From: Nitrososphaerales archaeon
Lineage (GTDB): Archaea > Thermoproteota > Nitrososphaeria > Nitrososphaerales > Gagatemarchaeaceae
Assembly: GCA_032906765.1 (NCBI GenBank)
Contig: JAJTZB010000001.1
Coordinates: forward strand, 1 to 64,000
Direction: 5' to 3'
Length of the DNA: 64,000 nt
A program made the translations under genes and the position numbers. Positions 1 to 64,000 of this stretch are shown here, one piece after another (position 1 is the stretch's first letter; each line of letters starts with the position of its first letter). Under the pieces are notes generated by a model. It did no database searches. It was given only the letters and a program-made list of their open reading frames with translations, and was not told the DNA's origin.

Positions 1-676
1 AGATGAAATCGGGTATCTTCTTGTTCCTCGCCCCATGGCCACACCATTCGTCCATGGCCCTCGCCATGACAGCGCCACCGAGATGAACACGAACAGAATG
101 CTTTCCGTTATCTATAGAATGAGCCGAGTAGCCGATCTCCTTTGCAATGCTACTTATTCTGTTTCGTATGGCTGCCTCATCTTTGCTCAAGGAAAAGACC
201 GCGCCTCTGCGACCGCCCGACGATCCTTCGGCTACATAGAGACCCAGCAACCACGCAGTCTCTTCTTTAATAGGCAACTCCTTGACCTTCAGCCAACCGC
301 TGCGCATCCTGCTGAATTTGGTCAGTGGGATGATGTCAGTGTCATACTGCGGTCTAGCAACTGGCATGACAAGATAATCACCTTCGTTCCTTGATAGTTT
401 TGGTTGCAAATCTGCGGGGAGTTTCCAACAGGGGGTGCCAAACTCGGTTAACCTGTTTCGGGATGCCTTTGACCGCGCTACCAGGACTGGGTGTTCTGGC
501 GTAATCCTGAATGGCAAGAGCCCACAGGCATGAACTCGTACCATCTTACCCTCATATGGTCTAACTACCTTGCCACTTACCAGGGCATGGCCGCGAAGTC
601 CCAATACTTGATTTCCTTCACAAACTTCCGCAATGGTTTTGTTATCACCAAGTAGTAGCGTGTCACCCTCGACGCA
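1..676 (-). other. Intein with LAGLIDADG homing endonuclease, N-terminal ~225 residues (partial)
   Basis: The intein begins with Cys at 676-674, directly after extein residues HKPY. Block A reads CVEGDTLLL, the usual CxxGDT-type splicing start with a nucleophilic Cys. Block B reads RITPEHPVLV (TxxH motif), about 65 residues later. A dodecapeptide of LAGLIDADG type, LLGLYVAEG, lies at 234-260, about 140 residues into the intein, so it carries a homing endonuclease. The second dodecapeptide and C-terminal blocks F and G (HN followed by Cys, Ser or Thr) are beyond the edge, so splicing competence cannot be judged. The frame is open throughout. Confidence 0.88.
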
Positions 677-871
677 GTACGGCTTGTGGCCTGTGTTGTC
701 ACGCCAGAGCCAGAACCTCCCGGCTTTGGCGTCGTAGAACTTCAGGACTGCGAGCCTGAGGTCGCCGTCATAGATCGCAGATGCAAGAAGACCTTCTGCG
801 AGGTCGGCTACCGGCTTTGTCAGCTCCGTCAGTTTCCCTGCGAGGTTGTAACCTTGGGCCGGCTTCTGCAT
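1..871 (-). CDS. polB: Family-B DNA polymerase, N-terminal extein plus intein (5' part only; runs off left edge)
   Basis: Reading the minus strand from the ATG at 871 gives an uninterrupted frame to base 1. Residues 1-65 resemble the N-terminus of thaumarchaeal replicative family-B DNA polymerases, with the run AVLKFYDAKAGRFWLW and then DNTGHKPY. From residue 66 the sequence turns into an intein (separate entry), so the polymerase resumes outside the window. An in-frame TGA lies two codons before the ATG and a GAGG box about 9 nt upstream, which fixes the start. The gene lies 150 bp downstream of the acyl-CoA synthetase on the same strand. The polymerase identity rests on 65 residues recalled from family knowledge, with no catalytic motif in view. 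The intein host could therefore still be another protein, but PolB is much the best fit. Confidence 0.8.
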   Translation of the reverse strand, partial: MQKPAQGYNLAGKLTELTKPVADLAEGLLASAIYDGDLRLAVLKFYDAKAGRFWLWRDNTGHKPYCVEGDTLLLGDNKTIAEVCEGNQVLGLRGHALVSGKVVRPYEGKMVRVHACGLLPFRITPEHPVLVARSKASRNRLTEFGTPCWKLPADLQPKLSRNEGDYLVMPVARPQYDTDIIPLTKFSRMRSGWLKVKELPIKEETAWLLGLYVAEGSSGGRRGAVFSLSKDEAAIRNRISSIAKEIGYSAHSIDNGKHSVRVHLGGAVMARAMDEWCGHGARNKKIPDFI

Positions 872-1022
872 TGTTCAGCGCCTCTCGGCTTCAGGCATTC
901 GAATCGCAGATAAGGCTACCGAGTACCCCTACGGAGGCCAGTTTAGCGGCAGTCAGCCTTCCGTCAACGACGGGTAGTCGGGCTGGAAGTGGGTTTGTTC
1001 AGACTCGACGCTGAGCGTAGAG

Positions 1023-3011
1023 CTATACGGAGATTTCCTTCTTGAGTTCAGAATAGGCATGCCTGACTTCTTCGACAGAGGCCTCGTCCTCTAGGGTGGT
1101 GACATCGCCGACTGGCTTGCCTACCACGACTGCTTGGACGACCCTCCTCATTATCTTGGCGCTCCTCGTTTTCGGGAGTCTCGAGACGAAGTAGACGTCC
1201 TTGAGCGAGGCGATTGGGCCGACCTTCTCCCTCACCCATTCGTTGAGCGTCTTCCTCAACTCCTCGGAACGAGTGTTCCCAGCCCTGAGAATCGCGAATG
1301 CGACAGGCACCTCCCCCTTCACTTCGTCTGGGATGCCGACAACAGCCGCCTCAGCCACGCTGGGGTGCTGGACGAGCGCTGACTCCAGCTCGTAGCTGCC
1401 CAGCCTGTGCCCCGCGACCTTGATCACCTCATCCGCTCGTCCCAGAATCCAGAAGTAACCGTCCTTGTCCTTCACCGCGTAGTCGCCCGCGTAGTAGGTT
1501 CCTGGGAACTTGCTGAAGTACACCTGCTTGAACCTCTCCGGGTCCTTGTAGATGGTAAGCGGCATTCCTGGCCATGGCTTCTTTATCACGAGGTACCCCC
1601 TCTCCCCCGCCTTCTGCGATGCCCCCTTGTCGTCGAAGACGTCTGCATCAATCCCGAGAATGGGCGGGCCGTTCGTGCCTGGCTTCATCGGAACCATCGC
1701 CTTGCCTGGAAGGTGGCTGATCAGAATCCCGCCAGTCTCGGTCATCCACCAGGTGCTTCCGAACGGGACCTCCTCCCTCCCTACCACCCTGTGGAACCAC
1801 TTGAACGCCTCGGGGTTGATCGGCTCGCCGACCGAGTGCATGAGGCGGACGGAAGATGTGTCGTGTCTGGTGACCCACTCGTCCCCGAACTTCATCCAGC
1901 CCCTGATCCCCGTTGGTGATGTATACAGTACGTTGACCTTGTGCCTCTCCACGATTGAGACCCACCTGTCTGGCTCGGGGTAGGTCGGGGAGCCTTCGTA
2001 CATCACTCCTGTCACTCCTTCCATGAGGGGGCCATAGACTGTGTACGAGTGTCCTGTCACCCATCCGATGTCGGCCGTGCACCAGTAGATGTCGTCGTCC
2101 TGGACATCGAAGACCCAGTGCAGCGTGGCGTGAAGCAAGGTCATGTAACCGCCGGTGTCGTGGACCTGCCCCTTCGGCTTGCCCGTGGTCCCCGAGGTGT
2201 AGAGGACGTAGAGCGGGTCTTCGGACTTCATCCTCTCTGGTTCGACGTACGCGTCCTGTGGGACATCGGCGAGGGCTTCATGGTACCAGTCGTCCCTACC
2301 TGCCTCCATGGCGACCTCGTTGCCAGCCCTCTTCACTACGAGGGAGTTCTTCACAGTGGCCGTCTTTCTCAGAGCTTCGTCGACAATCGACTTCAGTTGG
2401 ACGACCCTGCCCGCCCTGAAACCGCCGTCGGCCGTGATTATGAGTTTGGCCTCCGCGTCGTTCATCCTCTCTGCTATCGCTTCGGAGCTGAACCCAGAGA
2501 AGACGACGCTGTAGGCCACTCCGATTCTCGAGGCAGCGAGCATTACGATTGGCAGCTCAGGAATCATTGGCATGTAGATCCCTATCATGTCTCCTCTCTT
2601 GAGGCCGTACCTGTTCTTGAGGAGGTATGCCACCTTGTTCACCTCGGTGTACAGGTCGCCGTAGGTGAGGTTCCTCACCTCCTTTGGCCTGCCGTTCTCG
2701 TATGGCTCTCCCTCCCAAATCAGTGCGATCTTGTTCTTCCTCCACGATTGCGCATGCCTGTCGACGCAGAGGTAGCACGCGTTGAGTTCGCCTCCTACGA
2801 ACCACTTGTAGAAGGGTGGCTTCGACTCGTCGATTATCTTCGTCCACTGCTTGTACCAAGGGAGTTCCTTGGCGACTCCCGCCCAGAAGCTCTTGTACTT
2901 CCGGACGGAACTCAAGTGAGCACTGTGGTAGCTCTTGATTGGCACCATGTTCCGCCTGTCTTCCGGGGAAATCATCTCGTCGAACGGAAGAGCCCAGTTC
3001 ACGGACATCCG
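1023..3011 (-). CDS. acs: AMP-forming acetyl-CoA synthetase (acyl-CoA synthetase family)
   Basis: This enzyme activates a short carboxylic acid, most likely acetate, to its CoA thioester through an acyl-adenylate. Visible motifs are an N-terminal FYKWFVGGELNACYLCVDRH segment, the AMP-binding loop YTSGTTGKPKG, the acyl-pocket region STWWMTETGG, the hinge GRADEVIKVAGHRLGSYELE and the C-terminal PKTRSAKIMRR, whose last Lys is the catalytic, acetylatable residue. From the ATG at 3011 it is 662 residues, normal for Acs. The frame is open to a start at 3116, but a TATA-like TTTAAGC at about 3118-3124 predicts transcription from near 3095, so a later start is more likely. Propionate or 3-hydroxypropionate are possible substrates; sequence alone does not settle this. 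Confidence 0.9.
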   Translation of the reverse strand, partial: RMSVNWALPFDEMISPEDRRNMVPIKSYHSAHLSSVRKYKSFWAGVAKELPWYKQWTKIIDESKPPFYKWFVGGELNACYLCVDRHAQSWRKNKIALIWEGEPYENGRPKEVRNLTYGDLYTEVNKVAYLLKNRYGLKRGDMIGIYMPMIPELPIVMLAASRIGVAYSVVFSGFSSEAIAERMNDAEAKLIITADGGFRAGRVVQLKSIVDEALRKTATVKNSLVVKRAGNEVAMEAGRDDWYHEALADVPQDAYVEPERMKSEDPLYVLYTSGTTGKPKGQVHDTGGYMTLLHATLHWVFDVQDDDIYWCTADIGWVTGHSYTVYGPLMEGVTGVMYEGSPTYPEPDRWVSIVERHKVNVLYTSPTGIRGWMKFGDEWVTRHDTSSVRLMHSVGEPINPEAFKWFHRVVGREEVPFGSTWWMTETGGILISHLPGKAMVPMKPGTNGPPILGIDADVFDDKGASQKAGERGYLVIKKPWPGMPLTIYKDPERFKQVYFSKFPGTYYAGDYAVKDKDGYFWILGRADEVIKVAGHRLGSYELESALVQHPSVAEAAVVGIPDEVKGEVPVAFAILRAGNTRSEELRKTLNEWVREKVGPIASLKDVYFVSRLPKTRSAKIMRRVVQAVVVGKPVGDVTTLEDEASVEEVRHAYSELKKEISV

Positions 3012-3149
3012 CGTGGCAAGACTCTCAAGAGCTTCCAATAACCCTTTCCCATCAACGGCCTTACCTCTTAGGGATGCCCGCCGGAACCGGGTTCGTGTGC
3101 CCAGTGTCAGCCACACTGCTTAAATCGAGTTTCAGGACCGCCAGCGGGG

Positions 3150-3503
3150 TTGCAATCAATCAGCTCCCTTCTGAAGGGCAACCTGGCGTACGTCTTCGTC
3201 GTCGTTGGGTTGGTCTGGCTTGGCCTCGTGGTCCTCACAAGCTCAACGCTGGTGCTCTGGCCAGTGCTCGCGTGCCTGATCAGCGGTGCCTTGCTCAAAC
3301 TCCGCCCTGCCTCGAACCTGACGACTGCGTGGGCGAGCGCATCCGCTCTGATGGGTCTTGCGCTGTCAGCCTACCAGGTCTACGTCGCTGCCCCGCTGGT
3401 TACGAGCGATTTCGCCACCATAGCAGGGGCATCGGTGGCGGCCTTCGTTGTTTTTGGCCTCTTCCAACTGTACCTCTTGGCCGTCAGCTACTCCGCGAAG
3501 TAG
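3150..3503 (+). CDS. Small integral membrane protein, unknown function
   Basis: A 117-residue protein made almost wholly of hydrophobic segments, with about four predicted transmembrane helices (YVFVVVGLVWLGLVVL; VLWPVLACLISGALL; WASASALMGLALSAY; ASVAAFVVFGLFQLYLLAV). The start is a TTG at 3150, about 27 nt after a GCTTAAATCG TATA-like box shared with the divergent acyl-CoA synthetase, which suggests a leaderless transcript. I do not recognise a family. Its end abuts the convergent membrane-protein gene at 3505. Confidence 0.6.
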   Translation: MQSISSLLKGNLAYVFVVVGLVWLGLVVLTSSTLVLWPVLACLISGALLKLRPASNLTTAWASASALMGLALSAYQVYVAAPLVTSDFATIAGASVAAFVVFGLFQLYLLAVSYSAK

Positions 3504-3504
3504 C

Positions 3505-4026
3505 TCAGATCAGGTTTCCGTGTGTCAACCGCCTAATGAAATAGACAGAATAGCCGCTTATCACGAATAGCGCTGAGAAGGCTTTTGTCGCGAAGTTAAG
3601 GTTCCACGGGATTGGAATTCCGGTGGCTATGAACCTTGGATCTATCTCGCCTTTCAGGATGTCGACAGAGTAGAACGCCCCCCAGATCATGAAGTTGTAG
3701 AGCACCTCGTAGGCTGATGCGAATGCGATTAGGAAGCCGAGCAGCTGAAGGGTGTTGAGGACGCTCGCTGGCCACTTCGATATCCTCTCCTCCCAGAGCC
3801 TGAGGCCCGAGTAGAACAGGGCGACGCATGCGAGGCTGAAGTACGAAACAGGTTCCGCGAACCAAGGAAGCGGCCATTCCACGTTGACCAGGACTATGCC
3901 AATCGCGAGCCCTGTCCCGGTGGTCAGCAGCGATTCGACGACTCCGTAGGCCATGACGGCGACTATCACGAGGAGGGAAGCCCACATGATTATCCTGAAA
4001 ACACGTCTAGTCTTTGGGTCCATCAA
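3505..4026 (-). CDS. Membrane protein, unknown function (173 aa)
   Basis: This 173-residue protein has about four transmembrane segments, a short basic N-terminus (MMDPKTRRVFRI) and a positively charged C-terminal end. No catalytic or metal-binding motif is seen. It probably sits in the cytoplasmic membrane. It is convergent with the gene at 3150 and is followed upstream on the same strand by the glycosyltransferase at 4071, about 45 bp away, so the two may be co-transcribed. I do not recognise the family. Confidence 0.7.
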   Translation of the reverse strand: MMDPKTRRVFRIIMWASLLVIVAVMAYGVVESLLTTGTGLAIGIVLVNVEWPLPWFAEPVSYFSLACVALFYSGLRLWEERISKWPASVLNTLQLLGFLIAFASAYEVLYNFMIWGAFYSVDILKGEIDPRFIATGIPIPWNLNFATKAFSALFVISGYSVYFIRRLTHGNLI

Positions 4027-4070
4027 AGCCGTAGTTACCGCTTGCTAGGGGCTCGGCCTCCGACCGCCCT

Positions 4071-5087
4071 TTAAGCGTTCGTAGCCTGCGAACCAGCCGT
4101 CCTACCACGGTTCAGGATGAACCACATGAGCAGGATCTGAAAAGGCAGTTCGAGGTACCACCAAGAGAAGTCGCTCGGCAGGACCCAGATGGCGAGGAGG
4201 ATGAACCAGAAGGAGTTACTCATCGTAGACGCGATGTCGCGCGACCTCAAGGCTGCGAAGACCAGCGCAGCAATCGCACTTGGCAAACGGACCAGAATCG
4301 GCAGCCCTGTGCCTGTGATTGTGGCGGAGAGCCCGTCCAGGGTGGGGTTGACGTTGAAGCCGAAGGGCATCGGCGTCAACAGCGATTGCGGGATCCTAGC
4401 GAACTGAAATAGGATAGCGTCGTGCAAGAAGGAGTTGTAGTCCCAGACTAGGAAGGGAGAGATGACTGCCGCAGCAGCAATCAGACTGATTGCCACTTCG
4501 AGCATCCTCCCCTTCCTCAGGTACATGGCAACGAAGAGCGGGTAGAGTAGCCAGAGAAACTGGCTCGCAGCTAGTGAGATGCCAAGCAAGAGCGCCCCGA
4601 CTGCACCCTTCCCGCGCGCCTCCAAGGCCGCGAAGAGGCCGAGGAACGCCATGGCCACAAGAGTGTTGTTGGGATAGGAAGTCGAGAAGAGAGCAGTGAA
4701 CGGCGCGAGGAGGAATACGAGCGACGCTGTCCTCGCATGCCTTCCCCCGAGTGCGAGAATCGACAATGCGACGACAAGGTCTGCCGCGATCAGCCCTAAC
4801 CTGACATCCCATAACCCGAAGGGGAGAAGGAACAGCGGAACAGCAGGGAGATAGGCGAACACGTTCGATGCCCCCGGCGTCGCTAGCCAGACAGGCACGC
4901 CCGTGTAGAGGTGGCCGTAAGGGTCCAAGCCGTGGAGGAGGGCCTGCGCAGCCTGGCTGTCGTAGTAGTACACGTCCAGAAGCGGTGGGAGAAGCCAGGC
5001 CATCGCCAGCCTTGCGCCCACAGCAGCCAAGACAAGGCAAAGGAAGACCAACGTCCCGCGACCCATCGACTTGGGGACGATAGTCAA
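4071..5087 (-). CDS. Polytopic GT-C-type glycosyltransferase / mannosyltransferase-like membrane protein
   Basis: A 338-residue protein with roughly nine hydrophobic segments. After the first helix comes an acidic loop, LLDVYYYDSQAAQALLHGLDPYGHLYTG. A short acidic motif in the first external loop and a DPY element are typical of GT-C enzymes that use lipid-phosphate sugars (DUF2029 / PIG-M-like). The likely role is transfer of a sugar from a polyprenyl-phosphate donor on the outer face of the membrane. The nearby DegT aminotransferase and Dpm1-like synthase, which would make such a donor, fit this role. Acceptor and sugar are unknown. Confidence 0.7.
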   Translation of the reverse strand: MTIVPKSMGRGTLVFLCLVLAAVGARLAMAWLLPPLLDVYYYDSQAAQALLHGLDPYGHLYTGVPVWLATPGASNVFAYLPAVPLFLLPFGLWDVRLGLIAADLVVALSILALGGRHARTASLVFLLAPFTALFSTSYPNNTLVAMAFLGLFAALEARGKGAVGALLLGISLAASQFLWLLYPLFVAMYLRKGRMLEVAISLIAAAAVISPFLVWDYNSFLHDAILFQFARIPQSLLTPMPFGFNVNPTLDGLSATITGTGLPILVRLPSAIAALVFAALRSRDIASTMSNSFWFILLAIWVLPSDFSWWYLELPFQILLMWFILNRGRTAGSQATNA

Positions 5088-5157
5088 GGCATGCCTCCGC
5101 CCGTGGCTGGCCCATGATTCTCAAATACTCTTCCGCCGTGGGCAGGTCGGGAGAAGC

Positions 5158-6270
5158 TTGGATTTCATCCCGATAAACAAGCCAATCCTCGGAGAGGAGG
5201 AGAAGAGGGCAGTGCTGTCGGTAATTGAAAGCGGCATGCTGACTGACGCCTCCTTCGAGGGCGGGAAGATGGTTCGTGAACTGGAGGGGAAAATGAGGAG
5301 GCTCCTTGGCGTGAAGCACGTTGTTGCCACGAACTCTGGCACGGCTGCGCTCCACTGTTCCATGCTCGCGCTTGGGATCAAGAAGGGTGACGAAGTCGTA
5401 ATCCCGTCGTTCACGTTTGTGTCGACGGCGAACGTCGTGCTGGCATGCGGGGGCAAGCCAGTCTTCGTTGACAACAAAAGGGACTACAACATCGACCCAT
5501 CTGCGCTGAAGAGGGCGATCACTAGGAGGACGAAAGCAGTCATGCCTGTCCACCTCTACGGGTACCCGGCCGACATGGACGAAGTCAGGGAAATCGCGGC
5601 AAAGCACTCCGTGGCAGTGGTCGAGGACGCAGCTGAATCGCTCGGAGCAGAGTACAAGGGCCGGCAGACCGGGACGCTCTCAGACGTCGGCTGCTTCAGC
5701 CTCTACGCGACGAAGGTCGTGACTACCGGAGAGGGAGGGGCCATCTCGACGGACGACGATGATTTCGCTGACCGTCTCAGGCTTGTGAGGAATCACGGCA
5801 TGTTGCACGGGTACGACTCGAGGTATCTCGGGTTCAACTACAGGCTCACGGAAATCGCAGCCTCCATCGGGTCGGTCCAGATGGACAAACTCGCCTCATT
5901 CCTCGCAGCCAGGAGGAAGAACGCGGCGTACCTCAGCGAGCGGCTCGGGAACGTCAATGGCGCCGAGTTCAACCAGACGGCCTCGGACAGGACACACGTA
6001 TACTACCTCTACACCCTCTATCTCAGGAAGAAGCGCGACCAAGTGCTGGAGAAGCTGAAGGAAAAGGAAATTGGGGCTGCAGTCTACTTCAAGATGCCGG
6101 TCCACAGAACCCCCCTCTACGCGAAAGGAGGCTATGCTAGGCTGAGATTGAAGAACGCCGAGGACGCTGCAAAACACGTCCTCTCGCTTCCCGTCCACCC
6201 AGCCATCACGGACGATCAACTCAAGAGGGTGGCCGACGGATTCATCGAGGCCTCGTCCCTCATCGCCTAG
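5158..6270 (+). CDS. DegT/DnrJ/EryC1/StrS-family sugar aminotransferase
   Basis: A PLP-dependent aminotransferase that aminates nucleotide-linked keto-sugars. Visible are the N-terminal signature FIPINKPILGEEE, the cofactor-binding stretch VVATNSGTAALHCSMLAL, the VVEDAAESLGAEYKG segment whose Asp contacts the PLP ring nitrogen, and SLYATKVVTTGEGG carrying the Schiff-base Lys. The start chosen is the TTG at 5158, preceded by GGGAGAAG and a TATA-like TCAAATAC near 5116; this gives 370 residues, normal for the family. The frame is open to 5071, but that extension overlaps the divergent gene and is not family-like. It ends 7 bp before the glycosyltransferase gene, an operon arrangement for amino-sugar glycan or glycolipid synthesis. 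Confidence 0.9.
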   Translation: MDFIPINKPILGEEEKRAVLSVIESGMLTDASFEGGKMVRELEGKMRRLLGVKHVVATNSGTAALHCSMLALGIKKGDEVVIPSFTFVSTANVVLACGGKPVFVDNKRDYNIDPSALKRAITRRTKAVMPVHLYGYPADMDEVREIAAKHSVAVVEDAAESLGAEYKGRQTGTLSDVGCFSLYATKVVTTGEGGAISTDDDDFADRLRLVRNHGMLHGYDSRYLGFNYRLTEIAASIGSVQMDKLASFLAARRKNAAYLSERLGNVNGAEFNQTASDRTHVYYLYTLYLRKKRDQVLEKLKEKEIGAAVYFKMPVHRTPLYAKGGYARLRLKNAEDAAKHVLSLPVHPAITDDQLKRVADGFIEASSLIA

Positions 6271-6277
6271 GATAGTC

Positions 6278-7003
6278 GTGAGGTACAGACGCTTGAAGGT
6301 GTGCATGGTGGTCCCGACATATAACGAGAGAGAGAACATCGCGCCCCTCCTCGAACGGCTGGGTAAGGTGGCGCTTGAAGGCCTGCATGTGCTGTTTGTC
6401 GACGATTCCAGCCCCGATGGAACGGCCGACGTCGTGAGGGAGGCGATGAAGGGGAATGAGTCGGTGCACGTTCTGATCAGGGAAGGCAAGAAGGGCATAG
6501 GCTCTGCTCACATCGAAGGGTTTGCAAGGGCGCTGGAGACCCTGTCGCCAGACGTGTTGATAGAGATGGACGCGGACCTCCAGCATCCCCCAGAGAAGAT
6601 TCCGGACCTGGTCGCGGCGATTGCAAATGGAGCGGACGTCGCTGTGGCCTCGAGGAAGGTTGAAGGCGGCGGGACCGAGGGATGGAGCTTGTGGAGGAGA
6701 GGTGTGAGCAAGGGGGCGAACGTGATGGCCAAAGTCGTTCTCGGTTTGGGGGTAAACGACTCGACCTCCGGCTTCAGGGCCCTGAGCTCGAGGGCGACGC
6801 GGGTGCTCGTGGACTCGGAGCTTCCTTCTCAGAGCTACTTCTTCCAGGTGGCGTCGCTCTACCTCCTGAAGAAGAGAGGTATGAAAATGGTCGAGGTGCC
6901 ATTCAGGTTCCAGGCCAGGAAGGCCGGCAAGTCGAAGATGGGAATAAGCGAAATCGTTGGTTTTCTGCTCGGCGTTTGGAAACTGCGCCTGTTCGGCGTC
7001 TAG
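6278..7003 (+). CDS. Dolichol/polyprenyl-phosphate mannosyltransferase-like GT2 glycosyltransferase
   Basis: A 241-residue family-2 glycosyltransferase of the Dpm1 type. Motifs are VVPTYNERENI (nucleotide-sugar binding), VDDSSPDGTADVV, EMDADLQHPPEKIP (the DAD metal site and the DLQHPPE box typical of DPM synthases) and a late FRFQARKAGKSKMG stretch. The enzyme would transfer mannose or a similar sugar from the nucleotide donor to polyprenyl phosphate, making the substrate for GT-C transferases such as the one at 4071. It lacks the C-terminal membrane helices of longer DPM forms. The start is a GTG at 6278, 7 bp after the aminotransferase stop. Confidence 0.88.
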   Translation: MRYRRLKVCMVVPTYNERENIAPLLERLGKVALEGLHVLFVDDSSPDGTADVVREAMKGNESVHVLIREGKKGIGSAHIEGFARALETLSPDVLIEMDADLQHPPEKIPDLVAAIANGADVAVASRKVEGGGTEGWSLWRRGVSKGANVMAKVVLGLGVNDSTSGFRALSSRATRVLVDSELPSQSYFFQVASLYLLKKRGMKMVEVPFRFQARKAGKSKMGISEIVGFLLGVWKLRLFGV

Positions 7004-7004
7004 C

Positions 7005-7081
7005 GTGGGTTTGGACCGGGAGAAGAGGCTCTTAGACACGATACTCGAAATCGTGAGAACGATACTGAGTGAGTATCTGTC
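7005..7081 (+). pseudogene. 5' fragment of a gene cut off by an insertion-sequence remnant
   Basis: A GTG one base after the stop of the Dpm1-like gene opens a frame encoding about 25 residues, VGLDREKRLLDTILEIVRTI and onward, a plausible amphipathic N-terminus. At about 7080 the sequence becomes recognisable transposase 3' sequence in another frame. Operon-like spacing suggests a third gene of the sugar cluster, truncated when the IS arrived. The missing 3' part is not found after the right end of the mobile segment at 9526, where the rpo12 promoter begins, so the rest seems deleted. Identity unknown; chance coding cannot be excluded. Confidence 0.35.
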
Positions 7082-7194
7082 GAGGGCGAGAACAAGTGGC
7101 TCACAATCATCCAGAACGCCTCCCATGTCCAGAGAGTTAACAGCGAGAAGAAATTGGAGGCAGATGCCTGATGGCCTCCCAAGTTAACAGAACC
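7082..7194 (+). mobile_element. 3'-end remnant of an IS6-like element (transposase C-terminus plus right inverted repeat)
   Basis: Translation from 7082 gives EGENKWLTIIQNASHVQRVN and so on to a TGA at 7169-7171, clearly homologous to the C-terminus of the intact transposase ending at 9503 (EGSDKWLTIIQNASLPTKVD). About 10 bp further on, AAGTTAACAGAACC (7181-7194) matches the outer end of that element's right inverted repeat. The remnant is therefore the right tip of a diverged relative. The intact element begins 8 bp later at 7203, so the two lie in direct orientation. Confidence 0.85.
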
Positions 7195-7427
7195 CGTTTG
7201 AGGGTTCTGTAAACTCTTAGTCGGAGTTCCCCCAAGTCTTCTCCGTGTAAAATCTCGTCGGATGGGTGCTTCCAGTTGATTGCGCACCATCCTCTGCTTT
7301 CCGTTCCGAAGAACCACTCACCCTCGAAGAACCACTGAAAGGGCTTGATTTGACATCTGTGGGCTGGAAACTCCTCGGCTATCAGGTCAAGTCTGCAAGT
7401 CGGGCAACAGATGACATTCTCAGTCAA
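7137..7427 (-). CDS. IS passenger protein 3: small Cys-rich protein whose C-terminus reads out of the element
   Basis: A 96-residue protein starting ATG at 7427, overlapping the preceding gene by 4 bp. The N-terminus MTENVICCPTCRLD and a later CQIKPFQWFF segment give a possible zinc knuckle. The middle is rich in Trp and Phe (WFFEGEWFFGTESRGWCAINW). The frame crosses the left inverted repeat at 7203 with no stop, so the last ~20 residues come from flanking DNA and would differ at each insertion site. Function unknown. It is co-transcribed with the two genes upstream (7424-7936 and 7940-8155). Confidence 0.6.
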   Translation of the reverse strand: MTENVICCPTCRLDLIAEEFPAHRCQIKPFQWFFEGEWFFGTESRGWCAINWKHPSDEILHGEDLGELRLRVYRTLKRVLLTWEAIRHLPPISSRC

Positions 7428-7936
7428 GGGTTAGTCGCCTCGTAGTTGGCCTTTCCTGATTTGGCTTGGGCAATCAGCTTGGGAACTTCTATGTTGACGA
7501 ACTTGGCAATGGTGAGATAGGCTTCGGCCAAGTCGTTCATTTTGCCAGAAAGGAGTTTATCCTTCTCATTCACCCTCCTTTCGAGTTCCTTAATTCTGGT
7601 TTCATATCCCTTTATCTCCTTCTCGTGCTCCCTCGCTTCTCTTTTGTCTGCTATCTCCTCCAGCTTGGCCAAGTTCTTCAGTTCTTCTTGGTCGGCTTCG
7701 ACAATGTCCACGGGTGCGAGAAGCTCACCCCTCTGGAAGAGGTGTGTTTCCTTACACTTGGAACACCGAACTTCCACTTCATCACCACTTCCCTTGGGAA
7801 ACTTCATTGTTGAGTAGACATAGACTTGGGGTGAGTGGTAGGCCTCACCTTCGTAGAAGTAGTCGTCGAAGTCGAGTTTCTGCTGTGTCTTAGGGCAGAT
7901 GGCACTCCAACGTCTGTCGGGGAAGTGGCCAACCAT
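7424..7936 (-). CDS. IS passenger protein 2: zinc-knuckle and coiled-coil protein, unknown function
   Basis: A 170-residue protein. The first 60 residues contain ICPKTQQKLDFDDYFYEGEAY and then CSKCKETHLFQRGEL, a CxxC half-site that may bind zinc. Residues ~90-140 are a charged coiled coil (EEIADKREAREHEKEIKGYE). The ATG lies 3 nt after the stop of the ribbon-helix-helix gene and the end overlaps the next gene by 4 bp, so translation is probably coupled. No known catalytic motif is seen; an accessory role in transposition, DNA binding or host interaction is only a guess. Confidence 0.65.
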   Translation of the reverse strand: MVGHFPDRRWSAICPKTQQKLDFDDYFYEGEAYHSPQVYVYSTMKFPKGSGDEVEVRCSKCKETHLFQRGELLAPVDIVEADQEELKNLAKLEEIADKREAREHEKEIKGYETRIKELERRVNEKDKLLSGKMNDLAEAYLTIAKFVNIEVPKLIAQAKSGKANYEATNP

Positions 7937-7939
7937 GTG

Positions 7940-8155
7940 CTATTTCTTCTCCTTCAGATACTTCTCAACGAGCGAATGGATGCGCGGGTCTACCCACCAT
8001 TCGACTGCCTCAGAGACAGCCTCTCCTAACGCCCCCTTGCGGAAACCTTTCCGTTCTACGACGGCTTTGCGGAACTTGTTATCAAGCTCCTTCTCCCATT
8101 CTACTGTCGTCTTCATCTTCTCGACGCTCGGCTTCTCCTCGCCCGCCTTGTCCAT
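7940..8155 (-). CDS. IS passenger protein 1: small CopG/ribbon-helix-helix-like DNA-binding protein
   Basis: A 71-residue protein with LDNKFRKAVVERKGFRKGAL followed by GEAVSEAVEWWV, the pattern of archaeal ribbon-helix-helix regulators (strand, KG turn, two helices). The start at 8155 is preferred over the longer frame from 8299 because a strong TATA box, CTTATATATGG on the minus strand (8175-8185), lies 25 nt upstream, implying a leaderless message. It is the first gene of the passenger operon. The divergent intergenic region carries repeated ATGGG/CCCAT half-sites, so it probably represses both operon and transposase. Confidence 0.7.
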   Translation of the reverse strand: MDKAGEEKPSVEKMKTTVEWEKELDNKFRKAVVERKGFRKGALGEAVSEAVEWWVDPRIHSLVEKYLKEKK

Positions 8156-8170
8156 GCCTTCTATCGGGAT

Positions 8171-8240
8171 ATGCCCATATATAAGATTGAATGGGTTCCC
8201 ATAGGTATTAATATGCCCATGTGTATGGGTGTATGGGCAT
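8171..8240. promoter_or_regulatory. Divergent promoter with an array of ATGGG/CCCAT half-sites (putative operator)
   Basis: Between the divergent passenger operon and the transposase transcript lie ATGCCCAT (8171-8178), ATGGGTTCCCAT (8191-8202, a perfect 5-bp inverted repeat), ATGCCCAT (8213-8220), ATGGGT (8225-8230) and ATGGGCAT (8233-8240). They interleave with a leftward TATA (8175-8185) and a rightward TATTAATATG box (8206-8215). Such a half-site array covering both TATA boxes is typical of autoregulation by a ribbon-helix-helix dimer. The binding protein is inferred. Confidence 0.6.
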
Positions 8241-8334
8241 GACAACCGAACAACTCCGACACGAAATGGACGCCGACGAGTTCGAGGAGCTTTCTTCATA
8301 CCTCGAACAGAGACGCGAGATGGAGGCGGACTGA
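8239..8334 (+). CDS. 31-residue acidic small ORF translationally coupled to the transposase
   Basis: ATG at 8239 encodes MTTEQLRHEMDADEFEELSS plus 11 further residues, ending EMEAD, a very acidic helical peptide. Its TGA shares one base with the transposase ATG (TGATG at 8332-8336), the classic stop-start overlap for coupled translation. A TATA-like TATTAATATG lies about 28 nt before the ATG, so this ORF would be the leaderless first cistron. It is too short to assign to a family. It may only be a leader setting transposase expression. Confidence 0.55.
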   Translation: MTTEQLRHEMDADEFEELSSYLEQRREMEAD

Positions 8335-9503
8335 TGAATCAGTTCAACCTCCGAGCGACCTTCAACGAACGGGAGGCGAGGGGTTCCGAAATCGCCCACG
8401 AGTTCGGATGGGTTCAACGTGTGGATGAGTTCTCCTACCGCGTCCATTCGCAGAAGCTCGACAAGGAATACCAAGTCCAGAAGACCGAGACGGGGTGGGC
8501 CTGCTCCTGCCCTGACTCGAAGTATAGGCTCGTGAAGTGCAAGCACGTCTGGGCTGTCGAGATTTCATGGACTCTGAGAGAGCAGGTCAGGAAGTCAGTG
8601 GTGATTCAGACGGTCAAGATTGATGTCTGTCTCTTCTGCGGGTCAGGTCGGCTGGTAAAGGATGGGATAAGGCGGAACAAGACGGGCGATATCCAGAAGT
8701 TCGAATGCCGAGAATGCGGGAGATACTTCACGGTGAACATCGGGTTCGAGAAGATGAAACATGACCCGAAGGGGATTACGATGGCGATTCAACTCTACTT
8801 CTCAGGAGAGAGCCTACGGAACACGCAGAAGGCTCTCCGTCTGCTCGGCGTTCAAGTCTCGCATCAGACAATCTACAAGTGGATTCAGAAATACGTCGGG
8901 CTGATGGACAGGTATCTGGACAAACTGACTCCACAGGTCTCGGACACTTGGAGGGCCGACGAGCTATACTTCAAGGTGAGGGGCAACATGAAGTATCTGT
9001 TCGCCATGATGGACGACGAGACGCGGTTCTGGATAGCCCAACAGGTTTCAGACACTAAGTTCAAGGCGGGGGTGAGGCCTCTGTTCGCGGAGGCCAAGCG
9101 GGTCGCAGGGAAGCGACCTCTGACCCTGATAACCGATGGCGGCCACCACTTCAATCAACCGTTCAAGAAGGAGTTCTACTCTAAGCATGCCCCGTTCTCC
9201 ATGCACGTCAGAGACATCAGACTGAGCGGCCAAGTCCACAATAACAAGATGGAGCGCATGAACGGGGAGATTCGGGATAGGGAGAAGGTGATGAGGGGGC
9301 TAAAGCGGAAGGACACGCCCATTCTGAAAGGGTATCAAATCTACCACAACTTCATCAGGCCACACGAATCTTTGAACGGTGAGACTCCTGCAGAAAAGGC
9401 GGGTATCAAGGTCGAGGGTTCGGACAAGTGGCTAACCATCATCCAAAACGCGAGCCTTCCGACGAAAGTTGACAGGGAACCGAAGGAGGTCGAATCCGCC
9501 TAA
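8334..9503 (+). CDS. SWIM-domain DDE transposase, IS6-like
   Basis: This 389-residue transposase has three parts. Residues ~54-75 form a SWIM zinc motif, CSCPDSKYRLVKCKHVW (CxC...CxH). Residues ~99-131 form a zinc ribbon, CLFCGS...FECRECGRYF. The rest is an RNase-H-fold DDE domain with a preceding HTH (NTQKALRLLGVQVSHQTIYK). Catalytic residues in IS6-like context are Asp209 (WRADELYFKV), Asp268 (LITDGGHHF) and Glu307 (NNKMERMNGEIRDREK). All are intact, so the enzyme is probably active. The ATG at 8334 overlaps the stop of the upstream small ORF. A SWIM domain is not part of standard bacterial IS6 enzymes, which are ~230 residues. Confidence 0.92.
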   Translation: MNQFNLRATFNEREARGSEIAHEFGWVQRVDEFSYRVHSQKLDKEYQVQKTETGWACSCPDSKYRLVKCKHVWAVEISWTLREQVRKSVVIQTVKIDVCLFCGSGRLVKDGIRRNKTGDIQKFECRECGRYFTVNIGFEKMKHDPKGITMAIQLYFSGESLRNTQKALRLLGVQVSHQTIYKWIQKYVGLMDRYLDKLTPQVSDTWRADELYFKVRGNMKYLFAMMDDETRFWIAQQVSDTKFKAGVRPLFAEAKRVAGKRPLTLITDGGHHFNQPFKKEFYSKHAPFSMHVRDIRLSGQVHNNKMERMNGEIRDREKVMRGLKRKDTPILKGYQIYHNFIRPHESLNGETPAEKAGIKVEGSDKWLTIIQNASLPTKVDREPKEVESA

Positions 9504-9528
9504 GAGTTGACAGCACCCGTTTGAGAAA

Positions 9529-9538
9529 GATACAAATA
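9529..9538 (+). promoter_or_regulatory. TATA box of rpo12
   Basis: GATACAAATA is centred about 29 nt upstream of the rpo12 ATG (9564), fitting a leaderless archaeal transcript. The target-site duplication of the IS6-like element ends at 9525, so the IS lies where the BRE and upstream region would be. Confidence 0.6.
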
Positions 9539-9563
9539 CGAGCGACGGAGGCTGGCCCCATCC

Positions 9564-9764
9564 ATGTCAGAGGCACCTGTTGAACCCCCGAAGCCGGCAG
9601 AGCAGGTCAAGGTATTCGTAGGCGCCGTCTACGAGTGCGTGCGGTGCGGGACCAGGACCACCCAAGAAGAGCTCTCGAAGCTCCCTGAAGTGAAGTGCAT
9701 CTGCGGTTACAGGGTCTTCAAGAAGGTGCGCCCCTCGGTCGTGAAGCAAATTAAGGCAGTCTAG
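9564..9764 (+). CDS. rpo12: DNA-directed RNA polymerase subunit Rpo12 (RpoP)
   Basis: A 66-residue zinc-ribbon subunit, the counterpart of eukaryotic Rpb12. After a 20-residue Pro-rich lead come YECVRCGTRTTQEELSKLPE and VKCICGYRVFKKVRPSVVKQ, the normal order: zinc pair, loop, second pair, and the VRP motif that contacts Rpo3/Rpo10. The second Cys pair is spaced CxC rather than CxxC. The ATG at 9564 follows the TATA box by about 25 nt. The IS element immediately upstream could alter its transcription. Confidence 0.88.
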   Translation: MSEAPVEPPKPAEQVKVFVGAVYECVRCGTRTTQEELSKLPEVKCICGYRVFKKVRPSVVKQIKAV

Positions 9765-9809
9765 CCTCATTCCCAGCTGAACACGCAGGAACCCAGCATC
9801 GGTACGTAC

Positions 9810-10265
9810 TCAACCTGAACTCTCGCGCTTTTCCGACCCAGACCTGAGGAACAGGAAGAAGGGCTCGGCGAGCCTTGCGGTCAGCAGCCCGTCGTCGGTG
9901 AGGCTGTATTCTACCCTTGGCGGCCTCGCCGACAGGACCTCTCGTCTGACAAATCCCATCGCCTCCAGCTTCTTGAGCTTGAGCGACAGCACCCTCCTGC
10001 TAATGGGTCTCAGCGTCTTCCTCAGCTCCTCGAATCCCATCTTCTTCGTAGTGTAGAGTGCGACTACGATCTCTGGGGCCCACTTGCCAAAGATTGCCTT
10101 CGTTATGCGGAGGTTAAGGTCGACCGATTCCTTGGATCCGTAGGGAGAAGCGGGGGTTGGGTAGACCTCTCGGGAGAAGGCCGATGCCTGGAGGGCGAAC
10201 TTCTCGAAGAGGCTTCTGAGCTCCTTCCTGCTGCGTCCGCTCGGCTCCAATCGGACGGAGAACAC
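9810..10265 (-). CDS. HxlR-family winged-helix transcriptional regulator
   Basis: The protein is 151 residues from the GTG at 10265. The HxlR winged helix covers residues ~50-125: FGKWAPEIVVALYTTKKMGF, then EELRKTLRPISRRVLSLKLK and a wing RREVLSARPPRVEYSLTDDG. A GTTTAATACG box at about 10272-10281 suggests transcription starts near 10252, so a TTG at 10250 could be the true start. It is convergent with rpo12 and divergent from the HMG-CoA synthase operon; control of that operon is possible but unproven. Confidence 0.82.
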   Translation of the reverse strand: MFSVRLEPSGRSRKELRSLFEKFALQASAFSREVYPTPASPYGSKESVDLNLRITKAIFGKWAPEIVVALYTTKKMGFEELRKTLRPISRRVLSLKLKKLEAMGFVRREVLSARPPRVEYSLTDDGLLTARLAEPFFLFLRSGSEKRESSG

Positions 10266-10391
10266 TGTCGTCGCGTATTAAACGGATTGGGAGCCCGGTC
10301 TTGCAAGAAGGTTCGACGTTTGGCTAAGACTCGAAGCCTTATTTGCAGTATAATTTATGTAGCCGTCGAATTGGCCACGGATGATTCCCGG

Positions 10392-11435
10392 ATGCACGTT
10401 ATGAAGACAGTTAACCCAGTCGCCATCCTCGGCTACGGGGCTTACATCCCGTACTACAGGCTCCCGACCACGGAGATAGCGAGGATTTGGAAGGGAGGAG
10501 GCTCTGGTCCGAACGTCGAGAAGGCGGTCGCCTCCACAGACGAGGACGTCGTGACGATGGCTATCGAAGCGGGGAGGAGCGCGGTGACGATGGCTGGTGT
10601 CGACCACCTCGGCGCAGTCTTCGTGGGGACGGAGTCGAAACCGTACGCGGTCAAACCGACTAGCACTATGGTCTCTCAAGCCCTCGGGCAGCACCATACC
10701 CTGGCGGCCGACCTGGAGTTCGCATGCAAGGCAGGTACGGAAGCGATGCAGGTGGTCATCGGGTTGGTAGGGTCAGGCATGATAGATGCAGGCCTCGCAA
10801 TCGGGATGGACACAGCGCAGGGGAGACCCGGAGATGACCTTGAGTACACGGCAGCCAGTGGGGGAGCTGCCTTCGTTTTCGGCAAGAAGGACAAGAATGC
10901 GGTAGCGGCCATAGACTGCAGCACCTCCTACGTCTCGGACACGGGCGATTTTTGGAGGCGGGCGCACGAACGCTACCCGCGGCACCTTTCGAGGTTCACT
11001 GGCGAACCCGCGTACTTCACCCACACAGAGAACGCTGTCAGGACGCTCTTCAAGGAGACGGGCCACAAGGCCAGCGACTTCGACTACGCTGTCTTCCACC
11101 AGCCTAACCCCAGGTTCCCCGTGGAGGTAGCTCTGAGGCTGGGGTTCACTGTCGACCAGGTGAAGACAGGATTACTCAACCCGATGATAGGCAACACCTA
11201 CGCAGGGAGTTCGCCGATAGGGCTGGCCGCCATCCTGGACGAAGCGAAGTCGGGGGACAAGATACTCATGTGCAGTTTCGGGTCGGGCGCGGGCTCCGAC
11301 GCCTTCTGTATCGAGGTGTTGGATGGCATAGAGGAGAGAAGGGGAAAGACGCCCACAGTGAAGTCGTTGCTCCAAAGGTCAATCAAGATTGATTACGCCA
11401 CCTACACAAAGTACAGGGGAAAGCTACAGAAGTAG
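10392..11435 (+). CDS. Hydroxymethylglutaryl-CoA synthase (archaeal type)
   Basis: This enzyme condenses acetyl-CoA with acetoacetyl-CoA to HMG-CoA, the second step of isoprenoid-lipid synthesis by the mevalonate pathway. The catalytic residues are visible: Glu in FVGTESKPYAVKPTS, the nucleophilic Cys in LEFACKAGTEAMQ and His in YAVFHQPNPRFP. From the ATG at 10392 the protein is 347 residues, normal for archaea (10401 is also possible). The frame is open to 10287, but that stretch spans the TATA-like region GTATAATTTATG (10348-10359). It is the first gene of a three-gene operon with thiolase and DUF35. Confidence 0.93.
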   Translation: MHVMKTVNPVAILGYGAYIPYYRLPTTEIARIWKGGGSGPNVEKAVASTDEDVVTMAIEAGRSAVTMAGVDHLGAVFVGTESKPYAVKPTSTMVSQALGQHHTLAADLEFACKAGTEAMQVVIGLVGSGMIDAGLAIGMDTAQGRPGDDLEYTAASGGAAFVFGKKDKNAVAAIDCSTSYVSDTGDFWRRAHERYPRHLSRFTGEPAYFTHTENAVRTLFKETGHKASDFDYAVFHQPNPRFPVEVALRLGFTVDQVKTGLLNPMIGNTYAGSSPIGLAAILDEAKSGDKILMCSFGSGAGSDAFCIEVLDGIEERRGKTPTVKSLLQRSIKIDYATYTKYRGKLQK

Positions 11436-11442
11436 GATTGGT

Positions 11443-12606
11443 ATGGCGAGGAACAGGGCGTACATCACTTCTGTGGGTCTCACCAAGATAGGGGACCACT
11501 GGGAGAGCTCCCTCCTCGACCTCGCTGTCGAGGCGGCCAGGAAGGCGCTCAAGGGCGCACCGAAGCTGAAGCCCCAGCAGATCTTCGTCGGCAACATGTT
11601 CAGCTCTATGGCCGCGAGCCAGGAGCACCTTGGCGCCCTGGTCGCGAACGCGCTCGGTCTCGAAGGAATCCCAGCCTTCAAGGTGGAGGCAGCGTGCTCG
11701 TCAGGCGGCTCAGCGTTCAACGTCGCATATTCGCTGGTCAAGGCCGGCGCGATAGACTCCGCCCTCGTCGTGGGAGTCGAGAAGATGAGGGACATGGAGG
11801 GGGATTCGGTCTCCAAGGCGCTGTGCATGGCGGAGTCTGCTGAGTGGACACAGTTTGTTGGCGCAACCTTCGCTGCGCTCAACGCTCTATTGGCGCGCTA
11901 CTACATGGAACAGATGAACGTTACCAGGGACGAGCTGAGCTCAATCCCGGTCATTGACCACGCAAACGGCGTCAACGCCGAGCATGCACAGTTCAGGAAG
12001 GCCATCACGCCCGACGTTGTCGCAAGGTCCGCGATGATTGCCGACCCTCTCCGGCTCTTCGACTGCGCACCGACTGGCGACGGCGCTGCGGCCGTGCTGC
12101 TCGTCAACGACAAGGCAGCGTCTGGGCCGAAACGGAACCTGGTCGAGGTCCTGGCTGGCCGCGTCACTACGGCAGTGTTCAGCCTGTATCAGAGGAAGGA
12201 TATGCTGAGATTCACTGCCACAGAGGAGGCGTTCAAGCAAGCGATGAAGGATGCGGGGCTCTCCCCAGCCAAGCTCGATTTCGCAGAGGTGCATGACGCG
12301 TTCTCGGTGACCGGAGCGCTCTCCCTAGAGGCAATGGGATTCTCGAAGAGGGGGATGGGGTCCAAGGACGCTGCGCACGGCAAGTACAACCTGAATTCCG
12401 ACCTCTCGATAAACACGTTCGGCGGCCTCAAGGCGAGGGGCCACCCGGTGGGCGGGACCGGCGTCTATGAGATCTCTGAAGCCTTCCTCCAGCTGACCGA
12501 CCAGGCGGGGAAGAACCAGGTCAAGGACGCTGACTACGGCGTGACCCAGAATGTGGGCGGAGTGGACACGACCAGCGCAGTCCACGTTTTCGGGAGGGCG
12601 GCCTAG
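11443..12606 (+). CDS. Acetyl-CoA C-acetyltransferase (archaeal thiolase)
   Basis: A 387-residue thiolase that forms acetoacetyl-CoA and passes it to the neighbouring HMG-CoA synthase. Motifs are the nucleophilic Cys in VEAACSSGGSAFNV, the VHDAFSVTGA box, and GGLKARGHPVGGTGVYE with the active-site His. The ATG at 11443 lies 7 bp after the HMG-CoA synthase stop. In other archaea the thiolase, HMG-CoA synthase and DUF35 proteins form one complex with a shared CoA site; gene order here matches that exactly. Confidence 0.93.
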   Translation: MARNRAYITSVGLTKIGDHWESSLLDLAVEAARKALKGAPKLKPQQIFVGNMFSSMAASQEHLGALVANALGLEGIPAFKVEAACSSGGSAFNVAYSLVKAGAIDSALVVGVEKMRDMEGDSVSKALCMAESAEWTQFVGATFAALNALLARYYMEQMNVTRDELSSIPVIDHANGVNAEHAQFRKAITPDVVARSAMIADPLRLFDCAPTGDGAAAVLLVNDKAASGPKRNLVEVLAGRVTTAVFSLYQRKDMLRFTATEEAFKQAMKDAGLSPAKLDFAEVHDAFSVTGALSLEAMGFSKRGMGSKDAAHGKYNLNSDLSINTFGGLKARGHPVGGTGVYEISEAFLQLTDQAGKNQVKDADYGVTQNVGGVDTTSAVHVFGRAA

Positions 12607-12993
12607 TTGGCCATCCAGCACTGGAGGATCAGGGACAGGTACTACAGGCTCATCGGCAGCAAGTGCACCGAGTGCGGTGCGGAGTTCTTCCCACCTGTCT
12701 ACAAGTGCAAGCGCTGCGGCTCAGAGAAGATCGAGGACAGCGAAATGCCGAGGACAGGCAAGATCATGACTCATACGGAACTCCATGAGCCGATGCCAGG
12801 CTTCGAAGACCAGGCTCCCTTCCACCTGGCCGTGATCGAGCTGACGAACGGCGCTAGGGTCCTCAGCCAGATCGTGGACAGTCCCGGAGACACTGTCAAG
12901 ACAGGAGCCAAGGTCAGGGCGGTCGTCAGGAGGGTCAGGGTCGACGGTGAGTCAGGCCAGATCCTCTACGGCTACAAGTTCATCGTGGATTGA
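12607..12993 (+). CDS. DUF35 zinc-ribbon/OB-fold protein of the thiolase-HMGCS complex
   Basis: A 128-residue protein with an N-terminal rubredoxin-like zinc ribbon (CTECGAEFFPPVYKCKRCGS) followed by an OB-fold. It is the scaffold that bridges thiolase and HMG-CoA synthase in archaea. The start is a TTG directly abutting the thiolase TAG (TAGTTG), so translation is probably coupled. No catalytic residues are expected. Confidence 0.9.
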   Translation: MAIQHWRIRDRYYRLIGSKCTECGAEFFPPVYKCKRCGSEKIEDSEMPRTGKIMTHTELHEPMPGFEDQAPFHLAVIELTNGARVLSQIVDSPGDTVKTGAKVRAVVRRVRVDGESGQILYGYKFIVD

Positions 12994-13063
12994 TACTTCT
13001 TCATCAAGGTTGAGAATGAGCAGGGAGTGAACAAGAGCGAGGGCGACATCCCGCCAGACCCAC

Positions 13064-13073
13064 ACATATATCC
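13064..13073 (+). promoter_or_regulatory. TATA box of glyS
   Basis: ACATATATCC lies about 24-28 nt upstream of the GTG at 13092, pointing to a leaderless glyS transcript. Confidence 0.55.
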
Positions 13074-13091
13074 CGACTTCCCGACGGGGTC

Positions 13092-14561
13092 GTGAACATG
13101 TCCTTCGAAGAGGTCATGAGGCTGGCCCAGCAGAAGGGTTTCTTCTTCAAGGCGGCAGACTCGTACCCCAACTCGCCGGCGGGATTCTGGGACTACGGCC
13201 CGCTCGGAGTCTCGATAAGGAACAAGTTCGTGGAACTCTGGAGGAGGATGCTAGTCAGGAAGGACGGCATGGTGGAGATTGACGGAGCGCAGATCCTGCC
13301 GAAGGCCGTCTTCGAGGCTTCTGGACACCTGCAGGGGTTCACCGACCCGATCGTCCAGTGCTCGAAGTGCGGCTCAGTCTTCAGGCCGGACAAGCTGATA
13401 GAAGAGAAGAGCGGGAAGCAGACCCCTGAGAAGCTGGCGGACGGAGACTACGACAAACTGATGGAGGAGGCGGGTGTGAGGTGCTCGAAATGCGGCTCTA
13501 AGCTGTCTGGGACGAGGAGGTTCAACATGATGTTCAGGGTGAGCGTGGGGGCCGGCCAGGAGGAGGCATACCTGAGGCCTGAGACGTGCCAGAGCATCTT
13601 CGTCGACTTCCCGCTGCTCTTCAAAACCCAGAGAATCAAGCTGCCGATAGGGTTCGCGCAGGTGGGGAGGAGCTTCAGGAACGAGATAGCACCAAGGCAG
13701 GGGTTCATCAGGCTGAGGGAGCTTAACCAGGCGGAGGTAGAGGTCTTCTTCAACCCGAAGAAGGTCGACCAGGCGAAATTCGGAGCGAAGGAGGAAACGC
13801 GCCTGAACATCACGACTCCCGACGGTCGGGCCTCCGACCTATCTGTGAAGGAGGCTGTGGCTGCGGGGCTGATGCCGAACGGCCTAGTTGGATACTACCT
13901 CGCCCTGATCCAGGACCTGTACCTAGCCTGCGGCATCGAAAGGGAGAGGATCCGCTTCAGGATGCTCTCGGACGAAGACAGGGCGTTCTACTCGAAGGTG
14001 GCGTATGACCTGGAGGTGAGCACGTCGGTCGGATGGCTCGAGCTCGTGGCGTGCAACTACAGGAGCGACTACGACCTGGGCAGGCACTCGGCGGTGAGCG
14101 GGAGCGACTTCACTGTCGACGACGACGGCGAGAAGGTGCTTCCGCACGTCTTCGAGCTCTCGATGGGGGTGGACAGGAGCATCTACACGATTCTTGAGAC
14201 CTCGTTGAGGGTTGAGGGGGAGAGGAGGACGCTTGCGCTCAGGCCGTACCTTGCTCCGCAGAAGGTCGGGGTCTTCCCCCTAGTCAACAAGGACGGCATC
14301 CCAGAACTCTCCACGAGAGTGCACGCCAGCCTTGCCGACGACGTGGAGGCGTTCTACGACGACTCTGGTTCAATAGGAAGGCGCTACGCAAGGGCTGACG
14401 AGGTGGGAGTCCCGTTCTGCGTGACGGTGGACTACGACTCCCTGAAAGACGAGACTGTGACGCTGAGGAGCAGGGATACGAGGGAACAGGAGAGGGTCAG
14501 GATTGACGAGCTGCCCGAGAAGCTGAGGCGGCTGACGAGTTTCCCGCCGATCTCCGGCTGA
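13092..14561 (+). CDS. glyS: Glycyl-tRNA synthetase
   Basis: A class II synthetase of the archaeal/eukaryotic dimeric type, 489 residues. The N-terminus has QKGFFFKAADSYPNSPAGFWDYGPLG. Two Cys pairs (CSKCGSVF and CSKCGSKL) form a zinc ribbon inserted before the core. Motif 2 is FRNEIAPRQGFIRLRELNQA and motif 3 is ELSMGVDRSIYTIL. A C-terminal anticodon-binding domain runs from about residue 385 (LAPQKVGVFPLVNKDG). The start is GTG 13092 or ATG 13098, two codons apart. The gene stands alone. Confidence 0.95.
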   Translation: MNMSFEEVMRLAQQKGFFFKAADSYPNSPAGFWDYGPLGVSIRNKFVELWRRMLVRKDGMVEIDGAQILPKAVFEASGHLQGFTDPIVQCSKCGSVFRPDKLIEEKSGKQTPEKLADGDYDKLMEEAGVRCSKCGSKLSGTRRFNMMFRVSVGAGQEEAYLRPETCQSIFVDFPLLFKTQRIKLPIGFAQVGRSFRNEIAPRQGFIRLRELNQAEVEVFFNPKKVDQAKFGAKEETRLNITTPDGRASDLSVKEAVAAGLMPNGLVGYYLALIQDLYLACGIERERIRFRMLSDEDRAFYSKVAYDLEVSTSVGWLELVACNYRSDYDLGRHSAVSGSDFTVDDDGEKVLPHVFELSMGVDRSIYTILETSLRVEGERRTLALRPYLAPQKVGVFPLVNKDGIPELSTRVHASLADDVEAFYDDSGSIGRRYARADEVGVPFCVTVDYDSLKDETVTLRSRDTREQERVRIDELPEKLRRLTSFPPISG

Positions 14562-14863
14562 AGCCGCTAGGATTCTTTCCGTCACTAGGTAATTGGGAGG
14601 TGAGGTCGCGTTCTTCTGTCGCCCAGACGTGATGGCCCCGGCCTCGGGTTGTTTGCCGGCGCTGTTCCGATTGCACTACTGTTCGCAGCCTGGACCACGC
14701 AGCCAGCAGTCGGCCTATTCTTCAGGTCGACACTCACAAACCCATCAACGTACCCCTCCTCAGAGTTTACGCTCCGCTTCCTCCCATGTTCTCTCGCTCA
14801 CGGAGCTTTCCTAATCTATTAGGGCCAAGTCTTAACTGATTAGTTGCCAACAACGCAACCGTC
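14562..14863. other. Intergenic region without a recognisable gene
   Basis: About 300 bases between glyS and the anchored coiled-coil gene. Short frames exist, one hydrophobic (FAGAVPIALLFAAW), but none has a convincing start or family. The right end holds TCTTAACTG at about 14828-14836, a TATA-like box placed for the gene at 14864. Confidence 0.5.
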
Positions 14864-15532
14864 GTGGAAAAGCTCAAGAGCAGCCGCGCCACTTTGTTAT
14901 CTCTCGCAGTTGTCTTGGTTGTGATAATTGCCGCTTTCGGTTACTACTACATGACTACTTCTGGGACAGTCGCCAGCCAGAACTCAATGCTGGCTGCCGG
15001 CAGCTCATCAATCTCTGCGTTCAATACTCAAGTGTCGTCTCTCGTTGGACAAACGTCGACATACCAGCAGACGATATCGTCTTACTCCAGTCAATTGAGC
15101 CAGCTGGAGGCCCGTCTCGCGTCCCTGCAAGCGCAGTACAACCAATCTCAGTCAAGAATCGTTTCTCTGCAGGCGATAACAGATTTGAAAAGCTTCGAGG
15201 TCATCCAGCAGCGGCAGTCAGTGGAAATCCAGAGCAACTCCAGCACAAGCAACTTCGTCTCTTGGAACTTCAACACGAATCAATACGCAGGCTACGTTGT
15301 TCTGAACTTCACTGTCGCAGGTACCTTCTCACCTGGGAGCATCTCCGCGGTGGCGTTTTCGACCTTGCCGGACAAGCAAGGGCCCCCGACCTCGATTTCG
15401 GCGGCGGGCGCATCAACAGCCTCTGGAAGCCTTCTCTTGCCGGTCCTGCCCAACATGGCGTACACGATCTATCTCTACAACGAGAGAGCATACGCGCAGA
15501 CTGTCACAGTGACCGTAGCTTATTACTTCTAA
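14864..15532 (+). CDS. Membrane-anchored extracytoplasmic protein with coiled coil
   Basis: A 222-residue protein. Residues ~9-30 are a single transmembrane anchor or signal anchor ([20 protein letters not shown]). Residues ~50-110 are a Ser/Gln-rich coiled coil ([20 protein letters not shown]). The C-terminal ~100 residues alternate polar and hydrophobic positions like a beta-sandwich ([15 protein letters not shown]). It probably projects outside the cell. The GTG start at 14864 is about 32 nt after a TATA-like TCTTAACTG. Its end overlaps the convergent DUF92 gene by 4 bp. I do not recognise a specific family. Confidence 0.7.
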
Positions 15533-16332
15533 AGAAGCACGACTGCGCCCGCAGCGACTGCGCCTGCGAGTGTCGCCATTAGGTTCACGACGTTGTTCTC
15601 TATGAAGGGCACTCCCCCCGTCCGCGTTGTCCTCTCGCCACAATGGTTGAGAGACTCGGTGGGCTTGTGACAGATTGGACAGTATCCCTTCCGCTGGATT
15701 GACGCGCCGAGAAAGCTGTCGAAGACAGCCCCGAAGACTCCCCCGATTCCGCACACGACCAAGAGAAGCAGCTGCGACTGGATGACGCCCAGGAGGACGG
15801 CGATTAGGCCGATGACCCCAGACGCAAGGACCGCCCCGACGAAGCCGAGGGGTGAGACTCCGCCAGAAGTGCCGGGAGGCACTTCCTTGCTCGGATTCGT
15901 AATCAGCCTGGGTTTTCTACTGCTGAGCAGCCCGAGCTCAGTTGCGACCGTGTCCGCAGCCGAGGTGGAGATGCTTCCGAGGAAGAGTGCAGCGACGAGC
16001 AGGCTAGGCTGGAAGTAGTACACGACTGCGAAAATCGACGCCAGGCCTCCGTTGGCAAGTATGTTCGGCCAGTTCCTCGCTCCTCCCTTTTCCTGCGCGC
16101 CTCCGAGCTTCTTCTTGTAGCCGTATTTGTACCAGGTGAAGGCGACGCCGAGAGTGAAGAATACAGCCACGACCAGGAACCAGCTCAGGCCACCACCAAG
16201 GATGATGGCACAGCCGACCGCAACGCTTGCGATGAAACCCCTACCATCGAGGGCCCTCAGGAAGATGGCTGAAAGGGCGAAGGCTATCACCAGGAAGAAG
16301 TCTAGAACCGCTGTAATGACGGACAGCACCAA
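15529..16332 (-). CDS. DUF92/TMEM19-family integral membrane protein
   Basis: A 267-residue polytopic membrane protein. Signature stretches are [41 protein letters not shown] and [15 protein letters not shown], all hallmarks of DUF92. Plant VTE6, a relative, phosphorylates phytyl phosphate, so a polyprenyl-phosphate kinase role is conceivable here but unproven. Near the C-terminus, [15 protein letters not shown] forms a CxxC...C cluster that may bind metal. Confidence 0.85.
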
Positions 16333-16407
16333 ATCTCCAAACGCAGCCCCGCATGCAGTAATTAACCTTCGTGGGGCTGTTCAGTTTCTACTGGCGTTTC
16401 TCCCTGA

Positions 16408-16677
16408 CTATTTCAATTTCCGGGATGCCTTGCTCAGCCTCTCCATTGCTTCTTGGAGCTTCTTCCGATTCGCGGCCTTGGCAGCCACAGTCACGTCGTT
16501 GACCATGAACTGAAGCGCCTTCAGCGCAGGGTCTCCCGAGGGTCTCAGCAACTGGCCAATCTCGTTGTTGACCGCGAATATGGCCTGTAGGATTCTCCGC
16601 GAATCAAGGGTCTTCTCTGAGAGGAAGTCCGTTACTGCCTCGTCAAGGAGCGTCAGGGACTCTGCAAGGCGGGGCAC
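16408..16677 (-). CDS. Small all-helical protein, unknown function
   Basis: An 89-residue protein predicted to be wholly alpha-helical, with amphipathic helices LAESLTLLDEAVTDFLSE, ILQAIFAVNNEIGQLL and KLQEAMERLSKASRKLK. No Cys or catalytic motif. It lies between the DUF92 gene (same strand) and the divergent glycosyltransferase. Family unknown; the coding call rests on a frame without breaks and protein-like composition. Confidence 0.55.
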   Translation of the reverse strand: MPRLAESLTLLDEAVTDFLSEKTLDSRRILQAIFAVNNEIGQLLRPSGDPALKALQFMVNDVTVAAKAANRKKLQEAMERLSKASRKLK

Positions 16678-16732
16678 AAGTGCCGCAGCCCTTTCGGCAG
16701 ATTAAATACGCGTCGCCTCGTCGTCGTTTCGC

Positions 16733-17770
16733 TTGACCAAGATTCTTTACGGCGTCAGCCCAATCGGCCTCGGCCACGCCGCGAGAGCCGTTGCGGTCGG
16801 AGAGGAGCTCCGACGAAGGGGATTCGACCCCATTTACGCCAGCGGACGAAACGCCGTGGAGTTCATCCGTTCCTACGGATTCGTTGTCGAGGATGTAATC
16901 ACAGAGCCTGTGCCGAAGGTGGTTTCAGGCGAGATGAAGAGCGCTTCGACTTGGTACTTCCGGTACTGGAGGGGGTTCAGAAAGAGCAAGAAGCGAATGG
17001 CCGCGCTCATCACAGCTGCGCGCCCAGACCTTGTTGTTGGGGATGAGGAGTTCTCTGGGCTCGTCGCCGCAAAGGAAAGAGGCCTGAGGAACGTCATGAT
17101 AACGGACGAGCTCGAGCTCGGATTCGCAAGGGGTTGGCTCGCGCGGAAGATTGAGGCACGGGTAGAGAGCTGGTACGAAGCACTCCAAAGTCAGGTCGAC
17201 CTCCTGATAGTCCCTGAAGCCGGCACGGACTCGGCGAACAGGCGCTACGTTGGTCCCATCGTCAGGGGCGTGACCAGGTCCAAGGCGAATGTGGTTGACG
17301 AGTTCTCCCTTCCCAAGCAAGGGCGCATGCTCCTGTTGAGCCTCAGCGGTGCGGGTCTTGGCGACCACCTAGTCCGGCCATTGATGAGGGCACTCGCACG
17401 CTCTGGGGATGACTACCTGGTGATTACAGGCAACAGGGGAGACACGCTCGCCGGCGACCGCGTCTACGACCTAGGAGTCGTGAGGGACAACCAGAATCTC
17501 GTCGCTGCCGCCGACCTTGTAATCTCGACCGCAGGCAAGAGCACCATCGACGAGGCCACCGGTGCGGGAACACCCATCATAGTGGTCCCGATGCGGAATC
17601 ACGCAGAGCAGGAGAGAAACGCGGCCGCTCTTGGTTTCAAGCCGGACGACATCGGACGCCTCTCTGAGTTGATTCAGGAGAGGTTGGGCAGGAGAGGAGC
17701 GCCGCGCTCCTTCGACGGGGCTAGGAAGACGGCGGACCTTCTCGTTGGGGTGGCTGCCTATCGGAGCTGA
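16733..17770 (+). CDS. GT-B glycosyltransferase, MurG/family-28-like
   Basis: A 345-residue protein with a GT-B double Rossmann fold. The first domain starts ILYGVSPIGLGHAARAVAVG, the glycine-rich loop of family 28. The second domain contains LVISTAGKSTIDEATGAGTP and VPMRNHAEQERNAAALG, the nucleotide-sugar-binding region. It would transfer a sugar from a nucleotide donor to a lipid or glycan acceptor on the cytoplasmic face; the substrate is unknown. The TTG at 16733 lies 25-30 nt after a TATA box, GATTAAATAC (16700-16709), so it is probably leaderless. Its end overlaps the convergent regulator gene by 13 bp. Confidence 0.8.
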   Translation: MTKILYGVSPIGLGHAARAVAVGEELRRRGFDPIYASGRNAVEFIRSYGFVVEDVITEPVPKVVSGEMKSASTWYFRYWRGFRKSKKRMAALITAARPDLVVGDEEFSGLVAAKERGLRNVMITDELELGFARGWLARKIEARVESWYEALQSQVDLLIVPEAGTDSANRRYVGPIVRGVTRSKANVVDEFSLPKQGRMLLLSLSGAGLGDHLVRPLMRALARSGDDYLVITGNRGDTLAGDRVYDLGVVRDNQNLVAAADLVISTAGKSTIDEATGAGTPIIVVPMRNHAEQERNAAALGFKPDDIGRLSELIQERLGRRGAPRSFDGARKTADLLVGVAAYRS

Positions 17771-18444
17771 CGGAGGGCCTCGATCATCGCTTCCTCGCTC
17801 ACCGCGCCTGAGAGCGCGAGCAGGATGCCCTCCCTGCGCGCAAGGTCCACTGCGAGCGGGTCCAACTCAGTCGGGCCGTAGATGACCACCATTCTCGGCT
17901 TCAGCTGCGACACCCTGATTGCCACCAGCGGACTCCTCCCCATTCCAACCTTGGTGAATATCAGTGCTCTCTCGGTTGTGGCCCCGAAGATTCTGTAGAA
18001 ATCGTAGCCGGAAAGGGCGTATATCGTCTTGATGCTGTCGACGACCGTGTACCCGTACAGCCTGAGGTCCTTCTGCTCACCGACAAGGACGGTTCCCTTC
18101 ACAGCGTTGAGGATGTCTGCGGCGGAGACTGGCTGCTGGAACTCGCCAATCGCAAGGATGGCCGCGTCCTTGTCGCTCGAAACGAGTTTCGAGACGACCC
18201 TCTCTTTGGCCTCGTCCAGGGCAACCAAAGCCTCAACGTACTTCCTCACGAACTGGACACCCGGCGAAGGCCTTCGACCGCTTTCGTAGTCGCTCAGGAC
18301 GGAGGGCGAGATCTTCAGCGACCTCGCGAGGTTCACCTGCCTTATGCCGAGCTTCTCTCTCCAGGCCTTCATCGCCCTACCTGGCTCCTCGCTGGCCACC
18401 ACGTTGCCAGCTATCTTCGCGACCGCGTCGCTGGTCGACGACAA
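17758..18444 (-). CDS. Archaeal XRE-type HTH transcriptional regulator with C-terminal sensor-like domain
   Basis: A 228-residue protein. Residues ~24-75 are a lambda-repressor-like HTH (WREKLGIRQVNLARSLKISP and then SVLSDYESGRR). The C-terminal ~130 residues form a mixed alpha/beta domain (GYTVVDSIKTIYALSGYDFY) found in a conserved group of archaeal predicted regulators. The ligand is unknown. It is convergent with the glycosyltransferase, and 28 bp separates its start from the herA stop upstream on the same strand. Confidence 0.82.
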   Translation of the reverse strand: MSSTSDAVAKIAGNVVASEEPGRAMKAWREKLGIRQVNLARSLKISPSVLSDYESGRRPSPGVQFVRKYVEALVALDEAKERVVSKLVSSDKDAAILAIGEFQQPVSAADILNAVKGTVLVGEQKDLRLYGYTVVDSIKTIYALSGYDFYRIFGATTERALIFTKVGMGRSPLVAIRVSQLKPRMVVIYGPTELDPLAVDLARREGILLALSGAVSEEAMIEALRQLR

Positions 18445-18471
18445 GACGCTTAGACTGAAAGCGAACTTCCT

Positions 18472-20040
18472 TTAAGCTTTTGACGAAGTGGCCTCTGCGA
18501 AGGCGATTGGCTCTTCTTCGAAGAACCTCCTCGTCGTTCCGCTCGGCGGGGAGTCGAACGGGTCGACGGTCACCATCACGGGCAGGTTGTTGACTGCGTA
18601 TCCGAGAAGCAGGCAGACGTGGGGCGGGAGCGTCCTGACGAGCGCCTTCACGGTATCCGTGTCCGCCATCGAAGCCTGGGAGACCATCGAGAGGTCCGCG
18701 TCGTTGCTGAAGGTGTACAGGAAGATGTTGTCCACCTGCCTGTAGATCTTCTGGTCGATTGCATCGGGTTGGTTGGTCACGAAGACGGTGAAAACGCCGA
18801 AGTGCCTCATCCTAGTGATGAGGTCTTCCCAGTAGGTCTCCCTGAGGTACAGGTGGGCCTCCTCCGCGAATAGAAAGACGGGCGGGATCTTCTTGTGCTC
18901 GAGAAGGTCGACCAGCTTAGACAGGACAAGCTCAACCGTCATCCTCCTATTGAGGGGGGAGACGTCGCTTAGGGAAATGACGAGCGACCCGCCCCCCCTG
19001 CTCGAGGAGAAGAAGCTGAGCAGGTCGAACTGCTTCTCGGGCGAGTCTGTGAAGAGGCCGCAGGAGGCGATCGTGTGAAACCTCGCGAAGAGGGCGTCTC
19101 TGACGAACTCGTTGCACCTCCAGGAATGTATCGCGACTTCCAGCGAGACGAGGGTCAGCTCTCCCCGGCCTTCGAGCATCTCCCAAATCTTGACGAACTC
19201 TCGGAGCGACGTCCCCGGCATGTCGAGGGAATGTAGGAGCAGCGAGGTTATCGCCCGCAACCCGACGGAAGAGAGCGAGAGCCTCATCTCCCTCCCCGGC
19301 CTCACGACCTTCACCTTGTGAGAGAGGGGAATCCTGCTGCCGTCGTGCTTCTGCCCGATTACGCCGTACTCGTCGTTGAGGTCGAATACGATGCTGTAGG
19401 CGCCGTGCTCAAGCAGCCCCCTGAGGAGCATCTTCGCCAGGTGCGACTTCCCCGATTCCTTGCGTCCGGTGATGACTGTGATCCTTCCGTCCAAGGCCTC
19501 CGCCATGACACCGAACTCCGACCCCGAGTCCACCCTGCCGATTCTGATGATCCTCTTGCCGAGCTGCGCGACGCTCGCCGTTAGCTCGTTGACGAGAAGC
19601 CTGGAGACCGTCGAGCTGGTCCTTGAGGGCATCCAGTCGGCCCTCGGCGAGAGCCTCCCCCTCGTGATCGTTCCTCGCCCCTTGCAGACCAAGACCCTCA
19701 TGTCCCTGATGAGCGTTGAGATCGTCGTCAGGTCGGTCGGATCCTCAGTGACGCCGTGCATCGAAGCTGAGAGCACCTCCTCCCGGGCTATCTCTTCCTC
19801 TACGCCCTCCACGTCCAGGTAGTGTTCGTCGTAGACCTGGAGCACCAGGCTCCGCTTCTCCTGGGTCGCGAGGAGATAGTCGCCGACCTTCACATCCTCC
19901 CGGGCGGCTGCGACGACGAGGATGTCGTCGCCGTCCTTCTTCAGGATCTTCGATCTAGGCCCCTCCTCTGAAGCCCCCGAGAGCGATGGTTCGGAGCGTG
20001 AACGTCGGCAGCTGCTTGAGCCTGAATTTCTTGGTGACAA
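18472..20040 (-). CDS. herA: HerA-family bipolar DNA translocase/helicase
   Basis: HerA is a hexameric FtsK-like ATPase that works with NurA in DNA end resection. Residues ~30-100 form a HAS barrel (VKVGDYLLATQEKRSLVLQV). Walker A is ITGRKESGKSHLAKML and Walker B is PPVFLFAEEAHLYL, with a later VTNQPDAIDQKIYRQVDNIF sensor region. The frame opens with a TTG at 20040, inside the 3' end of nurA; the family-like sequence begins at about 19953, where no standard start codon is present, so the true start is uncertain. It is coupled to nurA in one operon. Mre11 and Rad50 genes are not adjacent. Confidence 0.88.
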   Translation of the reverse strand: MSPRNSGSSSCRRSRSEPSLSGASEEGPRSKILKKDGDDILVVAAAREDVKVGDYLLATQEKRSLVLQVYDEHYLDVEGVEEEIAREEVLSASMHGVTEDPTDLTTISTLIRDMRVLVCKGRGTITRGRLSPRADWMPSRTSSTVSRLLVNELTASVAQLGKRIIRIGRVDSGSEFGVMAEALDGRITVITGRKESGKSHLAKMLLRGLLEHGAYSIVFDLNDEYGVIGQKHDGSRIPLSHKVKVVRPGREMRLSLSSVGLRAITSLLLHSLDMPGTSLREFVKIWEMLEGRGELTLVSLEVAIHSWRCNEFVRDALFARFHTIASCGLFTDSPEKQFDLLSFFSSSRGGGSLVISLSDVSPLNRRMTVELVLSKLVDLLEHKKIPPVFLFAEEAHLYLRETYWEDLITRMRHFGVFTVFVTNQPDAIDQKIYRQVDNIFLYTFSNDADLSMVSQASMADTDTVKALVRTLPPHVCLLLGYAVNNLPVMVTVDPFDSPPSGTTRRFFEEEPIAFAEATSSKA

Positions 20041-20950
20041 AGGCCTTCAATGCCTCGCCATCTGCCTTCGAGAAGACGGAGAGATGGTGCGCAGCCTTCA
20101 GAGACTCAGGGTAACCTGCCGAGAACGCGTCGTTCCACAGGATCCTTCCGAGGACCGCCTCGACGGGTTCCCTTGTCGCGGCCACGTCGAGCCTGAATAC
20201 GAGCCCGTCTACGGTGAACTTCGCCAGTACCGTGCTGACCAGCCCTGAGCCCAGCCTGTGGTAGGCTGCGCCGCGCATTTTAGTGATGGAGCCGACCGCG
20301 CTCTCGGATAGGATCAGGTCGCTGGACTTTGAGAAGCCCACAAGGCAGTTTCCAGACAGGCCGTTCGGGGCCATCGAGCCGGCGAACTGGCCGAACGGAT
20401 GCCTCAGTGAACCGTCGGCCATCACTATCGTTTCCTCCTCAGAGGAGAGCAGCGACTCTGTGACGCGCCGTTCTATCGTGTTCCTGATGACCCGCTCAGC
20501 AACCGCGTGGTCAGAAAGAAGGAGGGACATCTCAGGGGAAGACAGTTCGGACCTCATGCCCGCGAGGCCGGAGGCTGAAGCGTAGACGAGGATCGGCCCT
20601 AGCCTGAAGAAGTTCCTGAGCGAGCCTTCCCTTGAGATTCCGACGGCGGTCCTCGCTGCATAGAGCGCGCCGTCCGACGTCTCGCCAATCAGGACGCAGG
20701 TCGAGTCGACCGACGCGACCGGTCGCCCTTCTTTGATGGGAATTATGCACCCAGGGACCACAGCCGCGTCGGAGTCCTCGAAGTACGGATACAACTCCTT
20801 CCCGTATCGATTGAAGACGAAGTGCCGGCCTGAGAGCACTCTCTCCGCGTTCTCTGACAGTGCTTCGAACTCCTCCCTGAACTCCCTCGCGAGGGAGTCG
20901 AGGAGCTCGAGTTGGTTGGTGTCGGGAAGGACGCTTCTTGCGATGGCCAT
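19955..20950 (-). CDS. nurA: NurA-like 5'-3' nuclease
   Basis: NurA is the nuclease partner of HerA. The protein is 331 residues from the ATG at 20950. Conserved acidic motifs are ASVDSTCVLIGE (motif I) and ETIVMADGSLRHPFGQ; the C-terminal YPESLKAAHHLSVFSKAD segment is also typical. The frame continues to a GTG at 20968, but an ACATAAATACC box (about 20978-20988) places transcription near 20955, favouring 20950. The start codon lies in an 18-bp perfect palindrome. Its 3' end overlaps the reading frame of herA. Confidence 0.85.
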   Translation of the reverse strand: MAIARSVLPDTNQLELLDSLAREFREEFEALSENAERVLSGRHFVFNRYGKELYPYFEDSDAAVVPGCIIPIKEGRPVASVDSTCVLIGETSDGALYAARTAVGISREGSLRNFFRLGPILVYASASGLAGMRSELSSPEMSLLLSDHAVAERVIRNTIERRVTESLLSSEEETIVMADGSLRHPFGQFAGSMAPNGLSGNCLVGFSKSSDLILSESAVGSITKMRGAAYHRLGSGLVSTVLAKFTVDGLVFRLDVAATREPVEAVLGRILWNDAFSAGYPESLKAAHHLSVFSKADGEALKAFVTKKFRLKQLPTFTLRTIALGGFRGGA

Positions 20951-20964
20951 CTTGCGCAAGATGG
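20947..20964. repeat. 18-bp perfect palindrome spanning the nurA start
   Basis: CCATCTTGCGCAAGATGG reads the same on both strands and contains the nurA ATG. It could be an operator for a dimeric regulator, or a hairpin or pairing site in the mRNA at the initiation codon. It may also partly reflect codon content (ILRKM). Confidence 0.6.
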
Positions 20965-20980
20965 ACACCTCGTGTGGTAT

Positions 20981-21325
20981 TTATGTATTGCGCATGTTGG
21001 TGTTGCCCAATAGCGCTTCGCGTTCGTGTGGGCAGTAACCATTGAACCCTTTGGCCATATTACAATTGTAGCAGAGGACCCGAAGACCCTCGGGGAAGTT
21101 GTTCTTTATTATCCAGATGTAGTATCTCGTACCCCCGTAGTTCGTCGCACCGAGCTCTCTGCGATGCTTTCTGCCTCCGCCCCGTACGTGATCGATGCTG
21201 AGAAATCCTATCCTAGACTCCCCACAGCACGCACACTTTCCGCCGTAATGTTCTATGACCTTAACCCTCACCCTCTTCGACCGTTCTTTCCACCAGCGAA
21301 GCTGCCGAGGTGTGCCCAACCTCAT
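20981..21325 (-). CDS. HNH endonuclease-like protein
   Basis: A 114-residue protein with a full HNH motif: two Cys pairs CACCGE and CYNC, the catalytic IDHVRGGGRKHRREL, and LRVLCYNCNMAKG. The N-terminus is basic (WWKERSKRVRVKVIEHYGGK). Free-standing HNH proteins of this size are commonly homing or phage-type nucleases. It sits directly upstream of nurA on the same strand; the nurA TATA box overlaps its stop codon. The flanking DNA looks less GC-rich than nearby genes, so recent acquisition is likely. Confidence 0.8.
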   Translation of the reverse strand: MRLGTPRQLRWWKERSKRVRVKVIEHYGGKCACCGESRIGFLSIDHVRGGGRKHRRELGATNYGGTRYYIWIIKNNFPEGLRVLCYNCNMAKGFNGYCPHEREALLGNTNMRNT

Positions 21326-21397
21326 CCGAACTCGAATTCGTCATTTAATGCCCACTCTGCGAGAATCCGGGCCCCTAACTCTTCAAATAGAGGCATC

Positions 21398-21886
21398 ATG
21401 GTCAACAGGCGCAACAAGGTCCCCTTGTCCGAACATATAGAGCCCCAAAATGTCACCGTGAAGCTGAAGCGAGGGTCTTGGGAGATAGAGATTACAGCCA
21501 GGGAAGACAGGGTGCAACAAGCCGTCGAGAGCGTGCTAGCCGGCATGACCTCGAAGGAGCCAGATGTAATCGAGCTGTCGTCCGAGGCGGGCGAGAGGCG
21601 ATTCGAGACGTGCAGGGGACTGCTCGTGACGATATGGAAGGAAGGCTTCTTCCGGGAGTCAAGGGCGCTGTCGGAGGTCCACGATGAGATGAGCAGGAGA
21701 GGTTATCACTACGACAGGACAGCTGTCGCCCACACCTTGGTAGACCTCGTCAGGGAGGGGACGCTTTTCCGCGAAGGGAGCATGCGAAACTACAGGTACG
21801 TCCAGAAGAGGCCCCTTGAATCTGCTGAAGGTGAGAAGCGAGATGCTGAGGGTCAGCAGGGAGAGAAAGGGAGGACTCAGGCGTAG
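21398..21886 (+). CDS. Winged-helix protein with N-terminal beta-rich mini-domain (paralogue A)
   Basis: A 162-residue protein from the ATG at 21398. The N-terminal ~50 residues form strands and a helix (VKLKRGSWEIEITAREDRVQ, then QAVESVLAG). After a linker comes a winged-helix domain (RGLLVTIWKEGFFRESRALS and EVHDEMSRRGYHYDRTAVAH) and a charged tail. The same architecture occurs at 23565 and 24160. Function unknown; a DNA-binding role is inferred from the winged helix. It is convergent with the phosphate transporter gene, overlapping by 10 bp. Confidence 0.7.
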   Translation: MVNRRNKVPLSEHIEPQNVTVKLKRGSWEIEITAREDRVQQAVESVLAGMTSKEPDVIELSSEAGERRFETCRGLLVTIWKEGFFRESRALSEVHDEMSRRGYHYDRTAVAHTLVDLVREGTLFREGSMRNYRYVQKRPLESAEGEKRDAEGQQGEKGRTQA

Positions 21887-22809
21887 ACTATCATGAAGGC
21901 AAGGACGAAAGCAATGGTAGGAATGAGAACCCACGTTGACAGGGCCTCGTAGGCAAGCTTCACGTTCACGAACGCTGTCCGCTGAGAGAATGCCGCTCCG
22001 AGCATCCCGCCCAACACGCACTGGCTGATGGAGGTTGGGACGGCAAGTTGTGTCCCCACCCACACCAGAATAGCGCTGCTTGCGAAGACGGAGATTACAC
22101 CCTGGGGGCTGAGTGACAGGAGCCTGTCACCGACCGTGCCGCTCACGGCGCCCCTGCCCAGAAGAAGCATCCCGGCGACTGCAATGAGGGCCAAGGCTGA
22201 TGCCACCAGCGCCGCGTTGCCGACCGGGCTACCAGAGAGGGAGGTCCCGGCTATCAGCCCGAGGTTGTTCGCGCCCAGTGTGTAAGAGACCGCGAAGGAA
22301 CAAGCGACCATCCCCACCCTGTTGAATGAGTCAGCTGCTATGAGGCTGAGCGAGGAGATGAGCCGAGTTATGACCCTGTGGATTGCGAATGCCGCAGCCG
22401 CTGTGAGAAGGGGGGCGACGAACCAGAAAGTAACAACCAGCTCGGTCTGCCCCACGTTGACCGTGGCACCCATTCCGACCGCGAATCCGAGGAAGCCGCC
22501 TACCATCGCGCTGCTCACAGGGGCGGGGAGTTTGGTCGCGGTCAGGGCGAAGATCAAAACGATAGAGAGAGCGAACGTGAGGGTGACGCCCCACCCAGAG
22601 ACCGGGAAAGCCAGCGAGCCGACTAGGCTTGTAAGCATCTTCTGTCCCTCAAAGACAACGCCTGCAAGCATGCCCAGCGCGGTCACAACTATCGATGCCC
22701 TCAGCGACAGGGTTCCCGATCCAGCCATGTTCCCGATTAGATAGGAGCTGTTGTTCCATCCGAAGAGGAAACTGAGGGCAGCCGCCAGTATGAGGAGGAC
22801 CTCAACCAT
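21877..22809 (-). CDS. Inorganic phosphate transporter, PiT family
   Basis: A low-affinity cation-coupled phosphate permease with about nine or ten membrane segments in 310 residues. The two PiT signatures are present: FGWNNSSYLIGN near the N-terminus and TLGANNLGLIAG in the second half, the inverted-repeat halves of the fold. The ATG at 22809 overlaps the upstream DUF47 gene by 8 bp, so the pair is translationally coupled, as in many archaea and bacteria. Confidence 0.9.
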   Translation of the reverse strand: MVEVLLILAAALSFLFGWNNSSYLIGNMAGSGTLSLRASIVVTALGMLAGVVFEGQKMLTSLVGSLAFPVSGWGVTLTFALSIVLIFALTATKLPAPVSSAMVGGFLGFAVGMGATVNVGQTELVVTFWFVAPLLTAAAAFAIHRVITRLISSLSLIAADSFNRVGMVACSFAVSYTLGANNLGLIAGTSLSGSPVGNAALVASALALIAVAGMLLLGRGAVSGTVGDRLLSLSPQGVISVFASSAILVWVGTQLAVPTSISQCVLGGMLGAAFSQRTAFVNVKLAYEALSTWVLIPTIAFVLAFMIVYA

Positions 22810-23476
22810 AGCCCTTGGCCACGAGAACAAGGACAACGTCGCTCGCATCTTCCGCGTTGTCCGCTATGTCGTCCGCGACGAGCAGGAAGTCGCGCATCTG
22901 GATCACTGTGATCGGGTCTGGTCGCTGCCCTGAGGTGAAGAGGCGCCTCGTCAGGTTGTCTTTCGCTGCGTCTGCGTCCTCCTCCCTCTCCTCGACAGGT
23001 TGGACCCTCAGGAGCATCTGCTTCTTGCCTAGCTTGAAGGCGCTGAGAAGTTCGCCGAGAGCCTCGACCGTGGCCACGACTGCGTTTGCGAAGGCGCTCA
23101 TGTCCGGGGAGGCGATGAGGGAAATGGCGAAGTCGTCGAGCGTCTCTCCTGCCTGCAAGAGCCTGGAGGCACCCTTTGCGCTGTCAGCCACGTTGTCGAT
23201 CTCCTCGACCAGGTCGAGCATGTCCTCCCTGACACCGCCGAAGAACGCGCCTTCGGCTATCTGGATACTGAGCTTCCTGAAGAAGTCATCTGCCCTCTTC
23301 TCACCCTCCAGGACCTTCTGGAAAGAAGCTGCAGCCCCGGCTACGTCCCGCGAAGCCACGGCGTCGAGAAGCCGATAGAAATCGAGAACGGTTTGGTGGA
23401 CAATCGAGTATCCCTCGTCCAGTCCAATTAGAATCGCCTTCTCCTTGCTGGCGAACAAGGATATCGGGAACTTCAT
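22802..23476 (-). CDS. DUF47/PhoU-like regulator of the phosphate transporter
   Basis: A 224-residue all-helical protein. The start KFPISLFASKEKAIL and the acidic helices LVEEIDNVADSAKGASRLLQ and FLLVADDIADNAEDASDVVL are typical of DUF47, related to PhoU with its E/DxxxD metal clusters. It likely binds PiT on the cytoplasmic side and adjusts phosphate uptake. The ATG at 23476 is preferred over an in-frame start at 23515. Coupled to pit downstream. Confidence 0.87.
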   Translation of the reverse strand: MKFPISLFASKEKAILIGLDEGYSIVHQTVLDFYRLLDAVASRDVAGAAASFQKVLEGEKRADDFFRKLSIQIAEGAFFGGVREDMLDLVEEIDNVADSAKGASRLLQAGETLDDFAISLIASPDMSAFANAVVATVEALGELLSAFKLGKKQMLLRVQPVEEREEDADAAKDNLTRRLFTSGQRPDPITVIQMRDFLLVADDIADNAEDASDVVLVLVAKGYG

Positions 23477-23564
23477 GACGCCGAGACGCTGCTCTCGTCG
23501 TAAATAATGGTTCAATCAGCGGTGAAGGGAGAGCAACATCGCACTTCACGGGCCGGCTGCAGCG

Positions 23565-24083
23565 CTAACTAGGCTGCGGCCTCGCAAACTTCTTTGTTAG
23601 CTGCTCGTGCACCCTGTGAATGCCGACGGTTGTGATCCTGTATCTTCCGCCCCCCTCGCTGTCTATCCTCTCGACCTGCGCCTGCTTTGTCAGCTCACTC
23701 AACCTCGATGAAATTGTCTTCGGGTACAGGCCTGTCGCCGACTCGATATCCGAGACACCCATGGCGTCGGAGGCGACCTTGCCGGTCAGGTTCGCCGCCC
23801 TGGAGGCAACGAGCTGGAGGAGGATGACCTCCCTGTCGCTGAGCTTCTTGTCGCCAGCCCAGACCCTCGGCCCTTCGGGCGTTATCTTGACGTAGTCCTT
23901 GAACATCTGGATGATTTCGTTCAGCGAGAAGTTTGCCGTGATTACCCGTGCAAGGTCCACGTCAGGTATCACCTTGGAGACGAACTCGTGAAGCGAGCGC
24001 ATTACCATATCCGGAGGTCCGGCGAAGTCGACCTTGACGTCGCCGTAGGAGACTGTGATTGAGAGGCTCTTCTCTGATGACAT
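23565..24083 (-). CDS. Winged-helix protein with N-terminal beta-rich mini-domain (paralogue B)
   Basis: A 172-residue protein with the same layout as the genes at 21398 and 24160. The N-terminus is SLSITVSYGDVKVDFAGPPD, then MVMRSLHEFVSKVIP. A middle segment GDKKLSDREVILLQLVASRA follows, then a winged helix ATGLYPKTISSRLSELTKQA with wing RIDSEGGGRYRITTVG. It ends with a helix VHEQLTKKFARP. Lying next to the DUF47-PiT pair it could regulate phosphate uptake, but this is inference. The frame continues to 24101. Confidence 0.7.
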   Translation of the reverse strand: MSSEKSLSITVSYGDVKVDFAGPPDMVMRSLHEFVSKVIPDVDLARVITANFSLNEIIQMFKDYVKITPEGPRVWAGDKKLSDREVILLQLVASRAANLTGKVASDAMGVSDIESATGLYPKTISSRLSELTKQAQVERIDSEGGGRYRITTVGIHRVHEQLTKKFARPQPS

Positions 24084-24159
24084 CTCGTTGTGGCTCCGCA
24101 CTGGGCAGAACGGAATGGGGAATTAAGGTTTTGACGAGTTTCGGCGGGCGATGGGCGGG

Positions 24160-24630
24160 CTACTGGGGGCTCGAGACTGAGACTGACGACGCGGTGTAAA
24201 CGTATTCGCCGTCCTCTGCCTTGAAGCGCCTGAGCTTGGTCGTCTTTGCAAGGCGCAGGAGCGCGACCGCAACGGACTGCTTCGGGTAGTTAAGGCCGTA
24301 GGACTGGAGCGCCTCCCGCACGTCAGAGAGCTTCCTCCGCTCCCTCCCCCAAGGATCGGCAAAGAACTTCCCAATGATGTCTGCCAGCGAGTCGTTCTTC
24401 TCGATGGTGACTGCTGGGAGCAGACTCTGTGAGGAATGGTGTCCTCCTTCGGCAGGTGGTTGTTCAGTTTGCTCCCCCCGTGGATCGACCTCGGAAGAGC
24501 CTCTGCCCGGCAGCTTCCCCAAGACCTCGGGGATTAGTTCGATTGCCTCTTTGAGATGCTCCGGGTCAGCCTCGACCTCCGCCTCCGCGGCGCCCAGCTT
24601 GACCCTGATCTTTACCAACGAGACCACCAT
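24160..24630 (-). CDS. Winged-helix protein with N-terminal beta-rich mini-domain (paralogue C)
   Basis: A 156-residue protein. The N-terminal mini-domain VKIRVKLGAAEAEVEADPEH, then LKEAIELIPEVLGKLP, aligns by eye with the other two copies. A Ser/Glu/Gln-rich linker of ~40 residues follows, then a winged-helix-like domain (KLSDVREALQSYGLNYPKQS, VAVALLRLAKTT). The ligand of the mini-domain is unknown. It lies 77 bp upstream of paralogue B on the same strand. Confidence 0.68.
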   Translation of the reverse strand: MVVSLVKIRVKLGAAEAEVEADPEHLKEAIELIPEVLGKLPGRGSSEVDPRGEQTEQPPAEGGHHSSQSLLPAVTIEKNDSLADIIGKFFADPWGRERRKLSDVREALQSYGLNYPKQSVAVALLRLAKTTKLRRFKAEDGEYVYTASSVSVSSPQ

Positions 24631-24667
24631 GCGGCCTTCCGATATGAGCGTTTAGGTGGCCTCACTT

Positions 24668-25186
24668 CTAGGGAGGGACCCGGAAATCCTCCTTCACGGT
24701 CGTGAGGACCACATGGGTGTTCGCGCGATCGACGAAGGGCATAGAGAGAAGTCCTTTTGTGAAGTGACTCAACTCATCTCTGCTCCTGAACTTGGCGACC
24801 ACAATTCCGTCGATTTCGCCAGTGACGTCGTACACCACGCAGACGCCGGGGAGCTTCGCTATCTCCCTCTCCATCTCCAGGAGCTTCCCCTTCGAGACAA
24901 GAATCTCGGTGACAACAGTTAGTTCGTAGCCTAGCTTCTCTGAATCAACCTTAGCCTCGTACCCCGTGACCACGCCGTGCTCCTCCAACCTCTTCACGCG
25001 GGAGACTACGGTAGAAGGCGACACGCCCAGCTCAGCAGCGAGCTCCCTGAAGGACATCCTTGCGTCCCGTGTCAGTCGGACAAGTAACTTGGTATCGAGC
25101 TGGTCGATGGACAAATGTCCACCAATCGCCGGTGTCCCGCCGACCTTTCCCGAACGTTCTTCCAGTCTACCGCGTTGGTGCTTCAT
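24668..25186 (-). CDS. Lrp/AsnC-family transcriptional regulator
   Basis: A 172-residue regulator: N-terminal HTH (LDTKLLVRLTRDARMSFREL, then AAELGVSPSTVVSRVKRLEE) and C-terminal RAM domain (VVTEILVSKGKLLEMEREIA ... GIVVAKFRSRDELSHFTKGL). The ATG at 25186 lies about 30 nt from a TATA element that also serves glnA in the other direction. Divergent placement suggests that it controls glutamine synthetase and perhaps itself in response to an amino acid. Confidence 0.88.
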   Translation of the reverse strand: MKHQRGRLEERSGKVGGTPAIGGHLSIDQLDTKLLVRLTRDARMSFRELAAELGVSPSTVVSRVKRLEEHGVVTGYEAKVDSEKLGYELTVVTEILVSKGKLLEMEREIAKLPGVCVVYDVTGEIDGIVVAKFRSRDELSHFTKGLLSMPFVDRANTHVVLTTVKEDFRVPP

Positions 25187-25209
25187 GAATGTCCAGTCTT
25201 CTTCTGCGT

Positions 25210-25220
25210 AGCCTTATATT
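25210..25220. promoter_or_regulatory. Shared bidirectional TATA element between lrp-like gene and glnA
   Basis: The element AGCCTTATATT is centred ~29 nt before the glnA ATG (25245) on the plus strand and ~30 nt before the Lrp ATG (25186) on the minus strand, where it reads AATATAAGGC. Both transcripts would be leaderless. Two divergent promoters sharing one box would compete for TBP/TFB. Confidence 0.55.
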
Positions 25221-25244
25221 CGTTGCGGGAAATGGGTTCAGAAC

Positions 25245-26705
25245 ATGGTTTTCACCATCTCGAAGAACGGCGGAATAACGCAAAGGACGTTCACACCTGA
25301 GCAGGTCATGGAGTCAATCAGGACACAGCGAATCAAGTTCGTCGACCTCCAGTTCACCGACGTCCCCGGCAGGCTGCGGCACGTAACCATACCATCCGAG
25401 ATGATTGGCGAGGAGATGTTCAGAGATGGCGTCGCGAAGCTGGATGGCTCGTCCGTGCGAGGTTTTGTCGAGATACACGAGTCGGACATGCTGTTAGTAC
25501 CCGACCCGAGCACCTACGGTGTAGTACCTTGGATCGAGGACTCGGTCAAGACCGCGAGGCTGATTTGCGATGTCAGGGCAGGCTACGGTGCGGGAAGGTT
25601 CAGCAGGGACCCACGCTTTATTGCGCAGAAGGCTGAGGAGAAAATCAGAAGCGCGGGCTTCACGAGCTCTCTTTGGGGTCCTGAGGTCGAGTTCTTCGTC
25701 TTCGACAGCGTGACCTGGGAAGCAAACAACCCCTTCGCATCCGGTTTCAGGATAAGCTCTGTCGAGGCTGCAAACGAAGCCAGGGGGACCAACTTCCCAA
25801 TCAGGTTCAAGGACGGCTATTATCCGGCACAGCCAGTCGACACGCTCAGCGATTACCGCGGCGAATGCGTCAATCACTTGAGGGACGGTTTCGGTGTACT
25901 CTCGAACGCACACCACCACGAAGTGGCCACAGCCGGTCAATGCGAGATTGACGTCTACAGGGATGAGCTGGTAACGATGGCCGACAGCGTGATGACCTAC
26001 AAGTTCGTCACTAAAAACGTGGCTGCGAGGAGAGGGCTGATAGCCACCACACTGCCGAAGCCAATCTTCGGAGACAACGCGGTCGGAATGCATACCCACT
26101 CGAGCCTCTGGATCGGCAAGAGGAACGCCTTCTTCGACCCCAAGGACGAGTACGCGGAAATCAGCCAGACGGCGAGGTACTACATAGGGGGCATCATGGA
26201 GCACAGCAGGGCGCTGACCGCGATTGTAGACCCGACGACCAACTCATATCACAGGCTCGTCCCTGGCTTCGAGGCGCCTGTCTACGTCGCCTGGAGCAAG
26301 TCCAACCGGTCGGCGAACGTTAGAATCCCCGTCTACGAGAAGGGCTCGGAGGGCACCAAGCGGGTCGAGTTCAGGACCCCCGACCCCTCGTGCAACCCCT
26401 ATCTCGCGTTCGCTGCGATTGCGGCTGCGGGGCTGGACGGCATTAGGAAGAAGAAGGACCCGGGAGACCCGGTAAACGACGACATCTACAAACTCACGCC
26501 GCAGAAGCGGAAAGAGTTGTCAGTAGGCGAGCTGCCCGGCAACCTCAAGGAGGCGGTAGAGTGCCTGCAGAGCGACTCCGCGTTCCTCGAAGGGATTTTC
26601 TCGAAGGACCTGCTGGACGTCATGATGGAACTCGAGATGGGGGCGTACAGGGCAGTCTCAGCGAGACCGCACCCGTATGAATTCTATCTGTACTTCGATT
26701 TGTGA
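25245..26705 (+). CDS. glnA: Glutamine synthetase, type I
   Basis: This enzyme makes glutamine from glutamate, ammonia and ATP, the main route of ammonium assimilation. At 486 residues it has the beta-grasp N-domain (IKFVDLQFTDVPGRLRHVTI) and catalytic motifs GPEVEFFVFD (metal Glu), NAHHHEVATAGQCEIDV, MHTHSSLW, NSYHRLVPGFEAPVYVAWS (ATP loop) and RVEFRTPDPSCNPYLAFAA. The tail ends PHPYEFYLYFDL, without an obvious adenylylation Tyr motif. The gene is divergent from an Lrp-type regulator. Confidence 0.95.
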   Translation: MVFTISKNGGITQRTFTPEQVMESIRTQRIKFVDLQFTDVPGRLRHVTIPSEMIGEEMFRDGVAKLDGSSVRGFVEIHESDMLLVPDPSTYGVVPWIEDSVKTARLICDVRAGYGAGRFSRDPRFIAQKAEEKIRSAGFTSSLWGPEVEFFVFDSVTWEANNPFASGFRISSVEAANEARGTNFPIRFKDGYYPAQPVDTLSDYRGECVNHLRDGFGVLSNAHHHEVATAGQCEIDVYRDELVTMADSVMTYKFVTKNVAARRGLIATTLPKPIFGDNAVGMHTHSSLWIGKRNAFFDPKDEYAEISQTARYYIGGIMEHSRALTAIVDPTTNSYHRLVPGFEAPVYVAWSKSNRSANVRIPVYEKGSEGTKRVEFRTPDPSCNPYLAFAAIAAAGLDGIRKKKDPGDPVNDDIYKLTPQKRKELSVGELPGNLKEAVECLQSDSAFLEGIFSKDLLDVMMELEMGAYRAVSARPHPYEFYLYFDL

Positions 26706-26712
26706 GCCGACT

Positions 26713-26732
26713 TGTGGAAGTCAATTTCCACA
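26713..26732 (+). terminator. Hairpin just after glnA
   Basis: TGTGGAA and TTCCACA form a perfect 7-bp stem with a 6-nt loop, 8 bp after the glnA stop. There is no following T-run, so termination is a suggestion only. Confidence 0.35.
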
Positions 26733-26842
26733 GGTCGAACTAATGTAGGTTCGAACGACTCTCTTTCCGGAGGAGCTCTCTTCGATCTAGTCTTCGAAGT
26801 AGGCCCAAGTTGGGATTATCCGAGATTTGGGAACACCGAACC

Positions 26843-26867
26843 CCGGGTTCAAGCCCCGGCGACCACA
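26843..26867 (+). repeat. Orphan tRNA 3'-end-like fragment (T arm plus acceptor strand)
   Basis: CCGGG / TTCAAGC / CCCGG (26843-26859) is a perfect T arm, followed by CGACCAC (acceptor 3' strand) and A (discriminator). No matching GTGGTCG 5' acceptor strand is found upstream. The preceding 45 bases only loosely resemble D and anticodon arms (GTAGGCCCAAG, TTTGGGAA). It is best read as a decayed tRNA or an attachment-site copy left by an integrated element. Its last 13 bases recur with one change at the ends of the repeats at 29103 and 29871. Confidence 0.55.
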
Positions 26868-26973
26868 GAGAAATCTGGTCTTCGGGTACTCAGCATTGAC
26901 CATCTTAGGCCATCGATTGAAGATTCATCAACTGGGGGGTTCAAGGCTGAGGCCTTCGGTAGAAATGTCTTGA

Positions 26974-29052
26974 ATGGGCGAAGCAGGAAGAAAAGATGAA
27001 ACTGAAATGCAGGGCGAGCCCATAGCCTTTGTTGATGTGGACCTCATCCCGATGGACAAGGAGCGGGTCCTAAGAAACCAGACCGTCATTGTACATCGGG
27101 GAAAGGTTGTTCAGGTTGATGATTCAGCCAAGGTCAGAGTTCCTCGGGATGCCGTGAGTGTAGATGGCGGAGGGAAGTATCTCATGCCTGGTCTCGCGGA
27201 CATGCATACCCACACCTGGGGAGAAGCAGACTTTTTCCTTTTCATTGCGAACGGTGTGACGACCATTCGCAACATGTGGGGCAGCAATCGACAGCTCGCA
27301 TGGCGGGAAAGAATTGTCAAAGGGTCCATGGTTGGACCAACCATTTACACGGCCGGTCCACTGATTGATGGCGACCCGCCTATCTGGAATGCCTCCAAAG
27401 TTGTTGCGACTGAGGAGGAAGCCGAGAGAGAAGTCGCGCGGGAGAAAGAGTTGGGTTATGATTTCGTCAAGGTCTACAATAGACTGTCCCTTGAAGCGTA
27501 CCGAGCCATTGTCGCTTCAGCAAGGAAGCACGGAATGTCTGTGGCAGGGCATGTACCGAATGCGGTTGGGTTGGAGAAAGCTTTGGAGCTGGGACAAGAT
27601 TCAATCGAGCATCTCCAAGGGTACATCGATGCCATCCAAGCCGACGGCTCTCCGGTAAAGGGAAAACTTGACCCAGAATCGAGAAGGACTGCTATAGATT
27701 TCGTCGACGAGAAGAAGATCCCTCAGGTCATCGCCGCTACACTGGCCGCAAATTCCTGGAACTGCGTAACTCTGGTTGTGTACCAGAAATTCGTTTCGGC
27801 CGAGGATGCCGGAAGGCTGCTGGATGACCCGCGAATGAGGTTCGTTCCGCCTGAATGGTTGGCAAGCTGGGACCCGACGAAGGACTTCCGCCTGAAGGAT
27901 ATGAGCCCGTCGGACTTCGAGAGGATGAGAAAGGCGGATGCGCTGAGAGCAAACCTGACTCGGGAACTGCACAGGGCAGGTGCAAGGATCTTGTTGGGTA
28001 CGGACACCCCCAATCCATTCGTGATCCCAGGATTCTCCATCCATGAAGAGCTCCAGAATCTGGTGGATGCTGGGCTTACACCCTACGAAGCGATCAAAGC
28101 TGGTACAAAGAGCGCGGCCGAGTTTCTGGTCGCTTCAGGCGAATTTGGCACGATAGAGGTCGGCAAGAGAGCGGACCTGATCCTATTGAAGGCCAACCCA
28201 CTGGAAGATGTGGGTACCATTGCAAGCCCTCTCGGGGTGATGGTCCGGGGTCGATGGTTTGCCAGGAAGGAGCTTCTTAGAAAGCTCGACGAGTTGGTTG
28301 CTACGTACATGATTGATGAAGAACGTCTCGATGGTCTCTTCCAACCATTTTCGAACGAGGGGCAAGACCAACTCCATGCCAGCTACTTGGTCAAATCGTC
28401 AGATACTCCATTGGGTAAGGAGCGATTGGTTCTGTCGAAATTACCCCACAGGGGATTCCTCATTGCCTCCCAGTCATTGATGAATGCGCCTCCACGAATC
28501 AACAGCTTCGTCATGCGTCTGGAACTGAGCAAGGACTGGACTCCCGTCTCGCTCTCGTTAGAGGGCAAGACTTCTGAAGGCAACAGCAGCGTGAGCATGA
28601 AGCGGAACGAAGGAAGCGTGGTGATATCGGGGTACCAGCCAGAAGAATCGGAGTTCCGGACTGTGAAGGAGGAGCCCGAAGGTATCATTTTTGGCTCCCC
28701 CCACGTGGCAAGCTACTTACCTGTGATCAATCGGCTGCAATCCTTGGACGTGGGACAGAGGTTGGAATCGAGAATGCTGAGAATAGAGACAGACCCTGAA
28801 CTGGATTTCATCGACACAAGACTGCAACTCGAGAGGAAATCCGACGCCGAAGTACAGGACAAGGATGGGAAGCGTAAACCATTGCGAGTCTATGGTATTA
28901 CAGAAACTAGGAGTGACGCCTCCTACGTTGGTACGCTGTCGCTGGACGACCTTGGCAGGCTACTACTATTCGAGAGAGTAGAGCAATTGGGATTGGCCCG
29001 TTTTGAGTTGGTTGATTATGACGGGACATCCGTTTGGCCACGCCCGAACTGA
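26974..29052 (+). CDS. Amidohydrolase-superfamily protein with extra C-terminal domain
   Basis: A 692-residue protein. Residues ~1-440 form the amidohydrolase barrel of the imidazolonepropionase/prolidase-like group: MPGLADMHTHTWGE (HxH metal ligands), VKVYNRLS (candidate bridging Lys), SVAGHVPN and DSIEHLQG (His ligands) and LLGTDTPNPF (catalytic Asp). Then FGTIEVGKRADLILLKANPL closes the small beta domain. The last ~240 residues are a separate, beta-rich region that I do not recognise. No signal peptide is seen, so it is cytoplasmic; the substrate is unknown. Base composition and codon choice look less GC-rich than the neighbours, and tRNA-like repeats flank it, so acquisition by transfer is likely. 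Confidence 0.82.
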   Translation: MGEAGRKDETEMQGEPIAFVDVDLIPMDKERVLRNQTVIVHRGKVVQVDDSAKVRVPRDAVSVDGGGKYLMPGLADMHTHTWGEADFFLFIANGVTTIRNMWGSNRQLAWRERIVKGSMVGPTIYTAGPLIDGDPPIWNASKVVATEEEAEREVAREKELGYDFVKVYNRLSLEAYRAIVASARKHGMSVAGHVPNAVGLEKALELGQDSIEHLQGYIDAIQADGSPVKGKLDPESRRTAIDFVDEKKIPQVIAATLAANSWNCVTLVVYQKFVSAEDAGRLLDDPRMRFVPPEWLASWDPTKDFRLKDMSPSDFERMRKADALRANLTRELHRAGARILLGTDTPNPFVIPGFSIHEELQNLVDAGLTPYEAIKAGTKSAAEFLVASGEFGTIEVGKRADLILLKANPLEDVGTIASPLGVMVRGRWFARKELLRKLDELVATYMIDEERLDGLFQPFSNEGQDQLHASYLVKSSDTPLGKERLVLSKLPHRGFLIASQSLMNAPPRINSFVMRLELSKDWTPVSLSLEGKTSEGNSSVSMKRNEGSVVISGYQPEESEFRTVKEEPEGIIFGSPHVASYLPVINRLQSLDVGQRLESRMLRIETDPELDFIDTRLQLERKSDAEVQDKDGKRKPLRVYGITETRSDASYVGTLSLDDLGRLLLFERVEQLGLARFELVDYDGTSVWPRPN

Positions 29053-29055
29053 CTA

Positions 29056-29070
29056 GCCGCCCCGTGCGGC
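29056..29070 (+). terminator. Hairpin after the amidohydrolase gene
   Basis: GCCGC-CCCGT-GCGGC forms a 5-bp GC stem 3 bp after the stop codon. It could stop or stabilise the transcript; no T-run is present. Confidence 0.35.
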
Positions 29071-29102
29071 CATTTGGACATTGCACAGGGGAGTTCAGGT
29101 AG

Positions 29103-29144
29103 ACTTTCCGACCGGAAAAGTGGTCGGAAGTCCCGGCGACCGCA
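29103..29144 (+). repeat. 42-bp hairpin repeat, left copy (tRNA-end-like tail)
   Basis: The repeat starts ACTTTCCG, has a 15-base variable tip, and ends with 19 bases, GGAAGTCCCGGCGACCGCA, identical to those of the copy at 29871-29912. It folds as ACTT(T)CCGACC against GGTCGGAAGT (29122-29131), followed by CCCGGCGACCGCA. That tail matches the acceptor end of the tRNA-like fragment at 26843 at 12 of 13 bases. Confidence 0.7.
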
Positions 29145-29175
29145 TTGCGCCAATGAATGCCTAAGGCAGAGAAAC

Positions 29176-29185
29176 TCTTATATCG
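29176..29185 (+). promoter_or_regulatory. TATA box of the vapBC-like operon, with a nearby inverted repeat
   Basis: TCTTATATCG lies ~36 nt before the antitoxin ATG (29217). Between them CGTTA and TAACG form an inverted repeat (about 29196-29216), a reasonable binding site for the AbrB-like antitoxin. Confidence 0.5.
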
Positions 29186-29216
29186 ATGGCAAGAGCGTTA
29201 TACGTTAGGGGTAACG

Positions 29217-29426
29217 ATGGAGACTGTCAAAGTGTCGAGGAAGTACCAGGTTGTGATACCTGAGAAACTGCGCCAGGAGGCTAACATCAAGCCAGGCGAC
29301 AAGATGGTAGTCATAGCAAAACATGGAATACTCCAGTATGTCCCGGTGCGGCCGCTCAATCAAACCAGAGGAATGATACACGGACTTGAATCAAATGACC
29401 TCCGAGACGAGACCGAGCGAGCTTGA
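29217..29426 (+). CDS. AbrB/SpoVT-fold antitoxin (VapB-like)
   Basis: A 69-residue protein from ATG 29217: METVKVSRKYQVVIPEKLRQ and EANIKPGDKMVVIAKHGILQ form the swapped-hairpin AbrB DNA-binding domain, and the C-terminal tail would wrap the toxin. It overlaps the PIN gene by 4 bases, the standard antitoxin-first order. It probably represses its own promoter and neutralises the PIN nuclease. Confidence 0.85.
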   Translation: METVKVSRKYQVVIPEKLRQEANIKPGDKMVVIAKHGILQYVPVRPLNQTRGMIHGLESNDLRDETERA

Positions 29427-29794
29427 TAAGCGTCGACAGCTACGGGTGGATCGAACGATTTACTGAGGGCCCGAAGGCAGTGGTATACAATCGAATCATA
29501 GACTCGATTAAGCCGAGCGAGTTGATCACATCGGTAGTTGTATTGTACGAAGTATACAAGAAGGTCAAGAGAGCGAAAGGAGAAGAAGTAGCCCTGGAGG
29601 CTGTTGCAGCCTTGAGTCAGACGACAGTCGTACCCATTGACCAGACACTGTCGCTGGAGGCCGCAGACTACAGTCTCGAACACGACCTTCATTTCGCCGA
29701 CGCTCTTGTTTACGCCACCGCACGTCAACAATCGGCGGAGCTACACACGAGCGATGAGGACCTCAAGGGTCTTAAAGGGGTAACCTTCGTTTAG
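29423..29794 (+). CDS. PIN-domain toxin (VapC-like ribonuclease)
   Basis: A 123-residue PIN domain. Acidic active-site residues are visible: VDSYGWIERF near the N-terminus, LYEVYKKVKRAKGEE, HFADALVYATARQ and the final HTSDEDLKGLKGV. VapC toxins cleave tRNA or rRNA in a Mg-dependent way. The start is a TTG that overlaps the antitoxin stop (TTGA). The pair is bracketed by the 42-bp repeats. Confidence 0.87.
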   Translation: MISVDSYGWIERFTEGPKAVVYNRIIDSIKPSELITSVVVLYEVYKKVKRAKGEEVALEAVAALSQTTVVPIDQTLSLEAADYSLEHDLHFADALVYATARQQSAELHTSDEDLKGLKGVTFV

Positions 29795-29870
29795 GCTGGA
29801 AAGTGTCTTAGCGGCATAGTTCACTCGATTCCCCGATGCTTTGCCAAACTCTCTATTAGTAAATCCAGAT

Positions 29871-29912
29871 ACTTTCCGCCCAGCATGCTGGGTGGAAGTC
29901 CCGGCGACCGCA
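29871..29912 (+). repeat. 42-bp hairpin repeat, right copy
   Basis: The same length and ends as the copy at 29103: ACTTTCC, then a tip CCCAGCATGCTGGG (perfect palindrome) in place of the left copy's sequence, then the shared 19-base tail. The hairpin is preserved although the tip sequence differs. The two copies bracket the vapBC-like pair in direct orientation. Confidence 0.7.
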
Positions 29913-30219
29913 CTTCTTCATTGGTTGGGGCTGTAACCTCCGCGACTTTCGACTGGAGCATAGTGCCCCGCGGGAGTTCTACCTACATGGAAACAGGCGA
30001 TTCGGAGGCGATAGGCAGAAGTTAACTTACACATCTACTTCGACCTATGACAGACGAAGCTCGAATCTAGCCTGGATGGGTCGGGGCCCCTGGTTTGAGC
30101 CTCCTCTACAAGGAGACAGGCTTGGCCACACCGGTAGAGCTACCATTACGCCCCTTTAACTAGCCCTCCAACAACCCATTACTTACTGGAAGGAATAACG
30201 GTAGGATGTGTGAAAGTAA
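29913..30219. other. Non-coding stretch at the right edge of the island
   Basis: About 300 bases with no credible reading frame. It contains short GC-rich tRNA-like pieces (for example CTAGCCTGGATGGGTCGGGG near 30068) that do not fold into a tRNA. No clear TATA box was found for the TRAM gene that follows. Confidence 0.45.
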
Positions 30220-30525
30220 TTGAGTTTCGGACAGCGCGGAGGATATGGCAATCGAGGAGGATTCGGAAGAGGTTCTGGTTCCTTCAACAAGCCAGTCGAA
30301 GTTGGCAAGGAGTACAACGTAAGTATCTCTGACACCAGCAAGCGTGGTGAAGGCATCGCAAGGGTCGACGGATTTGTGGTCTTTGTCCCTGGCACGAAGC
30401 AAGGCCAGAACGTGAGGATAAGGGTCACACAAGTCTCGGAGCGGTTTGCGTCTGGACAGGTCGTACAGAGTTCAGAGGCCACAGCGGCACCAGCCTCTGA
30501 ATCGACAGGAAAGACCACGAGTTAA
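30220..30525 (+). CDS. TRAM-domain protein, probable RNA chaperone
   Basis: A 101-residue protein. The N-terminal ~22 residues are Gly/Arg/Phe-rich (FGQRGGYGNRGGFGRGSGSF). A TRAM OB-fold follows: VEVGKEYNVSISDTSKRGEG, IARVDGFVVFVPGTKQGQNV, RIRVTQVSERFASG. Stand-alone archaeal TRAM proteins bind RNA and act in cold adaptation or as cold-shock-like chaperones. The RGG-type head, unusual for the shortest forms, would strengthen RNA binding. Start TTG at 30220. Confidence 0.85.
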   Translation: MSFGQRGGYGNRGGFGRGSGSFNKPVEVGKEYNVSISDTSKRGEGIARVDGFVVFVPGTKQGQNVRIRVTQVSERFASGQVVQSSEATAAPASESTGKTTS

Positions 30526-30606
30526 TCGGTCGTAAGGTCTCTCGCACGAGTATTGGTTGATTCATAGAGTCAACCATTCCCATACTATTCTCACCTCACT
30601 CCGGCG

Positions 30607-30621
30607 GCGACTTGGTCGCCC
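30607..30621. other. Short GC hairpin in the TRAM-MFS intergenic region
   Basis: GGCGAC-TTG-GTCGCC can form a 6-bp stem in the ~215-bp gap between convergent TRAM and MFS genes. A terminator is plausible. Nothing else is recognisable in the gap. Confidence 0.3.
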
Positions 30622-30740
30622 CTTGACTCTTGACCCTCTCGTGGAGAACGTGAAGGGACAAGGGGGTGATCTTTCTCGCCTGATCGTTCCTAAAGAGAAG
30701 AGATATCAGAAGAGCGGAAGTTCTCGGCTCTAGAGCACCC

Positions 30741-32069
30741 TCATCGCTCCATCTCGATGCCCTTGGTCTCTGGGCAGAACATGATGGCCAAGAGGGAGAT
30801 GGCGCAGTAGACTACTATCATCAGCGACACATACGGCCAGCCTTGGATAGCGCCGCCCGCGGACGAAATGAGGGCCGCGGCGATTAGTGGAGCCAATCCT
30901 CCTCCCAGGAAGATGCCGATGCTGTGGCTGAGGCCGACGCCTGAGAACCTGTAGACCGAAGGGAAGAGTTCGCTGAACCACGTTGTGGCCAGCGCAGTGT
31001 TGACGGTTGTCGTCAGGAGAAGCAGGATCACCCCAATTGTGATGAACAAAGAGCTCTTCGTGTTGAGCAGGATGAAGAACGGGAACGCCATGAGGGCAGG
31101 AGCGAGGGCCCCGGCCAGCATCACGAGCTTCCTGCCTACCTTGTCAGCGATGATCATGAACCCAATCACCTCGAAGATGGCTATGATTCCGGCAATGACT
31201 ATCCCGAGGATCAGCGGCGCGGATGGAGCCCCCAAAATTGCCAAGTATCCCGACGCGAATGTAGTGAGAACGAAGAATGCAGCAGATGTGGACATCGCGG
31301 TCAGCGAGAGGAGGAGGACAAGCCTCCATTGCTCCTTGAGGACCCTTACAGCCGGCATCCTCAGAGTCTTCTTCCTCGCAACCATTGACATGAATATCTC
31401 GGTCTCTGAGAACGAGTACCTCGCTATCGCCGCAATGATGAGTCCTGCGGCGCCCAGCATGAAGCAGATTCTCCAGCCAATTGCGAAGAACTGGGCATGG
31501 CCAAGAATCCCGAGCAGTGTTACGAAGGTCGCGGATGCGACGACTGCGCCGATTATCTGTCCCTGTCCGACCCAACTACCCCAGAAAGCCCTCCACTTCG
31601 ACTTGCTCGCCTGCTCAGTTATCCAGGTAGACGCTCCTCCCCACTCCCCGCCGAACCCGAAGCCGTGCAGGAACCGGAAGATGACGATGAGAACCCCGCC
31701 GAAGATGCCAATCTGAACGTACCCGGGCGTGAGAGCAATCCCCACCGCCCCAATGCCTGAGGTAACCAAAGTGAACACGAGCGCAAATAGCCTCCCCCTA
31801 GTATCTCCGTAGTGCCCGAAAGCGAAGGCGCCCAAGGGCTGCGACAGCATCCCGACCAAGAACGTGCTGACTGAGAGCACGAGTGCAGACAGCGGGTTGA
31901 CATTTGGGAAGAAGATCGACGGCCAAACCGCACCTGCAGCGAGGGCAGCCAGGATCAGGCTGTAGTTCTCGACGGCTGTTCCGACGAAGGACATTGCCGC
32001 GACCGAGGCGTTGGTATGGACATGAGGGGCGGCGATGCTCCCTGATTTTGGTAGCGTTTGTCCCTCCAA
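30741..32069 (-). CDS. MFS transporter, metabolite:H+ symporter (MHS) type
   Basis: A 442-residue permease with 12 predicted membrane helices. The loop motif FGHYGDTRGRLFAL between helices 2 and 3 and the FRFLHGFGFGGEWGGASTWI stretch with EQASKSKWRAFWGSWVGQG mark the MHS subfamily, which takes up organic acids and similar metabolites with protons. Substrate unknown. It ends CPETKGIEMER. The start is a TTG at 32069. It stands alone. Confidence 0.88.
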   Translation of the reverse strand: MEGQTLPKSGSIAAPHVHTNASVAAMSFVGTAVENYSLILAALAAGAVWPSIFFPNVNPLSALVLSVSTFLVGMLSQPLGAFAFGHYGDTRGRLFALVFTLVTSGIGAVGIALTPGYVQIGIFGGVLIVIFRFLHGFGFGGEWGGASTWITEQASKSKWRAFWGSWVGQGQIIGAVVASATFVTLLGILGHAQFFAIGWRICFMLGAAGLIIAAIARYSFSETEIFMSMVARKKTLRMPAVRVLKEQWRLVLLLSLTAMSTSAAFFVLTTFASGYLAILGAPSAPLILGIVIAGIIAIFEVIGFMIIADKVGRKLVMLAGALAPALMAFPFFILLNTKSSLFITIGVILLLLTTTVNTALATTWFSELFPSVYRFSGVGLSHSIGIFLGGGLAPLIAAALISSAGGAIQGWPYVSLMIVVYCAISLLAIMFCPETKGIEMER

Positions 32070-32197
32070 CTTCTCCTCACCCTTGAGGCTGGGCCTCAGG
32101 CGGTGAGTATTTGACCCAAGGGATGATTTTCGGACGTGAAAATCACCAATGAGAATCAGGCCGCCGACTTATATCCTCTGGAACAGCGCACAAATCA

Positions 32198-32971
32198 ATG
32201 AATAGAGCAACGTACGAGGAGCTGCTGGAGCTCTGCAGATACAGGAGGAGCATACGCAAATTCAAGCCTGACCCACTCCCACAGGGAACGGCAGAGAAGA
32301 TTCTCGAAGTGGCCAGGCTCAGCATGTCGGGGGCGAACTCCCAGTCCTGGGAGTTCATGGTGGTCCAAGACAGAAAGACGATCAGGAAAGTGCAGAAGGA
32401 GTTCGTGAAGCAGTTCGTAGCGATCTGGAGCATCGAGCAGATGCGCGAACGGAAGTATAGGCACCCTGCGTTCAACGTCGGGGACGAGGAGAGGGACAAG
32501 GCAGCGAAGATGCTTGCTACTTGGGGGGAGGCGCCCTTGCTCATAATCCCGCTCTACGACCCGAGGAAGCAGTTTGGGTCTGTGCTGATTGCCCAAGGCG
32601 AGTCAATCATGGCGGGGGAGGTCACCGGCATCCTCGGCGCGTCTTCGCACGGCCACATGAACATGCTAATCCACCTGGCGGCCGCGTCACTGGGGCTAGG
32701 TAGCAGGCGCGTGGATATCGTGCGTCAGCTGGGATACAGGGAGATTTTGGGCTACCCCGAGCCTCTGCAGGCCGGACCAATCATTCCGATAGGCTACAGG
32801 GCGTACGAGCCAGGTCCGTCCACCCCGAACAGATGGCCTCTGGAGAAACTCGTCCACTACGACAAGTACGATATGCGGCTCTTCCTGAAGGACGAAGACG
32901 TCCCGAAGTACATTCTTGCCATCAGGAAGATGACCAAGGCGGCATATCGGGTCGCCCTAGATGAAAAGTAG
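32198..32971 (+). CDS. Nitroreductase-family flavoprotein
   Basis: A 257-residue protein of the FMN-dependent nitroreductase fold. The N-terminus YEELLELCRYRRSIRKFKPD carries the RRSIRxF FMN-binding motif, then ARLSMSGANSQSWEFMVVQD. Later come NMLIHLAAASLGLGSRRVDI and the C-terminal PIIPIGY. It reduces an unknown substrate with NAD(P)H. A TATA box, ACTTATATCC (32167-32176), lies ~27 nt before the ATG at 32198, so it is likely leaderless. Confidence 0.87.
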   Translation: MNRATYEELLELCRYRRSIRKFKPDPLPQGTAEKILEVARLSMSGANSQSWEFMVVQDRKTIRKVQKEFVKQFVAIWSIEQMRERKYRHPAFNVGDEERDKAAKMLATWGEAPLLIIPLYDPRKQFGSVLIAQGESIMAGEVTGILGASSHGHMNMLIHLAAASLGLGSRRVDIVRQLGYREILGYPEPLQAGPIIPIGYRAYEPGPSTPNRWPLEKLVHYDKYDMRLFLKDEDVPKYILAIRKMTKAAYRVALDEK

Positions 32972-33094
32972 CTCGCGATAAGGTCGGGAACGGCGTCCCA
33001 TCAAGAAACCTGAAAGAAAATTTCTCGCGAGCGGCCGAAGATGTGATTCTCGAAATGTGTAAATAACGCGCAGGGATGCAGCTTCCGAAGCTCG

Positions 33095-33457
33095 ATGCAG
33101 GAACGAGAGAGACGCAATGGTTTCCATTGGATGTGGCTAGGCCTAGCAGTGATGTTCATACTCATCGGGGCCGGAGTCTTCATCTCGAGTGTTTTCAGGC
33201 CTGCGACCGCACCTGTGACGATGATGTCGTTCCCATTCGATTTCGGTTGGATCTGGGGGCTGGTCGGGATAGTCTTCGTAGTATGGATCTTCAGTTGGGG
33301 GTTCAGGTGGGCCTGGGGCCCTTCGAGGAGATACTACAGGCAGAGCTACTGGTACCGCGACGACGCGCACGAGATACTGAGGCAGAGATATGCTCGTGGC
33401 GAGATAACCAAAGATCAGTTTGACCAGATGACTCGAGACCTAGAACAGCACGGCTGA
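33095..33457 (+). CDS. SHOCT-domain small membrane protein
   Basis: A 120-residue protein with two transmembrane segments (WLGLAVMFILIGAGVFISSV; WGLVGIVFVVWIFSWGF) followed by a cytoplasmic SHOCT helix pair, AHEILRQRYARGEITKDQFD. SHOCT domains are found at membrane-protein ends and are thought to aid oligomerisation. The ATG at 33095 is about 30 nt after TGTAAATAACG. Role unknown. Confidence 0.8.
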   Translation: MQERERRNGFHWMWLGLAVMFILIGAGVFISSVFRPATAPVTMMSFPFDFGWIWGLVGIVFVVWIFSWGFRWAWGPSRRYYRQSYWYRDDAHEILRQRYARGEITKDQFDQMTRDLEQHG

Positions 33458-33494
33458 GCAAGTCTAGTCAATGTCAAGAGAACCGAGCTGGGGC

Positions 33495-35387
33495 TCACGC
33501 CGCGCCTGAGAGTCGCTCTTTGAGCAGTCTCCCGACCAGTCCGCCGTCCGCCCTTCCCCTGGCACGTTTCATGACCTCGCCCATGAGCGGCGAGAAAGCC
33601 GCTTCACCCCGCTCGGAGACGAGTTTCTTCTCCTCCTGAATTACTCTGTCAATCAATGAAAGCAGCTCCTCCTGCGTCATAGGGACCAACCCGAGCTTGG
33701 CTACGGCGGTGGTAACGTCTTCAGATTGCCCCTTTCCCACGATCCTCAATACGTCAGTGGCTGCTTCCTTCGCTAGCTTTCCTCCAGCAATTGCGTCGAG
33801 GACATCGCTGAGGACCTGGTCCGTCATCTTCTCCTCGTTCACTCCCTCCCTCGCGAGCCTGACAGGGACGTCGAGCAGTATCGAGGCAATGAGCGACGGC
33901 TCGAGGCGAAGTCGCCTTGACAGGTTCTCGAACAGGGGCGCCCTGTCAGAGTCGTAGAGCTTGAGGGCCATCTCGCCGCTAAGCGAGTAGTCCTTCTCGT
34001 ACCTCTTGACCTTAGCGTCCCAAGGTTCAGGCGCCAACTCTGCGACCCTCCTGAGCCTGTCGAGTGTGACCACCATTACTGGAATGTCAGTCTCGGGATA
34101 CATCCTCTGCGCTCCAGGCCTTGGACGCAGAAAGCGCGTCTCGCCGTCATTTGTGGCGGCCCGCGTTTCCGCGGGCACACCAGCTGGGGCCTGCCTCAGC
34201 CTTTCTTCGATGAGCTCGACTGTGGTGTCCACCCTCTCCGGTTCGCCGGCAACCAGCACGAGCCCATCGTCCTTCGATGCGTCGACCTCACGCCTGAGTG
34301 CGCCTTCCTCTTCTGCGCCTATCCCTTGCTTCGCGAACTCGTCCGAGTGGATTACGCCTCCCAGCGAGTTCACCCTGGCGACCTCCGCGAGCTCCCGACC
34401 TAGCCTCACGCCCGGATAGGGCTCCCATCCCAGCAGGCCGCGGAGACCCGCGACCGTAATGCAGACGACCTTGCCGTCGTCTCTCATTTGCCTGTGTATC
34501 ACCTTGGAGCCGGTAGCCGAGAACTGCGAGGAAACATCGCTGTGGCGGCAGCGGGCGTCCTTGATCTTCCTCTTGACAATCTCTTCGGCGACCTTGATCA
34601 GGCCCATCTGTCTGGCAGCTTCGTACGCCACCACCTTCGGCAAGAGGTTCAGCTTCTGCACTCCCTTGACCTCCACCACCTTTCCCCCCATCACAGACAC
34701 GTTCAGGTCCTGCCGTATCGTTCCCAGCCCCCTCGCCGCACGCCCCGTGGACCTGAGCACCCGACCGAGATGGAGGGCGACGTCGCTGATTGCGTCCGGT
34801 GTTGCTGTGACTGGGTCCAGTGCTATCTCGACGAGTGGGACGCCGAGCCTGTCAAGCCCGAAGCGCCTCGACCGGGCATCCTCATCTAGTATCCTCGCAG
34901 CGTCCTCCTCTACGGTCACAGTCTGCACGCCAATCTTCATTCCTCGAGCGGTGAGGGCCCCGCCGAGCGCTATGATTGCTGTCCTCTGGAAGCCGGAAGT
35001 GTTCGAGCCGTCGATTACTATCTTCCTCATCACGTGAACCTCGTCGAGGACGCTCGAGCCGAGCAGGCTCGCAATCAAGACGCACCCGTCGACCGCTTCC
35101 GCGTTTAGAGGATGAGGAGGTTCTTCGTCTGCCTCAACAAGGCAGGAGGACTCCGGGCTCCAGGCGTAGACATTCGACTTTCCCTTCAAGAACTCGAAGA
35201 CTGCCGCTGGGTCGACCCTGCCAGTCTCGCTTTGCGCCGGCCTTAGCCTCCGCTCGAAAGAGTAGGGGAGCTCGTCCGACTTGGCGATTGGGCAGGCGCA
35301 AAAAAGCTTGGTCGATGTGGCGAGCTGTTGGTGGATTTCGAGCCCCACCTTCAGGTTGATCTTTTCTGGGTCGAAGGGGAAATCCAA
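33495..35387 (-). CDS. gatE: Glu-tRNA(Gln) amidotransferase subunit E
   Basis: A 630-residue archaeal amidotransferase subunit that, with GatD, converts Glu-tRNA(Gln) to Gln-tRNA(Gln). The GatB-like kinase domain starts INLKVGLEIHQQLATSTKLF and includes FERRLRPAQSE and VHVMRKIVIDGSNTSGFQRT. An AspRS-like inserted region (~residues 290-410) follows, and the tRNA-binding YqeY-type tail ends with MKRARGRADGGLVGRLLKER. The presence of GatDE implies there is no GlnRS. It starts 5 bp after gatD in a two-gene operon. Confidence 0.95.
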   Translation of the reverse strand: MDFPFDPEKINLKVGLEIHQQLATSTKLFCACPIAKSDELPYSFERRLRPAQSETGRVDPAAVFEFLKGKSNVYAWSPESSCLVEADEEPPHPLNAEAVDGCVLIASLLGSSVLDEVHVMRKIVIDGSNTSGFQRTAIIALGGALTARGMKIGVQTVTVEEDAARILDEDARSRRFGLDRLGVPLVEIALDPVTATPDAISDVALHLGRVLRSTGRAARGLGTIRQDLNVSVMGGKVVEVKGVQKLNLLPKVVAYEAARQMGLIKVAEEIVKRKIKDARCRHSDVSSQFSATGSKVIHRQMRDDGKVVCITVAGLRGLLGWEPYPGVRLGRELAEVARVNSLGGVIHSDEFAKQGIGAEEEGALRREVDASKDDGLVLVAGEPERVDTTVELIEERLRQAPAGVPAETRAATNDGETRFLRPRPGAQRMYPETDIPVMVVTLDRLRRVAELAPEPWDAKVKRYEKDYSLSGEMALKLYDSDRAPLFENLSRRLRLEPSLIASILLDVPVRLAREGVNEEKMTDQVLSDVLDAIAGGKLAKEAATDVLRIVGKGQSEDVTTAVAKLGLVPMTQEELLSLIDRVIQEEKKLVSERGEAAFSPLMGEVMKRARGRADGGLVGRLLKERLSGAA

Positions 35388-35392
35388 GGGCC

Positions 35393-36709
35393 TCAGCTTG
35401 GGAATAGGCGGGCGGTCGTCTCTCCCGCCAGATTCTGCACCATCAGTCGCTTGGCTTCTTCCGGAGTCTTAGTGTTGCCCAACGCCCACATGGCCTTTAC
35501 GAGGGCCGTCTCTGCGAGCATATCATCGAGGGGAACGACTCCCGCCGCAATCAAGTCCCTGCCTGTGTCGTAGACCTCCAAGTCGACTCGGCCGTTGATG
35601 CACTGGGAGGTCATGAATGCGAGTCCGCCCTTTGAGATGTAGTTTCGCAGGGCCGTCACGTTCCTGGAGTTCACGTGGCCCAATCCCGTACCCTCAATCA
35701 CAAGCGCCCTAGTGCCTTGGCTCTCGAGCGCTTCGACAAACGAAGGGGGCATTGTTGGATAGAACTTCACGAGCGCCACCCTCTCGTCGAAGGCGGTCCT
35801 GGGTTTGAAGTCAGAACCGTGCCCTCGATGTGGAAGGGAGTCGTCTAAATGATCGAACCCAGACCTTCCCCAGATGGCTGCCAGTGGGACGCCGACGGAC
35901 TTGAAAGCGTCACGCGCACTTGTGTGGAACTTCCTCACTCTCGTCCCGCGATGGAAGGCTACCCTGTCGTCGCTTTCGTCGAGATGCATCGCGACGTAGA
36001 TGCCTGAGAAGCCGGCGCCCGCGGCTGCTGTCACAGAGCCGAGGAGGTTGAGGGTCGCGTCAGTCGACGGCCTGTCCGAGGACCTCTGCGCTGCAGTTAT
36101 GACGACAGGGATTGGCACCCCTGAAAGCGCGAAACTCAGCGCAGCGGCCGTGTATCCCAGAGTATCAGTCCCCTGTGTGATCACGACCCCATCGAACCTG
36201 TCTTGCACGGCCCTCATCACCCTCTCGGCAAGCTTCGACCAATGCGAACTCTCGACGTTCTCGCTGAAGATGCTGAACATTACTTCGGGTTCTACATTGG
36301 CGACCTCAGAAAGTTCCGGAATGAGGGCGTAGAGTTCGTCGGAGGTGACCACAGGGTGCACTCCCCCCGTCCTGTAGTCGACCCTGCTCGCGATGGTGCC
36401 GCCAGTGCTGACTATCAGGACCCTGGGCAACCCCTCCTTTGATTTCGGGGTCGGGGGGACGACGAAGGAAGGCTTCTCGCCCTTCGCCTTGACTTTCACT
36501 CCCTTGAGTTTAGAGACTGCAAGACCGACGTTGTAGCCGCTGCGAAGCTTCAGGACAATGTGCTCGTCGTCCGAGTAGAGATAGCGCGGAACCAGTGTAC
36601 CTGTGACCTCGCCCCAACCCGTGGTGACCTCGAGTACGTCTCCGATAGTCGCACCCGCTCTCTTGAGAAGCTCAAGCGCAGCTCCCCTGTAACCTGCGAG
36701 ACCGTCCAT
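35393..36709 (-). CDS. gatD: Glu-tRNA(Gln) amidotransferase subunit D
   Basis: The glutaminase/asparaginase-like partner of GatE, 438 residues. The N-terminal ~75-residue beta barrel (TTGWGEVTGTLVPRYLYSDD) is typical of GatD. The asparaginase core has LIVSTGGTIASRVDYRTGGV (first catalytic Thr) and VITQGTDTLGYTAAAL (second Thr with Asp), plus an AAQRSSDRPSTDATLN segment. It generates ammonia from glutamine or asparagine and channels it to GatE. Its TATA box touches the end of the adjacent TnpB element. Confidence 0.95.
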   Translation of the reverse strand: MDGLAGYRGAALELLKRAGATIGDVLEVTTGWGEVTGTLVPRYLYSDDEHIVLKLRSGYNVGLAVSKLKGVKVKAKGEKPSFVVPPTPKSKEGLPRVLIVSTGGTIASRVDYRTGGVHPVVTSDELYALIPELSEVANVEPEVMFSIFSENVESSHWSKLAERVMRAVQDRFDGVVITQGTDTLGYTAAALSFALSGVPIPVVITAAQRSSDRPSTDATLNLLGSVTAAAGAGFSGIYVAMHLDESDDRVAFHRGTRVRKFHTSARDAFKSVGVPLAAIWGRSGFDHLDDSLPHRGHGSDFKPRTAFDERVALVKFYPTMPPSFVEALESQGTRALVIEGTGLGHVNSRNVTALRNYISKGGLAFMTSQCINGRVDLEVYDTGRDLIAAGVVPLDDMLAETALVKAMWALGNTKTPEEAKRLMVQNLAGETTARLFPS

Positions 36710-36734
36710 GCAACGTGCTTCGAGCCTCGTCAGT

Positions 36735-36742
36735 CTTTAAAG
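36735..36742 (-). promoter_or_regulatory. TATA box of gatD at the edge of the TnpB element
   Basis: CTTTAAAG is centred ~29 nt before the gatD ATG (36709). Its outermost two bases are already the first bases of the TnpB element's inverted repeat (36741), so the BRE of gatD is supplied by the element. Confidence 0.6.
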
Positions 36743-37988
36743 TTCTGCTAAGTTGTCGAGACATGCCCTAACCACCTAACTTCGGGACTTCTGCTCGGAG
36801 GATTGGAGCCGTCGTCGCCTCGTTCCCCTTCACAGCTTCATCTGTGCCCCGCGCTCCTGCCTGAACCATTGGCAGACATGGTATCTTCCCGCGCCTCTCG
36901 ATGTTCACCGCAGCATTGAGGTCGCGGTCGAGCTGGCACCCACACGATGGGCATTGCCAACTCCGTTCCGTTATCTTCAGCTTCTTGTTGACATGGTGGC
37001 AGTAAGAGCATTCCTTGGATGTATTCCTAGGATTGACGAACTCGACCTGGACTCCGGCCCACGCCGCCTTGTAAGCAATCTGCTGTTGGAGCTGTCGGAA
37101 TGGCCAGAGGTTGGCCCTTCGGCGGGAGTCGCGTCCCTTTCCATTCCCCTTCCTGTGGGCCTTCCGAATCCCATTGAGTCGTTCAAGGATTATTGCCTGC
37201 CTGTTCTTGACGGCCTTCTCAACGACCTGCTTGGAGATGACGTTGAGGGTTTGCGTGACGCGTTCCTTCTCCCTCCTTGAACCAGCGAATTTCCGCTTCA
37301 ACCGCCTGTCGTTGGGATGCCTAGCGTAGAACTCGCTGCGCCTGACACCATATTCAGTGTGAAGTCGCGCGACTTTGGAGAGGTCGATTCGGGTGCCATC
37401 GCTCCCAACAATGGATTTGTGGTTCAGGTCGTATCCGACCTTTCTCAGGGGCTCGGCGACCGCCGTCTCTTTCGAGAAGGCGATGACGATTGTGAAGTCG
37501 GTCATAGTCACCGAGCCCCGCTTGAGGGTCGTGTTCATCAGGAAGGAACGTTGCCAGTCGCCGTATTGAAGAGGTATCAGGATTCGCTGGCCTTTCCTGT
37601 TTGGGAGGCTAAGTATGCCGTAGTTGAGGGAGTAGCTGGCGGAGTCCATCTTGAGCATTAGCCTAGAAGCGAATGGCTCCCGCTGCCAGCGGCGGTGCTT
37701 CTTGACTATCGACCAGGCGATCTCGGCCACGGAGTAAGGGTAGCAGGAGACGACGCCATATCGCTCCCGGAACTCGCGGTAGATGCGACTGCGTAGTTTC
37801 AAGCGACCCTTGATGCTCTCGACAAGGCAGATGTGGATAGCCTGGTTCACCATCATACGAAAGTTTTCGAGGAGTTCTCTCGTCTCTGATGTGGGTTTGT
37901 ACGTGAACCTGACGGCCTTGACCGACTTCACGATTACATTGTTTTGGTTTCTATTTGACCGCCCATGCCTCAACCACCTAACAGAACT
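36741..37988 (-). mobile_element. TnpB-only transposable element 1 with degenerate terminal inverted repeats
   Basis: The ends 36741-36765 and 37964-37988 are inverted repeats matching at 20 of 25 positions, both beginning AGTTCTG. The segment also carries a 19-bp direct repeat, CATGCC(CT/TC)AACCACCTAAC, at 36762-36780 and 37964-37982. No target duplication is visible, so this copy looks older than the one at 52913. Layout matches that copy: tnpB starts 57 bp from one end and its stop is 27 bp from the other. There is no tnpA. Confidence 0.7.
36768..37931 (-). CDS. tnpB: TnpB RNA-guided endonuclease (IS200/IS605-type OrfB), copy 1
   Basis: A 387-residue TnpB. RuvC-like catalytic motifs are all present: VGYDLNHKSIVGSDG (first Asp), IILERLNGIRKAHRKGNG (Glu), and DRDLNAAVNI (last Asp). 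The zinc finger CSYCHHVNKK ... CPSCGCQ is complete. TnpB is the ancestor of Cas12 and cuts DNA guided by an RNA from the element end. The GTG at 37931 is chosen because family homology begins there and TCAAATAG lies ~20 nt upstream; the open frame extends to 38324 into non-homologous DNA. The stop lies 27 bp from the element end, so any guide scaffold must lie within the 3' coding part. Confidence 0.88.
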   Translation of the reverse strand: MKSVKAVRFTYKPTSETRELLENFRMMVNQAIHICLVESIKGRLKLRSRIYREFRERYGVVSCYPYSVAEIAWSIVKKHRRWQREPFASRLMLKMDSASYSLNYGILSLPNRKGQRILIPLQYGDWQRSFLMNTTLKRGSVTMTDFTIVIAFSKETAVAEPLRKVGYDLNHKSIVGSDGTRIDLSKVARLHTEYGVRRSEFYARHPNDRRLKRKFAGSRREKERVTQTLNVISKQVVEKAVKNRQAIILERLNGIRKAHRKGNGKGRDSRRRANLWPFRQLQQQIAYKAAWAGVQVEFVNPRNTSKECSYCHHVNKKLKITERSWQCPSCGCQLDRDLNAAVNIERRGKIPCLPMVQAGARGTDEAVKGNEATTAPILRAEVPKLGG

Positions 37989-38005
37989 GCATCGTGCTTG
38001 GAAAG

Positions 38006-38015
38006 GCTTTATTGC
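38006..38015 (+). promoter_or_regulatory. TATA box of the ABC transporter operon
   Basis: GCTTTATTGC lies ~50 nt before the ATG at 38059, leaving a short leader with GAGGA near 38047-38051. The TnpB element ends 18 bp upstream. Confidence 0.45.
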
Positions 38016-38058
38016 GCCGCAGAAGCAGGAGCCGCAGAGATTCCAGAGGAGAGTATGG

Positions 38059-39057
38059 ATGTCTGCTGAGAGGAGAGTGAGCGTCGAGGTCTCGGACCTC
38101 AGCCGCGAGTTCAAGACCAAGGAGAGCCCCGTCGTAGCCCTGGACAGGGTGGGGCTGAAGGTGTACGAGGGGGAGGTCTTCGGCGTGCTAGGTCCCAACG
38201 GCGCGGGCAAGACCACCATGATCAGGATACTCGCGACACTTCTGCTGCCGACCGGGGGCTGGGCGAAGGTGATCGGATTCGACGTCGCCACCGAACCCGA
38301 GAAGGTTAGACGCGTCATCAACATGGCAAGCGGGGCAGAGAAGGCAGGCTACGACTTCATCAGCGCCAAGAGGAACCTCTGGTTCTTCTCCCAGCTCTAC
38401 GGGATACCGACCGATGAAGCCGAGAAGCGCATAACAGAGCTCTCGGAGATGCTCGGCCTCACGAAGTACTTGGAGAGGAAGTTCTACGCGCTATCAACCG
38501 GGTACAGACAGAGGGCAACCATCGCAAGAGCGTTCATCAACGACCCCAAGGTCGTCTTCCTTGACGAGCCCACGATAGGCCTGGACGTCATGACTGCGCT
38601 CAGTATCAGGGAGTTCCTCAAGGCTCAGGCGAAGCAGCATGGCAGGACGATAATCCTCGCGACTCACAACATGGCGGAGGTGGAGGCAATCTGCGACAGG
38701 GTCGCTATCATTGACAAGGGGAAGATCATTGCCTCTGGAACCCCAGATGCTCTGAAGAGGTCTTTCGGAGCACCCGCGCTCGTGATGGAGGTCTCACCTC
38801 CTCCGACCAGTCTGGACATGCTCGCCAAGGTTCCCGGCGTGAAGGGGTTCACCTCGACCGCTGATGAGGAGAGGGGCCTGTCCACAGTCCAGGTTGTCGT
38901 GGAGAACGACGGAGCGGCGTCGGAAGCGGTGAAGGTCGTCGAAAGGGCCGGGCACAAGGTCGTCGCGACGTGGCGCAAGGCTGCGACGTTGGAGGAGGTG
39001 TTCGTGGCGCTCGTCGGCCGCGGTTTCAAAGAGAGGGAGGAGCAAGGTGAAGAGTAG
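38059..39057 (+). CDS. ABC transporter ATP-binding protein (DrrA/export type)
   Basis: A 332-residue ATPase. Walker A is GVLGPNGAGKTTMIR, the signature is ALSTGYRQRATIARAF (a variant of LSGGQ with a Tyr), and Walker B is VVFLDEPTIGLDV, followed by H-loop ILATHNM. The C-terminal ~90 residues match the DrrA-like extension. It powers the two permeases encoded next, with overlapping genes. The start at 38059 (MSAERRVSVEVSDLSREF) is chosen over an in-frame start at 37783 that lies within the TnpB element. Confidence 0.92.
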   Translation: MSAERRVSVEVSDLSREFKTKESPVVALDRVGLKVYEGEVFGVLGPNGAGKTTMIRILATLLLPTGGWAKVIGFDVATEPEKVRRVINMASGAEKAGYDFISAKRNLWFFSQLYGIPTDEAEKRITELSEMLGLTKYLERKFYALSTGYRQRATIARAFINDPKVVFLDEPTIGLDVMTALSIREFLKAQAKQHGRTIILATHNMAEVEAICDRVAIIDKGKIIASGTPDALKRSFGAPALVMEVSPPPTSLDMLAKVPGVKGFTSTADEERGLSTVQVVVENDGAASEAVKVVERAGHKVVATWRKAATLEEVFVALVGRGFKEREEQGEE

Positions 39058-39856
39058 CGCCTGGTTGAGGGCGATGAAGGCGAGGGCTCTCGTAAGGCTC
39101 TGGAGCATTTTCGGCGAGCCCCTGTGGATAGTGGTCAACATGGGTTTCCCAGTCCTGTCCTCGCTGGCCCTCTCGCTTCTCTACGTCAGCGCGGGCCTGG
39201 CCGCGTACACGGGTTTCGCAATCCTGGGAGGTGTGATGGTGTCTTTCTGGGGCAACGTCCTCTGGTCGATGGCGAGCCAGTTCAACTGGGATAAGGAGGA
39301 AGGCCTCTTCGAGGTGTATCTCACTTCGCCAACCCCGATGAGCGCGCTCTTGATCGGGATGTCGGTGGGCGGGATAGTAGGCACGGTGCCGTCTGCGGCG
39401 ATCGTGACGGCCATCGGATGGGCTCTGTTCCACCCTCCAATCGCCCCTTCCTGGGGCGCCGTGATACTAACTTTCAGTCTCACCCTGACCGCGCTCTATG
39501 CCATGGGGATGACACTGTCGTCCCTGTACCTTGCGGACGGCAGGTCGGCTGAGTCGCTGAACGAAGTCCTTCAGGAGCCCGTGTCGATGCTCTCAGGCGT
39601 CTACTTCCCGTCGATAGGCAACTTCTCTCCTTTCCCGTTCGCGCTCCAAGTCGCAGCATCGCTGATACCCCTCACCCTTGGGATGGACGCGCTGCGCAGG
39701 TCACTTTTCTTCTCTCAAGGGCTTGCTGCCGTCTGGCCCAACCTGGTTGCCCTCGCAGTGATGTCGGTTGTCCTACTCGGTTTGGCGAGCTTCGCGCTGA
39801 GGGCGCTCGAGAACAAGGGGAGGAGGGATGGGACGATAACGGTGAGAATAAGATGA
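39047..39856 (+). CDS. ABC-2 type permease, first subunit
   Basis: A 269-residue membrane protein with six predicted helices and the ABC-2 fold (GLFEVYLTSPTPMSALLIGM is the typical conserved cytoplasmic loop). It begins with GTG inside the ATPase gene (11-bp overlap) and overlaps the next permease gene by 4 bp. Together the three form an export system for an unknown lipid, glycan or drug. Confidence 0.87.
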   Translation: MKSSAWLRAMKARALVRLWSIFGEPLWIVVNMGFPVLSSLALSLLYVSAGLAAYTGFAILGGVMVSFWGNVLWSMASQFNWDKEEGLFEVYLTSPTPMSALLIGMSVGGIVGTVPSAAIVTAIGWALFHPPIAPSWGAVILTFSLTLTALYAMGMTLSSLYLADGRSAESLNEVLQEPVSMLSGVYFPSIGNFSPFPFALQVAASLIPLTLGMDALRRSLFFSQGLAAVWPNLVALAVMSVVLLGLASFALRALENKGRRDGTITVRIR

Positions 39857-40695
39857 TGATTAGCCTGAGGTCGCTCTTCGCGTCCGCGTGGATGGGAGTC
39901 CAGCACGACCTCTCCTGGACCAACCCGGGCGCTGCACTCATGCTGAGGACTGTCGCGCCCATAGCGTCGGCCATGACGACGTCGATAATCTACTGGTTCG
40001 GCTCGAGCACTGCGGGACTCTTCGACCCGACGAGGCTCGCGTTCGTCCTCGTCGGTTCTACACTGTACGCACACATCGCCTCTTACGCCTGGGTCCCGAC
40101 GCAGGCGATAGCTGAAGGGAAGAACCTCGGAGTCTTTCCTCACATCTACATCACTTCCCGTTCCTCTGCGCTCTACCTTGCTGGTAGGGCGCTCTCTGCG
40201 TTCGTGAACTCCACGATTACTTCGATGGCCGCCCTCGTCGTCGTCTACTATCTGTTGGGTTCCTTCTTTCACACCTCAATACCGCTCGTGATCACACCAG
40301 TCTCCGTAACGCTATTGGCCGTGGCGCTGCTCGTGAACATACCCGGCGCGTTAGGGCTCGGGTACTTCCTTGGGGCGTACGCGTTGTACGCGAGCAGGTT
40401 CGAGTGGGCCCTGCCGGGCTACATCGCTGGGCTGCTCATGGTCTTCTCTGGCGCCCTCTTCTCTCCGTCGATTCTCCCCTGGCCGGTCTCCGTGGGAGCA
40501 GCCGCCCTCCCCTACACCCAGTTCATCAATGCCGCCAGAGACGCCATCATCTACAACCTCCCCCAGGCGTACGCAACCGCGCTGCTGTATTGTGTAATAG
40601 GAGGGCTTGTCACGCTGGGGGCAGGCCTTTGGGTCTACTTCGCGGCTGAGAAGAAGGCGAGGAGGAGCGGCGTCATTGACAGGCGGCTCGCGTAA
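39853..40695 (+). CDS. ABC-2 type permease, second subunit
   Basis: A 280-residue, six-helix ABC-2 permease with EGKNLGVFPHIYITSRSSAL in the conserved loop position. It differs from the first permease, so the transporter is a heterodimer. The ATG overlaps the preceding stop. It ends 50 bp before the rhodanese start, which has its own promoter. Confidence 0.87.
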   Translation: MMISLRSLFASAWMGVQHDLSWTNPGAALMLRTVAPIASAMTTSIIYWFGSSTAGLFDPTRLAFVLVGSTLYAHIASYAWVPTQAIAEGKNLGVFPHIYITSRSSALYLAGRALSAFVNSTITSMAALVVVYYLLGSFFHTSIPLVITPVSVTLLAVALLVNIPGALGLGYFLGAYALYASRFEWALPGYIAGLLMVFSGALFSPSILPWPVSVGAAALPYTQFINAARDAIIYNLPQAYATALLYCVIGGLVTLGAGLWVYFAAEKKARRSGVIDRRLA

Positions 40696-40713
40696 CACAA
40701 GCAAGACGAAAGG

Positions 40714-40722
40714 CTTTAATGG
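40714..40722 (+). promoter_or_regulatory. TATA box of the rhodanese gene
   Basis: CTTTAATGG is ~28 nt before the ATG at 40746, fitting a leaderless transcript and favouring that start over the in-frame 40719. Confidence 0.5.
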
Positions 40723-40745
40723 CTGAATATCACATATGTTATAAC

Positions 40746-41606
40746 ATGAGTGGCTACACACACCCCGAGGTCCTCGTCAACACCGAGTGGGTCAGCCAGC
40801 ACCTGAATGACCCGAAGGTCATAATCGTCGAGGTAGACTACGACCCCGCGTCTAACTACTCCCTGGGCCACATCCCCGGGGCTGTCCTCTTCGACTGGCG
40901 GAAAGACCTGAACGACCCTGTGACGAGGGACATCCTGTCTAAGGAGCAGCTCGAGGACCTGATGGGGAGGAGTGGTGTTTCGAACGACACGACTGTGGTC
41001 CTCTACGGCGATTTCAACAACTGGTTCGCTGCGTACGCGTTCTGGGACCTGAAGTATTACAGGGTCGAGAACGTGAAGCTGATGGACGGCGGCAGGAAGA
41101 AGTGGCTGCTCGAGGACAGACTTGTCACCAAGGACGTCCCTGCATTCCCGCGGCAGACCTTCAGGGTGGGGTCGCCCGACGTGAAGGTCAGAACTTACAG
41201 GGAGGATGTGAGGAGGGCAATTGGCAAGAAGGAAAAGGTCCTCGTTGACGTCCGAGGACCGAAGGAGTTCAGCGGAGAGATCACGGCGCCCCCAGAGTAC
41301 CCGAACGAGCAGGCACAGAGAGGAGGGCACATTCCAGGCGCGAAGAACATACCTTGGGCGCAGGCTGTGAACGACTCTGACGGCACATTCAAGCCAAGGG
41401 AGCAGTTGGAGAAACTGTACGCCTCGGCTGGCGTGACCAAAGACAAGGAAATAATCACGTACTGCAGGATAGGCGAGCGGTCTTCCCACACGTGGTTCGT
41501 CCTGAAGTACCTATTGGGTTACCCAGAAGTCAGGAACTACGACGGGTCGTGGACGGAGTGGGGGAACTCGATCATGTACCCGATTGGGAAATCGGGGACT
41601 TCTTGA
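40746..41606 (+). CDS. Thiosulfate/3-mercaptopyruvate sulfurtransferase (two-domain rhodanese)
   Basis: A 286-residue protein with two rhodanese domains. The inactive first domain has YSLGHIPGAVLFDWRKDLND. The second carries KVLVDVRGPKEFSGE, GHIPGAKNIPWAQAVN and the active-site loop ITYCRIGERSSHTWFVL with the Cys that accepts sulfur. It would mobilise sulfane sulfur from thiosulfate or mercaptopyruvate. It is convergent with the GcvH/TusA-like gene, overlapping it by 35 bp; a joint role in sulfur relay is inferred. Confidence 0.9.
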   Translation: MSGYTHPEVLVNTEWVSQHLNDPKVIIVEVDYDPASNYSLGHIPGAVLFDWRKDLNDPVTRDILSKEQLEDLMGRSGVSNDTTVVLYGDFNNWFAAYAFWDLKYYRVENVKLMDGGRKKWLLEDRLVTKDVPAFPRQTFRVGSPDVKVRTYREDVRRAIGKKEKVLVDVRGPKEFSGEITAPPEYPNEQAQRGGHIPGAKNIPWAQAVNDSDGTFKPREQLEKLYASAGVTKDKEIITYCRIGERSSHTWFVLKYLLGYPEVRNYDGSWTEWGNSIMYPIGKSGTS

Positions 41607-42243
41607 CGATGAAGTGGAAGAGGCTCCCCTCGCGAATCGACTCGAGCACTCGGTTGCGAGTCTGAAGCTCCCACCTCGCCATCTCGACGTCGGAGGTAGG
41701 GTCGTCAGACACGATGTGGACGATTGTCCCGGAGGGCGAAGCCCCAAGCAGGTCGTTCAACCTCACGAGCACGGCCGAGCACTCCACTCCTATCTCGAAC
41801 ATCTCGCGGTCTGGGAATTCCGCGAAGCACCTCAGCCCGAGCTCCTTCAGCCTCGCCTTAAGCGACTGGGAGACCTCGCCCAGCGGTTTCATTTTGGAAG
41901 GACCGCCGAGGAACTCGAGGATCGCAAACCAACCCCTCCCGTAGGGGTCCCTGTTGATGAGCCTGGGCTCAGAGAATACCTCCCCGTTGACTGAAGAGAT
42001 TACACAGTCGAAAGGTGCCCTGACCACGTCGAAGTGTCTGGGCCCCTCGACCGAGCCAACGCTCTTGCCGATTGCTACGCGAGTACCGGGTTGCTTGAAC
42101 GAGACAGAGGTGAACCCTCCGGAGACCCAGTTGAGTTGAGGGGCCACCCCAATCGTGTAGAGATGCTCCTCCCTCCGTCCCCACGTCCCGCTGTCCACGT
42201 CGTAGAGGAACGAGTCCGGGAACTCGCAGCCCCCGATCTTCAT
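41572..42243 (-). CDS. Fusion of a GcvH-like domain (lipoyl Lys replaced) and a TusA-like domain
   Basis: A 223-residue protein. Residues ~28-115 follow the glycine-cleavage H-protein pattern: YTIGVAPQLNWVSGGFTSVS, then GSVEGPRHFDVVRAPFDCVI, then EPRLINRDPYGRGWFAILEF. At the site where H-protein has ESVKA, this protein has EGPRH, so the lipoylated Lys appears to be Arg. Residues ~150-220 resemble TusA/SirA: FEIGVECSAVLVRLNDLLGA, then GTIVHIVSDDPTSDVEMARW, with Cys where TusA has its sulfur-carrying Cys but without the CPxP prolines. The ATG overlaps the elp3 stop by 4 bp. Likely a sulfur carrier or scaffold. Confidence 0.65.
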   Translation of the reverse strand: MKIGGCEFPDSFLYDVDSGTWGRREEHLYTIGVAPQLNWVSGGFTSVSFKQPGTRVAIGKSVGSVEGPRHFDVVRAPFDCVISSVNGEVFSEPRLINRDPYGRGWFAILEFLGGPSKMKPLGEVSQSLKARLKELGLRCFAEFPDREMFEIGVECSAVLVRLNDLLGASPSGTIVHIVSDDPTSDVEMARWELQTRNRVLESIREGSLFHFIVKKSPISQSGT

Positions 42244-43862
42244 GGCGTGGGGTTCCCGTTGTTGCTACCGGTTAGTTGCTTGACCATGTACGGGCCGAGC
42301 CTCTCGTAGCCGAGCCTCCGGTAGTAGTTGCGGGTCCCGACCGCGCTCGTAACGAGCAGTCTGGACGAGCCGAACTCCTCCCTGGCCACCCGCTCCATCT
42401 CTCCCATCAGCGACGCCCCGAGACCCCTGTGCTGCCAAGCGTTGCCGCTCTTCGCGCCTATCCCTACGACAGTACCGTACACTCTCAGCTCCCTGACCAC
42501 CGCCGACCCGCGCATCTCTTCCCTGTGGGCGCGTTCGGATGGTAGCCTGAGTCTGGCGAAGGCTGCGATACGGCCGCTCCTCCCGTACTCGTAGGACGCG
42601 AAGAGCTCCGTGCCACCGGACGCGGGATAGCGCTCCAGCCCGAGGCGGAGCTCGTCTTCCGATTCGAGGTCAGAGGGTTCTGCAAGGGCGACCTCCCTAC
42701 ACCTGATGCATTGACACGGCGACCCCTTTGCCCTCGCCCTGGCGAGGACGAGTTCCCTGAGATTGCCGTTCGTCACGCCCGCTGATATCTCATAGGCAGG
42801 GATTTCGCGCTGGATGCGCATTATCCTGTGCCAACGAGGCACGAAACGCTTCATCTGGCTGAGCAGCTCCACGACGGTACCCAGCTCGTACGGCTCGTAG
42901 AGGCCCGCCTGGAACTGCCTTTCCAAGGAGGCCCCGCGGACCACGAGGGTCGGGTAGACCTTCATCATGTCAGGACGGAGCGACTCGTCGTCGAAGAGCC
43001 TTCTCAGGTCTTGTAGGTCCTCCTCGGGCGAAGCGCCGGGCAGGCCCGGCATCATGTGGACAGTAGTCTTGAGGCCAGCATCCCGGGCAACTTGGAATGC
43101 ATTAATCGAGTCCTCGACAGTGTGACCCCTGTTGCTCCTCTTCAATGTGGAGTCCCTGAGGCTCTGGACTCCGATCTCGAGCCTCGTTATCCCGTAGCTG
43201 AGCATCAAGTCGATGTCGCGCGGCCTGCACCAGTCGGGCTTGGACTCGAGGGTCAGCCCGACACAGCGGCTTTGGGCGCCCTCATTTGCAGATTGCGCGC
43301 TTTCGAGCGAAGACGAAGCCGTGCCGTTGAGGCCATCATAGACCCCCTTGACGAAGGACACTTGGTAGTCCGTAGGTACGGCGATGAATGTTCCTCCCTC
43401 GATTATCGTCTCCACCTTGCTCGTGTCGTGGCCGTTGGCAGTGTACTTCCTCAGGCACTCGCGCACCTGCCTGAACGGGTCGAACTCGGTGGCCAGGGCG
43501 GAACGCATGCCCGGGCTTGCAGGCAGGTAGCTCTGAGGAGTCCCCTCGGTCGGCCCACCTGGGCAGAATGTGCACGTACCGTGGGGGCAGGAAAACGGCG
43601 CTGAAAACGCAGTTACAACAACGATGCCCGATGCGCTCCGGCGCGGGTGAACCCTGAGAATTTCCTGAAAGCGTTGCCTGCCGTCGGTCGGAAGCGCGGC
43701 GAGTACCTCCGAGTTGGAGACGTACCTGTCCAGAGAAAAGTCGCGAGCGGCCTTCCTCTTCGCCTGCTGCAGCCCTTCCCGGGAAGCTATCTCTCCGCTG
43801 GCGATGCGGCCCGCTATGTAGGAGACAGCTTCTGGGACTCGGTCAACAGACTGGGCGGTCAC
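42240..43862 (-). CDS. elp3: Elp3-type tRNA wobble-uridine modifying enzyme (radical SAM / GNAT)
   Basis: A 540-residue protein. The radical SAM part has [20 protein letters not shown] with three Cys for the 4Fe-4S cluster, [20 protein letters not shown] and [11 protein letters not shown]. The C-terminal GNAT acetyltransferase (residues ~430-530) has [20 protein letters not shown]. Elp3 carboxymethylates U34 of tRNAs using acetyl-CoA and SAM. In other organisms such uridines are also 2-thiolated, which makes its translational coupling with a TusA-like carrier meaningful. About 240 bp of featureless DNA lies upstream. Confidence 0.93.
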
Positions 43863-44103
43863 TGGCGCATCCAGTTCTGTCCCGGTTTGCGCTTCAGGGT
43901 AAAGCGCTTCTCGAAAGTCCGGTGGTTCCTTACCTTCGGTATTGCGCTGGGCTTCGGCTTCGCTTCCAGCTTAGGAGTTTGTGATCTAACTTTTCCGGCT
44001 TTAGTGACTGGAGGCAGCTAGCTTGTTGCTAGACTGCTGACTCCCGTGGGTCGGCATGCTTTGTTCTCATCCTCCTTTGGATGGCTAGCTTCGGTTGCGT
44101 AAT

Positions 44104-44913
44104 TTAATCTTTCGAGGCAGGCGCAATCGCTGGCTGGACGGGTTCTGACTGGATTGCCCCGCCCCGGCTGACAGACAAGGTTGCTGAGTAGGCAACCACC
44201 AGGAACCCGCATGAGAGGAGGAAGACCACCGCCTCGAAGACATTCGTGTCCAGACTCGCGAATGGTACAAGGGCATCTATCAGCCCCATCGGCAGCGCGG
44301 CGTAGAAGAAGCGTCTATTCCCTGTAGCAGCTGCAATCACGCACAGGACCCCCCACGCGACGTGAGCCAGCATGGAGGAGACCCTCTCGAGAGCGCCGAT
44401 GAGGACAGATGGAAGGAGGTTGAGTGGTGGGAGGAAGAGGTAGGGTGTGGTCGAGACGAGTTGATTGTAGACAACCTGGGCATCGCCCGTCCCCGATCCC
44501 AGGAGCAGGTACAGGACGCTCAAGTTGAGCAGCGAGAGCAGACCTAGCAGGACGCCGTTCTCCCAGAAGGCCAACGAGAGCCCGAACGGCACAGAGTCGG
44601 AGACCTTCAGGTTCCTCCTCCGAGCACCGTAGAAGGCCAGAAGATAGGCGAAGCCGACCTCGAGAAGGACAGTCTGCAACCCATAGTATAGCCCTAGCCC
44701 GAGTGACATCCGTCCGAAGTAGGCTACTACTGGAGCCAGCGTGAGGATTTGAATCGTGTATTTTGCGGCGATTGCGGCTGCATAGGCAACTGCAGAGAGG
44801 CCGAGGAGGATCCCACGAAACCCCCTGCTTCTCCACCAGAACCATATTGCGCCGACCGACATGGCTATCACGAGGATGGGCTGCGCGAACAGCACAGGGT
44901 CGATGTTCTGCAT
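44104..44913 (-). CDS. YhfC-family (DUF2324-like) integral membrane protein
   Basis: A 269-residue membrane protein with about seven or eight helices. Stretches such as YYGLQTVLLEVGFAYLLAFY, FGLSLAFWENGVLLGLLSLL and ERVSSMLAHVAWGVLCV (a conserved polar ER...H pattern) resemble YhfC-type proteins, distant relatives of glutamic-type intramembrane proteases. Enzymatic function is unproven. It is divergent from nop5. Confidence 0.65.
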   Translation of the reverse strand: MQNIDPVLFAQPILVIAMSVGAIWFWWRSRGFRGILLGLSAVAYAAAIAAKYTIQILTLAPVVAYFGRMSLGLGLYYGLQTVLLEVGFAYLLAFYGARRRNLKVSDSVPFGLSLAFWENGVLLGLLSLLNLSVLYLLLGSGTGDAQVVYNQLVSTTPYLFLPPLNLLPSVLIGALERVSSMLAHVAWGVLCVIAAATGNRRFFYAALPMGLIDALVPFASLDTNVFEAVVFLLSCGFLVVAYSATLSVSRGGAIQSEPVQPAIAPASKD

Positions 44914-44948
44914 CTGTCAGCGCTGCCTGTTCATCGGAACGTTAAACC

Positions 44949-44957
44949 CTTTAATCG
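44949..44957 (+). promoter_or_regulatory. TATA box of nop5-fibrillarin
   Basis: CTTTAATCG lies ~33 nt before the TTG at 44986, consistent with a short or absent leader. Confidence 0.5.
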
Positions 44958-44985
44958 AGCGAGCTGAGGGCGTCGCCGAACTCCG

Positions 44986-46179
44986 TTGGAGCAACTCACG
45001 ATCTATACAACCGAGGCAGGCAGCATCCTCCTGAGGGCGGGCGAGGCGATTGGCGCGGCAAAGGCCGCGTCGCAACTTCTCGACAAGGCGAAGCAGATGG
45101 GTGTAACCGCCGTAGTGGTCTCCAACGAGTCGGAACTTTCTTCTGCCCGCGCCGTCGGCCTAGAAGCGACCCTCATCAGGCCGGAGGACAGAGAGAGGTT
45201 GGACGCGGACAAGATTGGCCTGATAGTGAGGTCGAGACTCGCCCCTGACGAGGCGTCAGCGCTCGAGATCATCAGGCAGCAGTCAATCGAAGCCGCAGAG
45301 GCTGTGATAAGAGAGGCCTCAGCCAGGCCAGACCTCCACCTCGTCCAGGCTATTCAGGCTCTCGACGACTCTGACAAGTTCCTCAACACGACTGCGACCA
45401 GGGTTTCGGAGTGGTACGGACTTCACTTCCCCGAGCTGACCCAGATGATGGCCGACAACATCGGCCTCTGCAGAGTCGTCGTCGAAGTGGGCAGGAGAGA
45501 CGGGTTCAGCAAAGAGAACCTCCAGGGCAGGGGGTTCACGGACAAGAAGGTAGAAGCGATACTAGCGGCCAGGGAGAGGTCGAAGGGAGGGGAAATCTCG
45601 GACGGCGATCTGGGCAGGGTGAAGGCACTCGCCACGCTCGCCCTCGAGGTCGCCTCCCAGAGGGACAGGCTGAACACCTACGTGGAGTCAATGATGAAGA
45701 AGATAGCGCCCAACGTAACCGACGTTGCGGGGGCCACGATAGGGGCAAGGCTGATGGCGAAGGCCGGCGGTCTAGACAGGCTCGCCGTGATGCCAGCCAG
45801 CACGATACAAATTCTGGGCGCAGAGAAGGCACTCTTCAGGGCGCTCAGGACCGGAGCCAAGCCGCCGAAGCACGGCATCCTCTTCCAGCACCAGGAGGTC
45901 CACGGAGCCCCGAAGTGGCAGAGGGGGAAGATCGCGAGGACGCTGGCCAACAAGATAGCGATAGCAGCGCGAATCGACTACTTCAGGGGCACGGAGGAGC
46001 TCTCCGTCAAGGCGGGCCTGGACCTGAGGCTGGAACAGATCAAGGCGAAGTACAAGGAACCGCCCAAACACAAAGCCGAGAGGGAAGAGAGGCCTGGCAG
46101 ACAGGAGGGCAGACCCCCATTCCGGCGGCCCCCGAGGCGCGAAGGGTTCGACCGAAGGCAGAAGCAGCGCAGAAGATGA
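44986..46179 (+). CDS. nop5: Nop5/Nop56/58 C/D-box RNP core protein
   Basis: A 397-residue scaffold of archaeal C/D-box RNPs, which guide 2'-O-methylation of rRNA and tRNA. The Nop domain is clear: APNVTDVAGATIGARLMAKA, then GGLDRLAVMPASTIQILGAE and HGILFQHQEVHGAPKWQRGK. The middle is a coiled coil. The last ~50 residues are a Lys/Arg-rich tail. The TTG start at 44986 follows the TATA box. The TGA overlaps the fibrillarin ATG. Confidence 0.93.
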   Translation: MEQLTIYTTEAGSILLRAGEAIGAAKAASQLLDKAKQMGVTAVVVSNESELSSARAVGLEATLIRPEDRERLDADKIGLIVRSRLAPDEASALEIIRQQSIEAAEAVIREASARPDLHLVQAIQALDDSDKFLNTTATRVSEWYGLHFPELTQMMADNIGLCRVVVEVGRRDGFSKENLQGRGFTDKKVEAILAARERSKGGEISDGDLGRVKALATLALEVASQRDRLNTYVESMMKKIAPNVTDVAGATIGARLMAKAGGLDRLAVMPASTIQILGAEKALFRALRTGAKPPKHGILFQHQEVHGAPKWQRGKIARTLANKIAIAARIDYFRGTEELSVKAGLDLRLEQIKAKYKEPPKHKAEREERPGRQEGRPPFRRPPRREGFDRRQKQRRR

Positions 46180-46826
46180 AGCTAAGGAGAGAGGAGAGAG
46201 ACGGCAGAACGTCCCTCCTGACGAAGAACCTCGTCCCGGGAAACAAGACGTACAACGAGGACCTTCTCATTCGGGACGGGGTCGAGTTCAGGACTTGGGA
46301 CCCGTTCAGGAGCAAGCTGGCAGCTGCGATTCTGAAGGGGCTCCCCGACGACCTGATAAGGGAAGGCGACAAGGTGCTCTACCTCGGCACGTCCACGGGC
46401 ACTACCCCATCCCACGTCTCTGACATCGTTGGCGAGAGTGGTCTCGTCGTCGGCGTCGAGTTCGCGCCGAGGGTGGCCAGAGAGTTCGTGGAGAATGTCG
46501 CCAGGAAGAGGAAGAACGTCATACCGTACGTGGCCGACGCCCGGGACCCGTCAAGCTATTCGCTGACCAAGTGCGACGTCGTGTACTGCGACATAGCCCA
46601 GCAGGACCAGACCGAGATTGCAATCCTGAACTGCCGGAGGCTGCTAAAGAAGGGCGGCAGGCTGCTTCTGATCGTGAAAGCGAGGAGCATCGACGTCATC
46701 AGGGAGCCGAAGGATGTATTCAGGGAGGAGTCGCGGAAGCTGGAGGCGGCTGGCTTCCATGTCTCTCAGATGATAGAGCTCAGCCCGTTCGACAAAGACC
46801 ACGCTCTGATCTACGCGACCTACTGA
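46176..46826 (+). CDS. flpA: Fibrillarin-like rRNA/tRNA 2'-O-methyltransferase
   Basis: A 216-residue SAM-dependent methyltransferase acting in the C/D-box RNP with Nop5. Features are TKNLVPGNKTYNEDLLIRDG, EFRTWDPFRSKLAAAILKGL, the SAM site KVLYLGTSTGTTPSHVSDIV, and VVYCDIAQQDQTEIAILNCR. The ATG at 46176 overlaps the nop5 stop (ATGA). It ends 7 bp inside the convergent rnhB gene. Confidence 0.95.
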   Translation: MKLRREERDGRTSLLTKNLVPGNKTYNEDLLIRDGVEFRTWDPFRSKLAAAILKGLPDDLIREGDKVLYLGTSTGTTPSHVSDIVGESGLVVGVEFAPRVAREFVENVARKRKNVIPYVADARDPSSYSLTKCDVVYCDIAQQDQTEIAILNCRRLLKKGGRLLLIVKARSIDVIREPKDVFREESRKLEAAGFHVSQMIELSPFDKDHALIYATY

Positions 46827-47479
46827 GGACCTGCGGCCTCGAAGACGCTCTGCCCGAACCTCTTCCATGTCTTCCAGCTCTTGCGCGCACTCTCCGGAAG
46901 CGGCTCGCCTCGAGCCATCTTCTCTTTGAAGAACGCCCTCGTCTTTGGGTCCGACGGATACCCGGAGCCGAAGTCGCCGAGCTTTCTCCTGAGCTTCTCC
47001 ACAGACCTGTCCCTTTCCACCTTCGCCACAATTGAAGCTGCGGAGACCACGGGAAAATCGCGGTCGGCCTTGTGGGCAGCGACCACCGTACAACGCCTCC
47101 TGAGGTTTTCCATTATCACACTTCTGAATCTGCGGGGGCTTGTGTCAGACGCGTCAACGATGACTTTGGTGGCACCCAGGCCGCCGATCACCTTTGCGAA
47201 GTAGATCGCCTCCAGATGGTTAAGCTTCCTGTACTTCTTGCCAGAGCTCACGACCGCGTCAATCTCCGAAGGTGTGATCTGCACAGTCGACACACGTTCA
47301 CACTTTTCCAGAATCTGGTCGTAGAGCCGGTCGCGCTGGCTCGCGGAGAGGGTCTTCGAGTCGCGGACACCCATTCTCTTCAGCGACCTGACAGTCTCTG
47401 CCTTCACGGAGACTCCTGCCACAACGAGAGCCCCAATCAAGCACCCGCGTCCAGCTTCGTCAGCTCCCCCGACAAGCAT
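46820..47479 (-). CDS. rnhB: Ribonuclease HII
   Basis: A 219-residue enzyme that cuts RNA in RNA-DNA hybrids, removing ribonucleotides from DNA. Catalytic motifs are GGADEAGRGCLIGALVVAGV (Asp-Glu), VIVDASDTSPRRFRS (third acidic residue) and ADRDFPVVSAASIVAKVERD (fourth). SGYPSDPKTRAFF is also typical. The ATG at 47479 precedes MLVGGADEAGRG; the frame is open to 47539, overlapping the upstream gene. It is in line with the NTPase gene at 47508. Confidence 0.93.
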   Translation of the reverse strand: MLVGGADEAGRGCLIGALVVAGVSVKAETVRSLKRMGVRDSKTLSASQRDRLYDQILEKCERVSTVQITPSEIDAVVSSGKKYRKLNHLEAIYFAKVIGGLGATKVIVDASDTSPRRFRSVIMENLRRRCTVVAAHKADRDFPVVSAASIVAKVERDRSVEKLRRKLGDFGSGYPSDPKTRAFFKEKMARGEPLPESARKSWKTWKRFGQSVFEAAGPQ

Positions 47480-47507
47480 GGCCGCTTTCTGTGACTCGCT
47501 GCTTGCC

Positions 47508-48068
47508 TTAACTAGATTTCGGGGCGCCAAAGACCGCAATCAATTCCGAACCGAGTGTCTCCGCAGTCTCATCCCTGTTGTTGACGTCGACCTCGAAGAG
47601 CGTCTTGGCCCTGCTTCTGAGCTCGGTAAGGAGGTCGTCCTCCATCCTCTCGTGGATGACGGCCAGAACCGGCTTCCCAGAGTCGATGCATGTCTTCACG
47701 GCGCGCCGGAACTCGGGGCTGACGAGCTCCATAGGCCCGACCTCGTCGATCACGATCAGTTCGGACGACGCAACAGCGTCGAGCAACCCCTTCGCACCGA
47801 CCGAGGCCAAGTCCCTGAGGTTCACCCTGTACTTTCCGACCCGCGGCCCCAGACCCCCTACCAGCGAGGCCAGCTCTCCCTGGGTGCCGTTCGTGAGGTC
47901 CCTCACGTCGAACCCGACACGCTGCGCCTTGACCCTCCTTTCAGCTGTGACGCATCCTCCCACGATCACTCCCCTCGCCTTCAGCCTAAGGACCACGCTG
48001 GACACGATTGTGGACTTTCCGACACCGGGCGGACCGGTGACAAGCCAAATGCCTCCCAAGCCGCACAA
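47508..48068 (-). CDS. THEP1-family nucleoside triphosphatase
   Basis: A 186-residue NTPase of the archaeal THEP1 type. Walker A is LVTGPPGVGKSTIVSSVV, Walker B is LIVIDEVGPMELVSPEFRRA and a later VLAVIHER completes the pattern. It hydrolyses ATP and GTP slowly; the physiological role is unknown. The stop lies 28 bp before the preferred rnhB start on the same strand. Confidence 0.9.
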   Translation of the reverse strand: MCGLGGIWLVTGPPGVGKSTIVSSVVLRLKARGVIVGGCVTAERRVKAQRVGFDVRDLTNGTQGELASLVGGLGPRVGKYRVNLRDLASVGAKGLLDAVASSELIVIDEVGPMELVSPEFRRAVKTCIDSGKPVLAVIHERMEDDLLTELRSRAKTLFEVDVNNRDETAETLGSELIAVFGAPKSS

Positions 48069-48220
48069 GCCACTGTGGAGGGCCTAGAATAGTATGGCGC
48101 AGGGGCAGGCTGACCAGCTGAGAACGACAAGGCGTGCCCAGACGAGGATCGAAAGGTCTGCAGTCTCGTTCCTTCAGAACCGTTTAACATCGCAGTGGCG
48201 TTGGCTGCGCCGAGAAGCCC

Positions 48221-49411
48221 TTGAATCTCGTCACAATCCTCGAAGGCAAGACAAGACTGACCGTTCCCAAGGCGAGCGTTGCAGGGCCAGTGCCTCCGAC
48301 CACGCCCGTCTTCTTCAATCCAGCAGCGTCCTTGAACAGGGACATTTCCGTCGCCGTCACCCAGGCGGACCGGGGGAGGACGTTCTGCGACGCTTTGGCG
48401 GGGGTGGGAGCGAGGGGCGTGAGGGTCGCAAATGAAGTGGGAAGACGGATGGATGTGACCATGGTGGACTTCAACAGCGATTCGCTCAAGCTTGCAGCCA
48501 GGAGCGCCCGACTGAACGGTGTAAGCAAGAGGTGCAGTTTCGTCACTGAGGAGGCAAACACATTCCTCCACTCGCTGTTCAGGAGGGACCAAAAGTTCGA
48601 CTACGTCGACATCGACCCGTTCGGCACGCCAGCGCCTTACCTGCAGGCTGCTTTCAAGGCAGTCTCCGGCGGTGGGCTTGTCTCCGTCACTGCCACGGAC
48701 ACCGCAGTGCTGTGCGGAGTCTATCCACACGTGGCGAGGCGACGATACTGGGCGACGCCCCTGAACAACTCGTTTCACCATGAGACCGCTGTCAGAATAC
48801 TTGCGAACGCTTGCAGGCGGGTCGCAGCGACCATCGATATCGGCGTTGCACCCGTCCTGGCACATAGCACGCGGCATTACCTGCGCGTTTTCCTACGAGC
48901 TGAGGTGGGCGCCTCGAAGGCCGACGAGTCGATGAAGAATGAGGGCTACGTGATAAGGTGCGCCAAGTGTGGGCACGTTACTCAAGCGACGGAGCCGTCC
49001 AGCAAGTGCGAGAAGTGCGGCGCGAGGGCGAGGTCCGCAGGGCCGCTCTGGGCTGGGAGGATGGTTGATCAGGGAGTACTGGAAGCGACGTTGCTTGCGT
49101 GCAGGAAAAGGAAGTTCGCCATGGCCGCCAAGGTCATCGAGTCATTGGTCGGCCTGAACGAGTTCCCTCCGTACAGCTACAGCCTTGAGGAGATATGTTC
49201 GACGTTGAAAGTGGCGAGCGTCTCTCCCGAGAAGGTTGCAGAGTCTCTCGAGTCCAAGGGGTTCAAGACTCACGGACAGCCCTTCGAGAAGACAGGCCTG
49301 AAGACAGACGCCTTGCACGAGGACGTGGTGTCAGCTGTGAGAGAGGCGGCGAACCGGCGCGCTGGGAATGGTCAGGACGGCTTCGATGACCCAGTCCAGC
49401 CTTCGCAGTAG
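48221..49411 (+). CDS. trm1: tRNA (guanine26-N2)-dimethyltransferase Trm1
   Basis: A 396-residue methyltransferase that forms m2,2G26 in tRNAs. Motifs are VFFNPAASLNRDISVAVTQA, FCDALAGVGARGVRVANEVG (SAM site) and VDIDPFGTPAPYLQAAFKAV with the catalytic DPFGTP. A zinc ribbon CAKCGHVT ... CEKCGARA lies at ~residues 247-270, and there is a C-terminal winged-helix-like region. The TTG at 48221 is preceded by GTTTAACATC near 48182. The 3' end overlaps the convergent rlmE gene by 40 bp. Confidence 0.95.
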   Translation: MNLVTILEGKTRLTVPKASVAGPVPPTTPVFFNPAASLNRDISVAVTQADRGRTFCDALAGVGARGVRVANEVGRRMDVTMVDFNSDSLKLAARSARLNGVSKRCSFVTEEANTFLHSLFRRDQKFDYVDIDPFGTPAPYLQAAFKAVSGGGLVSVTATDTAVLCGVYPHVARRRYWATPLNNSFHHETAVRILANACRRVAATIDIGVAPVLAHSTRHYLRVFLRAEVGASKADESMKNEGYVIRCAKCGHVTQATEPSSKCEKCGARARSAGPLWAGRMVDQGVLEATLLACRKRKFAMAAKVIESLVGLNEFPPYSYSLEEICSTLKVASVSPEKVAESLESKGFKTHGQPFEKTGLKTDALHEDVVSAVREAANRRAGNGQDGFDDPVQPSQ

Positions 49412-49983
49412 TAGTAGAGCTCCGAGCTGGCGCTCCTGCTCGCCTGAGGCTTGACGGTCCTGACTGTCCGGAACCGCTTTCTGAGCTCGTCCCGAGCCTC
49501 CTGAGACCGCTCACCCTCGAAGATTTTGAGGAAGGCGCTGCCACCCCTCCTGAGGATGACTTCGCAGAGTTCCAGGGCCCTGAAGGTGAGGTCCACCTGA
49601 CGGATCTGGTCCAGCTCCCAGACACCTGAGACGGACGGGGAAAGGTCTGAGAGGACTACGTCGACCCTCCCTCCTGTGAGCTCCAACACCTTCTCGAGGA
49701 CGCCGGAGTCGTTCACGTCCATGACAATCGTCTTCACGTTCTTGTCCTTGAGACGGATTTCATGCAGGTCGATGCCTACAGCCAGGCCCCGCGGCCCTAC
49801 AATCCTGGAACAGACCTGCAGCCAGCCGCCCGGCGCTGCGCCCAAGTCCACGACCCTGTCCCCCTCGCCGATGAACCCGTACTTCTCGTTTGCCTCGATC
49901 AGCTTGAAGGCTGCCCTGCTCTTGTATCCCTGCTCCTTGGCGAGCCTTCTGTAGAGGTCACGCCTCGCCTCCTGAAGCCTCAT
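49372..49983 (-). CDS. rlmE: FtsJ/RlmE-type 23S rRNA (uridine-2'-O-)methyltransferase
   Basis: A 203-residue methyltransferase. The K-D-K-E catalytic set is visible: SRAAFKLIEANEKYGF (Lys), DVVLSDLSPSVSGVW (Asp), SAFLKIFEGE (Lys) and SASSELYYYCEG (Glu). The SAM loop is VVDLGAAPGGWLQVCSRIVG. It overlaps cytidine deaminase by 4 bp in a run of co-directional genes beginning with rps8e. Confidence 0.92.
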   Translation of the reverse strand: MRLQEARRDLYRRLAKEQGYKSRAAFKLIEANEKYGFIGEGDRVVDLGAAPGGWLQVCSRIVGPRGLAVGIDLHEIRLKDKNVKTIVMDVNDSGVLEKVLELTGGRVDVVLSDLSPSVSGVWELDQIRQVDLTFRALELCEVILRRGGSAFLKIFEGERSQEARDELRKRFRTVRTVKPQASRSASSELYYYCEGWTGSSKPS

Positions 49984-50390
49984 TTTCTGATGAGCTCTTC
50001 TGGACTGAAGGCCGACGGGAGGAGTTCAGCTGCTGTCGTGTCGGAGGAGAAGCCGTCCGTCCCCCTCCTGAAGACCTTCATCCTGGGGTTGTACTCGACC
50101 ATCACCTGCCTGCAGGCCCCGCATGGCTTCGTGAAGTCGTCTGACTTGCCAACGACAGCGATGGCGACCAGGTCGAGGGAGCCCTCCGAGACAGCCTTGA
50201 AGATCGCAGTTCTCTCGGCGCAGCACGAAAGTCCGTAGGACGCGTTCTCGATGTTGCAGCCCGTGAAGATCTTGCCGCTTGAGGTGAGTACGGCGGCGCC
50301 TATCCTGACTCCGGAATAGGGGGAGTACGCCATTTTCATTGCTCTCCTTGCACTGGCCACGAGAACCTTCACTTGCTCCTTGCTTGTCAT
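49980..50390 (-). CDS. cdd: Cytidine deaminase
   Basis: A 136-residue tetramer-type deaminase in pyrimidine salvage. The zinc site is SCCAERTAIFKAV (Cys-Ala-Glu with catalytic Glu) and PCGACRQVMVEY (two Cys ligands); FTGCNIENASYGL binds the ribose. It lies 10 bp downstream of the rpc34-like gene and overlaps rlmE by 4 bp. Confidence 0.94.
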   Translation of the reverse strand: MTSKEQVKVLVASARRAMKMAYSPYSGVRIGAAVLTSSGKIFTGCNIENASYGLSCCAERTAIFKAVSEGSLDLVAIAVVGKSDDFTKPCGACRQVMVEYNPRMKVFRRGTDGFSSDTTAAELLPSAFSPEELIRK

Positions 50391-50400
50391 CGGTGATTAC

Positions 50401-50928
50401 CTATCTCAGTTGGACAGACTCGGCTTCGACCGGGGCCTTGGGCTCCTTCGACTCCCCAATCACCCATGGGCCGATCCAGGGGCAGATGTATGGACTGACC
50501 TCCCCGTCTATGGAGCACTTCGGCTCGTACTGGCAAACTATGCACGGCGCCTTCTCTATTGAGGCCATGTCCGTGGGGAAGCGGAGCGGGGTCAGCTTGT
50601 ACGTCCATCTTCCCTCCTCGAGGACCTTTACCCTCCCTATCAGGCCCCTCCGTTCGAGCCTAATTGCGAGCCTGGAGCCGTCCCTGCTAGTGAGGCCGAG
50701 CTCTTTCCAGATCTCGCTCTGAAGCACGCCGTCCTTGCCCCTCTCCACAACGAGTTTGTAGACCCTCGACGTCAGGTCCACGAGCTCCTCCTCGGTCCTC
50801 TCCACCGGCTGAGGCGGGGCCTTCTGCTTGACCTTCTCCTTCTTGGGGACCTGCTTCTTGACAGGCTTCGGGGCTGGCTTCCGGACAGGCTTCGCGCGGG
50901 GCTTGGCCTTCTTCACTGCCTTCGGCAT
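50401..50928 (-). CDS. Archaeal RPC34/TFIIE-like winged-helix protein with Cys cluster
   Basis: A 175-residue protein. A very basic Lys/Pro-rich N-terminal tail (~50 residues) leads into a winged helix, LVDLTSRVYKLVVERGKDGV and EIWKELGLTSRDGSRLAIRL. The C-terminal four-Cys cluster APCIVCQYEPKCSIDGEVSP followed by YICPWIG is like the iron-sulfur site of archaeal RPC34 orthologues known from Crenarchaeota and Thaumarchaeota. It probably acts in transcription initiation. Its ATG shares a base with the TFB stop (TAATG), so both are coupled. The Lys tail is longer than I would expect. Confidence 0.82.
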   Translation of the reverse strand: MPKAVKKAKPRAKPVRKPAPKPVKKQVPKKEKVKQKAPPQPVERTEEELVDLTSRVYKLVVERGKDGVLQSEIWKELGLTSRDGSRLAIRLERRGLIGRVKVLEEGRWTYKLTPLRFPTDMASIEKAPCIVCQYEPKCSIDGEVSPYICPWIGPWVIGESKEPKAPVEAESVQLR

Positions 50929-51875
50929 TATGAACCGAACTCCTGCCTGATGACGTAGTTGTCCAGAATCTCCCGACATCTGTTGCGGACCGTGACCTCG
51001 GTGACCTCTGCGAACTCGGCGACCTCGCGCTGTGGTAGGTGCTCTCCTATCATGACCGAGGAGAGGTAGACGTATGCCGCAGCCAGACCAGCGGGAGCCT
51101 TCCCGCTAGAGATCTTCGAGTCATTCGTCTTCCTGGAGAGGTTCAGCGCGAGGTGCTCGACCCTCGGGTCGATCTTGGCCATGTTGATGAGCTTGGAGAT
51201 GTACTTCTCGACCGAGGGCGGAGGCACATACTCCTTCTCGACCTCCTTCAGGACGAGCCTGAAGTACCGCGCAACGCTCCCCTTCTCCATGTTTGCAGCA
51301 CGAGCGACCTCCTTGAGGGTCCTGGACACCCCGCACTTCCTGCAAGCTAGGTAGACGGTCGCCGCCGTCATCCCTAGGATGGACTTGCTCTTCGCCACCT
51401 TCATCCTGACTGAGGTGCGGTAGATCTGAGCGGCAGTCTCGGCCACGTTGTCCGGGAGGTTGAGAGCGTCGCAGAGCTCGCTTATCTTCGAGAGCACGTT
51501 GGAGAGCCCCCTCTCCTCGCTGTTTATGGTTCGCGTGCGGCTCTGCCACTTCCGCATCTTCTCCACCGTGGCACGCATCGCAGGGTCCAGGTACTTCCCG
51601 TGAGAATCGCGCATCGACCTGCTGATCTCCGTGGAAAGGCCCATGTCGTGAAGCGCGAGTGTCGTGGGTGAGCCGACTCTAACCCGCTTGCTCTTCTCCT
51701 CAAGGTCAATCGCCTTCCATTCTGGGCCCTCGTCGGCCGGGGCCGATGTGACGTACCCGCACGTCGGGCAGACCCGCTCGCCCTTCTCCGTGTCGCCGAT
51801 GAGCGTGTTCCCGCAGACAGGGCAGTAGGTCCTGAAACCGTCTTCTCGTTTGCTCCAGAGGCTCAACTCGTTCAT
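50928..51875 (-). CDS. tfb: Transcription initiation factor TFB
   Basis: A ~315-residue TFIIB homologue that bridges TBP-DNA and RNA polymerase. The N-terminal zinc ribbon is YCPVCGNTLIGDTEKGERVC followed by PTCGYV. The B-reader/linker contains WKAIDLEEKSKRVRVGSPTT and HDMGLSTEI. Two cyclin folds follow, with KSKSILGMTAATVYLACRKC and SGKAPAGLAAAYVYLSSVMI. A C-terminal HTH (QREVAEFAEVTEVTVRNRCR) reads the BRE. The in-frame Met at 51878 is an alternative start. It is coupled to gar1 upstream and the RPC34-like gene downstream. Confidence 0.95.
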   Translation of the reverse strand: MNELSLWSKREDGFRTYCPVCGNTLIGDTEKGERVCPTCGYVTSAPADEGPEWKAIDLEEKSKRVRVGSPTTLALHDMGLSTEISRSMRDSHGKYLDPAMRATVEKMRKWQSRTRTINSEERGLSNVLSKISELCDALNLPDNVAETAAQIYRTSVRMKVAKSKSILGMTAATVYLACRKCGVSRTLKEVARAANMEKGSVARYFRLVLKEVEKEYVPPPSVEKYISKLINMAKIDPRVEHLALNLSRKTNDSKISSGKAPAGLAAAYVYLSSVMIGEHLPQREVAEFAEVTEVTVRNRCREILDNYVIRQEFGS

Positions 51876-52105
51876 CACTCCACGAAGGCTGGGTCTCCGT
51901 CCTTGCCGAGACGGCTCGTTGCAACGCTGACCGAAGCGTAAGGTGACCTCACAGGCCCGATTAGCTCTACGATTCTGCCCAGCTTCTTACCCTTGTTGTC
52001 CAGAATTGAAGTGCCCGGCTTGACTTCCCTCGAGAGGAGGACAATCAGCCGCCCACTCTTGGCTTGGTGAAGAATAACGCCAACTTGAAGCAAGGAATTC
52101 ATCAT
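51875..52105 (-). CDS. gar1: Gar1-like H/ACA RNP protein
   Basis: A 76-residue beta-barrel protein. LVLLSREVKPGTSI-type barrel strands are followed by GKKLGRIVELIGPVRSPYAS, the conserved Gar1/Naf1 core. It helps the Cbf5 complex make pseudouridines. The ATG at 52105 is preferred because a GTTTAAAGG box (about 52118-52126) lies just upstream; the open frame extends to 52135. It overlaps tfb. Confidence 0.85.
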   Translation of the reverse strand: MMNSLLQVGVILHQAKSGRLIVLLSREVKPGTSILDNKGKKLGRIVELIGPVRSPYASVSVATSRLGKDGDPAFVE

Positions 52106-52142
52106 GGCTATCTTCCCACCTTTAAACGTTCCCAAGGGTTGT

Positions 52143-52469
52143 CTACTTTTTCTGACCCGATCGCTGATGCCCCTGTTTTTTCAGGGCCTGACCCCTGACG
52201 ACAGAGAGCTCCTTCGCTATCTTCAGAACGAGACCATGTTTGGGCTTCGCCTTCTTGATTGAGACATAGCCCGACGCTCTTGAGGCCGAGGCCGGGAATG
52301 AAGCCTTCTGCGACGTGGGCTGGAGGTTGAGCCTCCTGCAGGCATCTTCGAGCTCCTCCAGAGTCGGTGCCCTGGTGGCCATGCTGAGCGGCACCCTTCT
52401 GCCGCCCGCCCTCTTCAGTTCCGAGTTGAAGTAGTCGAGCCAGATGACGTAACTCCCGTAGTCCTTCAT
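52143..52469 (-). CDS. srp19: Signal recognition particle protein SRP19
   Basis: A 108-residue RNA-binding protein that primes 7S RNA for SRP54. Family stretches are YVIWLDYFNSELKRAGGRRV, PLSMATRAPTLEELEDACRR and a basic C-terminus with KHGLVLKIAKELSVVRGQAL. It overlaps rps8e by 4 bp. Confidence 0.92.
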   Translation of the reverse strand: MKDYGSYVIWLDYFNSELKRAGGRRVPLSMATRAPTLEELEDACRRLNLQPTSQKASFPASASRASGYVSIKKAKPKHGLVLKIAKELSVVRGQALKKQGHQRSGQKK

Positions 52470-52852
52470 TTCTTCTTTGTCAGGACCGCGTTTACTACGC
52501 CGTCGTCTGTGGGCCTTGAAGTGATCTTCGCCTCGCCGGCCTCTGTCTCTATCACTGCACCCTTCGTAATCACGCCTCGCCTCCCGTAGTCTCGGTTGGC
52601 AGGGCTCTGCTTGACTCTGAGGATCTTTGACTTCGTTACCTTTCCAGTCGAGTCGGCGACGTTCGCCGTGTCTGCCGTGACCAAGCCCACGGAGACCCTC
52701 CCTCCCCTCGTCCTCGAAAGGCGTTTGGTCGTCGCCCCGACGAGCGGCTCTATGGCATAGCCGTCCCTCTCGAACGCGCGTCTGTCCCTGCTGGGAATGT
52801 ATCTTCCGCCCGTCGACTTCCTCTTTGCCAGGTTCTCCAAGGCCCGTGTCAT
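52466..52852 (-). CDS. rps8e: Small-subunit ribosomal protein S8e (eS8)
   Basis: A 128-residue archaeal S8e. Recognisable are LAKRKSTGGRYIPSRDRRAF, TKRLSRTRGG, NVADSTGKVTKSKILRVKQS and SPANRDYGRRGVITKGAVIE. It is the first gene of the rps8e-srp19 pair and probably of the longer run to rlmE. Its promoter lies just inside the insertion point of TnpB element 2. Confidence 0.95.
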   Translation of the reverse strand: MTRALENLAKRKSTGGRYIPSRDRRAFERDGYAIEPLVGATTKRLSRTRGGRVSVGLVTADTANVADSTGKVTKSKILRVKQSPANRDYGRRGVITKGAVIETEAGEAKITSRPTDDGVVNAVLTKKK

Positions 52853-52890
52853 CTCTATTGCGCCTTTAGGAGAATCGCCCCGCTTGGGGT

Positions 52891-52900
52891 GGTGTTAAGC
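52891..52900 (-). promoter_or_regulatory. TATA-like box of rps8e next to TnpB element 2
   Basis: GCTTAACACC on the minus strand lies ~44 nt before the rps8e ATG (52852). The element's target duplication starts 5 bp upstream, at 52905. Confidence 0.5.
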
Positions 52901-52912
52901 GTTTTGCTGAAG

Positions 52913-54143
52913 GGTTCTGTCCAGTCTTCGTTTGGTGGCGCTTAAATGGATCCGGGCGGATTCTGACTATGCGGTCAACCATCTCTGTCAAGTTCTGCTA
53001 TCGGCCCTCTGCCGACCTCTCCTCTCTTTTCGAGGACTTCCGCCTGATGTGCAACGACGCCATTGGAATCGCCCTCAAAGAGAACCCGAAGAATAGGTTT
53101 GGGCTCATCGAGTCGGCTTATCCCCGCCTGAAGGAATACGGCCTCCACACCCACTACATCCTCTCTGCCTGCGAGGTGGCCTACTCGGTCTATCGCAACA
53201 AGAATCGAAAATCCGACCCGTACATCGAGCAAGCGTTCATCAAGCTGGACAACCAGACCTACACTCTGAACCATCTTCTGCTGAGAATCCCAATCAGGCC
53301 AAGAGAATTCGTCCATCTCACGCTCCAAGGTTCCGACTATCACCTCTCCTTCATCGAAGAACCGACTCTCAAGAGGGGTTCTGTGACAATCACTGACCGC
53401 ACAATCAGTTTGGCCGTCTCGAAAGAGGTTGTCGCCATCGAGCCTCTGGGAAACGTCGGAATCGACGTGAACGAGAGAAACGTCACCGCGTCTGACACTC
53501 TCGGCAACACAAAGGTCTATGATACATCTCAGGTAGCGGAGGTCAGAGAGACCTACCGAGCTATCAAGGCGAAGATAGGCCACAGAACCAGACAGGACAG
53601 AAGGGTCGGCCAGAGACTCTACTCCAAATACGGCAAGCGCGAGAAGGACAGAACCATCCAAGCCCTCCACAGGGTCTCGAAGGCCATAGTCGAACACGCC
53701 CGGAATAACCGTCTTGGAATCAGGATGGAGAAGCTGAAAGGAATCAGGAAGCTGTATCGGAAAGGGAACGGTCAGGGAACATCATACAGAGGAAGGATGA
53801 ATTCATGGACTTTCCACGAAGTCCAGAGGCAAGTGGAATACAAGGCGGCATGGCTCGGCGTGCCCGTCTCCTACGTCAATCCGAGAGGCACGTCCCGAAA
53901 CTGTGCAAAATGTCACTCCCGCATGGAGTCGCTTGAGGACAGAAGGATGCTCTGCCCTTGCGGTCGGGTCTGGGATAGGGACGTGAACGCCTCAAGAAAC
54001 ATCATGATGGCCTGCGCGGTTCCGCAGGCTCGGTCACCAAAGGGAAGCAGTGAAGGGGAACGAGACGACGATGGCTCCAATCCTCAGAGCAGATTGGTGG
54101 AAGTCAGGTCTTCTTCTTGACCAAACGAAGACTGGACAGAACC
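52913..54143 (+). mobile_element. TnpB-only transposable element 2 with perfect 24-bp TIRs and 8-bp TSD
   Basis: The ends 52913-52936 and 54120-54143 are perfect 24-bp inverted repeats starting GGTTCTGTCCAGTC. Both are flanked by TGCTGAAG (52905-52912 and 54144-54151), an exact 8-bp duplication. The 1231-bp element encodes only TnpB. IS200/IS605 elements have neither inverted repeats nor duplications, whereas the IS6-like element at 7203 has both and shares the terminal GGTTCTGT (14 of the first 18 bases match its left end). A DDE transposase probably moves it in trans. Perfect repeats imply recent insertion. Confidence 0.92.
52969..54120 (+). CDS. tnpB: TnpB RNA-guided endonuclease, copy 2
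   Basis: A 383-residue TnpB related to the copy at 36768. RuvC motifs are VGIDVNERNVTASDT (Asp166), LGIRMEKLKGIRKLYRKG (Glu254) and WDRDVNASRNI (Asp336/338). The zinc finger CAKCHSRMES ... LCPCGRVW has a CxC second pair instead of CxxC. A CTTAAATGG TATA box (about 52941-52949) sits just inside the left inverted repeat, ~25 nt before the ATG, so the element brings its own promoter. The stop codon touches the right repeat, leaving almost no 3' non-coding DNA for a separate guide-RNA scaffold. Confidence 0.92.
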   Translation: MRSTISVKFCYRPSADLSSLFEDFRLMCNDAIGIALKENPKNRFGLIESAYPRLKEYGLHTHYILSACEVAYSVYRNKNRKSDPYIEQAFIKLDNQTYTLNHLLLRIPIRPREFVHLTLQGSDYHLSFIEEPTLKRGSVTITDRTISLAVSKEVVAIEPLGNVGIDVNERNVTASDTLGNTKVYDTSQVAEVRETYRAIKAKIGHRTRQDRRVGQRLYSKYGKREKDRTIQALHRVSKAIVEHARNNRLGIRMEKLKGIRKLYRKGNGQGTSYRGRMNSWTFHEVQRQVEYKAAWLGVPVSYVNPRGTSRNCAKCHSRMESLEDRRMLCPCGRVWDRDVNASRNIMMACAVPQARSPKGSSEGERDDDGSNPQSRLVEVRSSS

Positions 54144-54166
54144 TGCTGAAGAAATCTGGGCTGATC

Positions 54167-54706
54167 CTACCTTAGGGCCAGGTTCTTGGCTTCGAGCTGC
54201 TTCTTCATCGCTGCCAGGTCCGTGCTCAGCCCGAAGTAATCTGCAAACCTGGGCGTTGTCTTGTACACCTTGCTCCTGCCGACCCGTTCTCCGACTACGA
54301 AACCCACGTCTGCCAGCTCCCTGAGATGCTGGTAGACGTTCGAGGACCGCTTCAACACAAGCTCGCTCGTGTGGATCGGTTGGAAGTAGGCTATGAAGGA
54401 CAGAGTCCTAGTAGCCCCGAGAGTGAGCAATGGCCTGGTCGCGAACTTCCTGGCGACCTGGGTGTACTCAGCCTTCAGCTGCATCGCGAACCTCGGGCCA
54501 GAGTATTCGACCACCTCGACCGCCTTCAGGCTTCCGTTGACAGTCTTTGCTATCTCTCTCGCGACCATCACAGCCTTTCTCTGCGACGTCGTGCCAGCAA
54601 CCCTGGCCAGTTCCTCTGCGTCGAGGGGTCTTCCGGAAGCGTAGAGCGCGGCCTCCACCTTTGCCGTCATCTCCTTCGACGGCTGCTCTTCCTGGGTTTC
54701 ACTCAA
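54167..54706 (-). CDS. scpB: Segregation and condensation protein ScpB
   Basis: A 179-residue kleisin-associated protein with two winged helices: TAKVEAALYASGRPLDAEEL ... TRPLLTLGATRTLSFIAYFQ and SNVYQHLRELADVGFVVGER. It binds ScpA to complete the SMC-ScpAB ring for chromosome organisation. It overlaps scpA by 8 bp. The stop lies 16 bp from the duplicated target of TnpB element 2. Confidence 0.9.
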   Translation of the reverse strand: MSETQEEQPSKEMTAKVEAALYASGRPLDAEELARVAGTTSQRKAVMVAREIAKTVNGSLKAVEVVEYSGPRFAMQLKAEYTQVARKFATRPLLTLGATRTLSFIAYFQPIHTSELVLKRSSNVYQHLRELADVGFVVGERVGRSKVYKTTPRFADYFGLSTDLAAMKKQLEAKNLALR

Positions 54707-55361
54707 GCTGGCCCACCGAGACCACCATGGCGTCCTCGTCGGCCTCCCCCTGGTCGATTACGACCTCGCCTCTGTTCGCCGCGAAGAGGAGGAGGATGAA
54801 GACGCGAGCGGCGTCGATGGGCTTGAGTCCCTTTATGAGCTCGGAGAGCATTGTCCTGCCGGTGGCTCTGAGCCTGTCGGCCAGGATCTTGCGGAATTCC
54901 AGGAGAAGGGCCTGAAGCGAGATGACGTAGTTGTCGAAGTTGGGTGGAGGCAGGTCCCCCATCGGAAGCGGGTTCGCGGCGCCGCTCTCCTGGTCGATTA
55001 CGATCTGCTCCAGAAGGCGCGCGAGCTCGTCGAACAGCTCCTCGATGTTCGTCGAGTAAACCTCGTACCTGAACGGCATCACGATGAATTGTGGGGGCTC
55101 GGTAGCGTCAATCATTCTCCTCTGCGCCCGGAGGCGCTCGAAGAGGAAGAGGCTCTCCACCTTGAGGCGGTATATCGTTGCCGACGACAGGGCGGCGGTG
55201 CCCGCTGCCCTCATGTCGACTGTATCAGAGAAGGAAATCGCCTGGAGGAACAGGCCGAGGAGCTCTGATAGGTTGATCTCCCAAGGACTCTTGCGCTTTG
55301 CCAGCGACGGGTCGACCAGCATGTTGAGCGGCGGCCTGGACAGGAGCGCCTTGTCACCCAC
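54699..55361 (-). CDS. scpA: Segregation and condensation protein ScpA (kleisin)
   Basis: A 220-residue kleisin. The N-terminal SPWEINLSELLGLFLQAISF and AAGTAALSSATIYRLKVESL contact the SMC neck. The C-terminal winged helix is TMLSELIKGLKPIDAARVFI followed by LLLFAANRGEVVIDQGEAD. It joins the two SMC heads and recruits ScpB. It overlaps smc and scpB by 8 bp each. Confidence 0.9.
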   Translation of the reverse strand: MGDKALLSRPPLNMLVDPSLAKRKSPWEINLSELLGLFLQAISFSDTVDMRAAGTAALSSATIYRLKVESLFLFERLRAQRRMIDATEPPQFIVMPFRYEVYSTNIEELFDELARLLEQIVIDQESGAANPLPMGDLPPPNFDNYVISLQALLLEFRKILADRLRATGRTMLSELIKGLKPIDAARVFILLLFAANRGEVVIDQGEADEDAMVVSVGQLE

Positions 55362-58300
55362 TGCTTACCGGCACCTCCGCTGGCTTGTAATGGACCACTC
55401 TCGAAACCCCTCCCGCAGAATAGACACCGTATGTCATGTTGCTCTGGGCGACGAAGACGTCCCTCAGAGTGATGCCCACGATCTGGGCTTCTGATGCCCT
55501 GTCCTTCAGGAACTCTGCAAGGTTGCCCGAGTTGACGGCATCCAGCGCAGCGTCAATCTCGTCGAACATGTAGAAGGGGTGCGGCTGGACCTTCTGCATG
55601 GCGAGTATGAGGGACACACCCGAGATCGCCTTCTCGCCTCCGCTCAGCGACAGCGATTCCCTCGGGGGGTTGGTTCCGAACCTGGCCTTCAGCATCAGCC
55701 CACCTGTGAAGATCTCCTCGGGCCGCTCGAGCTCGAGCCAGGCCTCACCTGCTGTCAGTCTGCTGAAGATGTTCTTGAACTCGGCTGCCACCTTCTCGAA
55801 TGCACCAGCGAAGACTTTCTTCTTCTCCGCCTCGACGCTTTCGATGAATGAAATAATCGAGTTCCTTTCCTTCTCTAGGTCGTTGTGGCGGACCGAGAGG
55901 TTCTTGTAGCTCACGTACATGTCGGAGTACTGCCTGTCGGCGCCCCTGTTCACCGAGCTGACGACTTCCTTGTACTCCACCTCTAGGACCGATAGGAGCG
56001 ATTCGCTGTTCTCGAAGACCTCAGGTTCTGAAGCGTATCCCATCATCCCGAGGCTGCCCAGTAGTTCGGAGATCCTCTCCTGGGTGGACTCGGCCTGGCT
56101 CGCTAGCCCGAAGAGCTCCTTCTGGGTGGAGGCAACCGACTTCGAAATCGAGTCGCGCTCCTCCTTCAACCTCCTGATTTTGCCGTCGAACTCCTCAAGG
56201 ACTGGCTGGCTCCTCTTGGAGGACTCCAGCACCTTCTGGATCTTGTCGTCCAGTGTCCGCTTCTGTTCTGCAAGCTCCTTTATCCTCTTCGGGGTCTCCA
56301 TCACGAACTCGCTATTCGCGCGGAAGTCCTCGAGCGAGTTGTTCAGGTCGAGCTCGTTCTCTGCGAGTGCCCTCATGAGGACGTTCTCTAAGTTGTGCTT
56401 CTCCCTGGAGTGGTTGAAGTTCACGTCGGAGATCCTGTTCCGTAGGAGGTCGATGTCGGAGGTGAGCGACTGCTTGGATGCCTCCAGCTCGGCGACCATC
56501 GAGTCGAGGCCGAGCGACTGGACATCTGCCACCTGCTGCTGAAGGGAAGCGATTGCGCTCATAATCCCCGCTCTCTGTTCTGCGAGCGTCCCCAGCTTCG
56601 CCTTGATCCTCTCGACCGCCTTTGCCTGTTTCTGATACTCGGTGTTCAGGTTCCTGAAGTTGCCCCTGTAGCGGCTAGCCATCCTGTTGTAAGTGGCAGC
56701 CTCGGCCCTCAGGCTGGCGACCGAGACAGTCCTCTTCACCCTCTCCTTCGTGAGGGTAATCGAGTCTGACTCCATGCTCTGGAGTTCGGACTTCCGCCTT
56801 GCAATCGCTCCCTTTAGCTTCCCGACAGCGTCCTCTATCTCACTCATCCCCTCCATGTTGACCAGACCCTCCATCAGGTTCATGAGGACCTCCTGGTAGC
56901 CGAAGGTGAACGCCCTCCCCCCCGACTCGAAGGTTTCGCCGTCGAGTGTGACGGCCTTGACCCCTTCCGAGGCCATCATATAGCCGACAGCTTCGGATTC
57001 AACGAGCACCGAGTCTCCAGCCAGGAAGTTGACAAGTCCGGAGTAGCGCTCCTCGCACTTCATCGCGTCTGAGAGTGGACCGACGACGCCCGCAGACTTC
57101 TCCACTTCCACAGACCTGCATGACTCGACCTCGCTGAGCGGAATCACCGAGAAGATCTTTGCCTCCAGCGTCTTCGCCGCCTTGATGAGCTGTGTCATCG
57201 ACCGCAGGTCCTCGACTATGAAGGCGCCCATCCACTTGCCCATCACCGCGTTCACCGCCTTGGAGTAGACTGGAGGGTAACTGACCAGCTGACTGAGCCT
57301 CCCTACGTAGCCCGGGACTCCACCGCTGGCGCAAAAGTCCTGAAGCTTTGTCTGGCCGAGCCTCTCGCCGGCAAGGCTTTCCGACACCTGACGGAAGGCT
57401 TCCTCCTTCGATACCTCCGCCATGGCCTTCTCCAGAATCCTTGATGCCTCTTCTATTGAAGCGAGGAGCCTCGCACGCGTCTGGCTAACCCCAGAGATGT
57501 CGGTCTCGATCGCGTCGAGTTCTTTGTTTGAGCTCTCGAAGTGTTCGGAGAGTTCCTTCAAGCTCCGCTCGAACTGTTGCAGAACGCCGGATGTGCTGTC
57601 GACCCTCTCCTTCAGTTCGGCCAGCCTCTTCTCCTCCGGTCCGATGCTCGCGCTGAAAGCGTTGATTGAACCGTCGACGGCGCTCATCCTGTCCTTCAGT
57701 TCTGATATCCTGGTCTGCGCACGGGCGGTGACCTTTCCCTTCCTCTCAATTGTTCCGCGGAGCGTCTCAGCAGCAGAGAAGAGATCATCGAGCCTGCACT
57801 TCAGTTCCAAGTGCTTCGCGTCGAGCCTCTCGAGCTCGGCTTCGAGTTGCCTCGCCGACGCTCTGCTCGCGCTCACGTCCTTCTGTTTTGCAGAGACGGT
57901 TTCCTTGAGCTGCGGAATCTGTTCCTGCTCCAACATCCTTACATTCTCCTCGGCCTCCTTCATTCCCGATTCGAGCCCGGCCAGCTCGTTCCTCACGTCT
58001 GTCAGCTGGAACTGCAACTCCAGCTGGCTCGAACCCCCGCCCTGGACGACGTCGGCGATGAACTTGTTCTTCTCCGCCTCGACCTGGGCTATCCTTGTCT
58101 CGAACGATGTGAACCTTCCGCTGAGGTCGGCCAGCTTTGCGTTCATCTCCTGCTCCTGAGCTTTGAGTGACGAGAACCTCTCCCTGAAGTCGTTCATCTT
58201 CCTCGATGTTTGCACGGCCCTGAGCCAGTTAATCTGCGACTCGAGCTGGTTGAACCTAATCATGTCGTTCCTCTGCGACTCGAACGACTCCAGTGTGCTC

Positions 58301-58920
58301 TTCATCTCGCCGATGCGAGCCATAGCGACCTCCAGCCTTTGGTCAGCCTGACTCAGTTGCTTTTGGGCCTCGGCCTTTCTCTCGTCGAACTTTGCGATGC
58401 CCACGACATCCTCGATCAGCCTCCTCTTATCTTCGGGAGTGAGGTCTGCCACCTTCGTCGCCGCGCCTTGGGGGACAATGTTGAGACCGCCGGCTGCGAG
58501 GCCGGCGAGGTCCAGGATCTCGGTTAGTGCACCCCTGGTCGTCTTCTTCCCATTCAGGTAGTAGACGTTCTCGCCGTCATCCCTGAGCTCCCTGGTGATT
58601 GTCACGAGGTCGGAGTCGAAGGGGACTGCCCTGTCAGAGTTGTCGAGTTGCAGCGTCACCCTGCAGGCGTTTGGCTTCTCCATCCCGGGCGCGGAGTTTT
58701 CGCCAGGGTCGAAGATCAGGCCCGTGAGCTTTCCGTTCGCTGCCCTCAGTTGCTTGGGCGAGTTCTCGCCTATGGCGAACATTATTGCGTCTGCGATGTT
58801 CGACTTGCCGCTGCCGTTGGGGCCGGTGATGACTGTGAACCCTTTTTCGAAGTTTACGACCATTGCGCGGGGACCGGAGGACTTGAATCCTCTCATCTCT
58901 AGCTTTCGAATATACGTCAA
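55354..58920 (-). CDS. smc: Chromosome segregation protein SMC
   Basis: A 1188-residue SMC ATPase that shapes and segregates the chromosome. The N-terminal head has TVITGPNGSGKSNIADAIMF (Walker A, ~residues 29-48). The first coiled-coil arm runs ~170-510. The hinge spans ~510-680 (FCASGGVPGYVGRLSQLVSY). The second arm follows, and the C-terminal head has SLSLSGGEKAISGVSLI (signature) and PFYMFDEIDAALDAVNSG (Walker B). The start is TTG at 58920 (encoding MTYIRKLEMRGFKSSG). It is the first gene of smc-scpA-scpB. Confidence 0.95.
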   Translation of the reverse strand: MTYIRKLEMRGFKSSGPRAMVVNFEKGFTVITGPNGSGKSNIADAIMFAIGENSPKQLRAANGKLTGLIFDPGENSAPGMEKPNACRVTLQLDNSDRAVPFDSDLVTITRELRDDGENVYYLNGKKTTRGALTEILDLAGLAAGGLNIVPQGAATKVADLTPEDKRRLIEDVVGIAKFDERKAEAQKQLSQADQRLEVAMARIGEMKSTLESFESQRNDMIRFNQLESQINWLRAVQTSRKMNDFRERFSSLKAQEQEMNAKLADLSGRFTSFETRIAQVEAEKNKFIADVVQGGGSSQLELQFQLTDVRNELAGLESGMKEAEENVRMLEQEQIPQLKETVSAKQKDVSASRASARQLEAELERLDAKHLELKCRLDDLFSAAETLRGTIERKGKVTARAQTRISELKDRMSAVDGSINAFSASIGPEEKRLAELKERVDSTSGVLQQFERSLKELSEHFESSNKELDAIETDISGVSQTRARLLASIEEASRILEKAMAEVSKEEAFRQVSESLAGERLGQTKLQDFCASGGVPGYVGRLSQLVSYPPVYSKAVNAVMGKWMGAFIVEDLRSMTQLIKAAKTLEAKIFSVIPLSEVESCRSVEVEKSAGVVGPLSDAMKCEERYSGLVNFLAGDSVLVESEAVGYMMASEGVKAVTLDGETFESGGRAFTFGYQEVLMNLMEGLVNMEGMSEIEDAVGKLKGAIARRKSELQSMESDSITLTKERVKRTVSVASLRAEAATYNRMASRYRGNFRNLNTEYQKQAKAVERIKAKLGTLAEQRAGIMSAIASLQQQVADVQSLGLDSMVAELEASKQSLTSDIDLLRNRISDVNFNHSREKHNLENVLMRALAENELDLNNSLEDFRANSEFVMETPKRIKELAEQKRTLDDKIQKVLESSKRSQPVLEEFDGKIRRLKEERDSISKSVASTQKELFGLASQAESTQERISELLGSLGMMGYASEPEVFENSESLLSVLEVEYKEVVSSVNRGADRQYSDMYVSYKNLSVRHNDLEKERNSIISFIESVEAEKKKVFAGAFEKVAAEFKNIFSRLTAGEAWLELERPEEIFTGGLMLKARFGTNPPRESLSLSGGEKAISGVSLILAMQKVQPHPFYMFDEIDAALDAVNSGNLAEFLKDRASEAQIVGITLRDVFVAQSNMTYGVYSAGGVSRVVHYKPAEVPVSSG

Positions 58921-58953
58921 TGGTCAGATGTTCCCTGCTTGGGGAGAGCTCAG

Positions 58954-58974
58954 CCAAGGGATATAAGCACTTGG
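58954..58974 (+). promoter_or_regulatory. TATA box of the M24 peptidase gene, enclosed by an inverted repeat
   Basis: GATATAAGC (58960-58968) lies ~27 nt before the ATG at 58991. CCAAG (58954-58958) and CTTGG (58970-58974) flank it, a possible operator. Confidence 0.5.
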
Positions 58975-58990
58975 TTCTTAGGGTTGAAAG

Positions 58991-60037
58991 ATGAGCGTAT
59001 TCGGTAATCGGCGCAAGAAACTGCTTTCCCTTGCCAAGGGGAAGCAGCTTGTCGCCACAAAGCCAAGCAACATCTTCTATCTGACCGACTTCTGGGGAGG
59101 GGGGGCAGCTGTGGTGCATGAGGACAGGACGCTCCTCGTAACAAGCGCTCTAGATGCCCAAAGGGCGAAAGAGGTCGGAAAGGAGGTTGAGGTGGTCGTA
59201 GTGAAGCGATGGGCTGACCTGCCCCTCAGAGTGGGGAGAGAGCTGGAGAGTGGCAAGGTCTTGGTTGACGACGACAGCCAGTTCCGGAAGGGGAGAAGGT
59301 ACGGGTGGTCGCCAGGCCTTTTCCTGGAGGCGAGGCGCGTCAAGGACGAGGTAGAAGTTGCGAGGATCAACAATGCCTCCCGCGGGCAGGATAAGGTCTT
59401 CGAGGCGCTTGAACGCGAAATAAGACCGGGCAGGACTGAGTGGGAAATAGCGGCAGAGGCGCTGAAAATCGCTACAATGAGCGAATTAACCCAATCTGGC
59501 TCCGATTCGGCGTTAAGTCCCATAATCGTAGCTTCGGGGGAGAATGGAGCGCTTCCCCACGGAGAGCTAAGCGAAAGAAGGATAAGGAATGGCGATTTCG
59601 TCGTTGCGGATATATTCTTTAGGTCTGAGGGATACAATTCGGATGAAACAAGGACCTTCGCAGTCGGGACCGTCAGCTCAGAGATGAAAGGGCACTACAG
59701 GGCCGTTCTCGATGCGCAGGAGAGAGCCTTGGAGACCGTGAAGGAGGGAGCGACATGCGGCGAAGTGAACGAGGCAGCAGTGAAGGCTTTGAGGGTTCAT
59801 GGAGTCGAGAAGCATCTCACCCACGGAATCGGACATGGCGTCGGAATAGACATACACGAGTTGCCCTCGATCTCAAAGGGCAGCAAGGTGAGGCTGGTTA
59901 GGAACGACGTAGTGACAGTCGAACCAGGAGTCTACTTCCCCGGTAGGTACGGCATCAGGATCGAGGACACAGTCAAGGTGGACAAGAAGCCATTTCCGCT
60001 GACCCACTACACCAAAGAACTTGTCACAGTGGGGTAG
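58991..60037 (+). CDS. Xaa-Pro dipeptidase/aminopeptidase, M24 family
   Basis: A 348-residue metallopeptidase: creatinase-like N-domain (KPSNIFYLTDFWGGGAAVVH) and a pita-bread domain. Metal ligands are visible in VVADIFFRSEGYNSDETRTF (two Asp), HGIGHGVGIDIHELPS (His), VTVEPGVYFPGRYGIRIEDT (Glu, Glu). It removes residues next to proline from peptides. The 3' end overlaps the convergent pantoate kinase gene by 31 bp. Confidence 0.93.
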   Translation: MSVFGNRRKKLLSLAKGKQLVATKPSNIFYLTDFWGGGAAVVHEDRTLLVTSALDAQRAKEVGKEVEVVVVKRWADLPLRVGRELESGKVLVDDDSQFRKGRRYGWSPGLFLEARRVKDEVEVARINNASRGQDKVFEALEREIRPGRTEWEIAAEALKIATMSELTQSGSDSALSPIIVASGENGALPHGELSERRIRNGDFVVADIFFRSEGYNSDETRTFAVGTVSSEMKGHYRAVLDAQERALETVKEGATCGEVNEAAVKALRVHGVEKHLTHGIGHGVGIDIHELPSISKGSKVRLVRNDVVTVEPGVYFPGRYGIRIEDTVKVDKKPFPLTHYTKELVTVG

Positions 60038-60987
60038 TGCCTCTCCTGCAGTGGTCCCGCCTTCGTGCTGCCGATCTCTAACACATCGACCCTCGGCTTG
60101 AGCGCGGACGATGCCAGCGCTGCGGCGACCTTTTCTGCATCCTCTTGGAAAGCAATGGCGTGCATCGCGTGTCCAATCATGTTCTGGCTCGCGTAGGCTG
60201 CCCCGGCTGACTTCGCCGTCTTCAATAACGCTCTCACGTCCGCGCGCATCAGGTCCAGTTTGTCGGAGAACCACTCTCCAGACTCGGCAAGACATTCCAA
60301 CGTTGGGTCTTCCATGACCCTGGACAGAGCCTCCGTGCCGAGCGTGTTGACCTTTGCAACAGCGCTCTCCGACGAGAGCACTTGGTCGTTGCGGAAGGGC
60401 GCAAGAGATGCCGTGACCACAATGGCGCCGGCAGGAACCTTGACGTTCCTGAACTTCGCCACTCCTGGGGCGCCAGGCTCGTAGATGACGCCCGCACCCA
60501 CCCCGTCGTAGGCTGCGGAGACCGTGCCCAGGCCTGTCTGTTGGATTATCTCCGCCGCGTGCGCAAAGTATGCGATCTGCTCCTTTGACAGGTCCAAGCC
60601 AAGCAAGGTGGATGTTGCGAATACCGCTGAGATGGCGGAGGCTGCGCTCGCGCCAAAGCCATGACCTATTGGGACCTGCGTGCGTTGTTCGAGCCTCATC
60701 TTACCCGGTCTTTTGCCGCTCTTCTCCAGCAGTAGCTGCACTGCTTCCCTTGTAGTCCGTGCGTCATACTTCGCATTGCCGTCTACGATTATGTCCAACG
60801 CACGGCCTTTACCCGCACCCACGAGGGTAGCAGAGGTGACAGCGCCCTTGGAGAGGATGTAACCCCCGCCGGTGGCCCCTGCGTGTGAAAGGTCCCTGCT
60901 CTTCTGGTCGTAGTGGACTGCGAAGAAGTTCGTTATTGTTGCAGGAGCGAACGCTTCGGCGGTCCTAGCCTTCAGCTCTCTTCGCAC
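60007..60987 (-). CDS. Pantoate kinase (GHMP family)
   Basis: A 326-residue GHMP kinase of the archaeal pantoate kinase type, acting in CoA synthesis before phosphopantothenate synthetase. Motifs are FAPATITNFFAVHYDQKSRD, VPIGHGFGASAASAISAVFA (the ATP loop, normally PxxxGLGSSAA, here with GHGFGASA as in pantoate kinases) and AAYDGVGAGVIYEPGAPG. The GTG at 60987 lies inside the end of the ECF-S-like gene (23-bp overlap), so the two are probably coupled. Confidence 0.85.
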   Translation of the reverse strand: MRRELKARTAEAFAPATITNFFAVHYDQKSRDLSHAGATGGGYILSKGAVTSATLVGAGKGRALDIIVDGNAKYDARTTREAVQLLLEKSGKRPGKMRLEQRTQVPIGHGFGASAASAISAVFATSTLLGLDLSKEQIAYFAHAAEIIQQTGLGTVSAAYDGVGAGVIYEPGAPGVAKFRNVKVPAGAIVVTASLAPFRNDQVLSSESAVAKVNTLGTEALSRVMEDPTLECLAESGEWFSDKLDLMRADVRALLKTAKSAGAAYASQNMIGHAMHAIAFQEDAEKVAAALASSALKPRVDVLEIGSTKAGPLQERHYPTVTSSLV

Positions 60988-61798
60988 TCAGTTTCGACCC
61001 CGCGACGACGCTCGTGATGGGCGCAAAGATTAGGACGAGGGCCGCCGCGACTGCGAAGTAGGTGGTAAGGCCGGGCCAGAGGGTCAACGAGCTGGGGGCG
61101 AGCACAAAGAATACGACGCCGAGAAGCAGGAAGAGCACGGCGAAAGTTGTGGCAACGGCCGTGCCATTCTTTCCCACACCTGTCGACCAGTCGGGCTCGT
61201 ATTGGAGGATGCGGGACCTGCCGAATAGTGGGCGGACAGAGCGGATCAACAGTGGTACCCCTATTACGATCGCTGGTATAGAAGTCATGTTCCAGAAGAC
61301 AGTCAGGCCCAGCACCAAGCCCGCCAGATCGAAGTGAGTAATCAGGTAGTTCACAGGCGTGAAGACTGCCGCCCCGAAGGAGACGACTGCGATGGCAGCG
61401 ATGAGGTTTCCAAGCGTGACAAACGAGATTGCCCCTGCAATAAAGGCGGGCCAGCTTCTATATCTCTTGACGAACCATCCAAACAAGAGAATCCCGACGA
61501 AGTTTGCCGGAACCCCGGCGATGAGGCTGAGGGCGGGGTTTGTGTTTCCCAGTGGTGTGAGGAAGAGCGCGTCCCCCATGAATGTGCCAAGACCCGCGCC
61601 CACAGCGACCGGGACCGTCTCGGATACGACAGCGAAGAAAGCAGGAAGGAAGATCCCGATTAGGAGCTGGCCCACACCCCAGGGAGTTGGAATGAAAGCC
61701 GTGATCCCCTTGCCTATCGCGTAGAGAACTGCCGTTATCGCGATGATGCTTACCTTGGTCGAAACGTTAGAACTCGCGCTGGGCGGGGATGAGTCCAT
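60965..61798 (-). CDS. ECF-transporter S-component-like membrane protein
   Basis: A 277-residue membrane protein from ATG 61798. The first ~170 residues look like an ECF S component: ITAVLYAIGKGITAFIPTPW, then GVGQLLIGIFLPAFFAVVSE and GAGLGTFMGDALFLTPLG. Two or three further helices follow. S components bind vitamins or precursors and work with a shared energising module, not encoded here. Overlap with pantoate kinase hints at pantothenate or pantoate as substrate, an inference from context. A TATA-rich stretch (about 61817-61833) lies upstream; the frame extends to 61843. Confidence 0.7.
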   Translation of the reverse strand: MDSSPPSASSNVSTKVSIIAITAVLYAIGKGITAFIPTPWGVGQLLIGIFLPAFFAVVSETVPVAVGAGLGTFMGDALFLTPLGNTNPALSLIAGVPANFVGILLFGWFVKRYRSWPAFIAGAISFVTLGNLIAAIAVVSFGAAVFTPVNYLITHFDLAGLVLGLTVFWNMTSIPAIVIGVPLLIRSVRPLFGRSRILQYEPDWSTGVGKNGTAVATTFAVLFLLLGVVFFVLAPSSLTLWPGLTTYFAVAAALVLIFAPITSVVAGSKLSAKRAEG

Positions 61799-61894
61799 CG
61801 GAACGAGGACGCGCGTTCGATATATCAATATATTCTCTAACATCTATAGAGATATCTAGATAGGACCGTGAGGGCCCACTTGTGGAATCGGTTC

Positions 61895-62389
61895 TCAATT
61901 GCTTGCCGCCGACCGTGAGAGCCGGCCGAGACCCCTGGAATCCAGCCTGTAGACAGACCATTCTGCCAGCCTCTTCGCTCCCAACGCCTCGTAGAACTTC
62001 ATCGCCCTCCTGTTCCAGTTCAGGACGGACCACTCCATCCTGCCACACCCGCGTCTGGTCGCCTCCTTTACGCACCTCAGGAGGAGGGACCTGCCGATGC
62101 CCGAACCCCTGAACTCGTCTAGGACGAAAATGTCTTCGAGGTAGAGCGTCGGCCTTGCCAAGAAGGAAGAATAGGTGTAAAAGTAGAGAGCGTATCCCAC
62201 TGGCCTGTCATCACGGATAGCCAAGAGGAGGCTGACCCGCTTCCTCTGGAAGATGTCTCTCAGAATTCTTCTTCGCGCGGCTGGGGTCGGAGGCTCGAGC
62301 TTCTCGAATCGTGCGAGGGCGACGAGCAGCTGCTGAAATCCTTCCGAGTCGTCTCTGGTGCCTTTTCTTATCGTCACTCGATCATCCAA
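61895..62389 (-). CDS. GNAT-family N-acetyltransferase
   Basis: A 164-residue acetyltransferase from the TTG at 62389. The core is VTIRKGTRDDSEGFQQLLVA, YLEDIFVLDEFRGSGIGRSL (acetyl-CoA loop, R-G-x-G-I-G) and EWSVLNWNRRAMKFYEALGA. It resembles diamine acetyltransferase-like proteins, but the substrate cannot be told. A GCTTATCTAG box (about 62418-62427) lies ~33 nt before this start; the frame continues to 62449. Confidence 0.83.
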   Translation of the reverse strand: MDDRVTIRKGTRDDSEGFQQLLVALARFEKLEPPTPAARRRILRDIFQRKRVSLLLAIRDDRPVGYALYFYTYSSFLARPTLYLEDIFVLDEFRGSGIGRSLLLRCVKEATRRGCGRMEWSVLNWNRRAMKFYEALGAKRLAEWSVYRLDSRGLGRLSRSAASN

Positions 62390-62491
62390 TGCTAAGGTTG
62401 TCTTGCATTCGACTAGATAAGCGGGAGGTGAAATACATCTTCGCACCATTGGCTTCGCCTTCCTGAAGATGCCGCTGCGCTTCTCCCGTCA

Positions 62492-62502
62492 TCTATATTA
62501 CC
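62492..62502 (+). promoter_or_regulatory. TATA box of the PhzF-family gene
   Basis: TCTATATTACC lies ~27 nt before the TTG at 62524, consistent with a leaderless transcript. Confidence 0.5.
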
Positions 62503-62523
62503 CGCAAGCGCGACGCAATCACG

Positions 62524-63435
62524 TTGACGGCGAGGGGACTGATTTTTCACTTGGTGGACGTCTTCGCAGAATCCCCTTATGGCGGCAACGAGCTTGCGGT
62601 GGTACGCGACGCGAAACGACTCTCCACCAAAGAGATGCAGAAGATCGCGCGCGAATTCAACTTCTCGGAAACGACGTTTATCACCTCAAGCGAGAACTCG
62701 AAGACCAAGGCCGCTCGTCTCTTCAAGGTGAGGATATTCACTCCCTTGCGGGAGCTGCCGTTCGCCGGCCATCCAACACTGGGAACGGCCTATGTGATAC
62801 AGAAGTTCGTCATTAGGAGACGGGTGCCAGAAATAACATTGGATCTCAAGATCGGGAGGATTCCCGTCACTCTCGTCTACGGTCGGGGCGGAGAATTGGA
62901 TAAACTCTGGATGAGGCAGGTAGAGCCGACCTTTGGAAAGGAGCAGCTCGCTGCTAGCGAACTCTCCAAGGTCCTTGGAATAGGGTCCGATGACATCGAC
63001 CCGAGGTTTCCCATCGCGGAAGTTTCGACGGGCGTGCCTTTCATCATCGTCCCATTGCGCAACCTCGGCGCTGTCAGGCGCTGCAGGGTTGACGGGAAGT
63101 CATACCGCGAGCTTCTCCAGAGGGTGGGGGAGGAAGGAATACTGGTCTTCTCTCCCGAAGCCCGCGAAACCGGCGACGATCTGAGCGTGCGAGTTTTCGT
63201 CGAAGCGTTCGGAATACCTGAAGACGCGGCAACGGGCAGCGGCAACGGCTGTCTGGCGGCTTATCTCTCACACTACAAGTACTTCCGAAGCGAGGAAGTA
63301 AACGCCAAGGTCGACCAGGGGCACGAAATCGGAAGGCCCTCCAGGATCTACCTGAAGGCTAGCGAAGAGGGAGGGAAACTTCGAGTCTTAGTAGGAGGAC
63401 ATGTCGAGTCAGTCGGCGTGGGTAAGTTCGGATGA
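62524..63435 (+). CDS. PhzF-family isomerase
   Basis: A 303-residue protein of the PhzF/diaminopimelate-epimerase fold. Signatures are VDVFAESPYGGNELAVV, REFNFSETTFI (the catalytic Glu), RIFTPLRELPFAGHPTLGTA and EDAATGSGNGCLAAYLSHY. It would catalyse a metal- and cofactor-free isomerisation of an unknown small molecule. Start TTG at 62524 after a TATA box. The tRNA-Arg gene lies 15 bp downstream on the other strand. Confidence 0.9.
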   Translation: MTARGLIFHLVDVFAESPYGGNELAVVRDAKRLSTKEMQKIAREFNFSETTFITSSENSKTKAARLFKVRIFTPLRELPFAGHPTLGTAYVIQKFVIRRRVPEITLDLKIGRIPVTLVYGRGGELDKLWMRQVEPTFGKEQLAASELSKVLGIGSDDIDPRFPIAEVSTGVPFIIVPLRNLGAVRRCRVDGKSYRELLQRVGEEGILVFSPEARETGDDLSVRVFVEAFGIPEDAATGSGNGCLAAYLSHYKYFRSEEVNAKVDQGHEIGRPSRIYLKASEEGGKLRVLVGGHVESVGVGKFG

Positions 63436-63449
63436 ACTCATGAAGCCAG

Positions 63450-63525
63450 CGGGCCCGGAGGGATTTGAACCCTCGACCCCCAGCTCCGCAGGCTGGTGCC
63501 CTGATCCGTGCTAGGCTACGGGCCC
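63450..63525 (-). tRNA. tRNA-Arg (anticodon GCG)
   Basis: The minus strand folds as a full 76-nt cloverleaf: acceptor GGGCCCG / CGGGCCC, D arm from GCCTAGCAC, anticodon stem CCAGC / GCTGG with loop CTGCGGA (anticodon GCG, reading CGC), T arm GAGGG TTCAAAT CCCTC, and discriminator G. CCA is not encoded. No intron. Confidence 0.95.
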
Positions 63526-63579
63526 AAAGAGAAGCTGAAGGCGAGGCTAGTTATGTTTTGGGGAGAATAGGGCACAACA

Positions 63580-63924
63580 TCAGAGGTAGCGCTCAATCTC
63601 CTTTCTCAGGAGTGACCTGTGGCAGCGCGTCTCGTCCTTGTCAGTGCAAAGGAGTGTTACCGTCCCTTTCTTTGACTCTGAGGCCAGCTCCATGAGCACC
63701 TCCTCCTTTCCCTTGAGGCTCTTCACGTACCGCGAGGAGAACTCTTCCCAAGTCACCTTCCCTTGCTTCCATTCGTGAATCAGGTCCATGTCCGTGCCAA
63801 GCTCCTTCAGCCACTTGTCGACCTTGCCCTTGGATATCCCTCTGGGCCAAGTCCTCATCACAAGGATTCTTTCGCCGTCATCTGGCCCGGGCTTGTCGTA
63901 GACCGACTTGGCGGTCTGTATCAT
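63580..63924 (-). CDS. DUF488 family protein
   Basis: A 114-residue protein with family motifs RILVMRTWPRGISKGKVDKW, EWKQGKVTWEEFSSRYVKSL and VTLLCTDKDETRCHRSLLRK. The last, with C...D...CHR, is the conserved core of DUF488. Function is not established. Its ATG lies 4 bp after the stop of a gene entering from the right edge. Confidence 0.88.
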   Translation of the reverse strand: MIQTAKSVYDKPGPDDGERILVMRTWPRGISKGKVDKWLKELGTDMDLIHEWKQGKVTWEEFSSRYVKSLKGKEEVLMELASESKKGTVTLLCTDKDETRCHRSLLRKEIERYL

Positions 63925-63928
63925 GACA

Positions 63929-64000
63929 TCACTCTGACGTGATTCCGGCCTTTATCCGTTGCAAGAGACTGACAAGCATCGCCCCGGTCAGCTTGCCAGT
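63929..64000 (-). CDS. 3' end of a gene entering from the right edge (partial)
   Basis: Reading from base 64000 on the minus strand gives TGKLTGAMLVSLLQRIKAGI and three more residues, then TGA at 63929-63931. The frame is open to the window edge and close spacing to DUF488 suggests an operon. Twenty-three residues are too few to name a family. Confidence 0.4.
   Translation of the reverse strand, partial: TGKLTGAMLVSLLQRIKAGITSE

What the first reader, a model, noticed from the sequence alone, without database searches (positions are those of the whole stretch)
52905..54151. A TnpB gene packaged in an IS6-type transposon end pair instead of an IS200/IS605 element
Seen directly: tnpB (383 aa, RuvC motifs intact) is the only gene between perfect 24-bp inverted repeats, flanked by the exact 8-bp duplication TGCTGAAG. 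The repeat starts GGTTCTGT and shares 14 of its first 18 bases with the left end of the SWIM-DDE element at 7203. Known: IS200/IS605 TnpB elements move by TnpA/HUH chemistry and have no inverted repeats or target duplications, while IS6-family elements have both, with 8-bp duplications. Inference: this TnpB rides a non-autonomous element mobilised in trans by the DDE transposase. TnpB would then serve a cut-and-paste or replicative DDE transposon, where it may help retain the element by cutting empty sites, a different setting from peel-and-paste.
Basis: partly seen in the sequence, partly recalled or inferred. Interest (0 to 1): 0.88.

Follow-up and report, generated by a model that had tools for sequence, protein, structure and literature searches.

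The report
RNA-guided nuclease carried by archaeal DDE transposons
A short mobile DNA element in this archaeal genome carries only the RNA-guided DNA-cutting gene tnpB, but its ends and target duplications are those of an ordinary cut-and-join (DDE) transposon, and about 40 similar elements in 29 archaeal genomes show signs that the nuclease still recognises the sites where the element is missing.

Summary
Window 52913-54143 is a 1231-bp element with perfect 24-bp inverted repeats and an exact 8-bp target duplication. It holds only tnpB, with its catalytic residues intact.

It is not a one-off. I found 40 tnpB-only elements in 29 archaeal genomes (Thaumarchaeota, Bathyarchaeota, Asgard and others) with GGTTCTGTnAnsTcTTCGG-like ends and 7/8 or 8/8 TSDs. 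IS6-like transposase elements, most with a SWIM domain, have the same ends and 8-bp TSDs. Two empty sites in congeneric genomes prove precise 8-bp duplication. The host genome has no Y1/HUH TnpA.

Two new facts argue that TnpB remains functional there. (1) A TAM-like TTN precedes the TSD on the tnpB-5' side only: 27/40 versus 6/40 on the other side. It is absent from the transposase elements, and closely related TnpBs share its third base. (2) A strongly covarying omega-RNA ends exactly at the element boundary and uses the right inverted repeat as the 3' arm of its last stem.

Best model: a non-autonomous IS6-like element moved in trans. Its TnpB-RNA complex cuts empty sites and so preserves the insertion. 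Eukaryotic Fanzor elements are the precedent; I found no prokaryotic one in the open literature I could search. Mobilisation and cutting remain untested.

The parts
52902..52904 (+). TTT immediately 5' of the target duplication; proposed TAM
   Evidence: Read directly. TT at -3,-2 in 27/40 related elements on this side and 6/40 on the other.
52905..52912 (.). left copy of 8-bp target duplication TGCTGAAG
52913..52936 (.). left 24-bp inverted repeat GGTTCTGTCCAGTCTTCGTTTGGT
   Evidence: 100% complementary to the right repeat
52969..54120 (+). tnpB, 383 aa RNA-guided nuclease; stop codon abuts the right repeat
54011..54143 (+). predicted omega-RNA scaffold, overlapping the tnpB 3' end and ending at the element boundary; stems 54011-54016/54023-54028, 54034-54039/54095-54100, 54103-54110/54130-54137
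   Evidence: Covariation in 12 diverse elements: 18 of 20 pairs have two-sided changes, 0/500 shuffles reach it. Terminal stem in 63 elements.
54120..54143 (.). right 24-bp inverted repeat; inner part is the 3' arm of the last omega-RNA stem
54144..54151 (.). right copy of the target duplication; proposed first 8 nt of the guide
   Evidence: inferred from TAM position
54144..54163 (+). proposed guide (about 20 nt of flank). Its first 16 nt occur only here in the host genome, up to 2 mismatches
   Evidence: guide length inferred from known TnpBs
7195..9525 (+). SWIM-DDE (IS6-like) element 7203-9517 with 8-bp TSD CGTTTGAG; a candidate trans-mobiliser type
8334..9503 (+). SWIM + IS6-like DDE transposase, 389 aa
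   Evidence: PF13610 E 5.8e-13 over cut-off, PF04434 SWIM, NF033587 transpos_IS6 E 7.3e-32 but under its cut-off
36741..37988 (-). second, older tnpB element of the same family (AGTTCTG ends, no remaining TSD) with a recognisable omega-RNA

Best explanation
The element is a non-autonomous IS6-like DDE transposon whose only cargo is an active-looking TnpB and its omega-RNA. Shown: it inserts with 8-bp duplication at ends shared with SWIM/IS6-like transposase elements; tnpB is under purifying selection; its mRNA 3' end carries a conserved structured RNA that stops at the element boundary and borrows the right inverted repeat as its last stem; surviving insertions lie preferentially just 3' of a TTN motif on the tnpB-5' side. 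Inferred: the transposase acts in trans. The omega-RNA guide begins at the first base of the duplicated target, so the empty allele (TTN + 8-bp target + flank) is a full target. The filled locus is spared: the full match beside the right end follows ...ACC, not TTN, and the left TTN-preceded copy matches only 8 nt of guide. Cutting the empty allele lets homologous repair copy the element back, so insertions next to a TAM persist.
For: 40 tnpB-only elements with at least 7/8 TSD (30 exact) in 29 genomes. 19 transposase elements with like ends and exact 8-bp TSDs. Two empty sites with one TSD copy. No PF01797 in the host genome while the control genomes ring. A recognisable IS6/SWIM transposase in 19 of 25 carrier genomes. 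TAM-like motif: TT at -3,-2 in 27/40 on the 5' side versus 6/40 on the 3' side (Fisher p=3e-6; discordant pairs 22:1). Excluding the six discovery elements it is 17:1, p=1.4e-4. T followed by A/G/T is 33/40 versus 8/38 transposase-element sides, p=7e-8. Closely related TnpBs share the motif at unrelated sites. Omega-RNA covariation 0.62 versus shuffled 0.20 and slid 0.22 or less. dN/dS 0.11-0.24 in the nine pairs with a usable alignment. RuvC residues invariant.
Against: No experiment: cleavage, omega-RNA expression and trans-mobilisation are unobserved. 13 of 40 elements lack TT at -3,-2, so a TAM is favoured but not required, or some TAMs differ by clade. Six of 25 carrier genomes have no transposase hit at the threshold used (several are incomplete), and in some others only fragments are found. 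Replicative IS6-type movement does not empty the donor, so the need for an empty-site cutter is less obvious than in peel-and-paste. Partner-swap tests do not remove phylogenetic relatedness; the slide control keeps relatedness but leans towards the named structure. Window-clade TAM statistics alone are small.
Confidence: 0.82

Rival explanations
1. Passive hitch-hiking: tnpB was trapped between IS6-like ends and moves as a passenger, and its nuclease has no role in the life of this element. The TTN bias comes from transposase target preference or base composition.
For: IS families can carry passenger genes and IS6 has one recorded passenger (PMC7986276). 13/40 elements lack the motif.
Against: The inverted repeats are near-identical, so a transposase can hardly impose a one-sided motif; the bias is on the tnpB-5' side only and absent in transposase elements. 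The omega-RNA has covaried with the inverted repeat itself, dN/dS is 0.11-0.24 and the association recurs across archaeal phyla.
Confidence: 0.1
2. TnpB or its RNA complex takes part in target choice, steering the DDE transposase to TAM sequences, so the bias reflects insertion rather than later selection.
For: The motif lies immediately against the insertion point on one side. CRISPR-guided DDE transposition exists in Tn7-like elements (PMC11406308, listed).
Against: No protein link between TnpB and the transposase is visible and they lie in separate elements. A third of insertions lack the motif. Selection after insertion explains the bias without new parts.
Confidence: 0.07
3. Ordinary IS200/IS605 or IS1341-type element mobilised by Y1 TnpA, with repeats and duplication by coincidence or later rearrangement.
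For: TnpB family and TAM/guide geometry (guide starting at the right boundary) are IS200/IS605-like.
Against: Perfect inverted repeats, 8-bp TSD in 30 exact cases, single-copy TSD at empty sites, no PF01797 in the host genome.
Confidence: 0.01

Closest known systems
Fanzor1 and Fanzor2* elements of eukaryotes and their viruses (e.g. the SfAV Fanzor1 element; PMC10711439, PMC3627910)
   Same: TnpB-family nuclease carried by DNA transposons with terminal inverted repeats and TSDs. The SfAV element is non-autonomous and encodes only Fanzor, and its terminal repeat is predicted to be part of the guide-RNA scaffold.
   Different: Here it is a prokaryotic TnpB in an IS6-like element. The TAM-like motif lies 5' of the TSD, so the guide should start with the TSD; in Fanzor1/2* the TSD is predicted to belong to the scaffold.
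IS200/IS605 (and IS1341-type) TnpB elements
   Same: TnpB fold, D-E-D RuvC, omega-RNA at the 3' end, TAM on the left flank, guide starting at the right boundary
   Different: Inverted repeats and 8-bp TSD, no TnpA; TAM-like bias seen as enrichment rather than as a strict insertion site.
IS6/IS26 family and archaeal IS6-like elements (PMC7986276, PMC6807381)
   Same: GG-CTGT tips, 8-bp TSDs, DDE_Tnp_IS240 domain in the partner elements
   Different: SWIM-bearing transposase of 389 aa in elements of 2-4.5 kb; longer inner repeat consensus; tnpB as cargo, which the IS6 review does not list.
Archaeal MITEs (e.g. Haloquadratum, PMC3119063)
   Same: Non-autonomous, share ends and TSD length with a transposase-bearing element
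   Different: Carry a conserved, selected RNA-guided nuclease instead of being mostly non-coding.

Membership tests
TnpB / OMEGA nucleases | TnpB protein family with RuvC D-E-D and zinc finger | tested here: met
TnpB / OMEGA nucleases | omega-RNA encoded at the tnpB 3' end and right boundary | tested here: met
   Covariation only; no Rfam match; expression not tested.
TnpB / OMEGA nucleases | RNA-guided cleavage with a TAM | not testable with these tools
   The TAM-like flank bias is indirect.
IS200/IS605 | HUH (Y1) TnpA in the element or genome | tested here: not met
   No PF01797 in the host genome
IS200/IS605 | no inverted repeats and no target duplication | tested here: not met
IS6-like DDE elements (archaeal) | 8-bp target duplication | tested here: met
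   30 exact cases; two empty sites
IS6-like DDE elements (archaeal) | GG tips and CTGT motif in the terminal repeats | tested here: met
   against PMC7986276
IS6-like DDE elements (archaeal) | encodes an IS6-type DDE transposase | tested here: not met
   The tnpB element encodes none. Partner elements encode one that is over Pfam's PF13610 cut-off but under the NCBIfam IS6 cut-off. It can only be a non-autonomous relative.
IS6-like DDE elements (archaeal) | replicative cointegrate transposition | not testable with these tools
   No experiment
Fanzor | eukaryotic or viral Fanzor clade with rearranged RuvC signature | tested here: not met
   Archaeal sequences matching canonical guided_TnpB; E254 aligned and invariant. 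No tree with Fanzors was built.

The most novel reading that the evidence does not exclude
TnpB and its omega-RNA do not merely protect insertions afterwards but help direct or license the DDE transposase to TAM-adjacent sites. This would be an RNA-protein-assisted DDE transposition pathway in archaea, with the inverted repeat serving both as transposase binding site and as guide-RNA stem.
Probability: 0.08. Interest if true: 0.95.

Novelty: new variant of a known kind. Interest (0 to 1): 0.82.

Why it matters
TnpB is the ancestor of Cas12, and its role is usually explained by peel-and-paste transposition, in which TnpA leaves an empty donor site. Here the same nuclease lives with a DDE transposase that does not choose TAM sites, which separates nuclease benefit from TnpA chemistry. 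The flank bias gives a natural readout of TnpB selection, and the third base of the motif can be read from genomes for many TnpBs. It also supplies a prokaryotic parallel to the capture of Fanzor by eukaryotic DNA transposons, with a different solution to the boundary problem: the repeat is recoded into the RNA and the TSD is left as guide. The compact archaeal TnpBs with predicted TAMs (TTT, TTG, TTA, AATA) may also be useful as tools.

Tried and rejected
Rfam search of the element: no match. Y1 TnpA search in the host genome: none. Elements holding both tnpB and the transposase: none among those with TSDs. Unanchored search for tnpB in other end types: ten weak pairs with unrelated ends and no motif, most likely chance. 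Automatic position of the omega-RNA relative to the stop codon gave a mixed result because several tnpB copies are frameshifted and the ORF caller picked fragments; not used. For the same reason two of twelve dN/dS pairs (14 and 20 codons) and one pair with saturated dS were set aside. Transposase ends could not be found for the Asgard copy because its contig is short. Other genomic targets for the window guide: none within 2 mismatches over 16 nt. Literature searches for TnpB inside prokaryotic DDE elements found only the eukaryotic Fanzor cases; the library holds only open-licence papers, and a 2023 PNAS survey of TnpB diversity that I recall was not read here, so novelty is provisional.

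Full report
Observation. The element at 52913-54143 is as described: 24-bp perfect inverted repeats, exact TGCTGAAG duplication and a single gene, tnpB, on the + strand. The protein is a guided TnpB with conserved catalytic residues. Its AlphaFold model matches Cas12f and TnpB-omegaRNA structures. The last 35 residues are unstructured in the model, where the coding sequence overlaps the RNA discussed below. Shuffled windows never produced such an element.

Not a one-off. Relatives of this tnpB were collected from the host genome, its relatives, the class and public genome contigs and their surroundings were scanned for ends and duplications. Forty distinct tnpB elements have 20-bp inverted repeats of at least 13/20 and a TSD of 7/8 or 8/8 (30 exact), with ends close to GGTTCTGTTAACTCTTCGG. 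They come from 29 genomes: Thaumarchaeota of several families, Nitrosotalea, Bathyarchaeota, an Asgard bin, Sysuiplasma and others. None of the TSD-bearing elements also carries the transposase.

The partner. Searches with the SWIM/IS6-like transposase and a scan of its surroundings gave 19 transposase elements with the same kind of ends and exact 8-bp duplications; not all of the transposases carry the SWIM domain. In the host genome, an element on contig C2 shares 19/24 bases with the tnpB repeat, and one in a relative shares 21/24. Nineteen of 25 carrier genomes tested have a recognisable transposase, in some cases only a fragment. The host genome has no Y1 TnpA.

Empty sites. For element L282, dozens of congeneric genomes have the uninterrupted site; the closest aligned ones hold one TGAAATAA. 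For element L276, relatives hold one GAAAACCG. Insertion is therefore precise and duplicates 8 bp.

A one-sided motif. In the tnpB orientation, the bases directly before the TSD are TTN in 27/40 elements, against 6/40 on the far side (Fisher p=3e-6; discordant pairs 22 to 1, p=6e-6). The pattern was first seen in six elements; without them it is 17 to 1 (p=1.4e-4), and in loci fetched afterwards 7/12 against 1/12. In transposase elements TT occurs on 7 of 38 sides. Because the two repeats are nearly identical, a transposase could hardly produce a one-sided preference; a TnpB-read TAM can. Closely related TnpBs share the motif at unrelated sites: TTT in most of the window's clade, TTG in the Asgard/TA group and in a Bathyarchaeota pair, GTTA in one pair and AATA in another. 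The TSD itself is not conserved, so the guide should begin with its first base.

The RNA. The last 150 nt of 63 elements share a conserved core. In an alignment of 12 diverse elements three helices show 18 of 20 pairs with changes on both sides, a covariation score of 0.62 against 0.20 in shuffles (0/500) and at most 0.22 when slid. The last helix pairs a conserved upstream arm with the inner eight bases of the right inverted repeat. Across 63 elements this pairing averages 6.1 of 8, against 5.2 with swapped partners (0/1000), and 3.6 or less when slid. So the transposon end doubles as a guide-RNA stem, and the RNA ends at the element boundary. dN/dS is 0.11-0.24 in the nine pairs with a usable alignment.

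Model. Shown: anatomy, ends, TSDs, empty sites, motif bias, RNA covariation, purifying selection. Inferred: trans-mobilisation by the IS6-like transposase, cutting of the empty allele (TTT-TGCTGAAGAAATCTGG in the window case), repair from the filled allele, and retention of TAM-adjacent insertions. Self-cutting is avoided: the right copy of the target follows ...GAACC rather than TTN, and the left copy matches only eight bases of guide. The window guide has no other match in the genome.

Comparison. Eukaryotic Fanzor elements are the nearest parallel: inverted repeats, TSD, sometimes Fanzor alone, and a repeat inside the RNA scaffold (PMC10711439). They differ in placing the TSD in the scaffold. 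The IS6 review lists one passenger of unknown function (PMC7986276), and a reanalysis argues that archaeal members should be separated from IS6/IS26 (PMC6807381), hence 'IS6-like'. Open-literature searches found no TnpB in a prokaryotic DDE element, but subscription papers were not searchable, so the novelty claim is provisional.

Noticed in passing
window 36741-37988 (-): Second tnpB element of the same family with AGTTCTG ends, intact tnpB frame and recognisable omega-RNA but no remaining target duplication; likely old or rearranged.
   Followed up: partly
window 7130-7202: Remnant of another transposase C-terminus with its own right end (GTTAACAGAACC) abutting the duplication of the 7203 element: one element inserted directly beside another.
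   Followed up: no
window 7424-8299 (-): The SWIM-DDE element carries two antisense ORFs (170 and 119 aa) besides the transposase; related elements are 2-4.5 kb, so this transposon group may commonly carry accessory genes.
   Followed up: no
L086 5250-6454 (host contig C4): 1205-bp element with perfect 20-bp repeats GGTAGTGTCCCAGTTATATT and 8-bp duplication TGAAAAGA, without tnpB or the SWIM transposase: possibly a different DDE family in the same genome.
   Followed up: no
L341 1643-10940 (G175): Two transposase elements of 2338 and 2487 bp with the same duplication TGTTTCGA, about 4.4 kb apart: looks like a composite or tandem arrangement made by IS6-like cointegration.
   Followed up: no
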